Source of the DNA: Hydnum rufescens UP504
Taxonomy: Eukaryota; Basidiomycota; Agaricomycetes; Cantharellales; Hydnaceae
Direction: 5' to 3'
NCBI GenBank assembly: GCA_014904985.1
Contig: MU128926.1
Location: 84,644 to 148,643, forward strand
Length of the DNA stretch: 64,000 nucleotides
Below the pieces are notes generated by a model, which worked only from the letters and a program-made list of their open reading frames with translations, was not told the origin of the DNA and did no database searches. This document shows positions 1 to 64,000 of this stretch, one piece after another. Made by a program: the position numbers and the translations under genes. Numbering within the stretch: position 1 is the stretch's first letter; every line of letters begins with the position of its first letter.

Positions 1-738
1 GTCTCCTCAACGACACTGTATTCTGTTCACTCCACTGGCATTATCGCCTCAGAAAGCGGCATAGGCACGTCTGGGCCCGTCTTGCTCTTCACACGATCGA
101 TAGCGAAAGAATCCAGTTTTATTTTATCTTCGACTGCACTCGAAACATCCACGTTCTTAATTGCCACGATCTCTACTACTACATCTGCATCATCAACCCC
201 ATCGCCCTCATCGAGTGGTTCATTCGCCAGCACCTTCACGCGCGACCTCGCTCCTATCCCCGAAATCTCACGTGCATCGAGTGCATCCTTTTTACCCTCT
301 AATAACGACATCAGCGCTACCCCCTCCAGATCTGTAATAACAACACTCATTGTCTTTGGGGTCTTAGCATCCCTAATTATCGGCACATTCGTCATCCTTA
401 AATGCACATACACAGCAAAGAAGCCTTCTAACCCTCCTACGTATCCCGATCTCAACAACCGCCACTCCATTAGCGAGCCTTTTCCTCTAGGAGGCTCTCC
501 CCGTTCTGCGAAGTATTCCTATGCATTTTCTGGGGATGGAAATGAAGCAAGGCACAAGAAACACGCGAGTGCTCAACAGCACTTGCTATACGCGCATTCT
601 TCCTCTGCGACCCGTTTGCAGTCTACTCCCATGTTCACTCCACAACTTCCATCTACAGTTCAGGCACTGGAGCGCCGTCGTCTAAAAGAGGATGAGGACG
701 AGAAAGCGAAGTGGCTCTGGAACTCACAAATCTATTGA
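1..738 (+). CDS. Single-pass membrane protein, 5' part outside window
   Basis: The frame is open from the first base of the window to a stop at 736-738, so the gene starts upstream. About the first 110 residues are rich in Ser, Thr and Ala, as in a mucin-like or cell-wall-anchored ectodomain. One hydrophobic segment follows (residues about 113-135, VITTLIVFGVLASLIIGTF), then a hydrophilic tail of about 110 residues with Pro-rich, Ser-rich and basic stretches and an acidic/basic end. This is the plan of fungal type I single-pass proteins such as mid2-like stress sensors, but no conserved domain was recognised. There is no in-frame ATG upstream of the membrane segment within the window, so an N-terminal signal peptide cannot be assessed. 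Confidence 0.6.
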   Translation, partial: VSSTTLYSVHSTGIIASESGIGTSGPVLLFTRSIAKESSFILSSTALETSTFLIATISTTTSASSTPSPSSSGSFASTFTRDLAPIPEISRASSASFLPSNNDISATPSRSVITTLIVFGVLASLIIGTFVILKCTYTAKKPSNPPTYPDLNNRHSISEPFPLGGSPRSAKYSYAFSGDGNEARHKKHASAQQHLLYAHSSSATRLQSTPMFTPQLPSTVQALERRRLKEDEDEKAKWLWNSQIY

Positions 739-1456
739 CTGCCTTTGCGCCTAAAGAACCAATGACCCTTCTCTCGGATTTGTTGGAACTCTTCATTCCC
801 TTGTTCATGTTATTCCAATACCGTGTAGCACCATCGCAGACACACCCCACACTGTTAGTAGCTCGAGAAAAATGAAGGGAACACCACTGCTGCTGAGCAA
901 AAACCCACCAGGACAATGTCTAATCACGGAAGCTCCATCACTATATATATTCATGTTATCTGCGGGGTGTTCCATTCAACGTCACGATGTAGTCATGCCT
1001 CTGCAGACGGTACAGCGTTCCCGGCTACACTGATCGAATCAGTCTCTTGACCAATCACAATTGGGCTACATAGTGCTATGGTCCCCGCTACGACACCATC
1101 CTTTACAAAATCAATCCTTATTTGTCAAAGCACTTCCTAGCGAGAGACTGATCAATCTAATTCCTGGAAAAATATACAAACTTGGCCTCTACAAGCCCTC
1201 TGACCAGGAAAAGAGGAGAGATGTTCTTACCACATTGCAGATATAGTAAATATCACTGACACGAATTAGTGGCTGTGCCAAGGCTCGAAGTGTCCTTGAC
1301 TCCATTTGCATAATAGTGCACAAAACCTCGGATCCGATGCTTGTCGCTCGGAAGGCTAATTTGGCCTTCCATATGAGGTTGGTAGGGTAGCGATATATAA
1401 CGGATCCCTCGCTCTTCACTTTCACATTTGTTCTTTCCTCTTCGTCTGCATCCAAT
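739..1456. other. Intergenic, nothing recognised
   Basis: No frame on either strand gives a recognisable protein. The stretch just before 1457 is the likely promoter of the AA14-like gene: a TATATAA-like string lies near 1394-1400, about 60 bp upstream of its ATG. Confidence 0.4.
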
Positions 1457-2795
1457 ATGATTGCAATCCTTGTGTCCGCCTTCCTTGGCTTAGCCGGAGT
1501 AACCCAAGCCCAGGTTGCTGCCTGGCATACGGGAATGTGTTTCCTAAACGTACGTCTTTCTCCATAGCGTTCTCGTAAAACACGATGCCCACTAACGCAC
1601 AACTCAGGGTACTTATCCAAACTACGATAACTCGAACACAAATAATGCAGTAATTCCTCTGTTTGTGTTGCTCAAGTCCCAATGGTGGTGTGAGCCCGTA
1701 GCTCGTATCGACTGTTATAAACCAATGCTGATTTATTTCCTCTCTTCGTTCATCACGATAATAAAGTTGGGAAATCTCGGTTCTATCTTGACTGTGCCAA
1801 CCTTGACCATTGGGCACCATTCAGTGTGACGAATTTACTCCAGCCCCTAGAGATTTCCTAGAATTGTCAGTTTTTCATCCTTCAGATATTACCGTGTGAT
1901 AACATCAATTGATTTCCTTCAGGCCCGCTGGAGGGAGCTTCACCGTGGAACTTGCAAATAATCGCGCTCAGATCACTCTGTCCTATGGCGGGAGAGCCAC
2001 ATCCGAATGACCGGACGGGCGTAATCATCCCGAGAATTATTCAATGCCCAATAATGGATGTATCGTCCAACCCAATCGTTAGTAAAAACCACTTTCAGGT
2101 TCGAATTGTTTACGCTGAACGTGACCGTATTGTTCGCACTAAGAACCAGAGCGATGCTGCGTGTACCGCATTTTCCATTTCGTATACGGCGAGCCCATCC
2201 ATCTCTGTCCCTCAAACCGATCACTCTGGGCTTGTCTAAATCCAACTGTACAGGGCGATCTCAAGGAGGTAACCCCGGAGAACCTTTCTGTATTTACTGT
2301 TCTCCACCAGTTGCGTCCAATTATGCCGGACGTGTGTTCGCCCGCTCTGAATGAATACTTTACAGCATCCCATGGAAGAGGATTTCCACCTACCGGGTGC
2401 CTGCTTACTTGCCTGCGTGTCCTGTAGGCGGATGCATTTGTGGACGGGGATGGCGCGAACACAATTGCGTTCCGCCTTCGTGCATTTCCCTTGTAATAAA
2501 GTTCCTGACCCCGATATTTCCACTCTAGGGTACCCAACGGCTGCGGGATACCCAATATGTACATGCCCCCGTATGGATGCCGGTCTCCAGTTCAAACAGC
2601 ACGAAGACCGTTGCACCTGCGAAACCGCCTGTATGGTGTGAAGAGAAGCCTTCGGATTGCATCCCGGGCTCCAAGCAAATCATATTCTGGAGCCAGTTGG
2701 ATGGAAAAAATACTATTACTACAGGTTGGCAAGCCGATGGTGTGCCAAAAAGCCCTGGGCACAACACGAAGATGGGTTTCCACAACAGTTTGTGA
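1457..2795 (+). pseudogene. AA14-like secreted protein gene, broken
   Basis: The ATG at 1457 opens a signal peptide (MIAILVSAFLGLAGVTQAQ) followed by AAWHTGMCFLN. Short exons then give pieces matching the order of basidiomycete AA14-like secreted proteins: QCDEFTPAPRDFLELPAGGS, an ELANNRAQITLSYGGR segment, NQSDAACTAFSISYT, VTPENLSVFTVLHQLRP, ACPVGGCIC with its cysteines, VPNGCGIPNMYM, and AKPPVWCEE near the C-terminus. Two lesions are visible. The codon expected to be Trp in S-E-W-P-D-G is TGA at 2008-2010, and one base is missing after TGCCG near 2579, so the last exon is out of frame. AA14 enzymes are copper lytic xylan oxidases with His as mature residue 1; here the predicted mature end is not His, so even the intact ancestor may not have been an oxygenase. 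Intron borders (for example donor at 1688, acceptor ending 1922) are by eye. Confidence 0.65.
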
Positions 2796-4379
2796 CGTTT
2801 CGTATTGTTCTTTAATTGTAGCATGAGTTGAACTTAAAATTATTCGATAGGCGCTCAGAATGACATCTTCCTGTACGGAAACCACTAGCCTATCGCGACG
2901 GAGTCCTGGGCGCTTACTTTATATCTCCCCGTAGTCCGTCAGACACGGCTCCACCCAAGAATCTCTCATTGTTCTCGTCACTAAGGTGGCATGGGCAGGC
3001 ACGTAGGATGCCATTTTGATAGCAGATCGTGCTTTTTTTGTTATCTCCGAATGCATTTCACCCTCACTTGGGAGTGTAGACACCCCCAAACATTCTTTCT
3101 TGTGTCACACGATCGTATACGGCGAATGTATTTCCATTTGCAGCATCAATATTTTTTTGGAGCAAGAATGAGACGTACGCGTGCTTGAATTCAAGTGGCT
3201 CAAAATGCATATGATGGAGAGCGATGGTTTGTAATTTCCAAATTTGGTCATGCCCGCTGCTGGACGGAGGTGGAGGCTCGACTCGTGGTTCTCCTGCGAA
3301 TGGAATTCTGAATTTTGGGCATGAATGAACTTGTCTGTTTTCTCCAGTTCCAAACCTCTTGGCGGAAATAGTCCGCAGCCGAGTCTGATCAGCCCAGCTT
3401 CGGAGGTACCGACCGGGTGTCGGAGGCGCCAACGGAGCACATCAGAGGCGCCAAGATGCAGCAGCTGGCTCAGAAGGTCAGCCGACAATGCGGCGCCTTA
3501 TCAATGCTTCCAGTTGGTCCCGCATTGTCCTCCTCGGTGATCTATCGCCCACAAACCACTATATTTACGCTGTGTAAATACTTCGTTGATCTGTACCAAT
3601 CATAACTTTCTACAAAACCTGCGCATTTAGCTGCCGCAGCTGGAAATATCTCCGCATTCGCCAATGCAGCATTTATCACCACGCAAAGCAAAGAGCCATG
3701 TAAATTAGAGCCTTGGGACCATAGCGAGGCATTCAGTGTGGTACCCCTATTGTACGATTATATTGCCACCAGTTCGGGAAATGCCGAATTGAATAATTCA
3801 ATTTAGAGCCGTGCGCCCTGCAAATGTCGGGAGGTAAATAACAAACCAAATAGTCTGTGTGGCGGTCGATCGAAGACTGAGTTCACCACGAACCAGCGCT
3901 GTTTGCCCCTTTTTGGTCATCTTGGTTTTCTGAGTGTCTCTCTGGACTTCCAGTGAGAAACGCGGGACACGTGCGAAATTCAGAAGCGTGGCTTTCCCTT
4001 AACGCAGGAATGGGTGCAAGGGATAGAAAATAAATCACGCAACAGACATGGATTGAGCAAATCCCCAACTACAATACTGACCTAACAAGCCGTGTGTTTC
4101 ATTCTTGCGTGTTATATAGACACAATTGCATTCTGATAAATATAATACCTCCGAGAGATCGATTCGCAAGTAATATACGCGGCAGGCGTGTGGAAACAAT
4201 GTGGAGTAGACAGATGGTGACGATCCTCTTTGATGGGCTGGTATCAGCTTGTGGACACCCTTCCGCTCCTGCAAGAACTTCAGCTGGAAGTTAAAGATGC
4301 TGTAGTCCCTGGTCCTTGATGATACCAAGAACGGTTTGCAGCATTTATCAAGGTTTCGGCGTCTTCCATGAAAATTCAC
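2796..4379. other. No convincing gene
   Basis: Several overlapping frames of 60-127 codons exist on both strands. The least implausible is on the minus strand at about 3064-3488, but it has no recognisable domain. There are no TE ends, tandem repeats or RNA genes that I can see. Confidence 0.3.
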
Positions 4380-5560
4380 ACTTTCTCGAAATTTCTCTTG
4401 GCGCGAGCCGCTTCTTCAAGGTCATGCTGTGAGCACTCGCCAGGACGTGGCAAGGTCGGAATGAAGCTTGCGAAGGGTTAATTGCCTCTGAATCATGCTT
4501 GGGTAGCAGCACGTTGGTTGACTTCTTCTCAATGATCTTCCATTTCCTTCACAAACTTGGAAATGCGCCACTCAAATTCCTGGACACACTCGTCCCATTT
4601 CTTTAGTTCGTGTTGCAATCCTTTAGGATTGGGGACCATTGAGTACTGGTCATGGACGAGTAAGAACTTGTCTGATCTTTCGCCACCCGATGGACATTGT
4701 CAGGCTCGTCGATGCTCAAGTTGAGTCCTGCACGAGCCGTGTGGCATTGGATATTGCAGCAGGTGAGTGTGGTTGTACGTTCTCGTAACCGTTTTCACTC
4801 TCAAGTTCGATTGTTCTCGTCGTTGAATGATGGCCTCTAGCAGGGCATTTCGCTCCGAAACCTTGCGGTTCAATACGCTATTCTCGACTTCAAGCTTATG
4901 GGGTTCGTATCTCCACCGTTCCCTGCTGGGCAAGTTCCTGGTCGCAATTCCTCGGGAGTTTTATCTCGCGCCCTGCTGCTCTTCCTGATAAATTTGAAAC
5001 GCATTCAACGGTAAGAAAGATTACAAGATGCCTACAGCTGGGCGGAAACATCATCAAAGTTTGCCTCGAGATCTGAAGTGGCCTAGCTGGTCCCTGAGGA
5101 AGCCAGATCTGCTTCCAGATCTTTCATATCTTTTTGAAGACGATCAACCACCTTTTGCGTTCGGATGACAAACGTCGTGTTTGTTTTTTAGGGTTTGCAA
5201 GTCCCAAAGCTGGGCCCTGGCACTCTGCCGGTGCCCACAGGAGTCCCAGTTAGCATCGAGACAACGAAAAATTCGAGTTCTCACAGCTTCGATATTTGAT
5301 TTTGATTCTGTTGGCCGAGAGCGGGGAGCTCTCTATTCTCGAGTTTGTCTGGCGCAGCGTCTTTTGGTAAGACTGCCTGTAGTCCTCGCAGTTCGTTTTC
5401 CCATGTTTTGGTGTCTTCCCGTAGCTGGGACAACCCGACCGCACTGGCATTTTGGATACCTTCCCAAAGCTCCATACGGTTCAAAGACAGGCCTCTGTTG
5501 TCGGACAAAAAGATACTGTAGCTGATGAATAATCGGTGCGGAGCCACTTAGATTCGCACA
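4380..5560 (-). pseudogene. Relic of a long coiled-coil protein gene
   Basis: On the minus strand short frames give heptad-rich, highly charged peptides with no continuous frame: LQHELKKWDECVQEFEWRIS (about 4560-4620), LEVENSVLNRKVSERNALLEA (about 4830-4900) and a stretch near 5080-5165 reading VVDRLQKDMKDLEADLAS. Stops and frame changes interrupt it every 100-200 bases. A related copy lies on the plus strand at 12627-13260 (EVDRLQEEIKDLDANLASSR), which fixes the reading direction here and shows both derive from one coiled-coil gene. Parent family not recognised. Confidence 0.5.
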
Positions 5561-6019
5561 ACAACAAGAACGATAGAGCGTTTGATCAGAGCTCAAGCAA
5601 ATGCTGACGGAACTTCGGTACATCCGAGAAAGTATACTAAGCAATATGCTGACTAAGCAATGAGCGCTAGAGCTCGCACTTCCAGTTCCAACAGTAGCTG
5701 CACTTGAACTCACAACGAACGACGGGATGGATATGAAGGGCGACCTTCGAGATTATACTTAAAATCGATAGTTCAAAGAGAGAAGGCTGCGGCGAGTGAG
5801 CCTTGCTCAGTCTCAACGGTGGTATGTATGTGAAGAAAGGCTGCCAGTGGTCCACTCCCTAGATGTCGTAGCGGTGGCATCCCCGACCAAAGTGAAGGAA
5901 ACAAGAATGCAGTGCCGTCAGGTCTGTCAGTGAAGTCCGACCCACAAAAACCACCTATGAGTTTTGCTATGGGATGGATTGTGAGTAATACTGGAACTAG
6001 GAAGGAGAAAACTTCGTGA
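5561..6019. other. Spacer before PIK1 relic A, nothing recognised
   Basis: No frame longer than about 60 codons with recognisable content. This is the 3' side of the minus-strand PIK1 relic. Confidence 0.3.
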
Positions 6020-9000
6020 GGGTATTTTTGAGAAATAACGAGAAATCGCTCGCACCGAGTCATATAGTCTGGTGCATGCGGACCCCATCGAACTCATTAT
6101 TAGTCGATCCACATGATCCCCCACAGCGGAATGCGGTAGCCTCTGCAGGAATCGGTCCCGCAGATGTTGGGGCGTCTGCTCACCAAAGGCAGAAAAGCGC
6201 AGCAACGTGGAATCTGCGGCGAGTGGACCTGGATATGTGGTCCCGGCGAAGCCTATAATGCATTAATTCCGCGATTGCTGCAGGAATAAACATAAGTTAG
6301 ATCAGGTTAGGGTCCCCAAGCTGGGAGCATGCATAGATAGAGGGCGAAATATTGCTGATGACGCTGTCGCAGTGCTTTCGCGCTGTCTCGAAGGCCTCTC
6401 GGGAGCAGGCGTTTAAACTCGTTGAATGGTTCACGGTCGACTCCACTGAGCACCTCGACAGACTCTATCGAGAACTTGAAGGGTGCCGCTTCGAAGCCCG
6501 TATTCCTGGGGGAGTTACTCAGCAGGAAACCAAAATCGAGGTGAATTAAGCGCCTAGATAGGAGGGCTAGGTACGACCGGGTCGATCATTGACTGCACGA
6601 TACGTTCGATGAAAAAAATACTGGCCCTTCTCGATTTAATAGAATATTCTTATTATCTGGATCTTTGGCCTGCAAGGAATGTGTAACTACAGAAGACCCT
6701 ATGTTGTAAACGGGCATATGTCAGTATGGGGCACTGAACCAGACGTTCTCTACTCGCCTGCGAGTTAGTTCATAAAACATCTCTGTGCGCGAGAAAATTT
6801 GGCCGAGGAAGCGTCCCCATAAGTCTTCAGAGAGGGGCCATGATTAAGTATCTATTACAAAGGAAAAACGGGGAAAACATCGCCATAAGAGCAATGAAGT
6901 GATCCATCAATGTGACGTGGCCAAACCGACCCTCTGGGAGACGTCGGGCATATTCTGCCTTTTTGATAGAATGGATAGATACGGTGTCTTTGACCGTCTC
7001 CACCAATTCAGAATTAGTTCCCAATGAGGCTTCGGAAGCTATAAACAGTACAGAGGGGTCAGTGTGGTGGCGGAAGAACCCTCGATGATGAGATAGAGCC
7101 CACTGTCGGGACGGTGGTCAGCGCCAGTTTTGACAATAACTGACAAGCACTGTATGAAATGGAGGTAGATTCAGGCTCAAACAACCCGTGCTTTTTTCGT
7201 AATCCACGATTCTCGGAAGACACCCGCTATCATCAATCAGATCATGACAAAAAGCAAAGCATGAGCACAGGAATACCAACGTGATACACTCCACGTCAGT
7301 AACGTCGGAGAACTCACCCGAGGGGTCCACTCTTTAATTCGCGCCGCACGAACCCTTCATCGTCTACCGTCTGGGCATTTACTTGACGTTCCCAATCCCA
7401 CCGTGACCACGTTCTCTGGCGTCTCTTCATGAGCTCCACATGCTCCTCCTCCAGCGGCATCATCTCTTGCATGATCTTATCACGAATAGCAGTCGCCTCG
7501 GCGCGCTGCAATTTCGTCCGCATCGGAGCAGCGACCTGTTGCGTGGCAGCATCGTTCACACTACAGGGACGTGACCCCGTGACCCAGTTCAGCACCGCGC
7601 TGGACCATGGGGGATCGAGCTGTTGTGGGGGGAAGGCAATGGTGACGATGGCTTCCCGAACGATATTTGCATTGAGGTGCACCAACATGACGGCCCCAGT
7701 TCGCGTTCTTTCCGAGTGGTCCTCGAGGGATAAAACCCGATGATGTGAGTGTCCCGTATCGTTTGAAATGCTGTGGCGGGGGAAAGAGGGGATGAGGGGC
7801 ACGACAGGAGGCGATCTGTTGCGTGTTCAGATTGAAGGTGTGCGGAGACGTGGAATGCGATGATGGGGCGGACTATGTTGAGAGCTTTTTTCTTAAGCGT
7901 AGGGGGAAGGACGACGGAATCTGAAAGCTCGGCAGGTTGAGTACGGATGAAAGATCGGTCCCGTAGAGTTGTTCCGCGAAGTCTATTTCTCCTTGCAGCT
8001 CGAAACGTCCTTGCGCTAGTGAAGGAGTAGTTGGAAATGATACAGACTCGGCGATCGTAAAGCTGGCTACCACAATGTGGTGAGCCGACGACAGGCGCGA
8101 ACGACTATCAAGAAATGAGGCTTTCCGGTGGCCCTCCGCAGTGAATTCGGATCAAGTGGCTGTCCAGTGTCAGACCGTCGGGGCCGTTGCATCTTGTGTT
8201 CCTCGGCGATGATTCCCCTTAGAATCTCTTGGTTTGCGTGCTTCAGTGGAACGAAATCAAGCTCTCTGATGGGGATTTCGATGGGAATGTAGGGCAAGCT
8301 TCCAGCCGAATTTAGGACCACGCACTCCCCGGGAGGTATACGAACGATGCGATCGCGCGCACGGTCCGGACTCTTTGAAGCATGAATCGGACTGTCTGCA
8401 CCAGACGTCCAACTTAGGATATCCACCTATACACAGAATAAGACGGCCCACTAAAATAGAACGGAAGGTTTCCTCACTTCAACAAGTCAACTATGATTCA
8501 GAACAGTCAATTCCGCGCAAAGCGCACTTACTCTCTGGAGACAAGATGGGCTATCCGACCGCAAGTTTTGGCTCCACTAGCAGTTGATTGAATACATTCT
8601 CGAGCGCGAGAAACTGGACTTGTGAACGACAATAATGGCTCTGAAGGAGCTGCGACGTCACAGGATCCAAATGCTGCGTGATGGAGGTCCCGAGTGATAG
8701 CGATAGCGTAGATTGGGACAGAAGTGATTGCAAATTTCCCATGGTTCGACCCGTCCGTTTACGAACGAGTGCTGGACCTTTCATGGCGGTGACCGGAGTT
8801 TTTCGGGAAAGACTGAAGGCCATGGTCGACGTTTGTCCAAATGTATGGGTGTCTTCTTCCTCGGAAGACTCCCCTTCATCATCGTCTCCGTCTGACCCTG
8901 GTAATTGATTGGCGGTGATGTACTTGAACCCGGGACGTTTGCTACATAGTCTGCATCATCAGTAGTGCGAAAGGGATGTGACGGTCGAACGTCATCCGCG

Positions 9001-9570
9001 ACGTGACCTCGTTTGCTCTATGGGAGCAAGTCCAGTTGTCACACGCAATTGTGGCTTGCCTGGAGTGCCGGGAAGGACAGCGGCGGCCCAACGATAGCCA
9101 GGGCGATTCGAGGTCTAGGTTTACGCTTCCAGAATTGGGAAGGACCAGTGATAGGATGCAAGACTGCCATAGGAAGAGGTAATTGGAGGAACGCCAAATA
9201 TGATGTTCTGAACCTTCAGTAGGACGCGTTGGGAAATAACGAAAGTATTGGAAGATAGAGTACGCCGAAAGGGGTGTGTGCGTACCATGTGAAGTCCCAG
9301 ACATCATCGAGATTTGTAGGCTTTTCTTCCCTGAGTCTTCCAGTAATGTAGTGCGTGATGCCAATGTGGGAGTGGTAGTGGATAGGTATTCGAGGGCGAG
9401 GTGTGCGGAGAAGTAGGATTGGGATTGGAAGAGCCCAAGCGAGAGGGCACGGGAAGGGGTCATTGAGGTCGAAACTGAGGAATGTGATCACGCGATGGCG
9501 GCTCTCGAAACTGTGGGACCGACTCGTTGTACCCACGCTCTCAAGGAGAAGGGTTACTCGCATCTCATCT
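6020..9570 (-). pseudogene. PIK1-like: Phosphatidylinositol 4-kinase (PIK1 type) relic A
   Basis: Reading the minus strand from about 9563 down, fragments appear in the order of a Pik1/PI4K-beta protein. First is a helical N-terminal part (FDLNDPFPCPLAWAL, about 9425-9475), then RIVRIPPGECVVLNSAG (about 8300-8350) with LDFVPLKHANQEILR. Next come EIDFAEQLYGTDLSS (about 7950), a linker VMLVHLNANIVREA, the catalytic lobe near 7108-7150 (KTGADLRQEQ-like, base-identical to unit B here), IHSIKKAEYARRLPEGRFGH (about 6940), a worn catalytic loop near 6640-6670, LDFGFLLSNSP (about 6510-6545) and the kinase C-terminus SMGSACTRLYDS (about 6070-6105). Frames change many times and stops intervene. The family makes PI4P at the Golgi, but this copy cannot. 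It lies head-to-head with X copy 1, as units B and C do with theirs. No intact PIK1 is in the window. Confidence 0.7.
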
Positions 9571-10128
9571 TCCAGTCTGGAACAGGCTGGGTAACAGTGT
9601 TAATCGCCCCTTTCCCTTCAGTGCTGCGCTTCACTGGTGCACCCGGCCCCATGAGGGAGATGAGTCGCAGCATCCGGCGTCCCACCATGTCTTTCCAGTG
9701 GCTTCCGATACGGCAGAAGAGGGTTGGGCCAGGGTTGACAAGGATGGGTGATTCAGACAGTGGATGGTTCCAGCAAAGGAGGGAAACTAGGGGACGATGT
9801 GGTGGGATGCGTCTTGACATGTTTGAACAATCGTCACTGCGAATCCCAAATCTTCTCGTCGGCATCAACGAACTAGGCAGTTTTTGGCAGACGGAGGGAG
9901 TTATATTGGGTGCATGCTGGGGATGCAAAGCCAAGGACAGACTTCAGTGTCGCGGTAGTATTCTGGAGAAAGATCCCGTTGGTTGCAGAATATGAGCTTG
10001 AGCGAGATATGGTTCAGCTCGAAGGATAGCACAGTGTGGGCATCAACTGGAGGTACTGAGATGGTTGGCCAGAATAGAAACGTAGACTGGCCTGAAATTT
10101 GTGAATGGTCATGAGGGTGACCGGAAGG
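9571..10128. other. Interval between PIK1 relic A and X copy 1
   Basis: Divergent intergenic region. Overlapping frames on both strands (to 166 codons) have no recognisable domain. Units B and C are shorter here, so this 0.5-kb segment is either an insertion in unit A or was lost from B and C. Confidence 0.3.
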
Positions 10129-10134
10129 TATAAA
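10129..10134 (+). promoter_or_regulatory. TATA box of X copy 1
   Basis: TATAAA lies 71 bp upstream of the ATG at 10205. The same box with a GGAAAG/GGAAGG-like left flank is found 72 bp and 69 bp upstream of X copies 2 and 3, which supports both the box and the chosen starts. Confidence 0.6.
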
Positions 10135-10204
10135 GCCTTGGTGGTGATCTTTACTATCTCCCTTCACCCCCCCTTGAACGACCTAAACCCGAACTCTGCC
10201 TAGT

Positions 10205-11450
10205 ATGACGAACCTTGTCAATGCTGGGCCACAGGATACTCTCGCTGTGGATACCGGTCATCACTTCATTTCCACTGCTACCTTTCCTTGGAAGGACTCC
10301 GTGAATGGACCCCGTGTCCAAGACAGCGAAATTACACTAGCACTGCAGAGCAAGGTTAGTTAGAGTAAAGATTGTTACTCCCCGAGTCACATTCTGAACT
10401 GAGGGTTTCAGACACTTGGCCGTCACAAGTATGTTAGCATAGACGGCAAGATCGAGCTTAATTCGCACTCCCACACGACTGCGCGACGATTCAAATTGGA
10501 TTCTTTTGAAATAATTGTCCTGGCGTTGCATGGGAAGTCGGATTCCACCCATGGCCTTGAGTCCCACCCTATACAATGCAATGACATGTCCCCTGTGTCG
10601 GGACCTGAGTATGCCCCCAGCACGGAAGAAACTCGCACTTCAGGCCTCACTCTAAATCCCTCTCCTAGCTCATTGAGGCAAATTCAATTCACGAGTTCGA
10701 CCCGAAGGACCCATTTGGGGACTTCAATCGTGACTAATCACCAGTCAGCCCTTAGTTCTACTTCTGGCACCGTCTGGCTCCAACGCGTTGAAGACCCCAG
10801 CCAAAGAACCTTCGGCGGGTTTCTGGGCACCTTCTCTGCCCGATTTGCTGATTGCTGTTCCAAGCATGCTGGATGTTCTCCCGATGATCCTACTTCTCTC
10901 TCGATTACTATCAAGGCGACCTTGTCCGACACTGGCCGGGGTGCTTCCTCTAAGCCGCTTGTACAAATGATTTCTATACACTACCCAGACTGGCCGACTC
11001 TCGACAACACATCATATGCTGGAGAGATAATCCACACCACCTACGACACGGATTTCTGTGGCCCTGAAGTAAAAGTCACCCGCACCATCAGGGATGTATC
11101 GAACACCTTTGAATTACCTGAAGGTATAACGTATGGTATGGAAGTGTATCGAACATGGGGTTCTGGTTTCGTAGGCCACTTGACTAGTAGTACGTTGCCT
11201 TCACCTTAAGTTTGTTTCATGCACTAACCAAACATTTAATCCCTAGGTAAAATACTCGGTGCAATGAACTCGATAGGCAAGACTCTCAAGTCAATAGGAA
11301 AACAGCTCCGACGTCCGTCCGGGCTCTTAAACATGGTATATAATCGTGGTGAGTGTCACACTTACACATGCTAATGAGCATATGGCCTAATCTAGATCTT
11401 GCACAGGGGCAGCCTCCACTTCAAAGACGTCATTTGACCATAACATTTAG
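10205..11450 (+). CDS. Family X protein, copy 1 (unknown function, intact)
   Basis: Four exons: 10205-10354, 10412-11189, 11247-11348, 11407-11450, with GT-AG introns of 57-58 nt. They join in frame to 357 codons plus stop. The same exon structure is kept in copies 2 and 3, and alignment to them decided starts and splice sites. No signal peptide, membrane segment or catalytic motif was recognised. Conserved features among copies are an N-terminal block around FPWKDSVNGPRVQDS, the stretch LGRHKYVSIDGKIELNSH, RFKLDSFEI, the Cys-containing block FGGFLGTFSARFADCC followed by HAGC, YPDWPTLD, and a basic C-terminal exon (IGKTLKSIGKQLRR) that could form an amphipathic helix. It is probably cytosolic. 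The gene is head-to-head with PIK1 relic A and is followed by a MET30 relic. Function unknown; it appears to be a lineage-specific multicopy family. Confidence 0.75.
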
Positions 11451-11639
11451 CTCAGAATGGGATCGGGCACGGGGTTACAACTTTTATTTAGTCAGACATT
11501 AGATGTGCAGTTTTTTGTACCTGTAACTTAGTAGAAAATGATCGCCACGATCAAACAATATTCAATCTCCTGGTGATAGATAGCATATGGTGAGGAACAC
11601 GGAGCAGTGGGGTCATACACAGTGCAAACAAAAAGATAA

Positions 11640-12620
11640 TGATTAGGCAGTGACAGAAAATAAATTCTACGGTGGGGGCGAGGCAACGACAATAATACCA
11701 ATGGTAAGGCAAATGCGCAGGCGAAGATACAGGCGGAAACACTGGGGTGGCAATAGCGCTGCCGGGGCGGACATGAGCTCAGGCGCAAACACCATATTCT
11801 CACATCACCATCGTCACTCCCGACTTGATATCCCACAATGAAGGTATTATCCAGACTACCCGAAATCAAGAGGGGATGAGCGCGTTTTTTCCGGTGCATC
11901 CGGGTTGATCCAGGGGCACACTGCAAAGATGTTGGAGGAATCATGGGGCCGGTGCCTGAAGGAGTCGTGCCGAACGGACCTTCAAGTTCCCCAGACGGAT
12001 GCGACTGTGCATGGAAAGGCTGGAAGCCATCTCCACGTGACATCAACCTTTCACGGCCCGGTCTTCGTTCGATTCTTCATAATCAGTATAGACCACCTGG
12101 ATGTTCTGGACTTGTCCAAGATGCCCGTTAAACTACCGGAAGCAGGTGCGATTGGTGAAGCCCAGCCGAATTGAAGCATCGCCGGGGGCATTGAACAGGA
12201 TATTATCGCAGTCAAGATCCGGCAACAACCACCTGGGTGTTGTGTAGCTTCCACTTCGTGATGAGATGGTACCATGGGCCTCCCATCCCATATCGCGGCG
12301 GCGTCCATTCAATCATGGTGTCTCTGCAGCGTGAAGCATTCTCCAGTGCGAAAGTTCCATATCTTGACCGTCAGGCCAACGCTACCACTTGTGAGGATAT
12401 AAGCATCGAACGCGAGACTGACGACACCTTCGGTGTGCATCCGGATACACCTGCCTGTCCTCCAGTTCCATGCTTTGAGGGTACGGTCCATGGAGCCAGT
12501 GATTAATTTAGTCTCATCGAAGATAGCCGTATAGCCGCGTATGGCCACGGACGCACAAGACCTCTTGGCCGGTTTCGAGATTCCACACTCCACACACGGG
12601 TCGTACTACCGAAAGAAGCA
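11640..12620 (-). pseudogene. MET30-like F-box/WD40 gene relic A
   Basis: Minus-strand pieces match the C-terminal half of the fuller copy at 39857-42204: a WD run with [20 protein letters not shown] and [14 protein letters not shown] (12309-12593), the linker SHPSGELEGPFGTTPSG (about 11960-12000), LLISGSLDN (about 11850), then a fused end SDDGDVRIW. Near 11822 the sequence jumps from the repeat after SGSLDN straight to the last repeat, so about 0.3 kb including one WD blade is deleted relative to the 40-kb copy. The F-box half is absent. The linker here is in the frame that the 40-kb copy has lost. Confidence 0.7.
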
Positions 12621-12626
12621 AGCCAC

Positions 12627-13260
12627 ATGAGACAAACTCGAGAAGAGAGTGCTGATCAACAACTTAGAGAGGCAGAGCCAAAATCAAACAAGGTCGAATC
12701 CATGAGAACTCGAATTTCCCATGCCCAATGGGGTATTCTAGGCTGCAGACGAGCTTTAGCGTGCCAGAGCCCAGCTCCGGGACTTGAGAACCGTGAAAAC
12801 GCACGCGATGTTTGCTCCCCGAATGCAAAAGGAGGTTGACCGTCTTCAGGAAGAGATCAAAGATCTGGACGCAAATCTGGCCTCCTCACGGACCAGCGAG
12901 AACACTCCAGACCTCGAGGTAAAGTTTGATGATGTTTCCGGCTAGCTGCATGTACCTTGTACACACCCACCAGCTACACCAAATTTTGTGTTTCGAGTTT
13001 ATCAGAAAAGCACCAGAGCGCGAGAGACAATGTGACGAAGAATCGTGACCAGGAACTCACCCACCAGAGAGAATGGAAAATGGCCACCATGAGCTTGAAG
13101 CCGGAAATAGAGTATTGGACCCAAGGTTTCAGAGCGAAATGTGTTGCTAGCGGCCATCAAGAACTTCAAGAAGGATATTTCAGTTCTGTAAGAACGAACT
13201 AAAGTCCCCCAACTATTCATCGAAGAAGCGTAGTGATGTACTAATCCCATCACCCTTTAG
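12627..13260 (+). pseudogene. Coiled-coil gene relic (second copy)
   Basis: Plus-strand fragments with heptads, such as MFAPRMQKEVDRLQEEIKD (about 12808-12865) followed by DANLASSRTSENTPDLEVKF, match the minus-strand relic near 5080-5165. There is no continuous frame. It lies between MET30 relic A and PIK1 relic B, so the coiled-coil gene was probably also part of the duplicated neighbourhood. Confidence 0.45.
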
Positions 13261-13284
13261 ATTAGGAGCCGGAGTCCAGGGGTC

Positions 13285-16200
13285 GGGACGGCCGCTCAAC
13301 AAAGGCAGAAAAGCGCAGCAACGTGGAATCTGCGATAAGTGAACGGAGATAAGTAATCCCAACGAATCCTACGGAAGGGAACTCCATTTCCTTGCCTTTT
13401 TGCATTAATTCCCCTCCACCATTGCTGCCGGAATAAACGTGAGTTAGACCCAGTTAGGGTCCCCAAGCTGGGAGCATGCATGTATAGATAGAAGCCCTCG
13501 AAGCTGTACCTTTCGAGCTCCCGATAGACCGATAGAGTATGTCCAGGTGCTCCGTGGAGTCGACACTGAACCGTTCAACGAGTTTAAACGCCTGTTCCCA
13601 CAAGCCCATATTTCCGGAGGAGTTGCCTGGCAGGAAACCAAAATCGATGTGAATTAAGCGACTAGATAGGGGGGTTACGTATGATGGGGTCGATCATTGA
13701 CTGCACGATGTGTTTGACGAAAAAAAAACACTTGCCCTTCTCGATCTACTAGAATATTCCCATTATGCAGATCTTTGATCGACAAGAAATATGTAAACAG
13801 AGAATACCCTATGCTGTGAAAGGGATACGTACGCATGGGGCATTCAGCCAGACGGTCTTTACTCATCTGTGAGTGATTTGATAAAATATCTCTGTGCGCG
13901 AGCAAATTTGGCCGAGGAAGCGTCCCCATACGTCTCCAGAGAGGCGCCATGGTTAAGTATCTACGACAAAGGAAAAACGGGGAAAACATCGACATACAGC
14001 AATGAGGTGATCCATCAATGTGACGTGGCCAAGCCGACCCTTGGGGAAGTCAGGCATATTTTGCCTTTTTGATTGAATGGATAGATACTGTGTCCTTGAT
14101 CGTCTCCACCAATCCAGAATTGGTCCCCATAATGAGCATTCGGAAGCGATAAACAATAAAGACGGGTTAGAGTTGTAGCAGGAGAATTCTCGACGATGAG
14201 ATGGAACCCGCTGTCCGACCCAACATCTGCAGTTCTCTTGCCCTCAGATATTATCGAAAATCTAATGCAAGAGCGATGGAAAATTGTGCGGCTTGGACCT
14301 TACTTGAACTAGTTGGACTACCATCTGTTCTTGACGGAGGTCAGCGCCAGTTTTGACAATAAATGACAAGCACTGTATGGAATAAAGTTAGATTCAGTCT
14401 CCGACATCCCATTTTTAAGGACATACGAAGAAGCCTACAAACGTCCCAGGCTGAAAAACAACCATAAGGAATGAGGAGACGCAGCTCGCATCCGAGCTTT
14501 CTACGTAACCCACGATTCTCGAAAGACAGCCGCTATCATCAATCAGATCATGACAAAAAGCAAAGCATGAGCACGCAGGAATACCAATATGATACAGCCC
14601 ACGTCGATATCGGAGAACTCACCTGAGGGGTCCACTATTTAATTCGCGCCGCACGAACCCCTCATCGTCCGCCGGCTGCGCACTTACCTGACGCCCCCAA
14701 AGCCCCACCGTGACCACATTCTCTGGCGTCTCTTTCATGCGCTCTATACGTTCCTCCTCCAGTGCTGTCATCTACTGCATGATCCTGCCACGAATAGCAG
14801 TCGCCTCAGCATGCTGCAATTTTACCCGCGTCGGAGCAGCGACCTGTTGCGCGGTGGCACCACTCACACCACAGGGGCGTGACCCCACGATCCAGTTCAG
14901 TGACGCGCTGGACCATGGGGAATGGGGTTGTTGTGGGGGGACGGCAACGGCGGCGACGGCTTCTCGAACGAGATTTGCATTGGGATGCGCCAACATGACG
15001 GCCGCAGTTTGCATTCTTTCCGAGCAGACCTCGAGGGATAGAATCCGATGGTGTGACTGTCCCGCATCATTTGAAACACCGTGATGGGGCGGAACGAGGG
15101 GTCACAGGTATAATAGGAGGCAATCCGTTGCGCGTTCAGCTTGAAAGTGTACCAGAGAAGTGGAACGCGGTGATGGGGTGGCCCATGTTTCGACGTCGAG
15201 AGCTGTGTTCTTGGGTATAGGGGGAAGGACCAGGGAATCTCACAACTCGAGTACGGATGGAAAGATCGGCCCCATCCAGTTGTTCCACGAGGTCCACTTC
15301 ATTCTGTGCTCGAAATATCCTGGAATGATACAGGCTCAACGGGGTAGGGCCGGCTAATTATAAGGCAGAGTGGTGAGCCAACGAAAGGCGCGAACGACTA
15401 TCAAGAAATGAGGCCTTTTCGTTGGCTCTCGGGAGCAAATGCGGATCAGAGCTGTCCAGTCGGGACTGTTGCATCTTGTGTGCGTCGGTGACGATTCGCC
15501 TTAGAATCTCTTTATTTGTGCGCTTCAATGGAAGAAATCAAGGTCTCCAACGAGGATTTCGACGAGAATAGGTCGGGGACTCTTCCGGCCGAATTTAGAA
15601 CTGCACACTCCCCAGAAGGTATACGAACGATCAGATTGTGTCCATGGTTCGGGCTCTTTGAAGAATGAGTCCAACTGTCCGCATTAGACGTCTACAGTGG
15701 GACACCCACCTACACACGAAGAAGACAAGATGACCTACTAAAACAGAACGGAAGGTTTCCTCACTCCATGTGATTCGGAACGGTCGCAAAGTGCAATAAC
15801 TCTCTGGAAGTACAAATGATCAGGGAGAATCGGCGAAGAAGCAAGAGGGGCTATCCAACCGCAAGTTTAGGCAATACTAGCATTCGATTCGTCATACTCT
15901 CGAGCGCGAGAAGCAAACTGGGCTTCTGAACGAGAGCAATGGCTCTGAAGGCGTTGCGACTGGGTCACAGGATCCAAATGACTGCAGGATCGCGTCAATA
16001 ACACCCCGATGTGGCCGAGTGATGGAAGTCCTGGGTGATAATGATGGCATAGATTGTGATTGCATATTTCCCATGCTTCGGCTTGCCCATTTACGAACCA
16101 GTGCTGGGCTTGTCATGGGGGCAACTGGGATGTTTCCGGGGCGACTGAAGGCCATGGTCGACGTGCATCCAAATGTATCGAGGTCTTCTTTCTCGGGAGA

Positions 16201-16700
16201 CTCGCCGTCATCATCATCTTCGTCTGACTCTGGTGATTGGTTGGCAGGCGTTGATTCACTTCTACATAGTCTGCATCATCAGTAACGTGAAAGACTCCTG
16301 GAATGCGACGCGAGCCTGTTGTATGGCAACAAGTCACTTATGGCATGCCTGGAGTGCTGGAAAGTCTGAGGACGGCAGCGATTCCAATGATAGGCGGGGG
16401 CGATGCGAGGTTTAATTTTGCACTTCCAGAATTGGGACGACCGGTGATAGGAGGGACAGGACTGCCATAGGGGGTAGAAGAGGCAATTGGGAGGGTCGCC
16501 AGACATGATGTTTTGAAACTTTGAGTAGGACGCGTTGGCAATTAGCGAAAGAAGTGGTGTTTCTTCGTGTTGTGCTTACATGTAAATAAGAGAGATGAGG
16601 TTGCGTGAACCATAGGCCACAAGCGGTGTACGAAATGCAAGGAAACGCATACTACTAATGGTGTGGTTCTGCTCTTTCAACAACAAAATTCTCCGGAGCG
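13285..16700 (-). pseudogene. PIK1-like: Phosphatidylinositol 4-kinase (PIK1 type) relic B
   Basis: Second copy of the PIK1 relic, collinear with unit A. Kinase landmarks are clearest here: CLSFIVKTGADLRQEQMVVQ (about 14310-14370), FARAQRYFIKSL (about 13890-13925), KDLHNGNILVDREG (about 13735-13780) and IDFGFLPGNSSGNMG (about 13610-13655). Together these are the ATP-site segment, catalytic loop and activation-segment start of a PI4-kinase. The DLHNGN string has Leu where DRHNGN is usual. Frameshifts and stops separate the pieces, for example a TGA and a TAG shortly after FIKSL. The C-terminal SMGSACTRLYDS end of unit A is missing, cut near 13285. An N-terminal region up to about 16700 is shared with unit C and lies head-to-head with X copy 2. 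Confidence 0.7.
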
Positions 16701-16785
16701 TAGGACTTGGATGGACATGTTAGAAGGAGATGGTGGGGAAAATGAATGAGAAAGATGACTTTGAATCCGATCTGAAACCGGAAAG

Positions 16786-16791
16786 TATAAA
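16786..16791 (+). promoter_or_regulatory. TATA box of X copy 2
   Basis: TATAAA, 72 bp upstream of the ATG at 16863, at the same spacing as in copies 1 and 3. Confidence 0.5.
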
Positions 16792-16862
16792 CACTCGGAC
16801 TTGGCGTCAGGTGATCCTCCCGTCGAACTCCCCCTTGAATGCAAACCCAAACTCTGCCTCTT

Positions 16863-18061
16863 ATGACGACCCTTGCCAATGCTGGATCAGAGGGTACCCT
16901 CGCTACTGAGAAGGGACACCACTTTGCTTCGATGGCTTCTTTCCCTTGGAGGGATCCAGTGAATGGACCCCGCGTCCAAGACAGTGAAATCATTGTGGCA
17001 CTGCAAAGCAAAGTAAGTTACATTAGAGATGACCGCTCTTGCGGGCCACGTTCTGAATTCCGAGTTTCAGGAACTTGGCCGCCACAAGTATATTGCCATA
17101 GAAGGCAAGATTGAACTAAATTCGCACCTACATACCTCTGCACAACGATTTAAATTGGATTCATTTGAGATCACTGTCTCGGCATTGCATGGCAACTCGA
17201 ATCTCCCCACCCAATTCAGTGTGATCAGATGTCCCCTGGTTCTGGTCGTAAGTATGTTCGCACGTCAGAGTTCACTATCACTTCGTTTGGGCAAATCCAA
17301 TACACTATCTCAAACCAAAGGACTGATTTGGGAACACCAATCATAGCGAATTCCCAGTCCGCCCATCCTTTTACTACGGGAACGGTCTGGTTCCAGCGAA
17401 TTGATAACTCAACCCAAAAGACCTTTGGTGGCTTTCTTGGCTCCTTTGCAGCCCGATTTGTCAATTGCTGCTCGGTGCATGCTGGTTGCTCGGCCAGCGA
17501 TCCCACTTCCCTGTCGATCACCATCAATGTGACCTTATCCTGATTCAAATCCCGCAACATCATCTAAAACACTCGCCCAGACGGTCCGCATTGTATACCC
17601 TGATTGGCCCACTCTCGACGAGTCGTCGTTTGCCGGAGAAATGATTCACACGACTTATGACACTAATTTTGCCGGTTCCGAAGTCAAAGGTATCGCCACA
17701 GTCAAGGACGTCTGGAATACAAATAAGTTACCCCAAGGCATCTCGTATACTATGGAGGTGAATCGACGCAGGAATTCTGGTTTTGGGGGTCACAAGGGCT
17801 GCTAGTAAGTTCCCTTCACCCTGAGATTTGCTTTCGTCTATGAACTAAATGTGCAATCCCTAGGTAAAATAGTCGGTACCGTGAACACTATAGGCAGAAC
17901 TCTTAAGATTCTCGGAAAGCAGGCCCGCCGCCCATCTAGGGTGTTAGACATGATGTATGACCGCAGTGAGGATTCAAATGCTTATCCACGTCAATGAATA
18001 TAGCTTAACCTAGACTTGCCTCATAGGTGGACAGTCTGGTTCAAATACAAACCAACCATAG
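16863..18061 (+). pseudogene. Family X copy 2, three frameshifts
   Basis: Exon 1 (16863-17012) is intact and the same length as in copies 1 and 3. In exon 2 the frame is lost near 17205-17220, after LHGNSN, and resumes in another frame at a block matching HPIQC of copy 3. A one-base insertion near 17540 turns LTDS-like sequence into a stop. A third extra base at about 17800 (CAAGGG against CAGGG) would put a TAG just before the exon 2 donor. The last two introns and the terminal GQSGSNTNQP exon are still recognisable, ending at 18059-18061. Promoter, introns and most residues are preserved, so inactivation seems recent. Confidence 0.7.
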
Positions 18062-18179
18062 CAACCTTCATTTAGCCAGTTCGATGTGTAATACTAATAG
18101 AAAATCATTGTTTATTCAAAAATATCAATCTACTACATGGGGTCGTGGACACTGGACAGCACAAGCGAAATAACAATGA

Positions 18180-18600
18180 AGTAGTGACGAAAATAAATTC
18201 TACAGTGCGGTGGAGACAATGACGATAACGTTAGCGGTGAGGCGAATGCGTGGCCAAAGATAGAGGCGGAAATGTGGGGGTGGGCATAGCGCTACCGGGG
18301 TGAACGTGAGCTCAGGTTCAAAACTCCATATTCGAGGCACGTCACAGCACCGAGATGCCCGAAAAGCGTCGAAGTACGAGGGTCTGCTTCATGCTCCCAG
18401 ATGCGAGAACAGAATGGACATAGAGAGGAAGATCCAAGTCACGACGCAATCATGACTGGCAGATACGAGCCAATGTTTATTGCTCCCAACCACCCATATA
18501 CCTTCGATGTACCAAAGTAGGTATGCAAGGTCCGCCCGACTCCATATCCCACAATTTAAGTGTCATCTAGAGCACCCGGGATCAAGAGGCGCGGCTATCG
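18180..18600 (-). pseudogene. MET30-like relic B1 (C-terminal WD repeat)
   Basis: Minus-strand sequence near 18340-18420 gives STLFGHLGAVTC after IWEHEADPRT, matching the penultimate WD blade of the 40-kb copy. It keeps the frame there, whereas the 40-kb copy has lost one base. The remaining blades towards 18600 are heavily changed, and the segment abuts a CoA-ligase relic. Confidence 0.55.
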
Positions 18601-19190
18601 CAACGTCACCGCTCCGAGAACGGTGTTCGTCTTCTGACCCCTCGTAGTGTTATGACTGATGAACTCGGCGTATGACTGATAGCCAAGCGTAAAGAGGAGA
18701 AACATTGCAATGGAGGATAAGGCACTATATACGTACGGACCCACATCTCGCCCCGATTCTCAGGGCCCGGCTTGATATTCATATCCTCTAGACTGGCCTG
18801 GACGTTGGAAATGAGCCAACTACTTCCAATTTTTTGCATCGAGTCCTTGACCCATAGCCAGTACGTCTGGGATACGATTTCTATGGGATCATCATACCTA
18901 CTCCACAGGCAATGGGAAAAAGTGTATCCCATCAAGCTGATATCTTGTTCAAAGACATACCCTTGGGCGATCTTGAACTAATTGTTGCGCCTTCCCCATA
19001 GCCCATAATTACACTGTGTCTCCGTGCTCCTTGATCCGAAAGTCCAAGGCGCACGAAGGTCTTGAAAAGCATGGGGAAGAGGCCAGGATGGACGAATATC
19101 ATTCTGGAGCCGGAATCCTGAGCGTGTGGATCCGTTCGCCTTAGGCGATGGAGCGATGGTCTTCAGATGAGATGGGGGGCCGGCGGCATC
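18600..19190 (-). pseudogene. AMP-dependent CoA ligase relic
   Basis: Minus-strand pieces resemble the middle of an adenylate-forming CoA ligase (4-coumarate ligase/acyl-CoA synthetase family): a worn YGLTET-like region near 18860, then SMQKIGSSWLISNVQA and LEDMNIKPGPENRGEMWVRT (about 18735-18840), which correspond to the family's GELWVRG motif region. Stops and frame changes interrupt it. The same gene fragment occurs at 38000-38700, also next to MET30 pieces, so it belongs to the duplicated neighbourhood. Confidence 0.5.
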
Positions 19191-19379
19191 AAGGGATGAA
19201 GTATGGGATAAAATGGATAATCCAGATTGTGGACTCTGTGCAAGTCAGATCAAGGAATTGAAGGAGAACCATTGGAATTTTCGGGTCTTTTCGAGCGGGG
19301 TGGACGTGGATGAGAACGGAAAATTCCTGGCTCTTAAGCCGAACAAGCAGTTCGAGCAGATGCCAAATCATCTGATGAT

Positions 19380-19682
19380 TCGGTGCCGGGGTGGACGTGA
19401 GCTCAAGTGCAAAACTCCATATTGTCACATCACCATCATCATCCGCATGCCCTCGCAGGACTTGACATTGCGGCGGCCGCGACGCCAGTTGCGTTCGACT
19501 GTCAACGCTCACTATAAATGACCATCCACTATCATGGAGGGCACCACGAACGTTGAAGACTGGCATCCATAAGAGACGACTCAGAGCCGCCGTCGGACAG
19601 GCAAGGGGGATCATGGCTGATCCGAAACCCCAGGATCAGAAAATGATGGGTACGGGCGAACCTGGAAGATGAGAGTGGACGA
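19380..19682 (-). pseudogene. MET30-like relic B2, WD domain deleted, fused to unit C
   Basis: The minus strand reads from a piece matching the F-box protein's middle (NVRGA..., SERLTVERNWRRGRR-like, LRGHAD) directly into DGDVTIWSFALELTSTP, the protein's last repeat. All blades between are missing. The opposite end joins PIK1 relic C at about 19682: sequence up to GACGACCTTGC matches the MET30 copy near 41338, and the next base matches PIK1 relic A at about 7480. This is therefore both an internal deletion and a rearrangement junction. Confidence 0.6.
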
Positions 19683-21700
19683 CCTTGCACGAATAGCAGC
19701 TGCCTCGGCGTGCTGCAATTTCATTCGCATCGGAGCGACCTGCTGGCGGCGGCATCGCTCACACCAGCGGAGACGTAACTCCGGGATCCAATCCAGTGCC
19801 GCGCTGGACCATGGGGGAATGGGGCTGTTGTGGGGGACGCAACGGCGGCGACGGCTTCCCTGAACGAGATTTGCATTGAGATGCGCCAACATGACGGCCG
19901 CAGCCCGCATTCCCCCCGAGTAGTCCTCGAGGGATAGAATCCGATGATGTGACTGTCGCGCATCGTTTGAAACACCGTGGTGAGGCAGAATAGGGGATGA
20001 CAGGTATGAAAGGAGGCGATCTGTTCGTGTTCAGCTTGAAGGTGTGCCGGAAACGGGAACGCGGTGATGGGGTGGACCATGTTGCGATGTCGAGAGCTTG
20101 TAGGGGGAAGGACGATGGAATTTGAAAGCTCGGCGGTTGAGTACAGACGGAAAGTCGGTCCCATCCAGTTGTTCCACGAGGTCCATTTCTTCCCGTGCAC
20201 GAAAGATGCTGGAGTGATACGGTCTCAACCGTGTAGGGCTGGCTAAGGCAGAATGGTGAGCCAACGAAAGGCGCGAACGACTATCAAGAAATGAGGGTTT
20301 TCCGTTGGCTCTCCGGAGCAAATTCGGAACAGGCAGCTGTCCAGCCGGGACTGTTGCATCTGGTTCCTCGGCGATGATACACCTTAGATCTCTCTTTGTT
20401 TGCGCGCCTCAATGGAACGAAATCAAGCTCTCCGACGAGGGTTTCGATGAGAATAGGTCGAGCACTCTTCCAGCCGAATTTAGAAATACGCACTCCCCGG
20501 GAAGTATACGAACGATGAGATTGTGTCCATGGTTCGGGCTCTCTGAAGAATGAGTCGGCCTGTCTGCATCAGACGTCCACATTGGGATATCCACCTATAC
20601 ACGGAGAAGATAAGATGGCCTACTAAAATAGAACGGAAGGTTTCTTCACTTCAACAGGTAACGTGTGGTTCGGAACGATCGATCCCACGTGAAGCACAGT
20701 GAGTCTCTGGAAGCACAAATGATCAGGGAAAATCACAGAGGAACCAAAAAGGGCTATCCAACCGTAAGTTTTGGCACCACCAACAGTCGATTCGTCATAC
20801 TCTCGAGCGCGAGTTGAAACTGGACTCCTTAACGACAATAATGGCGCTGCGAGTGGGTCATAGGATCCAAATGCTGCGCAGGATCGCGTCAATAACATTC
20901 CGATGTGGTTGAGTGATGGAAGTTCTGAGTCGTAGCGATAGCGATAGCATAGATTGCGATGGAGGCGATTGCGTATTTCCCATGCTTCGACTTGTCCGTT
21001 TATGAACGACTTGTCGCGGCAACAACTGGGGTCTTTCGGGAACGACTGAAGGCCATGATCGACGTGCATCCAAATGTACCGACGTCCTCTTCCTTGGGGG
21101 ACTCGTCTCCGTCTGACCCTGGTGATTGATTGGCGGGCGGGTATAGAGTTGGATCATCGGGAATGTTTCCTACGCAGTCTCCATCATCAGTAGCGTGAAA
21201 GACTCTCGAATGTCATGTATGACGCGATCTTGTTCTATACCAACAAGCCAATTGGGGCGTGCCTGTAGTGCTGCAAAGGAGAGCAGCAATTCCAATGATA
21301 GATGGGGCGATGCGAGGTTTAAGTTTGCGCTTCCAGAATTGGGAAGGACCAGTGATAGGGGGGGCAAGACTGCATGGGGGGCAATTGGAGGGTCGCCAAA
21401 TATGATGTTTCGATCTTTTAGTTAGGACGCGTGAGCAAACAGCGAAAGAAGTTGTGTTTGTTCGTGTTGTACTTACATGTAAACAAGATGGGGTTGCATG
21501 AACCATAGCGTCTGGAGCAACAAACAGGGTATGCGGCAAAAGTTTCCGGGTGCAGGAGCCGAACGGACGCGTTACAAGGAGATGGCTGGGAAAATGAGGG
21601 AGAAAGATGCACAAGTATTTGAGTCTGGTCTGAAACCGAGCGGTATAAATACTCGGACTCGGCAGCGCCGCGGCGATCCCCCTCAAACACCCCCCTTGAA
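19683..21700 (-). pseudogene. PIK1-like: Phosphatidylinositol 4-kinase (PIK1 type) relic C, 5' half
   Basis: Third copy. From about 21700 down it carries the N-terminal part, LIVRILPGECVFLNSAGR (about 20480-20530), EMDLVEQLDGTDF (about 20150-20190), and SHHRILSLED plus VMLAHLNANLV (about 19880-19950). It stops at about 19683 within the linker before the catalytic domain, where a MET30 fragment is joined. Frames are broken in several places. It is head-to-head with the intact X copy 3. Confidence 0.65.
21644..21649 (+). promoter_or_regulatory. TATA box of X copy 3
   Basis: TATAAA, 69 bp upstream of the ATG at 21718, in a context shared with copies 1 and 2. Confidence 0.6.
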
Positions 21701-21717
21701 TTCAAACCCTGCTTCCT

Positions 21718-22922
21718 ATGACAGTGTTTGCCAATGCTGGATTGGAGGGTACCATCACTGCAGATCAGGGCCATCACTTCATTTGTTCAGCTTCTTTCCC
21801 TTGGAACGACCCAGTGAATGGTCCCCGCGTCCAAACCAGTGGAATCACTGTGGCACTGCAAAGCAAAGTGAGTTACATTAAAGATTGCTCCTCGGGCCAC
21901 ATTCTGAATTAGGAGTTTCAGGCACTCGGTCGTCACAAGGAGATTACTTTAGAAGGCAGCATCAAACTGAATGCGCATGGACATACCACTGCAGAACGAT
22001 TCAAATTAGATTCGTTCGAAATCAAGGTCTTGGCCTTGCATGGCAAATCAGGTTCTGACCCCCACCCAATTCAGTGCAACTACATGTCCCCAGTTTCTGG
22101 ACGCGAATATGCCCCTACCACCGAGGAAACTCGGACTTCAACGTTCACCATGGCTCCGTCTGCGAGTTCGGCTGGACAAATCCAATGTACAAATTCAACC
22201 CGAAGGACCCGTTTGGGGACACCAATCAGAGCAGATCCCCAGTCCACCGATCCTTTTACTACGGGAACGGTCTGGTTCCAGCGAGTTGAAGACCCAGCCC
22301 AAAGGACCTTTGGTGGCTTTCTTGGCTCCTTCTCCGCCCGATTTGTCAGTTGCTGCTCGGAGCATGCTGGTTGCTTGGCCGGCGATCCCACTTCCCTGTC
22401 GATTACCATCAATGCAGACTTAACCGATTCGGCTTTTGATGCGTCATCTAAGGCACTCATCCAGACAGTTTGTATCCAATACCCTGATTGGCCAACCCTC
22501 GATGACAACTTTGCTGGAGAAAGCATTCACACTGTATACAACACTAATTTTCGCGGTCCCGAAGTCGAAGTCATCACGACGGCGAGGGACGTCGCAAATA
22601 CAAATAAATTACCCGATGGCATCTTATATACTATGGAGGTGAATCGTGCTCGGCATTCTGGTTTTGGGGGCCACAGGGCTACTAGTAAGTCACCATGATA
22701 TTTGCTTTCATCTATTAACTAAATAAATGTGTAATCCCTAGGTAAAATGGTTGGTACAGTCAATACTATAGGCAGGACTCTGAAGGTTATTGGAAAGCAG
22801 ATCCGACGTCTGTCCAAGGTCTTAGACGACCACAGTGAGTATTCAAACATGCATGTTATGTAATGAATATAGCGTAACTAGACCTTGCACCAATAGGTGC
22901 ACAGTCTGGTTCAAATACATAG
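21718..22922 (+). CDS. Family X protein, copy 3 (unknown function, intact)
   Basis: Exons 21718-21867, 21922-22684, 22742-22834 and 22897-22922 join in frame to 343 codons plus stop, with GT-AG introns of 54-62 nt. The first exon is 150 nt in all three copies. Like copy 1 it shows no signal peptide or membrane segment. It keeps FPWNDPVNGPRVQ, LGRHKEITLEG, RFKLDSFEI, FGGFLGSFSARFVSCC and HAGC, YPDWPTLD, and a basic last region (LKVIGKQIRRLSK). Conserved Cys pairs and keeping of the frame in two of three copies suggest a folded, used protein. No homologous family was recognised. It is head-to-head with PIK1 relic C and upstream of the hairpin-module/transposon region. Confidence 0.75.
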
Positions 22923-23325
22923 CATCAATTACAACCTTCATTTAGTGGATGTGTAGAAAAATGATTGTTTATTCGAAAAAATATCGATGGGGATCGTCTG
23001 GGGTTACTGCGTCGGTCATTGCCCATTGAAATAAATAATTTGCTTCCGCTCCATCCACCGCCATCCACCTGTGCCCTCCGGGCGGGATCACTGCGCGGGA
23101 CAGCAGACAGCCCCAAATAGTGCCATTACACGAAAAATCAGCCCGCCGGGGCTGCCCATTCACTCTGGGCATTCAAAAATGGCGGGATTTCCTTACTTGG
23201 AAATCACTGTTAGTTCAGGCGCACCTTTCGTTGGGCACTGCAGCCCGTTACAGTGCTTTTTTTGCTGCCAATTCCTGGCACTACACAGCATGCATTTACC
23301 TCTACATTACAGTACACATACATAA
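22923..23325. other. Spacer between X copy 3 and the repeat region
   Basis: No gene seen. From about 23195 on the sequence is repeated, inverted and with many small differences, at about 33070-33099, so the duplicated flank of the copia insertion begins here. Confidence 0.4.
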
Positions 23326-23655
23326 TTGAAAAGACGAAAGTTTAAAAGAAATCTACAAAAAAGAAGATTGCGCACGTCCGGCGCCTACAGGCACCGGGCA
23401 CATGATCTAATGGGTGAGGGGAAGAATCCCAGGAGCCCATGCACACTACACAGTGTGTGGATAGGCTCCTTTGTTTACTCGTTAATCGCGATCTTGCGCC
23501 GGTACTTCATTAGTACCATCCGTCGGGGCATTCGCCCCTCACGAATTTCGAGATCCAAGACGACGAGTAAAAATCGTCGTCGTTTGAAGTGCCGGCGTTG
23601 AGTCTCCCAAGAACGTAACCATACCCAAGCCCGAACGCGGCGCCCCAGAAGCAAG

Positions 23656-23747
23656 GTAAGTAATCTATGTATACTAGTGCGAAAGGAGCTGCTCCTTTTG
23701 CAGTGGTTTAAATTTTGTATTGATGCGAGATTAGTTTTCATTCGTAG
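23656..23747 (+). other. Hairpin-bearing intron-like unit
   Basis: Donor GTAAGT, acceptor CGTAG, 92 nt, with a short P1-type stem near 23679-23699. An inverted copy lies near 32540-32630. Confidence 0.5.
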
Positions 23748-23939
23748 ATATATTATCATAGCCAACACATGCCCGCGCCTCAAGAAACGACGATAACGAT
23801 GACGATTGTGATGACGGCATCGCCGTCATTGTCGATTGCGGATCTCATGACCCCGCCGAAACCAAGAATGCGAAGAACAATACTGAGCGTACTCTAAGGA
23901 GCACACCACACCCCAGCGGTGCTGGGGTGTGGTGATCAG

Positions 23940-24039
23940 GTAAGTCCCCCTTCTCTCGTGCGAAAAGGGCAGCTACAAGCTGCCCTTTTTGTGCTCCTTT
24001 ACTTCTTTACTAATAACTTGATGTATGTTGTTATAATAG
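23940..24039 (+). other. Hairpin-bearing intron-like unit
   Basis: Donor GTAAGT, P1 stem with GGGC/GCCC core, branch-like TACTAATAAC, acceptor ATAATAG; 100 nt. An inverted copy lies at about 32232-32334. The copia target-site duplication overlaps its acceptor AG. Confidence 0.55.
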
Positions 24040-24042
24040 GGA
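24038..24042 (+). repeat. Target-site duplication AGGGA (left)
   Basis: AGGGA directly before the LTR at 24043 matches AGGGA directly after the LTR ending at 36076. The inverted LTR at 31909-32230 is also bordered by TCCCT, the complement. Confidence 0.8.
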
Positions 24043-24367
24043 TGTTGGAGCGAGTGGATACGGAAGCGACCGGGTACGATGTCGGAGACAAGCGCGACCC
24101 CTGTGAGGCTATGCCGACGACCTCGCCAATCATCAATCCGCCAATCTAGCTAAAACCTGTAGCCGAGTTTCACCGGCGATCTTTTACCTCTTTGTTTTGC
24201 TGGCACCACCGGCAGTCGGACATTCTTTTTCTTTTCTCTAACCCATTTTCATGTGTCTTCTACCCTCCTGTAAATACTATAAAAAGTCGGGCTTAGGCCC
24301 TCTAAATGCTAGGGACTTCTCTTAATCAGGGGGAGTTGTTCTCGCGCGCATACCATAACTCTCACTA
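24043..24367 (+). mobile_element. Copia LTR 1
   Basis: 325 bp, from TGTTGGAGCGAG to CATAACTCTCACTA, nearly identical to LTR 3 (35752-36076, also 325 bp). It contains a TATAAA-like string (CTATAAAAAG). It is followed at 24368 by GGTTATGGGCCCA, complementary to the anticodon arm of initiator tRNA-Met, the primer site known for Drosophila copia. Confidence 0.85.
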
Positions 24368-24443
24368 GGTTATGGGCCCATCGCTGCTCTCTTAAAAGAA
24401 ACACATTTACCCCCTATTTTTTCCATCACTAGAAAAGATCACT

Positions 24444-24566
24444 ATGAGCGACGAATTCAAGATTCGGGTTATGAAATTGGCGGCAGATGGTACGAACTGG
24501 GTCACATACCGCGACCGGATTATGTGGGCCCTCGATGCGAAAGGGCTCCTTGAGCCAGCCTGGTCA
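24444..24566 (+). pseudogene. Copia gag, first about 40 codons only
   Basis: The ATG at 24444 starts MSDEFKIRVMKLAADGTNW and continues to KGLLEPA, a copia gag N-terminus. The sequence leaves the element at about 24566, where an inverted-repeat element begins. The matching minus-strand copy is at 31609-31833. Confidence 0.75.
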
Positions 24567-24571
24567 GTCAC

Positions 24572-24633
24572 ATGGGGGACCTAATTTAGGTACCATTTTT
24601 GGGGCAGAAAATGGTACCTAATAGGTCCCCCAT
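24572..24633. repeat. Foldback inverted repeat at the gag breakpoint
   Basis: ATGGGGGACCTA (24572-24583) pairs with TAGGTCCCCCAT (24622-24633), and inside them TAGGTACCATTTT pairs with AAAATGGTACCTA, leaving a small loop near 24600-24608. This may be a MITE-type terminus or a hairpin produced at the break. More small hairpins with GGCCAAAATATGGCC follow to about 24665. Confidence 0.65.
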
Positions 24634-24772
24634 ACAGTACGGCCAAAATATGGCCATTTCGGCCAATCCATGGCTGTGCTAGATTATATATTTATTATTA
24701 TTATTTGTTCACTATTTATTATTATTATTACTACTATTATTATATACATTATGCTATATACATATTATCCCC
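24634..24772. other. AT-rich trinucleotide-like tract
   Basis: Dominated by TTA/ATT runs from about 24684 to 24765. No gene. Confidence 0.6.
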
Positions 24773-24777
24773 CCCGG

Positions 24778-25422
24778 TGTCAGGGTCCATCCGCTTCTTT
24801 TCCGATAACTCCAGTTTGCTTCCGATTTGTCTCCGGTGCTCTCCGGGCTCCGTCAGTTTATTTCTTCTTGTTTCCGTTTGTTTCCATTTGCTTCCGAGTT
24901 CGTTCTGTCACGTTTCATTTCTCTTTCATTTCCTTTGATTCCGAGTTACCCACGCTAGTACCTGTCCTTGTTCCTGGCCGCTCCCCTGTTCCTGTTTCCA
25001 CCTCCTTGTAACCACCCTCCCCTTGATGATCACTCCCCTCGTAGTATAGCTGTCCTGTATAAGTAGTCCAGGGGCGAAGTCCAGAGGCCTCAGCTTTGGT
25101 CTCTCAGGATTTCCGCTATTACCCCGGACTACAGGTTTGTCCTTGTACTTCCTTATGTCTTCTATGAAAACTCAGGATTTCCGCTATTACCCCGGACTAC
25201 AGTTCCGAGTGTGTTCCAGCTAACTCCATGAGCTTAAGGACCGTCGTGCTCCTTTCCGCCTAGACCCTTCCGGGCTGCTGGAACTCTCTTCTATCTTCCT
25301 CCGTTCTCTTTATCTCAGCCTTGCCCGGATTCCTCCGGACTAAGCCGGACTTACACCGGACCTAGTCGGACTTATCCGTGTTTATAGTTGTTTGGTGCTC
25401 TCGTCGCAGCGTGGCCCTGACA
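24778..25422. mobile_element. Solo LTR, 645 bp
   Basis: Begins TGTCAGGG and ends CCCTGACA, so the ends are inverted repeats with TG...CA termini. It is flanked by CCCGG on both sides (24773-24777 and 25423-25427), a 5-bp target duplication. Inside are a TATAAGTAG promoter-like site (about 25057) and two direct copies of a 30-bp string starting CTCAGGATTTCCGC (about 25107 and 25169). No coding remains, so the internal part was presumably lost by LTR-LTR recombination. Superfamily not determined; the length fits Ty3 or Ty1 types. Confidence 0.75.
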
Positions 25423-25648
25423 CCCGGGGTCTGCCACCACAGGGGGGGTATAGTTCCTGCAGGTCACGCACCTGCATATACCCACCACACCTGGGTGGGG
25501 TTCATATGCCCTGGTCGGGGCCGGGTCCATTTGGGCGCTCCCTCGAGGGAGCGGTTTTCGTTCGTGGGGGCTTGTTTGCGGTTTTCGTTTGCGGCGTGTC
25601 ATTCGGCGAGTTTGTGGTTGGGGGTGTATGCGGGTTCTGGTTCAGGAT

Positions 25649-25763
25649 CTAGAGAAATTTAAAATGAAACATTAGCAGAACAGTAATGCAGTGCAAAAAG
25701 AGCAGCTTATGCTGCTCTTTTTGCGCCACAAGAATACAAAATAAAAACAAAAACAAAACATAC
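25649..25763 (-). other. Hairpin-bearing intron-like unit
   Basis: Minus strand: donor GTATGT, P1 GCAAAAAGAGCAGC/GCTGCTCTTTTTGC with loop TTAT (25693-25724 on plus), branch-like TGCTAATG, acceptor CTCTAG. Confidence 0.6.
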
Positions 25764-25948
25764 CTTGCAGTACCCCACACCCACTGCAGCAGGTGCAGGG
25801 TACTGGGGTCCTGTACTCCGGCTCGTACGGCGGGTTGTATGGGTCCTCCCTGCAGTTTTTGTTTGTGGGGGGTCATTCGCGGGTTTCGTTCACGGCATGT
25901 CGTTCCGTGGGTTTGTGGTTGGGCGTTCGCGCGGGTTCTGGCCAGGAT

Positions 25949-26056
25949 CTAGAGAAATAATAATAGGTTAGTTGAAAATGAATGCAACGCAAAAAGAGCA
26001 GCGTATGCTGCTCTTTTTGCACCACAAGAATAAGAAATAAAGAAAATAAAACTTAC
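25949..26056 (-). other. Hairpin-bearing intron-like unit
   Basis: Donor GTAAGT, P1 with 4-nt loop (25989-26020), branch-like CAACTAAC, acceptor CTCTAG. P2 at 26062-26096 in the upstream exon is a perfect palindrome. Confidence 0.6.
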
Positions 26057-26215
26057 TTTGTAGTACCCCACACCCGCTGCAGCGGGTGTGGGGTACTGGG
26101 GTCGTGTACTCCGGCTCGTACGTACCGCGGTTTGTACGTCCTCCCTGCGGTTTTCGTTTGTGGGGGGTCGTTCGCGGGTTTGTGGTTGGGCGTTCGCGTG
26201 GGTTCTGGCCAGGAT

Positions 26216-26322
26216 CTAGAGAAATAATAATGGGTTAGTTGAAAATGAATGCAACGCAAAAAGAGCAGCGTACACTGCTCTTTTTGTGCCACAAGAATAA
26301 GAAATAAAAAAATAAAACTTAC
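26216..26322 (-). other. Hairpin-bearing intron-like unit
   Basis: Donor GTAAGT, P1 near 26256-26287 with one imperfect pair, branch-like CAACTAAC, acceptor CTCTAG. P2 at about 26328-26362. Confidence 0.6.
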
Positions 26323-26490
26323 TTTGTAGTACCCCACACCCGCTGCAGCGGGTGTGGGGTACTGGGGCCATACTCCGGCTCATATGTACGGCGGTTTGGA
26401 TGGGTCCCCCCAGGTCCGTCGTTCGGGCGTCGATAGGCGGGGTTATCGGGGGGTTTTGCGTCGGTATTCGTTGGCGCGAGAAGTGAGGAC

Positions 26491-26602
26491 CTACAATAGA
26501 ATAAAAGGTTGTAAATTAGTTAAGAATTAAACGCCACGCAAAAAGAGCAGCTTTCGCTGCTCTTTTTGCGCGGCTGTAGCTACTGGGGGGGTAGGGACTC
26601 AC
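26491..26602 (-). other. Hairpin-bearing intron-like unit
   Basis: Donor GTGAGT, P1 at 26538-26569, branch-like TTAACTAAT, acceptor TTGTAG. P2 at about 26611-26645 (CACACACCCGCC/GGCGGGTGTGTG). Confidence 0.6.
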
Positions 26603-26682
26603 CTTATATAGGACCACACACCCGCCATGGCGGGTGTGTGGTTCCTGGGGCCCTTATTTAGCGCAGGTCGCGTCCTCGTTTG

Positions 26683-26775
26683 GCGTGTTGCCGTGTGTCG
26701 CGTCGTTTGGCGCGTTGCCGTGTGTCGCGTCGTTTGGTACGTTGTCGTGTGTCGCGTCGCTTGGCGCGTTGCCGT
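26683..26775 (+). repeat. 27-bp minisatellite in a module exon
   Basis: Three to four imperfect copies of a 27-bp unit containing GTGTGTCGCGTCGTTTGGCG. On the minus strand, the sense of the array, it reads as arginine-rich peptide repeats (RQRAKRRDT). It enlarges the exon 26603-26856 compared with its neighbours. Confidence 0.7.
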
Positions 26776-26856
26776 TTGTTGGGTTGCCGTGTCGCGTTGC
26801 CGTTTGGGCCCTCGTCATTTCGCGTGTTTTGGTTGTGCCTTGGACCAGGCCTCAAT

Positions 26857-26969
26857 CTAGAAATAATAAATGATAAAAGACGCGTTAGTATAAAATTTCA
26901 AAGCAGCGCAAAAAGAGCAGCTTTCGCTGCTCTTTTTGCGCCGTTGTATCCACTAGCAAAAAAACTCAC
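26857..26969 (-). other. Hairpin-bearing intron-like unit
   Basis: Donor GTGAGT, P1 at 26908-26939, branch-like ATACTAACG, acceptor TTCTAG. P2 at about 26975-27006 with a GC-rich loop. Confidence 0.6.
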
Positions 26970-27067
26970 CTTGTGACCACACACCCGCAGCGGGGGGTGT
27001 GTGGTCGTTTGGTTGCCTTTCCAGGCGGTTGCCTGTTGTGGTTCGCGGAGATTCGAAGGAAGATGAA

Positions 27068-27718
27068 AACTCAACGCCGGCAATTGCCGGTACCCAAAAA
27101 GCGCCCCAAGTGCTGGCGCTACAAGTACAATACATAGTAATAGCAGGTATATAGACATGGAATAAATCAATATTCAGTGAATATTTTCCCAAAAAAATGA
27201 AAAAGACAGCAATAGTAAGTTAGAGCTCAATAAGGCACGATATCCCTAATTGCAAAGTGGATTGGGCCATTTCTATGGGTCAGAATTGGCCCAAATTTAA
27301 ATATGTTCATGGTATATATGCACCCTGCATAGGCGACTAATTATACCGGACGTTCCTGCCATTTTTCAATTTTTCACGCCTTCAATTCCCTAAATAGGGA
27401 ATTGAAGGCGTGAAAAATTGAAAAATGGCAGGAACGTCCGGTATAATTAGTCGCCTATGCAGGGTGCATATATACCATGAACATATTTAAATTTGGGCCA
27501 ATTCTGACCCATAGAAATGGCCCAATCCACTTTGCAATTAGGGATATCGTGCCTTATTGAGCTCTAACTTACTATTGCTGTCTTTTTCATTTTTTTGGGA
27601 AAATATTCACTGAATATTGATTTATTCCATGTCTATATACCTGCTATTACTATGTATTGTACTTGTAGCGCCAGCACTTGGGCGCTTTTTGGGTACCGGC
27701 AATTGCCGGCGTTGAGTT
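27068..27718. repeat. 651-bp near-perfect palindrome
   Basis: The left arm 27068-27393 is the reverse complement of 27394-27718 with a single-base difference (CCCC near 27104-27107 against GGG at 27680-27682) and almost no spacer (CCCTA-AA-TAGGG at the centre). The arms are AT-rich at the centre and contain no gene. It sits exactly between the minus-strand and plus-strand module arrays. It could be a foldback element, a bidirectional start region, or a fold-back assembly artefact. Confidence 0.85.
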
Positions 27719-27793
27719 GAGTCAACCGCACATAATGAACAGCCGCCCAGAACGACGACCACATGCCCGCCGCTGCGGGTGTGTGGTCAAAAG

Positions 27794-27904
27794 GTGAGTT
27801 TTCTTTAATCCTAGTAGATACAACGGCGCAAAAAGAGCAGCGAACGCTGCTCTTTTTGCGTTGCTTTGAATATCATTGCTAACATCATTACTTTATTATT
27901 TTAG
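27794..27904 (+). other. Hairpin-bearing intron-like unit
   Basis: Donor GTGAGT, P1 27828-27859 with loop GAAC, branch-like TTGCTAAC, acceptor TTTTAG; 111 nt. Confidence 0.6.
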
Positions 27905-28103
27905 ATCATGGCCTGCTCTGGGGCGCCAAAAAGACCCGCCAACAACCAGGGCCTGAACAGCCACGGTCCGAACGACAACAGGAACAGAATACGCGACAAA
28001 CAAGAAGACACTAGACGACGAGGCCACGACACGTGAGAACGCGCCCACCGACTGGCTACGCGAACCACACACCCGCTGCGGCGGGTGTGTGGTTCTATAT
28101 AAG

Positions 28104-28205
28104 GTAAGTGATGTCGTGTACCTCTAACAGCGCAAAAAGAGCAGCCAATGCTGCTCTTTTTGCGCTGGTTTCAATTTTTAACTAACGTATCATCTATTAT
28201 TCTAG
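28104..28205 (+). other. Hairpin-bearing intron-like unit
   Basis: Donor GTAAGT, P1 28132-28163 with loop CAAT, branch-like TTAACTAAC, acceptor TTCTAG; 102 nt. Confidence 0.6.
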
Positions 28206-28430
28206 ACCATCGCCTCAACCATCAGAAGCAAATGAAGACCCGCCCAACGAACCCCCCCTGAAACGATAGCCCACGCGCCACCCGCGAATCGTAACCCGCC
28301 GAAACCGTGCCAGAAGACACGAACCACGCACCCGCTTCTGCGGGTGCGTTGGTTTTAAGGTAGGTATCAGTACCGTCACGCAAAAGGAGCAGCCTAGGCT
28401 GCTCCTTTTGCGTGGCTTTTCTTAAAGAGA

Positions 28431-28720
28431 GAAGATTCTACTTCTTGATAAACACACCCACCGAAGCGAGTGTGTGGTTCCGTCTGGGGTTTCTGGTGTC
28501 GTGCGTCGTGCACCCCCGTTCCCTGGTTTTGTCTGGCGGGTTTCGTTTGGCCGTATTGTTGTGGCGGGTGGCGTCGTCGTTTCCGGGGGAGGTCCGTTTG
28601 GCGGTCTTTGGGGCTCGTTTGGGTCGCGGGTTTTCGGTTCGTGGCATGCGGGTTGTGGGTGGAGACCGACAGCCTACGATAATAAATAATACATTTAGTG
28701 AAGGGCCAAAAACAAAGAAA
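28431..28720 (-). other. Half module in opposite orientation next to the gap
   Basis: After the third P1 the orientation flips: the P2-like CACACCCACC/GGTGGGTGTG-type hairpin near 28455-28487 and the GC-rich exon-like sequence to about 28675 read on the minus strand, ending at TAGGCTGTCGG (an acceptor-like TAG). The N gap follows. Confidence 0.45.
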
Positions 28721-28745
28721 NNNNNNNNNNNNNNNNNNNNNNNNN
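28721..28745. other. Assembly gap (25 N)
   Basis: Run of N. Frames drawn through it are meaningless. Confidence 1.
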
Positions 28746-30230
28746 TGCCGAATGAGAGGCGAGCGGGCGTCCGCTCTTTCTTGATGGCCTTCCGGGTGGC
28801 CTTGGATACTCGCAGGAGTTGCAGGAAAAATCCTTGATGTCATCAATTAGGGATGCCCTCAGATAACGTTGTTTTTGATAAGCGTGCGTATTGTATCAAC
28901 CGAAATATTGGCCAATCGTCTGTGAAGATCCAGAGCTTCACCGTTCTCGCCTGCAAATGTAGCTGCCGAATTAGCGTGTTCGATTTGTATAAAAGCCATT
29001 ATCACCGCCAGAGAGCATCCAATAAGGACACCTTTCGGGTTTTGATTTTGCACGAATTTCTGTTCGAAAGGACTTTGTGACCCGTTTTCATAATTCGGTT
29101 TATCGAAATGACTTATAATCCGAGTTCTGGAGCATGGAGGCATCGCGCAAGATGACTGGGGTGAATTTCCCGTCATTTCGGCATTGAATCTTTAAGTCCA
29201 CCGGCACAATAGCATGGAATACTCGGTTATTAGCTGCAAGGATTGGAGTGAGGGTCGATTAGGATGGTAATTAATGAATTGCTCCTTTATTGGATGACAT
29301 GTGTCGGGTGCCCCTGAATCGTATATTTCAGTGTAGGTGGGGGGATTTCGTCCGTCCATCGTGTATAGCCGCGAACATCTGGCTGCTGACCCGATGGCCT
29401 CGATCATGGCCCATGCCTCAACATCAGCATGTGCGGCTGTAGCAGTGCTTTCCTTAGCACCCGTCCTGGGATTCAGCGACCTCGATGGCCCCTGCCCCTC
29501 CTTTCCTCCCCCCTTCGCCCAACAATCCGCTTTGGATGTGCCCCTTTTGGTGGCAATTAAAACACTCGACGTCCTTCTTGCCTCTCTTTCGCCAACGCAT
29601 AAGAATAGCTTCCGGTCGTACCCCGAATTTGGCCTTCCCTTTTTCAGATTCAGCTGTTCGTACTCTCTGTTATGAGCGGACTCACTAGAGTTGGCGTAAT
29701 AGATTGCTGCTGAGATCTGCTGCTCCACCATCAATCGATATTTTGTATTGTCGTATGAGGTCTGGGCAGTGAGTCATCCTAATAGGGACTGTTGCCTGTT
29801 TCTTCATCACAAAATGTGTGGCGCCCATGGCTGGCAGTTGTTCCTTGACGATCAGCCAATTTGTCGAAAATGCGCCCTACGAATGTCATCCATCCCCGCA
29901 CGCGATATCTGTAATCGCTTTTGTAAGTTCGACCAAAAATTAATTTCGGGACTGTCCTCGTACTAAAGCCTGGAGCTCCGATCCCAGGACCTCCTTGCTT
30001 TATTCCAGCTATGATCTGGCTGGCACGAAGCCACCGTATCGGACCGAGCACACACAGTTGCTTAACCATGCCTGTCCTTCTTCCATCGAGGCCTCGCAAA
30101 GTCCGATCGAAGGCCTTATAGAAGAAGGATTGGGAGCTCCGGTATGGACTGTCAAATCCAAACTCTGGTTCAGTCAGTTGTGGGTAGATGGGAGAGCGAT
30201 TCTTTTTATTCAATGCTCGGTTCGCTCCTG
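28746..30230 (-). pseudogene. Copia gag end, protease and pre-integrase region
   Basis: Minus strand. A CCHC knuckle near 29520-29580 (C-x2-C-x4-H, last Cys moved out of frame by one extra base) is followed by KADCWAKGGGKEGQGP. The aspartic protease motif YDSGA lies near 29310, and a GAG-pre-integrase block LDLHRRLANISVDTIR lies near 28870-28920, followed by IKKERTPARLSFG-like sequence running into the gap. Several frameshifts and stops are present, so it is not functional. It is the 5' half of a copia polyprotein; the missing continuation (integrase) starts at 33100 on the other strand. Confidence 0.7.
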
Positions 30231-31560
30231 ATGGTTGATCACGCTACAAGTGCATAGGTATTGGTATTTCAGTTGAGGATTAAGATGTGTGGGTTTATGG
30301 ACTGGCTATCGTTCAGATGAATATATCGTGGGATGCTTCGGTGAAAGCTTAATACGTGTTGTATGAACTGTGTAGGGCTGGTTCTTGTGGTACCCTATTT
30401 TGTGTCCTCCTGGTCAAAATGCGGATTCTAAAGAGGACTCTAGACTAGTTTAAGCTTGATTTAGTATGTCAATGTGTTTCGTTGTCTCTGAGGCTGTAAC
30501 TTTGTTTTTCTCCCTATGCCTTGGATTGTCGCAGCAACTCTAACTTAGGTCTGCAAGTATCCTTGGCTCAGTATTTCGCGTAGAGGGCTTCCAGTGACTT
30601 AGTCTTAACAACCTTGTATGTGACTTAGCTCCAGATGGCTTATAGATCAGGGTACTCTCTCGTTAGATGCAAGGCAGATTTGTAGACAGTAGTATATTCC
30701 GAGTAGTGAGAAGATGATGGGGGGATACATGGAAAATCTACCCAGCTTTATACCTTTCTAGAAGGTGGTTGGCGGTTTAAAGAATATGACTGACTCCTAG
30801 GTGACTCTAGTATGTGAGAACAATAGGGTTGTCAAGCGAGGGTGAGTCATATCTAAAGTGGTTGCCATGATAGGTGAGTCATTCATAAAGTGGTTGCAAG
30901 ATAGGGTGAGTTCATTCATAAACAGAACAGATAGATAGGTTGCTAGGAAGGTGTCTATCTTCTGTATCTTGTGAGGTTCTTCAGAAGTATTTGGTGCAGA
31001 TGGGGATGAAAGCAAGATATTTCGAGTTCTTGGTAGAGTAAGTTTGTTTTTAGTAGTGGGTAAGAGAGTGTTGTGGCTGGTTGATACAGGGGACAGTGGC
31101 ATGGGATGGGATTTGATGCAGAAACAACAGTTTACATCCGTAATAGACGTTCTTGGTATCATTCGATGCGGATTTTTAACAGCTTTCTGGGAGCGGTGGT
31201 TCCGAGCAGATCCGGTGTAAACTGACAGAGAAATTCGTTTTTACTGATGGGTGTTGATTCTGACAGTAATATTGTTCTGTAGAGTTCAGTTTTGATCTGT
31301 TCTTTGCGTGCTCAGTACCGTTGGATGCGGATTTTTTATATCTTTCCAGGCGTGGTTGTTTCGAGAGGATTGGATGCGAACTGACGGAGAAATTCGTTTT
31401 TACTGAAAATCCCGGATTTTGACAGTAATATTGTTCTGGAGAGTGCATTTCTGGTCCGTTCGACTTGTGTTTGGTACCGTTCGAAAGGTGTGAATCGTAG
31501 CTTTCTAAGCGTTATATGGGCGTACCTCTCCGATCAAAACTGACGGAGTTATAGAACGAA
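30231..31560. other. Unassigned insert within copia gag, with tandem repeats
   Basis: Lies between two pieces of the same gag and matches neither. No gene recognised. It contains GGTGAGTC-like repeats near 30840-30920 and the 159-bp repeats described separately. Confidence 0.4.
31165..31560. repeat. About 159-bp tandem repeats, 2.5 copies
   Basis: Units start GATGCGGATTTTT at about 31165 and 31324, with a worn partial third from about 31480. Each contains GAGAAATTCGTTTTTACTG and GACAGTAATATTGTTCTG and ends near TACCGTT. Confidence 0.65.
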
Positions 31561-31608
31561 TTTGATTTCTGCGCGTAGCCGTAATTAATTTCGTAATTGG
31601 TCATGTGA

Positions 31609-31833
31609 TCATCCAAAGGCTGGGAGTGGTGTGATTTCGCGTTTTCTGATACTGGATGTTTTTATCTTCCACACCATACCGGCAGCGCTATAGTCTGACG
31701 TAATCACGTCACTCATAAGGTGCTCAAGGAGCCCTTTCGCATCGAGGGCCCACATAATCCGGTCACGGTATGTGACCCAGTTCATACCATCTGCTGCCAA
31801 TTTCATAACCCAAATCTTGAATTCGTCGCTCAT
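31609..31833 (-). pseudogene. Copia gag N-terminus (inverted copy)
   Basis: MSDEFKIWVMKLAADGMNW to about residue 55 on the minus strand, same start as at 24444, then a stop. It belongs to the inverted LTR 2. Confidence 0.75.
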
Positions 31834-31908
31834 AGTGATCTTTTCTAGTGATGGAAAAATAGGGGGTAAATGTGTTTCTTTTAAGAGAGCAGCAATGGGC
31901 CCATAACC

Positions 31909-32230
31909 TAGTGAGAGTTATGGTATGTGCGCGAGAACAACTCCCCCTGATTAAGAGAAGTCCTAGCATTTAGAGGGCCTAAGCCCGACTTTTTATAGTA
32001 TTTACAGGAGGGTAGAAGACACATGAAATGGGTTAGAGAAAAGAAAAGAATGTCCGACTGCCGGTGGGTGCCAGCAAAACAAAGAGGTAAAAGATCACCG
32101 GTGAAACTCGGCTACAGGTTTTAGCTAGATTGGCGGATTGATGATTGCGAGGTCGTCGGCATAGCCTCACAGGGGTCGCGCTTGTCTCCGACATCGTACC
32201 CGGTCGCTTCCGTATCCACTCGCTCCAACA
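31909..32230 (-). mobile_element. Copia LTR 2 (inverted)
   Basis: 322 bp, reverse complement of LTR 1 and 3 with a few small indels. It is preceded on its own strand by AGGGA and followed by the same GGTTATGGGCCCA primer site. Confidence 0.85.
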
Positions 32231-33099
32231 TCCCTATTATAACAACATACATCAAGTTATTAGTAAAGAAGTAAAGGAGCACAAAAAGGGCAGCTTGTAG
32301 CTGCCCTTTTCGCACGAGAGAAGGGGGGACTTACCTGATCACCACACCCCAGCACCGCTGGGGTGTGGTGTGCTCCTTAGAGTACGCTCAGTATTGTTCT
32401 TCGCATTCTTGGTTTCGGCGGGGTCATGAGATCCGCAATCGACAATGACGGCGATGCCGTCATCACAATCGTCATCGTTATCGTCGTTTCTTGAGGCGAG
32501 GCATGTTGGCTGATGATCAATATAGTCAGAATGAAAAACTAATCTCGCATTCATACAAAAATTTAAAGCCACTGCAAAGAGCAGGCTCCTGTCGGCTGTA
32601 GGTAGTATACATAGATTACTTACCTTGCTCTGGGCGCCGCGTTCGGCTTTGGTATGGTTTACGGTTTCTTGGGAGATCTCAACCCGGCCGCGCACTTCAG
32701 AACGACGAGCGATTTTTACTGTCGTCTGATCATCGTAAATTCGTGAGGGGCGACGCCCGACGGAATGGTAATACTAATGAATTACCGGGCGCAAGATCCG
32801 ATTAACGAGTAAACAAAGGAGCTATCCACACATGTGTAGTGTGCATGGGCTCCTGGATTCTTTCCCCTCCCATTACGATCATGGACCCGGTGCCTGTAGG
32901 CGCCGGACGTCGCAATCTTCTTTTTTGTAGATTTTCTTTAAACTTTCGTCTTTCAATATATGTATGATGTACTGTAATGTAGAGTAAATGAGCAATCTGC
33001 TGTAGTGCCAGGAATCTGGCAGCAAAAAAACGCACTGTAACGTGCTGTGCCCAACGAAAGTGCGCCTGACCTAACAGTGATTCCAAGTATCTCTCTCCT
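32231..33099 (-). repeat. Inverted copy of the copia left flank
   Basis: Reverse complement of about 23195-24042, including the two hairpin introns (acceptor side at 32232, donor near 32335; second donor near 32625) and P2 at about 32340-32368. Differences are mostly one- to few-base indels. Confidence 0.75.
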
Positions 33100-35745
33100 A
33101 GGAAATTCATACAGACGTTTGGGGCCCATCACCCCTAAATTCATTGGGTCGGACGATCTTATTACATCACATTTACAGACGACGCCACGAGATATACGAA
33201 ACTTCGGCTATTACATACGAAGGACGAGGCACTCGATACTTACAAAGACTTCGCAGCTTGGGCGAAGACGCAGCACAGAGTCCAAATTAAATGGCTTCGA
33301 TCTGACGTGCGGAGGCGAATACACAAGTCATGCATTCACGAAGTTTCTAGGGGATCAGGGCACAGAGCGCCAATTAACCACCCATGATACTCCCCAGCAC
33401 AACGGAGTCGCCGAATCATTGAATCGGCGGATTCTTGAACGAACTCGCGCTATGCTGCATCAATCCCAGCTGCCGAAAAATCTCTGGGGCGAGGCTGTGA
33501 ATTGGGCCATCTGGCTCAAAAACCGTACTTCTACTCGTGTCTTAGGCCATATGACGCCACTCGAACGGCTTACGAAGGAAAAGCCGAACCTCGTGAATAT
33601 CCCTATTTGGGGCCAACGAGTCTGGGTTCACAACGACTCTGGATCGAAATTGGATGAACGCACGAATGAAGCCTTTTGGGTGGGCTATGATAACGACAGC
33701 CCACATGCTCACAGAACTTACTGGAAGGGAAGGAACAAAATATCTGTTGAACGTAATCGTAAAATTCACTACCTCGACAATTGACATTTCTGTCGATCCC
33801 CCAGTTACGAGCTCAAGGCTGCGGATAGATCCCCTGCCGACCTCCAACAACTCTCCAGATCCCGAAGACTCAGACGACGCCAAAACCCTAAATTCTAGGC
33901 CAACTACCCCTGCCAAACCCCCTCCTATGCCAAAACAGACCCCACCCGCTGAACCCGAATGACGCTCCACACGTGTCCCCAAACCGTCTCAATATGTGCA
34001 ATGCCTTGCACAGGGCGAAGGTACAGTTCATGGATACACACACAAATCCGACTCTCAGATCCCCGGCGTCAGGGGGAGCAGTGATAATATCGGCAAGAAT
34101 TCAGCATCTCTCGTAAATGACGCCGTATATCATATAGAATTTAACGACGCAGCTTTTGCAACGATTCAAGATATCGACAGTGATCCAAAATCTCTGGAAG
34201 AGGCGAAGTCACTGAACGGATTGGCCACAATGGAAAAAGGCCATCGATATCGAACTCAAAACCGATCAAAGACGCCGGAACTTGGGACGAAGTACCAAGG
34301 CCACCCGGCAAGAATATTGTCGATTGCAAGCTTGTATTCAAAATCAAATGAAAAGCTGATGGAACCATTCTAAAGTACAAGGCACGTCTAGTTGCCCGCG
34401 GTTTCACACAGATTTATGGCATTGATTACTACGAAACATATTCCCCCATCGCGCGACTCGCAAGTTTTCGGACGATTATTGCGTTCACTGCCTGAAACAA
34501 TTGGGATATCGACTCTTTCAATTTCAACAGTCGCATACCTCAATGGCGAACTTGACGAGAACGAAGAAATTTATATGAATTTCCCCCCCGAGTACAGACC
34601 CCAGGGGGAGAATACAATCCTACACCTACAGAAGACTCTGTACGGTCTTAAGCAAGCCGGACAGCGATGGTACGACTCATTATCCCGCGCACTCAATAGT
34701 CTCGGTTTTAGCGCAAGCCATGCCGATCCCGGTGTGTTCCATACCCAGAAAGATGGGGAGGAATTAATTTTGGCAATCCATGTGGACGATTGCACGTTTA
34801 TGGGCCCGTCGAGGGCATTGCTTGACGAATACAAGCAGAAAATCAACGAAAAGTACTCGATTACCGACTTAGGGCCACTCCATTGGCTACTCGGCGTTAA
34901 AATCGAGCGAGATCGTGAACTACAGACAATCTGATTATCACAGACATCGTACATTGACTCGATTGTTTTGCGGTTCTCACTCAGTGACTCGAAACCCATT
35001 AATACCCCAATGGAACCCAGGGCCACACCCACTCGAGAGGATTCTGCGATGAATCCCACAGATATTGAACGAATGAAGCAGACCCCCTATCGCGAGGCCA
35101 TAGGGAGCCTTATGTATGCATCCGTGGCCACGAGGCCGGACATTACTTTTGCGGTATCGACGCTATCGCAGTTCCTTGACAGGCCGGGACCCACACACTG
35201 GGAGGCGGCAAAACGAGTTATACAGTACCTATCAATGACGAAGAGTCTTAGCCTGACATATGGGTTAAAACAACACGACCTACTCGGGTACATGGATGCG
35301 GATGGAGCAATGCAGGAGCACCGTCACGCAATAACGGGATACACTTACCTGATAGACGGAGGAACCGTCTCCTGGAGCTCCCGAAAGCAGGAGCTGATCA
35401 CACTCTCGACGGCTGAGGCAGAATATGTCGCCGCAACTCAAGCTGCCAAGGAAGGCATTTGGCTACGAGGCCTCATTGCCGAAATATTCCATACTCAACT
35501 CAAAGCCACAACTCTATATTGCGATAATCAAGCCACATTAAAGCTTGCAATGGGCGATAATTACCACGCCCGGACGAAACATATCGATATCCATTTTCAT
35601 TTTATCCGCGAGACGATTAAAGACGGCATTTTCAATTTGGTCTACTGTCCCACAGAGACTATGACGGCCGACATTCTTACAAAATCCCTCGGGGTGACAA
35701 AATTGAATTTCCACGCCGAAGGACTCGGACTACGTCGCGCTTGAG
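33100..35745 (+). pseudogene. Copia integrase, reverse transcriptase and RNase H
   Basis: The plus strand starts abruptly at the integrase core (HTDVWGPSP at about 33109-33135). It continues with GGEYTSHAF and PQHNGVAESLNRR (33315-33430), a reverse transcriptase with LYGLKQAGQRWYDSL (about 34640) and HVDD (about 34778-34790), and an RNase H end with SSRKQELITLSTAEAEYVAA and RTKHIDIHFHFIRE (35380-35620), stopping at 35742-35744. A stop at 33782, a TGA at 33960, frameshifts around 33970-34500 and a TGA near 34932 interrupt it. A polypurine tract TTGAGGGGGAG precedes LTR 3. The 5' half is at 28746-31833 in inverted orientation. Confidence 0.8.
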
Positions 35746-35751
35746 GGGGAG

Positions 35752-36076
35752 TGTTGGAGCGAGTGGATACGGAAGCGACCGGGTATGATGTCTGAGACAA
35801 GCGCGACCCCTGTGAGGCTATGCCGACGACCTCGCCAATCATCAATCCGCCAATCTAGCTAAAACCTGTAGCCGAGTTTCACCGGCGATCTTTTACCTCT
35901 TTGTTTTGCTGGCACCACCGGCAGTCGGACATTCTTTTTCTTTTCTCTAACCCATTTTCATGTGTCTTCTACCCTCCTGTAAATACTATAAAAAGTCGGG
36001 CTTAGGCCCTCTAAATGCTAGGGACTTCTCTTAATCAGGGGGAGTTGTTCTCGCGCGCATACCATAACTCTCACTA
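35752..36076 (+). mobile_element. Copia LTR 3
   Basis: 325 bp, same length and ends as LTR 1, following the polypurine tract. The next five bases are AGGGA. Confidence 0.85.
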
Positions 36077-36081
36077 AGGGA
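36077..36081 (+). repeat. Target-site duplication AGGGA (right)
   Basis: Matches 24038-24042. Confidence 0.8.
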
Positions 36082-36840
36082 CATCGTTATCGTCCGCACG
36101 CAAGACTGCATCCCCCGCCTCGCACAACGACGACGACTAGGGCGGTTCCGTCGTGGTTCGGCGACAACGACGGGTTCCGTCGTAGTTCGGCAACGACCAC
36201 GGTCCTGTTACCCAGGCGTGAGCCGGATCTTCCGGATCCACCTGTGCCATCACACCCCAGATTGCTGGGGTGTGGTAATCAGTATATTCATTTTATCGCC
36301 ATGGCACGAATGGGCAGCTTAGAGCTGCCCTTTCGTGCTACTTGACTGCTTTACTAATCCATCTCTTGTCCTGCCCTGGCCCCTGGCCCCATCTCCGTTC
36401 CCCACGCACCCCCCTCTTTGTAAATGATGAGGACGACTCGTCCGCGATGCGAAGACGACGATCCATCACCCTTGCAAGTTATCGCGGGTCGTATAACCGC
36501 ATACAACCGAGACCGCAGACATCAAAGCAGGACACCGCACCCAAGCAATGCTGGTAGGTGCGGTGATTCCGTGATATGTCGCGCGAAAATGGCAGCTTGC
36601 ATTGCGTCCTCTTTTGGTTTTTTGCTGGCAATAAGAAATATTGCTACTATGGGGACGATCATTGGCATGCATACCTCGCCCCCACCCTGCGCGATGATGA
36701 TAATGATGACACCATTGTCGTCGTCATCAGTGGTTGTGCGTGCTCTGAACCCGAATGACCAAAGAATCCGAAGAATGCGCCCAACCGTCCAATGAATAGT
36801 GTCCCACACCTCAGCTATACTTGGATGTGGTGATATGCCT
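36082..36840 (+). other. Hairpin-module locus, right flank of copia, degenerate
   Basis: Continues the locus broken by copia. P2 at about 36249-36277 (CACACCCCAG/CTGGGGTGTG) and P1 at about 36305-36337 (GCACGAATGGGCAGCT/AGCTGCCCTTTCGTGC) are followed by a TTTACTAATC branch-like site. A worn P2/P1 pair lies at about 36530-36610 and a third P2-like hairpin at about 36803-36832. Donor sites are no longer canonical. A CGTCGTGGTTCGGC-type repeat lies at 36120-36200. Confidence 0.5.
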
Positions 36841-37599
36841 GCCCCAGAATCTTGCGACGATCAGCCAGGCAAGGGACTGTCACTATCTGACTCTATGCGC
36901 TGTGTTCTCTAAAGCACAGCACCTAGTTTGGGCACTTGCCATTCATTGGCCTTCCTTTCCCACTACAATGAAGAATGTTGTGCCTCTCAAGGCATCGTTG
37001 ATGGGGCTGGTTATTGGATCAAAGGATCCCAAGGTGCTGTTTCCCCAGGATGGGATGAAAAAAGAACTCGAAACAATCACGATAGTGTGGAATTGTACCT
37101 ACATGACTTCTGGCTTTCTAAAGTGCCTTGTTTGTAGAAGCTCCTGAAGGGAAGCACCGTGAGTACGATAGGTGCGTGGCAAAAGTCCTGTTTCTGCTGC
37201 AGCCTACTTGCCAATAAACTTAAAGCCGCCCATTCCAATGTGTCTTTCAGCCTACTTGCATTGCATCGGTTCATTTTCCCGTGGGCACTGCAAACCATTG
37301 GAATTTCAGTGCCCCTTGCACAGTCCATGGAGGTGACTCTGAAGGATGTATGGCACAGGGAGGTGGTGAAATTTTCTGAAGAATATCACAAGCCTGCAGT
37401 TTCACCGATTCCGAGTGTACCATCAGGTTCTGTCTTTGTAGACCCTACCTTTGGGGCTGCATAGATTGCAATGAGACGACCTCTGGAGACTACATGGCTA
37501 ATTTGGAAGGGATATCATTGGGTTGCACCGACATTACTCTCGCGTATGTACACTACTGATTAATAATGTGATTTTGATAACATTACCGAAAGAGACGGA
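36841..37599 (+). other. Possible exons of an unrecognised gene or relic
   Basis: Frames at about 36928-37137 and 37159-37461 give plausible protein (HYNEECCASQGIVDGAGYW; L-L-A-L-H-R-F-I-F-P-W) without stops over 70-100 codons, but no domain was recognised and no clean exon model could be built. Confidence 0.25.
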
Positions 37600-37999
37600 A
37601 GCACGAGAAGTGGCGATAATGCTCCCAACGTGGACGTGAGGTCAGTTGTAAAACTCGCATCACCATCGTCACCCCGGAGGTCTCAGTGCAAGACACGTGC
37701 GATGCCCGAAAAGCATCGTGGGACAAAGGCCTGCTTCACGTTCCCAGATCTGAGAACAGAATGGAAAGATAAGTCCATACGCAGGCAAAGGGACCCCCCA
37801 CAAAGTTCACTTGCCTTGAAAGTGAGAGAGATCATGACTCGCAGATACGAGTCGAAAGTTATCGCTTGCAACCGGCCACATACCCTCGATATGCCCACAG
37901 TTATGCAAGGTCTCACCCCGCTCGATATGGCACAATCTAGAGTACCCGAAATCAAGAGGTGCGGTTATCGCAACGTCACCGCTGCGAGAACGGTCTTCG
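37600..37999 (-). pseudogene. MET30-like relic C (C-terminal pieces)
   Basis: Minus strand: IWEREAGLCP and LFGHRTCLAL (about 37675-37745) match the last-but-one blade, and the piece near 37800-37960 matches the SGSLDN-to-HDRTIK blade with changes. It keeps the AAG/GCAAGT GC-type donor seen in the fuller copy. Confidence 0.55.
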
Positions 38000-38700
38000 C
38001 CTTCTGACCCCCAGAAAGGCCCCTCGTAGTGCTGTGACCAATGAACTTGGCCCATGACTGATAGCCAAGCGCAAATAGGAGAGACATTGCAATGGGGCCA
38101 AGGGGATAGCTACGTACGGACCCACAGCTCGCCCCCATTCTCGGGGCCCGGCTTGATATCGTTCTCCTTTAGACGGGCCTGGAGATTGGGAATGCACCGA
38201 CAACATTCCCAATTGAGTGCACCGAGTCTTCGACCCGCAACCGGTGCGTCTGGGATCCGGTTTCCGTGAGATCATAGCTAGCCTAGTCCGCTGGCAACGG
38301 GGAAAAGTGCATCCCATCAGGCTGATATCTTGTTCAAAGACGTACCCTTGAGAGATCTTGAGCTGATTGTTGCCCCCCTTCCACATAACTCATAACTACA
38401 CCGCGACTGCGTGCTTCATGATCCCAAGGCGCGTGAAGGTGTTGAAAAGCACGGGGGAGAGGCCAGGATGGCCAAATATCAAGCATTCTGGAGTCAGAAC
38501 CCTGGGCGTGGCGATCTGTTCGCCTTGGGCAATGGAGCGATCTTTGTCGGATGAAGTACGGGGTCGGCGGCATCAAGGAATGAAGAAGTGTAGGGGAAAG
38601 TGGACAATCCAGATTGCATACGTCCATCCCAAGTCAGATCAAGGCGTTGAAGCAGAACCGTTGGAATTTGCGGGCTTTTCGAGCGGGGCGTGAACGTGGA
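38000..38700 (-). pseudogene. AMP-dependent CoA ligase relic (second copy)
   Basis: Minus strand. A YDLTETGSQTH string (worn YGLTET motif) near 38260 and pieces reading NDIKPGPEN and GASCGSVR-like (worn GELWVR) near 38110-38170 match the relic at 18600-19190. Frames are broken. Confidence 0.5.
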
Positions 38701-39620
38701 CGAGAAGGGAAAATCCTGACTCCTGACTCTGAACCTGAGCGAGCAGTTCGAGCAGATGCCAAATTATCTGATGAATCCGTTGGGCCCCTTGAATCTTTCC
38801 ACATACCGCCGATGAAGTCGTAATATACATGGTCGCATCACTCAGTGCTAACGTCTCTACTTCAGATCTTATTGTGCCTAGGACACTATCCGGAGGTCTC
38901 TTGTGACGAGACTGTGCGCTGGCTGGGAGACAGGGCTCGACAATAGAGGAGTATAGTATGCGAGGGCCGGGGGGGGGGGCCTCAATAGGAGTGTTCGAGG
39001 GGGTTTCGGGTCCAGGTGTAAGGTAAGTGGAATTTGAGGCATTGGGGGATCCAGTGACCTGCGATGCCCTGCGCATGTCGGAATGGAGCAGGGCTGCGAA
39101 AGGATCCAGTGGTCGTATATTGTCTTGGGTGAATTCCCTCGTATTGGGAGCACGCTATATGACCCTGTCTGGAATCGAGGCATCATCGCGACCAGAGTCT
39201 ACCGATCTATCGACATCGTTCAGTACAGGGGACGTAGACGGGCGAGAAAGTCGCTTGTGAACCGCAACACGGTCTGCGTGTGGGAGAGATCGAGTGACTG
39301 CGGGAGACCCTCCATTCGGGCGAGTAAGTAGGCGATAAGATGGCATCAACATTTTTCACCAGTGTCCACTGCCTCCTGAGACAATGGTTGATTGTTCTTT
39401 TTGTGGCCCCGAGTCCGGCGACTGGGGTTCGGGATAATGGGATGAGAGGATGCAAGAGTCCCGGAATCAGTGCCGGGGGTGCCTCTTTACGACTTTCTTC
39501 AGAGAAGACTATTATTGTCAACGAAGGAGTTGATGACTCCAGCGATTCGATAGAAAAGAAAGTGTCGGGTCTTTGAGCGACCCACATGAGCTGAGCATGA
39601 GGCACACTACATATTCTTAG
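38701..39620 (-). other. Possible minus-strand gene, not recognised
   Basis: Minus-strand frames at 38639-39076 and 39207-39605 give Ser/Pro-rich peptide of 130-145 codons. No domain, no clear start and no splice model. It could be the 5' continuation of a relic or spurious. Confidence 0.25.
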
Positions 39621-39856
39621 GCTACAGAAGAAATGAGGTTACACATCTAGATGAATGTGCCGTGAACTTGACTATAAACTGCGTTACGATTTCTTTTGGT
39701 TCGTACAGTAGCAGAAAACAATTACGACAAGTAGATCTTCGAAAAAATGCTCGATCTACTAGGGTAGGGCAAAGAACGAGTGATGGATTCATGGACAGCA
39801 CAATCAAAACAACGATTGAATAATCCTACCGAGTGGTGGGGATGACGACGATAACA

Positions 39857-42204
39857 TTAATGGTGAGACGAGAATACGGGCGAAGATACAAGCGGAAGTG
39901 TGGGGGGCGGAGATGGCGCTGCCGGGGTGGACGCGAGCTCAGGAGCAAAGCTCCATATTCTCACATCACCATCGTCACTCCCGGAGACGATCTTGTCATC
40001 ACTGAGTGCGAGGCACGTCACGGCACCAAGATGCCCAAAAAGCGTCGAAGTACAAAGGCGCCTTCGCGCTCCCAGATCTGAGAACAGAACGTAAACGTCA
40101 AGTCCACATGCAAGCAAAAGACCCCTAACAAAATTCACTTGCCTTGATCGTGCGATCATGGCTCGCAGATACAAGCCGAAGTTTATCGCTCGCGACCGCC
40201 CATATACCCTCGATATGCCCGAAGTATGTATGCAAGGTGTTGCCTGACTCGATATCCCACAATTTGAGCGTATTGTCCAGACTACCCGAAATCAAGAGAG
40301 GATGAGGACCTCTTTTCCGGTGCCTCGGAGTTGATCCATGGGCACCCTGCAGAGATGTTGGAGGAATCGTGGGGCCGGTGCCAGAGGAGTCGCGCAAAGC
40401 GGCCCTCAAGTTCCCTAGATGGGTGTGACTGTAAGCCATCTGGTCTTGACTTTTCACTGCCCTGATCTTCGTTCGATTCTTCACAGTCAATATAGACCAC
40501 CCGGATGCTCTGGACTTGTCCAACGTGCCCATTCAACTGTCGGACGCAGGTGCGACTAGTGAGGTCCCAAAGCCGAATTGAAGCATCGTCGGATGCACTG
40601 AAAAGCATCTTGCCAGAGTCGAGATCTGGCAAACAACCCGACGGTATAGTTTCCACTTCGTGATGAGACGGCGCCACCGACTTCCCATCCCATATCGCGA
40701 CGGCGTTCACCCAATCTCGGTGTCCCCGCAGCGTAAAGCACTCTCCAGTGCGGAAGTTCCATATCTTAACGGTCGTGTCAACGCTACCACTTGCGAGGAT
40801 ATTAGCATCGAACGCGAGGCTGACGACACCTTCGGTATGCCCCTCGAGCGTCCGGATGCATTTGCCTGTCCTCCAGTTCCATACTTTGAGGGTACGGTCC
40901 ATGGAGCCAGTGATCAATTTAGCCTCGTCGAACTGGATGGCCCGTATAGCCCGTGTATGGCCACGGAGGCACAAGACCTCTCGCCCGGTTTCGAGATTCC
41001 ACACGCGAGCCGTACGGTCGTATGAGCCCGTGATAAGGACAGGGAAATTGGGATGGGAGAGATTTTCGTTGATTTGGAGACACATGATGCCATCTGCATG
41101 CCCTCGCAGGACTGTAACATTATAGCGGCCGCGCCGCCAGTTGCGTTCGACGGTCAAACGCTCACTGTAAACGTCCTTCCACGGTCGTGTGAAAGCACCA
41201 CGAACGTTGAGACCAGCGTCCATAAGTGATGACTCGGAGTCGGAGTCGGAGAGACAAGGGGAATCATGGCTGGCAACCGAAACCCCCGGATCAGAGAATG
41301 ATGGGATACGGGCGAGGGCTGCAAGATGAGAGTGGACGACCTTGCGTCTTTTTGATACAGATTCTAGGCCAGTCGTGTCGGACTTTGGGCTCGACAGAGT
41401 ATGGTCTGGATCATTGTCGAAAGGCATGGGGCGCTTGGACTTTGTATGCGAGCTGGACGAGGCCATACCAGTTTTACGAGCCCCTATTCGCTTCTTCTCC
41501 AACAGCGGAAGCCCCCACCCGCATTTGTTACACCTTTTCTCAATATGCTGTTCGCACATGTTCCGCCAGAGGATATCGTCGTCTGCAAGAGAATGCCACT
41601 GTTGAGAGACTTGGGCAGCCCGAGCAAGGGAGGTGGCATCGAGATATTTGAGGACTTGGAGAGAGACCTCACGGGGCAGGACGAAGAAAGGGTCGATACG
41701 AAGGAGTTGGGGGACCTGCTCGGCGAGCATGGACAGTTGGGTGGAACAACACATGGTAAGGATTCCTTGGAGGATGATGGCCCTCCGAGCGTGCGTGGAT
41801 GAACTGAACATGGACCATAGAGTGTTGACAGTCTCACGTTCAGCTACTGGGAGAGCATCTAAGGACTGGTCTCATGGACGTCAGTAGATCTGCCGGCAAG
41901 CCAGAGGACGTTAACATACCTTCTGCAGTTTAAGATTCGTCCCCTGGTCTGCCATACGTTTGTGGCGGACACAGAGTTGGCGAGCCGGGGTAGGTTCAGG
42001 GATATCGGTGGGATTCGAATGACGGATGGGGGTGTGGGTGCTGTCGGAGTGTAGTCCAGAGGCACGAAATGAGGTATCAAACGCGTCGGAGATTGCGGGT
42101 TCGGGCTCTCGATTGAGCGACCGGGGTTCGAATACAAAACGGGGAGCGTAGGCCAGATGTTGGGGGGGAGGAATGGTGTCACATAACTTGGAAGTCTCGT
42201 CCAT
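39857..42204 (-). CDS. MET30: MET30/SCON-2-type F-box/WD40 protein, C-terminus out of frame
   Basis: SCF ubiquitin-ligase receptor of the Met30/Pof1/SconB family, which controls sulfur-amino-acid genes. Exon 1 (42204-41920, ATG at 42204) encodes 95 residues ending LCVRHKRMADQGTNLKLQK. A 54-nt intron follows, then a 528-codon frame to 40282. An F-box (IDPFFVLPREVSLQVLKYLD, about residues 150-195) is followed by CNKCGWGLPLLEKKR, a Ser-rich linker and WD repeats with [54 protein letters not shown] and SASDDASIRLWDL. Near 40390 the frame is two bases short compared with relic A, so translation ends after LDFG. The remaining blades (SGSLDNTLKLWDIESG, then a GC-AG intron 40142-40078, then DDGDVRIWSF) lie in other frames with a further base missing near 40060, ending at 39857. 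Either sequencing errors or a truncated paralogue. Confidence 0.75.
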
Positions 42205-42634
42205 GTTGTGGCTGTCAACAGCGAGGGTAGGATGCAGTGGGCAGTGAGACGTCCGCTCTGCTTTTTGTGGGGGGAAGGAGGTTTTGGTGCATAAAACTGG
42301 CGCGATCCAAACTTGTTGGATATACCAATCACGCAATCTGCCGCAATTGGCTTCCGGTATGAAATAAACTATTTCTTGGTGTTTCTTATGTAAGGGATTG
42401 GGAATTACATATCTCAACGCGGGAAGGAGAAAGAGGGGGGAAAGGGCATGCGAGCGAGCGATGGCAAAAACAACGGCGTCGGACAGGAAGGATAGGAAAC
42501 AAGGGTGGGCATGTACCAACACACAGTTCGGGGGTATATCAACAAGCAAGGTCGACATCAGAACGGATCCCACACGCCAAATGAGAACGCGCACTCGGCC
42601 ACAGGCGAGATCAACAGGCCCAAAGTCAGATCCC

Positions 42635-44197
42635 TCAATCCAACGTAATCCGCAAATCCTCCAGTGGTATCGGCTTGAAGTTGTTCAAGTCGATCCCTCG
42701 CGCCGCGAGCTCAGGTTCGCAATGCGATGGCACAAGCTGACGGTTAAGGTCAGGTCGAATTGACAATTCTAGAACAAGAGCATAAGGAGGCTAGGCGCAT
42801 AAACGAAGGATATATGAACGCACCTTCTCTAGTGAAATTGAATAATGGGGGAAGGTCCTTCCCATTCGGCATCTTCGTCGTCTCTGTTCGAAGATCATCA
42901 AAGAAGGGATGGCACATGGCCTCGATCGCGCTGAGACGGGCGCCTGGGGTGTATTCGAGTAGGCGTGAGACCAGATCGATAGCCTCTACCGGCGTACGTG
43001 GTCGGAACACCTATGGGAGGAGAAGATGGTGAGTCGCATCAGGATGGCGGGAGGAACGAGGCAAAGATACCTTTGAGAAAGGGTGGGGTTTGATTTGGGG
43101 AAATTTGTGCTCCATATAGTTTGGATTCATTGTTTTGATCTGTTCTCGTGTAGGGGTCCCGAGGACCTTGATGATTTCGACCAGTTGATCGATGCCACTC
43201 TCGCCAGGGAAGAGAGGTTGCCCCAGCATGAGCTCCGCCATGACACACCCGGTTGACCATATATCGATGTTGGTCATATAGTTGGTGGCCCCAAAGATGA
43301 GCTCAGGGGCGCGGTAGTAACGAGAGCATATATAGCTAACGTTGGGCTCGCCGGCCACGAGGATCTTTGCTGACCCAAAGTCGCAAAGCTTGAGGACGCC
43401 GGTTGCGGGATTGAGAAGGAGGTTCTGGGGCTTGATATCGCGATGACAGATTCCGACGGAGTGTATATAAGCCAGTGACCGTAGAAGCTGGTACATGTAC
43501 AGTTTGATCTGAAGGATGGGCATGGGCTGCTTCAGCTTTACATAGTGCCGGGAGGCGCGGTAGACTGTCTCCGGAACGTATTCGAGGACGAGGTTGAGGT
43601 AGACTTCGTCCTTCTAGAGGGGCAAGGTGAGAATGCTGCGGCCGAAGGGGAGAAGCGCGGAAGAAGAACCTTGTCACCGTTGGAGTAAAAGAAAGCTTTG
43701 AGTTCGCAGACATTAGGGTGGGATACTAGACGCATGATCTGAAGCTCTCGATTCTGGGGCAGAGAGGATGAGACAGAATCGGTGCGCGACGCAGGCGGAG
43801 TCCGAACCTTGAACCGTTTGTCTTGGAGAACCTTTTTAATGGCAATGTCGTCTTCACCCTTGTTGTTTCCAGCCAAACGGGCTTGAAAGACGATGCCAAA
43901 GGAGCCGTTGCCAATGATTTTGCAGTTTGTGTAGGACACGTCCTTTTGTTCGCCAGTCTTGCCATCGCATGCGACAACCTTTATGACTTTGTTTGGATCG
44001 TCTATGGCTGGAAAGAGCATGCGTAGCATGGGGGAGGAGAGTAAGAAAGGAGTGAAGTGGATATAGGAGGTGGATTGAAATGGAAGGAAATGTAACCGTA
44101 TTAGCATCTAGGGAACGAGTAGAGAGACGGGGAAGCGCGCAGCGGCAAGAGACGTACCCGATATCTTGACACCGTTTATGGGACCGTGTGTGGCCAT
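42635..44197 (-). CDS. GSK3: Glycogen synthase kinase 3 family Ser/Thr kinase
   Basis: Full catalytic domain over several exons. The start [13 protein letters not shown] (ATG 44195-44197) splices to [31 protein letters not shown] is the glycine loop, IAIKK carries the ATP lysine, and [30 protein letters not shown] and LCDFGSAK are present. [11 protein letters not shown] carries the activating Tyr and the Arg that reads primed phosphate sites. The end is EEA-type C-lobe plus LEDLRITLD before the stop at 42635-42637. Length is about 390 aa, as usual for the family (yeast Rim11/Mck1, animal GSK3). It acts in cytosol and nucleus on phosphoprimed substrates and is constitutively active through Tyr autophosphorylation. 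No lesion seen. The gene is downstream of and on the same strand as MET30. The short first exon is inferred from splice phase and is the least certain part. Confidence 0.9.
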
Positions 44198-45372
44198 AGA
44201 GGAGGAGGAGGGCGGGATTGTTGGTTGGGGGGAGGGGTGAGAGTAGAGGAGTGTTTGGACTCGTGATGCCCTTTTTCAATTGAAACCTTTGCTACAACGC
44301 TCACGAGGCACTTGGCCCAAAACGACCTCTCCTTTCTTGCGACCGGGCCCCCATTCTGAGGCGGCGCCGCGCCGCCGCCTACTGTCCACACGATGACCAT
44401 GCTCGCCTCCGTCACCCTCCTTTTTTTTTAACGCTTTTTAGACACTGTGTTATCCAGCGGAGGGCATGCCTTGCTAACTGTCGTGACACTCTCATGCTCA
44501 CCACATCGTGTAGCCTGGAGCACACTATCTACTATATCTCAGGGAATATCTTGTGTTTTGCCGAATGCCACAACTCGCACATCCCCGCTATCCTGTCTTC
44601 CCCGACAATGTCCCATATGGGGTCAATTGTTAGTCGCATCAGCCGACGATTGGCTTTGATCTTTTTTCCATTTGTGAATCGCTCCAGATTACTGCCTTCT
44701 GAGCTTGGCCCATCGACGCCCCATGTGTGCTCAAGGCACTCTCTAGGGTACATGTCTCGTCTGTGTGTTGCTGTTTCACCGTCCAGTCAACGAATCCGGT
44801 GGCGGAACGACATCGTCGTGTAACCACGAGTCGGGTTGGACGGTACCCATCTCCTTTCCTTCTCTATACATTTCTTCATCTCCCAGATTGCAGGTTCCAG
44901 GTTACTAAAAGTGGCCCATTCTCGCCAGTCAGAATAATATGCGCATCCATTCACATCGGTTCTATCGCACCTATCGCTGAACTCCAAGCCGTTTACCTGC
45001 CAAATTTGACCATGGTTACCTGCGTTGCCATTGGCACCTTCTCCCCGAGTTTTCTATGGTGTGGTTTGATTCTGATAGAGACCAGATAGTAACCAGTGGG
45101 AGCTTTGTTATACTCTGTCGCGCAACACACAGTTGAGACACATGAACAATGATGAGCCCCTCATCCCGCCCCCCGCCGGAAACATGCGGTACTGTTTTTG
45201 AGTCCCAACACTCCCGCGATACTTTACCCTGGGAAGACTTTTTTCATCAGCCCTAGACCAAAACGGCCAAACTTTTTGCAAATTCAGTCAATTCAAATCG
45301 CCTGTTTCCGGGGGTTCACCCCTAAAACATCCGCAGCAGTCAGAATGCCCGCGAGCGGACCCTGTAAGGTGC
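44198..45372. other. Intergenic, GSK3 promoter side
   Basis: A GC-rich stretch and a CT-run (TTTTTTTTT near 44420) upstream of GSK3; overlapping short frames only. No gene recognised. Confidence 0.35.
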
Positions 45373-45456
45373 GGTGGGTTGGCCGAGTGGTCTAAGGCGG
45401 CGGATTTAAGTCCCGCTCTCATTCTTGGGACGAGGGTTCAAATCCCTCACCCATCA
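45373..45456 (+). tRNA. tRNA-Leu (anticodon UAA)
   Basis: 84 nt without CCA. The acceptor stem GGTGGGT pairs with ACCCATC (one G-U). The D arm is GCCGAGTGGTCTAAGGC, the anticodon loop TTTAAGT with anticodon TAA, there is a long class II variable arm, and the T arm is GAGGG TTCAAAT CCCTC. The last pair of the anticodon stem (GCGGA against CCCGC) is A-C instead of A-U. No intron. A T-rich stretch follows about 10 nt downstream. Internal A box and B box (GGTTCAAATCC) are intact. Confidence 0.93.
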
Positions 45457-45816
45457 GTACACTTTTGCGGTCGAAATCAGATATTTTAGCTGGTGGACTG
45501 TGGATGCTGCGACTCGCGGACAGAAGGCGTACAGTAATGATCTTAGCACGTCACTTTTCGGCTTTTAATCAATTGGCCTCTCTTTCAGATTGTGGAACAA
45601 AGAACCCGTGACAGTTAGTGAGAAAATTCCCGACTCCACGACTCAAGTCAACCGAAAGGAGCCGCCGACTTGAATCCCAGCAAGACCATCTCAGACCACA
45701 GGTATAAAGAAATGGTCCTCATAGAAATTGTCCATACTTATGTACTCGTACGTCAAGATAAAAAATGTCTGGTGGTTCTATATATATGCAAACTTCTAAC
45801 CAAACACACGTCCGCT
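45457..45816. other. Spacer between tRNA and acyltransferase gene
   Basis: No gene seen; it contains the 3' side of the minus-strand acyltransferase gene. Confidence 0.4.
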
Positions 45817-47858
45817 TCAAGATTCCAAAAATTCTTCAACGCCCGCCAGGACGCGTGTCCAAAAGTCCTGGACGACACCTTGCTGGAAAGCATTCACGTC
45901 CCAGCCGAGACTGATCCACATTTTGCCCGCAAACGAGTAGCCGAAGAGGAGCATGCCGCCCTGACGCTGTCTGCTGCCCGTGGTGAGGGTGTGGAGCTCG
46001 AGCGCGGGAAAGGCGGCGTGTTGGTAGGTCGCGTCGAGGTTGCCGAGGAGGGAGAGTCCAATGAGGGCGGAGGAGGGGGCTGGTTTTTTCAGGGGGAGGG
46101 ACATGGTGATGGGGACGGGTGTCCTGGGGGGTGTATCCAAGGGCGTGATCGGGGCGGCGATCGAGACGTCATGGGCATTGCCGTTGTCGGTGTTAAGAGG
46201 CGGGGATGCCGGAATGCGGGATGGCGGGCCGTCGGAACGGGTGTCGCTTTCTCCTTCGGAAGAGAGAAGAGAAGCCGGGGGAGAAGGAAGAAGATGGTGG
46301 GCGAGAGCGGGAGCGGGGGCGCATTTTACTTCGGCTCCGAGGCCGCCTTCATCTCCTCATCGTCTTCCTTTGCGAACATCCGAGCGCGTCTTCCGCGGAC
46401 TTTTGCCATTTCCTGGTTCCGGGAAACAAGCATGGGGCTCTTCATGTATTTCCCCCCCTGGGCCTTGACACTCCGTGCTCGGTGCCAAAAGGTGGAAGAA
46501 GCAGGAGCGGTACTTGGGATGAAAGAGGGGAGGACGATATTGAAGTAACCCACTGAGAGGAACCAGTATGAGGACGGAAGATGCGAAAGTGGCAGGGGGG
46601 GATCAAGGTATGGCCGCATATTCAGAGCAGAATACATCATCATTGGCACCGATCCATCCCTGAGCGAGTCAGGGATGGCGAGATCATCACGGGCCCGCAT
46701 CGTACGCATCCACGCAAAGTTGCACAGCGCAAATAACGCGTTCGATATCGTGACCCCTTCCGACTTGCACTTTTTCAGAATCGCCTTTGTTCGCGCCTTG
46801 TCGAATGACACGGTCGGCACTATGGTTCTGCGCGTTCCTGCACCAATTCGGGGAAATGTATGCCCGCCCTGTCCACCCAGCTCAGTCCACGTCACTCGAC
46901 CTGAGAAAGTCACTTACAACAAGGCGATCTTGACTGTTTTCGAAATCCACCTTTAATGCAGCACGTTGAAATTTACACTTGGGCGATGGAAGCCTCGATT
47001 CGGTGGTCGCAGGGATGGGCTGTTCGACCGAGGCCTCGCAGGCCCAGCGCAATTTCCATTCGTCCTCCAGAATTGCGTATAGCTCGTCGACGCTACGCAC
47101 ACAATCAGTGCACGATTCCTCACTCTTACCACCCAAAAGCGAGAAAAAATCATTGGCAGTCTGATGTAATGCCATACCATCCCCGAGGAAATGCGCCGCA
47201 CAAATCATGATGTTGAACTCGGTGATAGCATCTGGATCCAGATTGCCTAGATCATCTGTGGTGGAGTGCGAGACGATGAGATATGACAGACGAGTATTGG
47301 AGAGAGTTCGTGGTCCATTGAGATATCCGTCGATGAGCTCGTCCTTTGTCCGACCAGGGCAAATCTCGACATTGGCCTCACCATCCAGAAGCGCGTCGCG
47401 AGCACTTAGAGGCGGCACGTACCTAGAAATTCGGAGGGAGATATCACCCAAAATGATGAGAACGACCCCCACGCCTCAAGGAACACGTCGACTCACGCGA
47501 AGCGCACGGAATCATACATACCCTCCTCCATCTCCACATGTGAGGCAAGGAGGGGATGTCGTAGCCGGAGAATGGACCATATGAGGAAAATTCGAGGAGA
47601 ATTTACAACATCGCGTCGGGCACGGAAGCCAATATGCACTGAGGGAATTGTCGTTAGAAACACCAACTGTGTGATGGTGTTATTTCTCGTCCTCACAGTA
47701 CATATCGTTGGCCCCATCCGCACGACTCGGAAGGAAATATGATCTGTGCCCAAAGTCAACCCTATGGACGGACTCGTTTCCTATAACGCTTACAGTTCGT
47801 TGTCGCCCAGGATTCGCTCGTACTTGGTCGCTTTAGGCGACTCTGCCGGTTTCGACAT
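45817..47858 (-). CDS. CoA-dependent acyltransferase superfamily protein (HxxxDG)
   Basis: Multi-exon gene. The start ATG at 47856-47858 gives MSKPAESPKATKYERILGD; then NEL splices to SYFLPSRADGANDMY, which splices to LHIGFRARRDVVNSPRIF and LIWSILRLRHPLLASHV. The diagnostic motif AAHFLGDGMALH carries the catalytic His and the DG of the HHxxxDG signature shared by BAHD, chloramphenicol acetyltransferase-like and condensation-type enzymes. The C-terminal part has LLFGYSFAGKMWISLGWDVN, in the position of the channel-side motif, and ends EEFLES at 45817. The layout resembles fungal O-acetyltransferases (Tri3/alcohol acetyltransferase-like). No signal peptide or membrane segment. Substrate cannot be told from sequence. 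A low-complexity insert lies in the middle (about 46140-46330). No biosynthetic cluster surrounds it. Confidence 0.8.
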
Positions 47859-48254
47859 GACAGTTGGAACCTTGGGGGGGATTTCAGGATACATATGGCC
47901 CACAGGGCCCCAAACAAAGGAACGGCTATCATATATAACCTGGAGGACCGTATGTTCTCTTCGGGAGCAATTACCTAAAAAGTAACTTTACCAACCTCCC
48001 GGGAATAGTGCCAAGGTATAGTGCCAGGTATAACACATACGCGACCTGTCTAGGAACAGCATCCAACCTGTTCATCATCCTGGATGATCCTTCTTGGTAT
48101 TTCCATACTTGGTGGCTTCCAGCACAAGGTGGGCCACACGATGAAGTGAATTGGGAGCCACTCATGTGATTGATTACATAATACATAATATTTTTAGCCT
48201 AGACATTTCTTCCACCGTTTGTTTCTGATGACTACACAATTAATACACAGTAAT

Positions 48255-49629
48255 TTATCCATGGTGTTCCCCCGCTTGCTTCTCGACGTCAGCCCCAGCA
48301 GATGGGGAATTCAAAGATTTCACCCAAGTGAAATACAGAGTGCCCACCGTGATAATACAAATAGAGAACAGGCGGTTTCTGAAAGCTTGGGGTGAGTTCT
48401 GATTTTCACCAGGCCATGCCGCAGTACTCACGACGTAATAATATCCTTGAAAATTATAACCCCCAAAATAGTTTGAATCACACTTCTCCCTGCCTTTGTG
48501 GGAAAGAACGTAAACAACCTGTGACTCATTATGGGAGAAAGTAGACTTACTGAGACAAACATGTGCGTCACAGGGGACGTGGTCTTGATCGAGATCAGTC
48601 CAGCCATGCAGAGGAAGAAACCAAAGACGCCAGTGACTACGCTCCCGACGGCAAAGGTCAGCCATTGGCTCCCAGCACTCGCTCTACGTTCGAGAAGTGT
48701 GTTCACTTCACCGGCTAATCCAATCACAGGGATGAGTGCGATTGCAGATCCCCTATCAAGTTGCAGATTTAGTAAACGGGTGAGCTGAAGTCGGGGCAGG
48801 TCTCACAGGTTGGTAAAATAGGCTAATTTGATGGAAGAATTCCCAACGTACGAGTGGGCGGATTTAACCAGGACCGCATGCACGGCAATCATGAGAGAGG
48901 ACATGCAACCATAGAACAAGGAGAGACCGGTGACGTCGAGGGGAAGGGTGCGAGATGAAGACCACAGCGAAGCTGGGGAGGCACCCACGAAGAATCCGGC
49001 GGTGACCAAAACAGCTGCTCGCACAACGGGCCGCATGGGTGGCAGGCGGGTTTGCACGAAAGATACTGCAATCGTCAATGGCAATAAAAGTCCTCGAGCG
49101 ATCTACATCGTTCCTGTTCGTGAAGAATAGATTTTATTTCTGCGTGTGACATGGACTCGCCTGGAAAAAAGAAGCATCCACATCCCTCAAGCACAATGTG
49201 TTGAAGACGAGACCAATAATGTTGACCGACACCACGGGGAGGAGCTTCCAAGAAACAGACCAAGATAGGCTGGGCAATTCGAGCTTGCGAGCATACTCTG
49301 AATCTGGAAAACCAGAGGCAACAAGAGAGGCGAGATGTAGTAGTACAACAGCAAGCGCGAGTTGAATGAACTATGCCAAGGGTCAGGACCAACGTCCGTA
49401 TACGTAGAGGAGGGAGAGCACTTGCAAGGAATGTAAGCGGAAGATCAGGCGTGGAAATAAGGACGGCCTTGTTCACGAAGACCATCTGGACGAAGCCAAC
49501 TATGAGGCCACCCCAGTGTAAATGGCAAGGCACTATGCTCACCACCAAAGCGGCGGTCATGTAGAAGCCCACGACGGCAGCCAACTTGATTCTCGAGGGA
49601 GACACATCCTGTGGATTAGCAGCAGACAT
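48255..49629 (-). CDS. Nucleotide-sugar transporter, GDP-fucose transporter-like (SLC35C type)
   Basis: Drug/metabolite transporter superfamily membrane protein with about ten hydrophobic segments in six or so exons. The start is MSAANPQDVSPSRIKL (ATG 49627-49629), followed by FVNKAVLISTPDLPLTFL, the family's VNK/PxxLT signature. Later segments include LPLTIAVSFVQTRLPPMRP, a GCMSSLMIAVHAVLVKS segment, SIKTTSPVTHMFVS (the ITSPxTHM-type motif), and SVIQTILGVIIFKD. The C-terminal tail is short and hydrophilic, ending KQAGEHHG. The ISIK-TSPVTHM region is most like GDP-fucose transporters of the Golgi/ER, which exchange GDP-sugar for GMP. The exact substrate is inference. It is divergent from the O-fucosyltransferase-like gene with only about 150 bp between start codons. 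Confidence 0.78.
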
Positions 49630-49780
49630 GGTGGGAAGGACAGAAAAGTGGGGGACAGAAAAGGGCAGCTGGAGGACCAACCAAGGTCCCCGGGTTGTCG
49701 CTGGAGGCCCGGGAGGTAACCTAGAGCATGGCCAGGACCATGATTGGTAGGAGTGCCTCAGCGATGGTTGACGTACAAGA
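49630..49780. promoter_or_regulatory. Bidirectional promoter between transporter and glycosyltransferase genes
   Basis: 151 bp separate two divergent start codons. No TATA box is evident. Shared control is likely from spacing alone. Confidence 0.45.
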
Positions 49781-51763
49781 ATGAGGTGTGGAGGGAGGAT
49801 CTTCCCAGTTTGGAAAATGGCAAAATGCAATTCACATCCATGTATATCCATCCGGTCTCACATCAACTACTTCCATGAGTCTCCGAGTCCTGTGGCCAAA
49901 CAGCGACCATCGTCGCAAACCATCTGCGGACTACCGTGGTCAACAACTCCCTCAGCCCCCCGACACCGCTTCACTCGTCGTCCCATTTTTCTCGTGATTT
50001 TACCGATACTAACTGTCGTTCTCCTGTTGTTCCACTACCACCACACTCCCTGGAGCTACCACCTCCTCGCCACCGACGACGAGTCGGTCCCTCTCCCTCT
50101 TAAAGCGTCTCCGCCCCTTCCACCCTACCATCCCTCGCGCTTTCTCCGAGGGCCACCCACTGACCTCTTCCGCGGTGCGTGTCTCGTGGATCAATTAAGA
50201 CGCTGGGACCTGACCCTTTTCATCTAGACAACTTGCTCCCAGACCAAAAATATGCCACTGGTTGGATCGGGTGAGTCCAACATTGCGGTTAGATGAAATG
50301 ATAGCGGGCGTTGACTAGCATACAACTCCAGTGGCGGATGGACCAACGACTGGATGTGAGTCGTCTCCCGAGGAAGGGTTTTGGCCCTAATTTTAATTCC
50401 CTCATAATAGGACCTACATCAATGTCATATTCCTTGCACAGATCACAAATCGGATCCCGATTATCGGGCCATTTGTGCCCAGTCATGTTGGGAACGGTGA
50501 AGAGGCAGGTTTCGTGCCCTTCGGCGACGTCTTCGATGTCCCACGACTTGCAGAAGCCATGCATTTTCCTCTCCTGGAATGGCGCGATGTAAAGAAACCA
50601 ACTGTTCCGGGAGCCGACCGAGAAACATTTGGCGGGTGGACGGCGTGGTCCCGGTGGGACAGTATTCGAAGGGGTCTCCCTCGTGGCAATCAAGTTGAAG
50701 GCAATCTCAGTCTAGGTATCGTCCACCACGTCCCCTTCGGTCCGGTTGCTGACGTACTGTATCCCAATGTAGAAGTCTCATATACACCCGTTCACAAAAG
50801 CGCCAAGTTGCCGATCGATTGGGATTATTCGCATGTTTCGCTTATGGAACTCGCACGCCTCGCATATCTGCCGGGGCGTGAGGCCGCATTACTCGAGTCC
50901 CCTGAACCCTTTGTTTCCGAGGGTCCCAACGCTGTCCGGATACCCCCAGATCACCATCTCCTGTGTCTCGACTTCCTCTATTATGCTTCGATTCTTCAAC
51001 CTTTCGAGTGGGATGCGGAATACTTCCTCCCTTGGTCCAAAATTGGCACCCATACTCATTTCACCCCCCGTATGACATCTCTTGCACAAGAGTATCTCAT
51101 GCGACTCTTTCACGTTGACAACAAGGAGGATATCCCTCCTGTCAGTCCCTATCCATCACTCCCGCCACCGTAACTGACCGCATTTTCCGTCTAGTTCATT
51201 TCCGTCCACCTCCGGCATGGTGACTTCAAGGGCACCTGCGCCCCAAATGTGTCTCTGAAGGAGTGCTTCGCTCCCCTGCCAGTGGTTGCAGTGCGTGTGG
51301 ACGAAATCCAGGCGGAACTCGGTGCCAGGCCCCAGTTCCAGGAAGTTGGAGGAGGTCCCGCGAAACTTCCAATCGTCCTGACCAGCGATGAGCAAGATCC
51401 CGAATGGTGGGATGACGTACGCTCTCGCGGCTGGCTGTTTGTCGACCATGGCCCTGATGGTGAGGATACGAAAAATAAGCTGGGTCGATGGTATGTTTGA
51501 TATTATATATAGTGGCTTCGGTGATCTTAACTTTATTATTATTACTCCTTCGGTGAAGGTATCCGGTTTTTATCGACGCTGTGATACAGTCCATGGGGCA
51601 TGGATTCGTAGGAACCTGGGGGTCCACCATGTCAGTAATGTCTCAACGTCGGGTGGAGGATTGGCAAAAGGGAGCGACGCGCTTGGTCAGGTTTGGATAT
51701 CCTGGGGCCGATGACCATGAGCCCCAGCTGACCACTTCAAGGGAGTACTGGAGTTATTTGTAG
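49781..51763 (+). CDS. O-fucosyltransferase-like type II membrane protein
   Basis: A short basic N-terminus is followed by one membrane anchor (PIFLVILPILTVVLLLF), a Pro-rich stem, then a luminal domain. After introns it reads WTNDWMTYINVIFLAQITNR, IIGPFVPSHVG, GDVFDVPRLAEAMHFPLLEW and much later FISVHLRHGDFKG, the Arg-containing HxRxGDF block of GDP-fucose protein O-fucosyltransferases that contacts GDP-fucose. The C-terminal MGHGFVGTWGSTMS matches the family's GFIGTxxST nucleotide-binding end. The stop is at 51761-51763. Introns join in phase (for example the donor near 50278 and the acceptor before GACCTAC at about 50411). The start is the first in-frame ATG at 49781; an ATG at 49817 is also possible. 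It presumably acts in the Golgi or ER on glycoproteins or cell-surface glycans. The neighbouring gene looks like the donor transporter. Confidence 0.78.
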
Positions 51764-52316
51764 TAGTACTCCGCCTATATAAGGGTACTCGATTCGGTCG
51801 TAGTAGGGATCACACAAGGGACCCTGGGTGTATACGTATGTTTAGACGGTTAATTCGATTCCAACTTGGTATTCTGTACGCTCCTGTGATCATCGTTCGA
51901 CGAGCGAATTCTGTACCATAATCTAACAGCTGTCAAAACGGTCACACCAGGGTACGTTACTGTAATTTCCTCCTTGATATTCGGCCTCCCACCAGGGTTC
52001 CACGGTTGCCACAGTAGCCCAGTTCATGTCATGTGTCCCGAGATTATTACTCTAGAGCTATGTCCCTGTCCTTATACCTAGGTAGCATGTTGAATCCACC
52101 CATGCGATCCAGTCCGTTGAGATTCGTGCGAAGTCGGGAAATCAGTTCTACATTGGGGCGCTGGAGAAGTGGTGCCTGCAAGGAGTCTCGATAGCTTACG
52201 GTTCCTGGAATGATAACGTAAACACTTGAAGCTCGTTCGGATTCCCATGATCTTCATCACTCGGCGTTATCATATGTATCTATTGATTTGAGCATGTACT
52301 TCACTGGCCAACTTGT
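51764..52316. other. Convergent intergenic region, nothing recognised
   Basis: Lies between the 3' ends of the O-fucosyltransferase-like and tryptophan synthase genes. No frame of interest. Confidence 0.4.
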
Positions 52317-55091
52317 CTATGGTGCTTCGTTCAGATGCCAGTCAAGACGATCGGCCCATTTTCCAGGGAGAAGCCTTGAAATTTGTTCAACATCCTTGTC
52401 TCCACGACCGGAAAGGCACTGTAAAACACATGATCAGAGCGGGACACCTTGGGCAGAATCCGAATAGGCACACGTACCACAGCGATATTCTTATCCTTTG
52501 GTAATTCTTTTGCAATCTGGATCGCACCCCACACCGCGTGTGCCGATTCCAAGGCTAAAACATCGGCGCGTGTTAGCATCACGCTACGACAGAGAAATAT
52601 TGGGAATGCACCCACCCGGGATAATCCCCTCCATTTGCATACAAATTCTGAAACCACGCAGCGCCTCTTCATCGTTTGCAACGATATATTCGGCCCTCCC
52701 GGTCTCTTTCAACCAAGCATGCTCCGGTCCAACACCAGGATAATCGAGTCCTGCACTAACAGAGTGCGTCTCGATGATCTGTCCTGTTGGGGACTGCAGC
52801 AGATATGTCCGCACCCCGTGCAGCACGCCGGGCGTCCCTAGAGATAGGGTGGCGCTGTGACGATCCGTGTTGATACCTAGAATCCGACGGGACGATAAGC
52901 TCACGAACCCCCCGGATGACAATTAACTTACCATCGCCACCAGCCTCAACTCCAATGAGTCTAATACCATCTTCCTTGATGAAATCATAAAACGTTCCAA
53001 TAGCATTGCTTCCGCCACCCACACACGCCACAACAGCGTCAGGTAATTTCCCCACTCGTTCGATAAACTGGGACTTTATTTCTCGCCCAATGACGCGTTG
53101 GAAATCACGCACGATGGTGGGGAATGGATGTGGACCAATGGCCGAGCCAACAAGGTAGTGAGTCGTGGAAAGGTTAGTCACCCAGTCGCGCATTGCCTCG
53201 TTGATCGCATCCTTTAGGGTCTGTGAGCCCGAGCGGACAGGAACAACCTGGTAGAAATTCACGATAGTTGAGAGCATCCATGCGGAGTCAATTATGCATT
53301 CAAACAGACTAATGAACTTACCACAGCTCCAAGCATTTGCATCCTAAACACATTGAGCTCTTGTCGACGAACATCCTCTGCGCCCATGTAGATGACACAC
53401 TTCATCCCAAACTTGGCACATACGGTGGCGGTCGCTACGCCGTGCTGGCCAGCACCTGTCTCAGCAATGATACGCTGCTTGCCTATTCGACGTGCAAGAA
53501 GAATCTACCAAAGGAATCAATCTCTGCTTACGCACACACAGGATACTGTCCTCACCTGCCCAATGACATTGTTGATTTTGTGCGAGCCAGTATGGTTCCT
53601 AGCCCAAAGGAAGTGATTAATTTGTTAACTCGAATAATTAGGGCCATACATACAAATCCTCCCGCTTGAACCAAATCTTCGCACCGCCCACATGTTCAGA
53701 AAGCCTCGTAGCTTCGTAGAGGTTACTAGGCCTATTCATGTATCCATAATAGCTTTCAAACTCTTTCCAGAATTCGGGGTCTACGAGTGCGGCTTTATGG
53801 GCATCCTCAAGTTCCAAAAGACAGTCAACAAGGGCTTCGGGGACATATTGACCTCCAAACTGCCCGAAACGGGCCGGGAGAACCGTTGGCTCGGAAATCT
53901 GTTGTCCCTTGGCGGTTCCATGGAGAACTTCGGCCCCTACAGTGTCGTTCGGTGGAATAGATGTGGGAGTGTTTGGTCCTGGTGCACGTGGCTGAATGGT
54001 AGAGGATCTCCCTTTGAGGGTCAGCTCGGCGCAGAATTCCGCGATAGACTTCGATATGTTCGCTATGTCAGGACCAGCTTCCTTGACCACGGAGACCACA
54101 CGGCTCCCAACTACAACTGCATCTGCACCGGCATTTGCCACTGTTTCAAAGTGGGCGCGAGTGTACACGCCGAATCCAACGGCAAGAGGGACAGAAGAGT
54201 ACTGTCGCACACGAGAGACGAGTGAAGGGAGGGAATCGTTCATCCGTCCCGCCGCGGTTGATCCTGTCGTACCCATCTATGAGAAATGTCAGCATATGGA
54301 TGGAGAGGAAGTCTATGACATGCCTCACTTTTGAAACGATATAAATGAAGGAGTCGGCGATAGAAGCCAAAAACTTCACTCGCGAAATGGAAGTCGAAGG
54401 TGCGATCAAGGGAACGTATGACATGCTAGAACCAGGAAATGAGCAGATACACTTAGCTCCATCACGATAACTAACTTATTGGCGGAACAAATCTGGCGGA
54501 ACTTGATTGCCTCCTCCGGAGGGAGATCGACAATGATGAAGCCGTTTGCGCCCGCTTTGCTGGCATCTTGGACGGCCTTTTGTTCCCCATAAGCAAGAAT
54601 GGGGTTATAATATCCTGAATATCTTGTATTGGTATAGCGCTTCAACATTAGAGGGGACCCTCATACCCATCAGAAGGATCGGTGCCTTGAGGGCTTTTTG
54701 ACGGGCTTCCCGAACCATTGCGAGGGTGGTGTTGTAATCAACATCATTCTGCAGTGCGACCTGGATCCAGAGGAATTAGGGACAAATGCGTACATGATGC
54801 TAATGACCGACATTGTTAGATTCCTGGATGGCAATACCATCTGCAATTGGATCGCTGAACGGCATTCCCAGCTCAATGATATCGGCGCCGCCTTCCTCCA
54901 TGGCCAACATTATTGGGACAGTGGCATCGCGAAGAGGATACCCAGCCGTAACAAATGTTACGAATGCCGTTTGACCCTATGTTGACCGGTGTAGGAGTCA
55001 ATCATTGTCTGACGCACCAAATCCAGAGTAATCGGAAAATTCGCACTTGAGCTTTTTTTTCTGAGAAAACTTTTTTCAATGCGTCCGTCAT
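52317..55091 (-). CDS. TRP5: Bifunctional tryptophan synthase (alpha-beta fusion)
   Basis: Last step of tryptophan synthesis: the alpha part releases indole from indole-glycerol phosphate and the PLP-dependent beta part joins it to serine. The start [15 protein letters not shown] (ATG 55089-55091) splices to [14 protein letters not shown]. The alpha domain shows [16 protein letters not shown], with the catalytic Glu and Asp of the family, [14 protein letters not shown] and [13 protein letters not shown]. After a linker the beta domain begins [14 protein letters not shown], then FKREDL splices to [10 protein letters not shown], with the PLP lysine. [30 protein letters not shown] (phosphate cup) and [17 protein letters not shown] follow. 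It ends [13 protein letters not shown] and DWHLNEAP before the stop at 52317-52319. About 700 aa, the normal fungal length and order. No lesion. It shares a roughly 200-bp divergent promoter with the gene at 55287. Confidence 0.95.
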
Positions 55092-55286
55092 GTCCCACTA
55101 TCAGCAAGTTGGGCGTGCGTGTTGGGAGCTTGGGATTTACCAAGATGTGACTGTGCGGCACCTCCCGTCTGTGGCCCCGATCGGCCGACTCCAGCGCTTA
55201 GTTCCGAGATATGTTGTGGTCTTGAACCAGGCAGAGACAAGCAGAGACTATAACTTGCTTCCCGTACTTCCCGCCCACACCATACG

Positions 55287-56376
55287 ATGCAACTAATCGA
55301 CGTTCATACACCTTCATCGTCCTTCTCCTTGCCTCATGCCAGTAAGGAGTTCACGGGTCTTCTTCATCCTCATGTTCACATGGCTCCCTTCGCAGTCCAG
55401 CAGGACAACCTCCAAATGCTCTTCGACAAGCTCAGCCGCAAAGTAAATACCACCGCAAATGGCCAAAGAGTTGGCCCAGGTTGGCTCAAATATCATCATG
55501 GCGAATCCTTTTGGAATCTTGACGATGGTAAGGAGACCAAATGCTCAGTTTAACATGCATTGAATCGGCTCTCCAGAGTCCGACTATTCCATTTTCGTCT
55601 GGCGACACAAAGCAGAGCCTCCATCGGCGGAGGCCCCACCAGTTACGTTGCATTTGCATGCCCCGGACACACCCCTGCCCACACCTCCAGCGTACCAAAA
55701 TCCGCTGTTTTACGCATTCATCCCCGCACCTCCCCTCGAGGCCCGTTCGATCCGAGGCCCAAGGTCTGTTCGCAGTCTAAGGTCGAAGAAGAGCACCAAG
55801 AGCCTTCTAGATGTTCCCCTCAAGGAGAGTATCCCACAGTTCAAAGCCGACTTTCACCGTTTCCATAGTGAGAATGGCGTTCGCACTGTCAAAGGGGACA
55901 TTGGCCCTGTTAGTGGTGGTATGTCGTCCTTTATTTAGCGCCATATGTTTGTCAGTCATACCTCCCATTTCAGTCCGTATGTTGCTCAAGAACGGCTACC
56001 GTCATGTCTACATTTCCCGCGCTTTTGCCCGCCAGCATGGATTCATACCACAAGATGCCGCGCCTGGTTACTATGGCTACACTGGGCTTATCTCAATCGG
56101 TAGGTTTTCTTGTTCTTTAAACTCTATCGGTTCTTGATATCTCGGCTGGTCGTAGGAGAATGGCCGATAACTCTCGGGACTAAGACAACGCGCCATGCTG
56201 TTTACCTCTCTGAAGAATCACATTTTGACGTTGTCCTTGGCCGCTCCTTCATGGAGCGTCGAGGAGTCAAGACCGATCTTGCGGACCTAACCAGCGTGCA
56301 TTGCATGGATACCGGTGAGAAGGTTGACTGCGAGGTCGTGATCATCAGAGACGGGAAAGGGAGTATGTTACCATAA
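55287..56376 (+). CDS. Conserved-looking protein with retropepsin-like C-terminal half, function unknown
   Basis: Four exons. The ATG at 55287 opens MQLIDVHTPSSSF; exon 1 ends at WNLDD and splices to ESDYSIFVWRHK, and a Pro-rich middle follows (APDTPLPTPPAY). Then basic Ser-rich sequence with an RSLRSKKSTKSLLDV stretch precedes the last parts GYRHVYISRAFARQHGFIP, GYTGLISIG/EWPITLGTKT and FDVVLGRSFMERRGVKTD. The alternation of beta-strand-like blocks and VVLGRSF resembles the second half of retroviral-type aspartic protease folds (ILGRDF-type). No convincing catalytic DTG/DSG motif is in the expected place; an MDTGEK occurs late. It may be a domesticated or inactive fold. Introns splice in phase. 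Head-to-head with tryptophan synthase. Confidence 0.65.
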
Positions 56377-56602
56377 CATAATGCAGCCCCGGACCAGATT
56401 CACCTTCTCTTTGTTTGACTGCCTGAATTGATGCATGTATTACGACCGACATACTCATGCCCTCCATCATCGTATTCTATCGTCCTTTTGTGGCCATATA
56501 CACTCTTTTCTTCTCCACTCATCGCAAGTAATCACTGTATACCAAAACAATCCAACTAGTAACGCCCCATCCCACATCCGCCACGTCAAACTGAATGAGG
56601 TG

Positions 56603-58679
56603 CTATAATCGTTCAGCCTTGAATCGTGAGATTGGTTTATCCTTTCGTGCAGGTCGGTCGCCCATGCGATCCTTTCGGGCACCATCCTTCGACTCCATCA
56701 CCCGTAAGCCCATTACGCTGGGTCTTGAAGGCCGCGTTCGGTTAGAAGGGCGTCCGAGGTTGGAGGAAGAACAGAGGGCGATCGGAACGTTGAAGAGTCC
56801 GGTACAGGACGCGCTGCCTCCTGCGGTGTGAGGATGACGGATGATAAAGCCTTGGGCAGGGGATGTCTCTGGCCTTGCGTCCCAATTCTGTGTGTGGGTC
56901 TGCAGAGGCCCCGGGGAGACGGATGATGGATTTGACGTGCCAGGAGAAGATAGTCCTGGCTCGTTCTTGAACCGGACGTGCTTCGTACTGGATGATGGTG
57001 ATGGCACTGATATTGGCCAGGGGGAGATGGGGGGCGATTTTCGCTCAACGATGGAGCCATGTCGAGGAGAGGATAGGCGTGGACCAGTAGCAGTTGTTGC
57101 ATTGAAGTCCCTGGGGTTGGATGGTTGAGAGACAGGATTTGGTTGCTCGAGTTTGAAACGGGAGACCTTCTCTGGTGCCAAGGTCTGTTCTGGCGCAGGT
57201 ATCGGCGGGGCAGACGAAGCTGCAATGGTAGGGGATCTGGGTAAAGCTGTGCCGCTGCGCAAACGTTCCGCTACAACAGACAACCCATCCACGGAGAGGG
57301 AGGGTCCGATGTTCACCAATTCGCTATGGTTGATGCCCTGGGTAAATTCATTCTCTATGGCGGACCCAGTACCAGTTTCACCTCGTAAAATCTGGTCGAT
57401 GATACGTTTGCCTTCCTCGCTCAGTTGCGAAAGTTCCTCCTCGTCATCGCTGACGGCGTCATCCGCCGCAATGAGCTTGCCTCCTTCAAGTTTTCCGCGC
57501 TTAATTGCCCCTACCAGTAGAGGGTTCGCCGGAACCAGGTCATGTGCGAGGCGCTCAGATTTGAACTTCGAAACTGACGATCGATATGCTTTAGTATTTG
57601 CGAGATTCGCCTCCAGTGGTACGTTCTGATGCAATCGTGGAGTCGTTACAAGGGACGCAGGTGGAGGATGAAGAAACTAACCTCTTGGTCCCAATCTCCC
57701 GGATGCTTGGTAGTAGAAGCCGCAGGAATAGATGAGGTACCAGACATTGCTTCCCTCAATACACCTTTTCGTTTGTAGTACTCCAAAGTGACCTCTCGTT
57801 GCAGCATGGCCTCGTCCAAGTCCACACCTTGGTCATACCCCAGTTCTGCATCAGCCAGAGGCCCGTCAGCCGCGTGGAGCACACCTGGCTCTTCCACTGG
57901 ATCCGGCGACGGAGGTTCCTCATCATCCGAGTCAGCTCTGTGGCCCGAAACCGAGGAATTCGACGAGGCGCAGCAGGGAGGTTGGGCTGATCCGGTTGAC
58001 GTTCCACGACATTCATGTGCACGGCACGCAGTGATGGCGGCTGGGCATCTCGTAGTCTCCCTGGAACAACGTCGCCCCAGACTGGTTCAGGCTCCTCAAC
58101 GTGTCGGGGTGTCTTAGATGCCGATTTCTTCGGGGTTGAAGAGAGTTTCGCTTGGCGTTCCTCCTCTTCTTCGGCCTCAAGCATGTCCAAAATCCTATCT
58201 CTTTCCCGAATCCTTCGTGCAACCGCTTCCGGATCGAGTGGCAACGATGGTATAGTCCCTTCAGATTGGGGATTGGGAAGGGCAGTCAGCGAACGTGGGG
58301 AAGAGGTTGGAGACACGGGCTCGATGATTTCCACTACAGGCCCCCCATTCTCATTCGAAGCCTAGAGAATACAGGGAGGGAATCTACAATACCCATTTCT
58401 GCAACCGCAGCTCTACTCACCTCGTCATCTCGGCTAATATTGGCTTCACTATCCGTACCATCTAGTAAAATATCGCTCAGTTGATTGGCAAGTTCCTGCA
58501 TTTTTTCAGGAGAGATGGCGTCTGGACTGCCAGTCGATTCAGCACTTTTGGATGCGATCGAAGAAAGAAGTGCAGTCAAAGCTAAGTGCCGTACCGTAAG
58601 CCAATGGAGCCATTGGCCACATGTCCATTCACATGTGCGCACCTAAACGTCGCCTCTCATCCACATTCTGAGCCGCCAT
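56603..58679 (-). CDS. Low-complexity protein with repeated RFKxE motifs (URI/Bud27 C-terminal-like)
   Basis: The start MAAQNVDERRRL (ATG 58677-58679) splices to ALTALLSSIASKSAES and ISPEKMQELANQLSDI, then NENGGPVVEIIEPVSPTSSP, an acidic/basic coiled segment IRERDRILDMLEAEEEEERQ, and a long Ser/Pro-rich disordered region to the stop at 56603. Short motifs of the form [S/V]-[R/K]-F-[K/R]-x-E recur: RFRATEL, SKFKSERL, SRFKLEQ, VRFKNEP, SRFKAERL. Such repeats occur in the C-terminal half (DUF3835) of Bud27/URI proteins, which act in RNA polymerase assembly. The prefoldin domain of true URI was not found, so this could be a related protein with only that tail. Exon joins between 57650 and 57900 are uncertain. 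Confidence 0.6.
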
Positions 58680-58825
58680 CGCGGAGAGCTGGCGGAGTCT
58701 CGTGCGCACGTGACTAAAGAAACAGCATATGCATTACGACGGGCAGTATAAGAAGCGTAGGAAGTATTGTCACAGATATTTTATAGCTACAAAGGGGAAC
58801 TTGGCTTTTTACAGTGTGAAGGCCA

Positions 58826-59564
58826 TTATGCAGCATCTATGGGATCTCGCCCGCGAAGATTTGCGGTAGCAAGACAGCCATTAACAACATCCAGCAGGGT
58901 GGTGTTTTCTAACGCCGCTGCCACGCGTTCCTTGTCATTCAGCTGCTTGTTTACTGCGCAGAACAGAAGTTGAGGGGTGAGTTTTCAGGTGCTGAGAATT
59001 GATCGACGCACGGGCGCTTTCGCTTTGATGACTGCCCTCTTTGACCGTAATATCAACTCTGAACCTAGCCGGTAAACTACGAAGCAATCGCACACGAAGG
59101 GACAGGCCTAGTGATTGTGTCAACTACAAGGGATCCGGCAGTGCAGGGATTATATTCACCTATGAGAGTGGCCATGCCGCAATGTGGAACGGTTGGTGTA
59201 AATCGGACACTGATATGGTTTCCAGAGATCTTTATTTGCTCTGCCGTGACAACTCCCAGTTGCTCAAGAGTAGTGCTTGGGTGTTCAGGATCCGTAATCG
59301 AGCGGAGCAAGTCTGACCACGAATTGAAAGGCGATATAGGCGTAGATGGCATGAATGGCGTCTCCAGCTAAGCGATGCGGCCATTCACTCACCATATATC
59401 TCGTCCTCGTCGATGACTTCTGGGAGATTATCACCCTCTTCGGCCGCATCAATGAACTCCTCTGACGAGTCGATCCAGATGCTCCGCACTTCTCGTCTAA
59501 TATCCTTCTTCGAGGAGAAAATGACCGGGTTCGGGTTGTCCATAGTGGCGGTTGGGATAGGCAT
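58826..59564 (-). CDS. CIA2: CIA2/MIP18 family cytosolic Fe-S assembly protein
   Basis: Targeting component of the cytosolic iron-sulfur assembly complex, which hands Fe-S clusters to nuclear and cytosolic enzymes. Exons read [19 protein letters not shown], an acidic [20 protein letters not shown] and EDEIYG segment, then [34 protein letters not shown] with the reactive Cys of the family, [29 protein letters not shown] and [17 protein letters not shown]. It ends GRDPIDAA at 58826. Length is normal. Two in-frame ATGs near the start (59564 and 59543) are possible; the second gives the family-like MDNPNP start. No lesions. Confidence 0.9.
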
Positions 59565-59629
59565 CACGCACAGCTAGCTACCTTGGGATTATCTTGGCCT
59601 ACTAAGATCGTACCGATGCTTTTGAAGCC

Positions 59630-60183
59630 TCACGTCCGGTAGTAAAAGGATTCGGCCGCGTCAAAATCCGCGGGAAGCACCGAAATTGACGTGGGAATCT
59701 GACCCGTCAGGTAGGCCGCAAAGTGCCGAAACTGCCTTCCTGCACCTGTTTCATCGCTCCTTATGCCCCCAAAGGTATATACCCGCGCGAGCTCGCCTTC
59801 CCCCTTCTCACGCGGCATATAGAGAAAGAACGTTGAATTGGATGTGGAGGAACCCGTCTCCCCACATGCCACACGCGCGAGGACTCGGTTGGCTACTGCA
59901 AGTGGAGTCTCGTCCACCTCCAAAGACAAGCCTGCCTCAAAACTGCACAACGGGGACTCGTCGGGCTCTGGGGCCAAAGCTTCTGGTAAACGTAAAAAAA
60001 TGTGCTTCAGTGTTATCCCATCGTTCGAGGAACGTATTTAGACCTATGTACTTTCAGGGAACCTGAAACTGTTGACCAGGGCAGTCCTCCGGTGGCGGTA
60101 AATGGGAAAGATTTGTGCGTTCTGGGCTCCTTGGGAGCTATACTGGTTTGAATCTCACCCAAACTTTCTAGTGAATCTAACAT
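59630..60183 (-). CDS. Possible small conserved-looking gene, function unknown
   Basis: Minus-strand frame of 115 codons (59630-59977) reads as ordinary protein: SLEVDETPLAVANRVLARVA, FFLYMPREKGEGELARVYTF, GRQFRHFAAYLTGQIP, DFDAAESFYYRT. A likely first exon on the same strand starts at the ATG at 60181-60183 (MLDSLESLGEIQTSIAPKE). The donor and acceptor that would join them in frame are not clean, so either one base is wrong or the model is. The proposed ATG overlaps the proposed ATG of the divergent DCN1-like gene. No family recognised. Confidence 0.35.
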
Positions 60184-61880
60184 GAAGGAGAGGAAATCGT
60201 ACGTTCCTCTCAATCTGCACATGCTTCCCTTGCGTTATTGTTTATGGAGAACCAGGGGTCATACAAGCCCCACCAAGCGTGGTCTGGGAAAATCTAGCAA
60301 GCCCGAACTGTATGTTTCTCGCCCTCGGACATTCGTTCAATGTATCGTGTTCCTTATTTGTTATTCTTTTATTTATGAAACCAGTCCCTTATCCGAAAGT
60401 GCCACGAATGACGATGACAATGGTACATCCATACCCTCGAAGAGAGGGAATGCCACGACTAATTTGCAGAAGATGTCAGTTTACCCCTCCCGCTTCAGTA
60501 GCTCCTCTTAACCTTGACATGATTTTCTGTCCTGACCCAGGGAACTCAAAGGATCTGCAGTGATAAAGCAATCCAAGAAGACACTCGCAACCCCCAAAAC
60601 ACCACACCAGGGGTGGGTTTTTGCCAAAATTGTAATCATGATTTTGATCCAGAGCTCAACCTCTTTGTGTTAAAGCGGTGGACTTGTTTGAGTGCTCCTT
60701 AGCATTCTTTTCTTGCCTTTCCTAATGATCGCTTTTGTTAGAGCCCCTCCTCATTTTCCGAGTCCTCTCTCATTGCGTTCTTCTCCAAATATGCAGATGA
60801 AGAAGCGTCTCTGGATGGGGAACCTCAAACAATCTCACCTGAGGGAATAATGTCTCTTTGCGAAGACGCGGGTATTTCTCTTGAAGGTGTGCGACCTATA
60901 TTGCTCGCGTGGGTTTGCAAGGCAAAAAAGATGGCGAACATCGATAGGGAGGAGTGGATATCTGGATTAGGGGGGATGAGGTACGCCTTGCACGAGTGGA
61001 CCTATATTCTCCTATTCTGGTCATCATCTTGACGACCTAGGATTTTTTGCTGAAAATTGATCCGGTACAGGATTGATACCGTTCCCAAGCTGGCCCTCGC
61101 ACTCTCGGAGATGGAGGATCAACTTTATGCTAAATCACCACCTCCGATTCCAAACGAATCAACCAAGGACCCGTACAGACGTACAAAACTGCGCGAAATC
61201 AAGGCGAACAGAGACGATTCCTTGAAAGATCTCTACCTCTTTGCATTTGAACTCGCTAAGTTGGGGTGCGTGATATTCGTTGTGACCGTGCTATGGGTAG
61301 CGCTAATCCATGGTATTGTGCATGTATAGGACGGCGAGAAATATTGATATAGATGTTAGTCTTATTGTACGACTGGGTTCACTGTTTCCTGACGATGCCA
61401 ATTCCCAATCCTAGACTGCTGTTGCGTTCTGGGGTGTCATTCTTAAGCCGAGGTACCCCCAGATTACCGATTTCATTGCTTATATCGAAGTGATTCACAT
61501 TCTGGTACCTTTGTTCGTTCGTACTCGGTTTCTTACCTATTTGTTTTTTACCCAGGAGATGAACGCGGACGAAAATGCAAGAATGTACAAGGGCGTAACG
61601 AAAGATCTATGGAACATGGTCCGTCGCCAATTTGGGGAAAGTCCTAAAGTTAACGATAGAAGTTCCTGATATGGTCGTTCGTCTTCCTGCAGACCCTACA
61701 ATTCCTGAAGACTGTCAAAGCTGATCTGTCTGATTATGACCCTGAAGCGGTGAGTATCTGGTTCACCTTCAAGTCCTAATCATTTTAGTGTTGGTGACCG
61801 CTCCATTGCTTTACCAGGAGTGGCCAACTACGTTGGATGCGTATGCCGCGTGGAAAAAACAGGGCACCCATGGCCCTTGA
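60182..61880 (+). CDS. DCN1: DCN1-like cullin neddylation factor
   Basis: PONY-domain protein that helps load NEDD8/Rub1 on cullins, hence an activator of SCF-type ligases. The proposed start MKERKS (60182) splices to GHTSPTKRGLGKSSKPEL and a Lys/Ser-rich N-terminus. The conserved part begins IAFFSKYADEEASLDGE, EGIMSLCEDAGISLEGVRP, ILLAWVCKAKKMANIDREEW and ISGLGGM. A splice to RIDTVPKLALALSEMED follows, then KDLYLFAFELAKLG, TAVAFWGVILKPRYPQI, KGVTKDLWNM, and the final WPTTLDAYAAWKK before the stop at 61878-61880. The fold and the WPxxxDxxxxW end match Dcn1/DCUN1D proteins. About nine small exons. The first two exons are less certain than the PONY domain. Confidence 0.85.
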
Positions 61881-62160
61881 AGCATCTCTGCCTATTGTTG
61901 TAGTGCAGCTCGTCGCGCATTTGTGTCCCATTCTTTAGTAGCATGTTAAGGCCCTCGCTTGGCGTCTTTAAAATCTCACCATCTATTGCTCAGACAATAG
62001 ATATATTCATTTAATTATGCCCAGGTCCCACACCCCAGTCCTCGTTTAATACTTCCTTCTGTTATAGATAGGAAAGGACTCCGGGGGGGGACAGGTCCGA
62101 AGACACCAATTCTACATATGAAACGAGGACTGCATGAACGTAGGGCAGAGTTTAGCCACA

Positions 62161-63083
62161 TTATGACGGCAGAGGCGCGGGATCGATCAGTTCTGAGACT
62201 TTTCGCCTCCACGAAACAAGATTGGGCCGATTTAGCACCTCTTCTCGCAGCTGCTTGCTCCCCCCCAAAGCAACGTGTAAATAAGCGAACACCAGGGCAT
62301 CTAGGGCAGTCGGCGCTCTGGAAAATAGGGGGAGTCAAAGAATGTCCAGTGCGATTGCATTCCAATATAACGCACGATGACCCAAGAAACCACTCGTCAT
62401 CACCCAGTCGATCCGAGACGGACTGTATTGCATCACGATATCGAATTAATGTAGTCACAGAGGGGGTAGAGCGTCCCCATATTGGAATCGGAGCTCTGAG
62501 TCCGGGTAGCAGCGGGAGTTGGCGCTGAAACAGAGCAACCAAATCCACAATATTAGGAGTATCCAAGAAATTCTTTATTGAGAAATGATGGGGTATTGAT
62601 ACTGCCTAAAACTCGATAAATTCAGCTACCGTCAGAGGAAATAAACCCTGGATCACGTACCAATGCATTGTGGACTACGCCTTCGAGTAAAGCAATCCAT
62701 GCACGAGACTCATCTCTGGACTGTTCGTCCCGGTACCCTTCAAGTTCATCTAGAGGCGAACGTAGTACTGAATCCACCCAGGCGGGGATCCGTGTTGGAC
62801 CCAGCAAGTCGCCGGTCGGCAAATGAAGAGCAGGTAGCGCGCCATTTATCCCGCCGTCAGGACTAATATCCCAGCGCAACGAAATATTAGTGATACCCCG
62901 AAGTGCGAGGTATGCCTGCCACTTTAAACATTCGACATCTCTACTCAGACGAGGCGACGTGGATAAATTTGGCGAATGAATCCACAAAGTTGGAGATGCG
63001 GGCCGTGACGTTACCGACTGGCCAGGGTACACGTGTAGGGGAAACAGAGCAAATAATTTTCTTAGTGGAGCTGGCATGGTCAT
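62161..63083 (-). CDS. Metaxin/SAM-complex-like mitochondrial import protein
   Basis: Convergent with the DCN1-like gene. The start MTMPAPLRKLFALFPLHVYP (ATG 63081-63083; 63077 also possible) gives the short N-terminal strand, followed by TLWIHSP, LSRDVECLKWQAYLALRG and the LPALHLPTGD and IPAWVDS blocks typical of the thioredoxin-like domain of metaxins (Sam35/Sam37, Tom37). After one intron come FSIKNFLDTPNIVDLV and SDRLGDDEWFLGSS. After another come APTALDALVFAYLHVAL (the helical C-terminal GST-like half with the ALDAxxFAYLH motif) and LVSWRRKVSELID, ending at 62161. About 275 aa, in range for Sam35-type subunits, which insert beta-barrel proteins in the outer mitochondrial membrane. No lesion. 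Confidence 0.85.
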
Positions 63084-63369
63084 CGCGCCGTATGGACTAC
63101 CCATACTGTGCAGTGCTGAGATCCGGGCTCTGCCGCGCCCAGTTCCCACGGACTAACGTGACTGGCCAGGACCGATAACAATGTCTTGGAGATTTCTCAC
63201 TCTCACTGGGACACGACAGGAATCCAAGGTGCAATAAACGGTACCTTAGACCTAGGCTAGTGCTGGGTAGATGACTAGGGGGGTCAAGGGACGACTTTAC
63301 TCATCGTCGAAGTCGATCCCTCCACAGAAATTAATTCGGGCGCACAACACATTATAGACATATAAGGCT
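63084..63369. other. Spacer before GH7 gene, nothing recognised
   Basis: Holds the metaxin 5' side and the 3' flank of the cellobiohydrolase gene, both on the minus strand. Confidence 0.4.
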
Positions 63370-64000
63370 TTAAAATGTCGTACCAATGTCACCGAACTTG
63401 ATATTAGAATAAGTGACGGATGAGCCTGGAGAATTGGCCTCGACGCTGGCAGGCAATCCCGAGCTGGGAGAACACGTCCCTCGTGCAACACCTGGGGTCG
63501 TGACAGACTTCGTGGCAGGATAATCACTGTCAAGCCATAGCATATTTTCCGCGTAGTCATCCCACAGGCTCATCACCAGCACCATTCCTTTGGAGAAGGC
63601 CGTACCCATCCCAGTCAACCCGCCCTTGCTCTCGAAGGAGTTTGTATCGCCGAACGCGGCCTTCTGAGCGTTGCAGAATTGTCTGTGATAGAGTCGTAGG
63701 GAGCCAGACCGGCAATGCTAGTATGGGAGTTCCGGATAACTTTGCCGTTCTGCACGTATAGGCGGCGGATCTCGGAGAGTGCGCCGGTACTGGTATTATC
63801 GACGGTGATGAACTGGGTCACCACGGTGAACTTGGAGCTAGTATCCACGGCGAGACCGCGGCCGTAGAAGGTTGTATTGCCCATACGATACGAGTTGAAA
63901 TCGCAGCCATCCTTATCACATACACCCCCATATCTATTGGAACCATCCCCACAAGCCCGATCCAGAGCAGCGTGTCTGACCGTGGACAGTGCATGCATGA
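63370..64000 (-). CDS. GH7 cellobiohydrolase, C-terminal half, two apparent frameshifts
   Basis: Secreted reducing-end cellobiohydrolase (glycoside hydrolase family 7). Only the last half is in the window; the catalytic ExDxxE motif lies beyond 64000. Recognisable blocks are [40 protein letters not shown] and [20 protein letters not shown], then DSDYPATKS, ending [13 protein letters not shown] at 63370. There is no cellulose-binding module or linker, so the enzyme ends after the catalytic core. An extra G near 63958 breaks the frame just before GDGSNRYGG, and a missing T near 63678 (AATTCTGC where AATTTCTGC is expected) breaks it again before [13 protein letters not shown]. The two changes cancel in length. 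Either homopolymer errors or a dying gene. No intron seen in this part. Confidence 0.85.

Follow-up and report, generated by a model that had tools for sequence, protein, structure and literature searches.

The locus analysed here, within a window of 64,000 nucleotides (the whole stretch of DNA examined) from Hydnum rufescens UP504, represents, in rearranged form, a non-coding cut-and-paste DNA transposon, a type recognised in related copies by their terminal inverted repeats (TIRs), by target-site duplications and, for one insertion, by a natural empty site. The observations as a whole are best explained, with reasonably good confidence, by a high-copy non-coding DNA transposon with modules predicted to be spliced outward, which is probably moved by a KDZ transposase. 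Each module combines an intron containing a hairpin, P1, with a preceding exon ending in a second hairpin, P2. The genome apparently harbours hundreds of copies of the family. To our knowledge the element is undescribed, and a search of titles and the opening lines of abstracts found no such element.

The window copy starts with the left TIR CAGCCTGGTCAGTCA (24556–24570, plus strand), which is the outer end of the element and a boundary also found in the copies L025, L026, L027 and L029. The initial annotation had placed the start of the unit at 25428, which was wrong, since the unit begins at this terminal repeat. A subterminal hairpin with the core AGGTACC..GGTACCT (24572–24633) comes next, as it does after the TIR in copies of the window's kind, and recurs, on two contigs, in a terminus located on the 3′ side of a KDZ gene. 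By reading of the sequence, positions 24778–25422 hold a nested insertion, TGTCAGGG..CCCTGACA, with a 5-bp duplication CCCGG, at which L025, L026, L027 and L029 join; this insertion is probably a solo LTR. On the minus arm, the splice-signal script predicted introns 1 to 5 at 26857–26969, 26491–26602, 26216–26322, 25949–26056 and 25649–25763, and the repeat-family search placed the corresponding P2 exon-end hairpins, on the same strand, at 26975–27006, 26612–26643, 26330–26361, 26064–26095 and 25771–25802. The central palindrome (27094–27693), a putative two-way promoter judging from aligned half-arms of 22 elements, is followed by the plus arm. There the P2 hairpins found by the same search lie at 27757–27788, 28063–28094 and 28322–28353, and the predicted introns at 27794–27904 (intron 1, P1 at 27828–27859; script, P1 search and fold) and 28104–28205 (intron 2, P1 at 28132–28163; script and P1 search). 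Intron 3 starts at 28360 and is cut at an inversion breakpoint (28360–28423; script and alignment to copies). The seven complete introns predicted in the window are 102–115 nt long, with donor scores of 8–9 of 9, a branch site CTAAY or TTAAY and the acceptor TAG.

The seven complete introns (five minus, two plus) and the one cut off that had been annotated initially were all re-found by the script. P1 in each intron, P2 at the end of the preceding exon, the splice signals and the divergence of two arms from a central palindrome of about 600 nt were likewise confirmed, and the exon parts recurred along with the introns in the repeat-family search, as had been claimed. The eighth, partial intron retained its donor at 28360, without an acceptor, and its truncation is caused by the inversion. 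Up to 28423 the window copy is approximately 95% identical to L025, a fuller copy. The segment 28452–28720 (minus strand) is inverted relative to L025 and L029, aligns in reverse to L025 4818–4545 and adjoins a run of N at 28721–28745; the inversion may be a misassembly. The window copy had been treated as whole, and its right TIR was not found by the TIR motif search.

Related copies are bounded on both sides by the TIRs CASSYTGGTCAGYCA. The exact TIR motif occurred at 1295 sites in the genome (634 + 661), compared to 3 (1 + 2) for the reversed control. Of ten repeat pairs, three, belonging to elements of 4.6–6.9 kb, were flanked by target-site duplications of 7–8 bp: GATGTTC in L017 (7/7), a duplication matching at 6/7 in L027, and CAAATTCC in L025, which matches at 8/8 and, when scored by 7-mers alone, differs at 3 places. 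The other seven TIR pairs, including the whole-looking L010 and L029, had no duplication, and some of them span nested or recombined copies. The L027 element (768–6216, 5449 bp) is inserted in what we take, by eye, to be a retrotransposon gene. The left flank of this element had 39 other genomic matches, all of which ended at query base 152–170, the element edge being at 168, and L026 represents the natural empty site for this one insertion examined, uninterrupted and with the two flanks overlapping. The whole unit was therefore inserted. A new non-autonomous element had been among the initial guesses, and the TIRs, target-site duplications and empty site uphold it. These boundaries also bear on the reading that the intron itself is mobile and spreads introns into genes as introners do. 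The genome's thousands of similar introns would agree with it, as would the TIRs and duplications that some introners have according to excerpts of PMC9860276, but the TIRs and duplications here enclose a whole array of 10–12 introns and not single introns, the element boundaries do not coincide with intron boundaries, and the exon parts repeat together with the introns. All ten P1 of the window are furthermore located in exon-intron modules, and an introner-type origin is accordingly very unlikely.

In the 63.2 Mb genome of the fungus (539 contigs), P1 (n = 4070) and P2 (n = 3786) were detected at up to 2 mismatches, and the centre had 518 candidate places, 40 of which were scored. A looser P1 search in 21 sources gave 242 sites compared to 165 at 2 mismatches, and nine of ten TIR-bounded stretches contained 10–12 P1, the tenth 18. 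Scaling by these two figures leads to a rough estimate of about 6000 modules and about 500 elements in the genome. The sources were a non-random selection, L005–L024 having been taken from the P1 places listed first on contigs C1–C6, and L025–L029 being those copies whose centre most closely resembles that of the window copy. Among 284 P1 in 26 sources, 239 had a P2 on exactly one side, 44 had none and a single one had P2 on both sides. The 64-kb window itself contained 8 P1 sites at up to 3 mismatches, with none in 100 shuffles, and two looser copies at 23960 and 32281. P1 was absent from viral contigs (n = 0). Two exact matches in prokaryote genome contigs had no P2, resembled intrinsic terminators and were taken as chance. 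Rfam gave 10 matches in the region 20–36 kb, all below gathering scores; the seven strongest were microRNA models on the central palindrome and were regarded as chance matches on a long hairpin.

The splice signals of the modules are confined to one strand. With the strand of the P2 side defined as sense, and with a strict test demanding a donor score of at least 8 of 9, a branch site and an acceptor, these three were found in order in 147 of 239 sense modules and in 0 of 239 antisense modules; the other 92 modules failed the test on the sense strand. P2 itself was excluded from the donor search, as GTGTGT inside P2 would otherwise be chosen as donor in 62 of 209 P2-armed introns. The commonest forms were AAGGTGAGT and AAGGTAAGT for the donor, CTAAC for the branch and TCTAGG for the acceptor, and the median intron length was 104 nt (n = 172). 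Exons and introns differed strongly in T content (14.6% and 37.3%, respectively), and exon A content was 30.7%.

The pairing of P1 was conserved, with 91.6% of cells paired in 123 representatives and double changes in 15 of 17 pairs (shuffles: mean 7.9, maximum 12); when the partner was slid by −1, as many as 16 pairs had double changes, but only 35.9% of cells were paired. One folded module had a z-score of −7.7 and 0 of 200 shuffles were equally stable. When CpG pairs were left out, G-U pairs in P1 outnumbered A-C pairs by 176 to 55, with an excess in 22 of 26 sources, the opposite in 1 and ties in 3, where the sources are not independent trials because of their shared ancestry. The outer pairs account for much of this excess; when they were set aside, the P1 core had 57 G-U and 35 A-C (16 sources vs 5). 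For P2 the count over all pairs by cluster was even (146 vs 146), and in the non-CpG core only it was 71 G-U to 35 A-C (16 sources vs 4). The test rests on orientation only: a C-to-T change hits both strands of a palindrome alike, and an excess of G-U on the sense strand therefore points to RNA. As G-U exceeded A-C in 22 of the 26 sources, P1 probably folds in transcribed RNA. Together with splice signals on one strand only, the tolerance of P1 for G-U over A-C strongly implies outward transcription of the arms, at present or in the past, with removal of their introns by the spliceosome. The element thus looks built to make two multi-piece spliced RNAs. The spliced structured RNA suggested as a possibility in the initial annotation is supported by the one-strand splice signals and the G-U excess of P1.

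The arms diverge from a central inverted repeat, 27094–27392/27395–27693, with 299 nt per arm and 98% complementarity. Half-arms from 22 elements (44 arms) had conserved blocks in common upstream of their first P2, and by eye some of these blocks resemble CCAAT and TATA boxes; the centre may be inferred to be a two-way promoter. The similarity of the two arms within an element ranged from 0.69 to 0.93 with a median of 0.87 (22 elements), compared to a median of 0.75 (5–95% range 0.58–0.88) across elements. As arms within an element are more alike, the two sides are suggested to convert each other. This same likeness would also be expected if the structure served at the DNA level only, with palindromes perfected by hairpin-templated repair and aiding foldback recombination, and with the splice signals as relics; L036, another element with the same ends, forms a near-perfect palindrome that lacks both P1 and P2, and fits such an account as well. 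It is nevertheless unlikely, given that splice signals occur on one strand only in the modules tested, that DNA pairing does not predict the G-U excess of P1, and that exons and introns differ so clearly in T content.

Another account of the hairpins is that of small-RNA precursors, in which Dicer would cut P1 and the array would act as a hairpin factory, perhaps directed against transposase or silencing. The predicted P1 helix has a median of 24 pairs and a 95th percentile of 34 (98 folded representatives), the stem is conserved and the loop variable among the genome-wide P1 sites, and the repetition of P1 10–12 times in nearly every TIR-bounded stretch would suit such a factory. In roughly one in four representatives, however, the folded helix has 17 pairs or fewer, the conserved core alone amounts to 14 pairs, and P1 has no known target, so this role is also improbable. 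In the predicted fold, P1 shortens the median distance between donor and branch site, which is 78 nt, to 33 nt (63 measurable representatives). The further suggestion of the initial annotation, that the RNA may regulate its own splicing by self-pairing, was considered as far as this predicted fold.

The exons look non-coding. The lengths of 113 internal exons, some of which contain an intron missed by the rule, were divided nearly evenly between remainders 0, 1 and 2 modulo 3 (37, 35 and 41), and stops were found in 87 (frame 0), 80 (frame 1) and 95 (frame 2) of these exons, compared to about 95 in shuffles. Fourteen arms from seven sources were spliced in silico, L012 and the window being without both ends found, and in 12 of these the longest frame was within the maximum of 50 shuffles. 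The two that were slightly above were L017 plus (165 vs 163) and L027 plus (131 vs 124). A coding role, in which the exons of each arm would specify a repetitive protein, is accordingly highly improbable: the introns look real, two frames hold somewhat fewer stop-containing exons than the shuffles and two arms just exceed theirs, but most internal exons hold a stop in every frame, their lengths keep no frame, and no Pfam match was obtained in the 10 frames scanned. These were 10 of 16 frames of at least 110 aa overlapping the L025 and L027 elements, and a KDZ transposase (PF18758) was likewise found in none of them.

KDZ matches were found elsewhere in the genome, at least 154 of them with 150 of 584 candidates scored, and those listed were all above the cut-off. 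In one locus, L038, the KDZ frame is 720 aa long and its neighbour carries a CxC1 domain. The ends of the element, CA..TG, and its 7-bp duplications agree with those of Kyakuja transposons, for which 7-bp duplications and CA..TG ends are described in excerpts of PMC12730594; one of the three duplications is 8 bp long, which is the length given for Zisupton in the same excerpts. The CAGGCTGGTCA motif was present 3′ of the transposase and correctly facing in four of six KDZ loci (on contigs C5, C2, C42 and C143), and was absent near the loci L031 and L032, within flanks of about 1.5 kb only. Of these four, L037 (C5) and L038 (C2) had been picked for a nearby TIR motif, which was not the case for C42, the best KDZ match, or for C143, which was fetched otherwise. 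The termini on C42 and C143 lie 1.7–1.8 kb past the KDZ match and share 56 of 72 aligned bases with the right end of the element; the similarity continues through the AGGTACC..GGTACCT hairpin, whereas C2 and C5 have the motif only. The C42 and C143 termini show no difference over 85 bases and are therefore treated as a single family. For the KDZ element on C2, a search upstream of the gene (L038 and L039) did not find the opposite end. From the CA..TG ends, the duplication length and the shared end hairpin, it is likely that a KDZ transposase of the Kyakuja type moves the element in trans, the KDZ loci having been read in part. The hAT dimerisation domain had 90 matches in the genome; hAT is not preferred as the mover, as no TIR motif was found at three such loci, whose flanks were short, and the end hairpin favours KDZ.

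The working of the element may be depicted as follows. The centre would act as a two-way promoter and drive outward transcription of both arms. P1 would fold within the intron and bring the donor near the branch site, as the fold model predicts, so that every intron splices fast, and P2 would isolate the exon end, while modules would multiply through unequal exchange. Good splicing could be retained for the following reason: stalled spliceosomes can trigger siRNA production in Cryptococcus, as stated in excerpts of PMC6643885, and by analogy a well-spliced transcript may be spared from silencing. Alternatively, good splicing might maintain transcription of the element and leave it accessible to the transposase. 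More tentatively, and possible rather than probable, the family may represent a transposon class whose cargo is a pair of selected spliced non-coding RNAs, in which intronic hairpins or splicing would shield the element against silencing or regulate the KDZ transposase, and in which modules, not genes, would evolve.

Non-autonomous transposons are usually regarded as empty shells with ends. Here, many modules retain full splice signals and paired hairpins without apparent coding, and an interior that looks built for two spliced RNAs is uncommon among transposons. The family makes a possible escape from silencing (RNAi) by good splicing directly testable, and its large natural set of variants of one intron lends itself to the study of how an intronic hairpin aids splicing.

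Foldback and other large non-autonomous TIR elements are likewise non-coding, with inverted arms, a palindromic centre and TIRs as boundaries; we know of no foldback element with exon-intron arrays as arms and splice signals on one strand. Introners similarly multiply intron sequence in one genome, some with signatures of DNA transposons (excerpts of PMC9860276 and PMC4457414), whereas the mobile unit here is the whole multi-intron element, and intron gain was not observed in any gene. The stwintron families of the Hypoxylaceae are also sequence-similar introns, some internally symmetrical, that spread in fungi; according to excerpts of PMC8469720 and PMC12403724 they are nested introns, in contrast to the exon-intron arrays in a TIR element found here. 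With the KDZ/Kyakuja transposons (PF18758) of mushroom-forming fungi, the element shares the CA..TG ends and the 7-bp (here 7–8 bp) duplications; on two contigs, moreover, a KDZ gene is followed on its 3′ side by a terminus that bears the motif and the AGGTACC..GGTACCT hairpin of the element. It differs from them in that no transposase was found inside, the interior consisting of spliced-looking non-coding modules, and in its clear TIRs, the Kyakuja families of Laccaria being reported without TIRs in excerpts of PMC12730594.

The window contains an inverted repeat of about 1.4 kb, the two copies of which (23194-24555 and 31722-33089) are 92.8% identical. One extra P2/P1 module, the unit of exon-end hairpin and intron hairpin, was found in each copy, at about 23905-24039 on the plus strand and 32234-32370 on the minus strand. 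The end of the left copy coincides with the start of the transposon. Two direct repeats (24039-24367 and 35747-36076), 99.1% identical to each other, are probably LTRs belonging to a young LTR retrotransposon that the element has interrupted. A retroviral SH3-like domain was contained in the frame 33047-33781.

The same TIR, CAGGCTGGTCAGCCA, was present at each end of another element in this genome, located at C9:315616-320711 (L036 117-5212). This element is itself a near-perfect palindrome with 100% complementary arms (849-2192 and 2243-3586 of L036); it harboured 300-nt repeats and neither P1 nor P2. KDZ transposases were very abundant in the H. rufescens UP504 genome, with 154 PF18758 matches (150 of 584 candidates scored), some with open frames of more than 800 codons.

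The exact P1 pattern also occurred in two bacterial metagenome-assembled contigs (L041 4442-4473 and L042 5662-5693), in both cases without P2; these intrinsic terminator-like occurrences are probably due to chance.

Inspected by eye, the modules of locus L006 appeared like those of locus L005 after numerous C-to-T and G-to-A substitutions at CpG sites, a pattern resembling the decay of methylated repeats.
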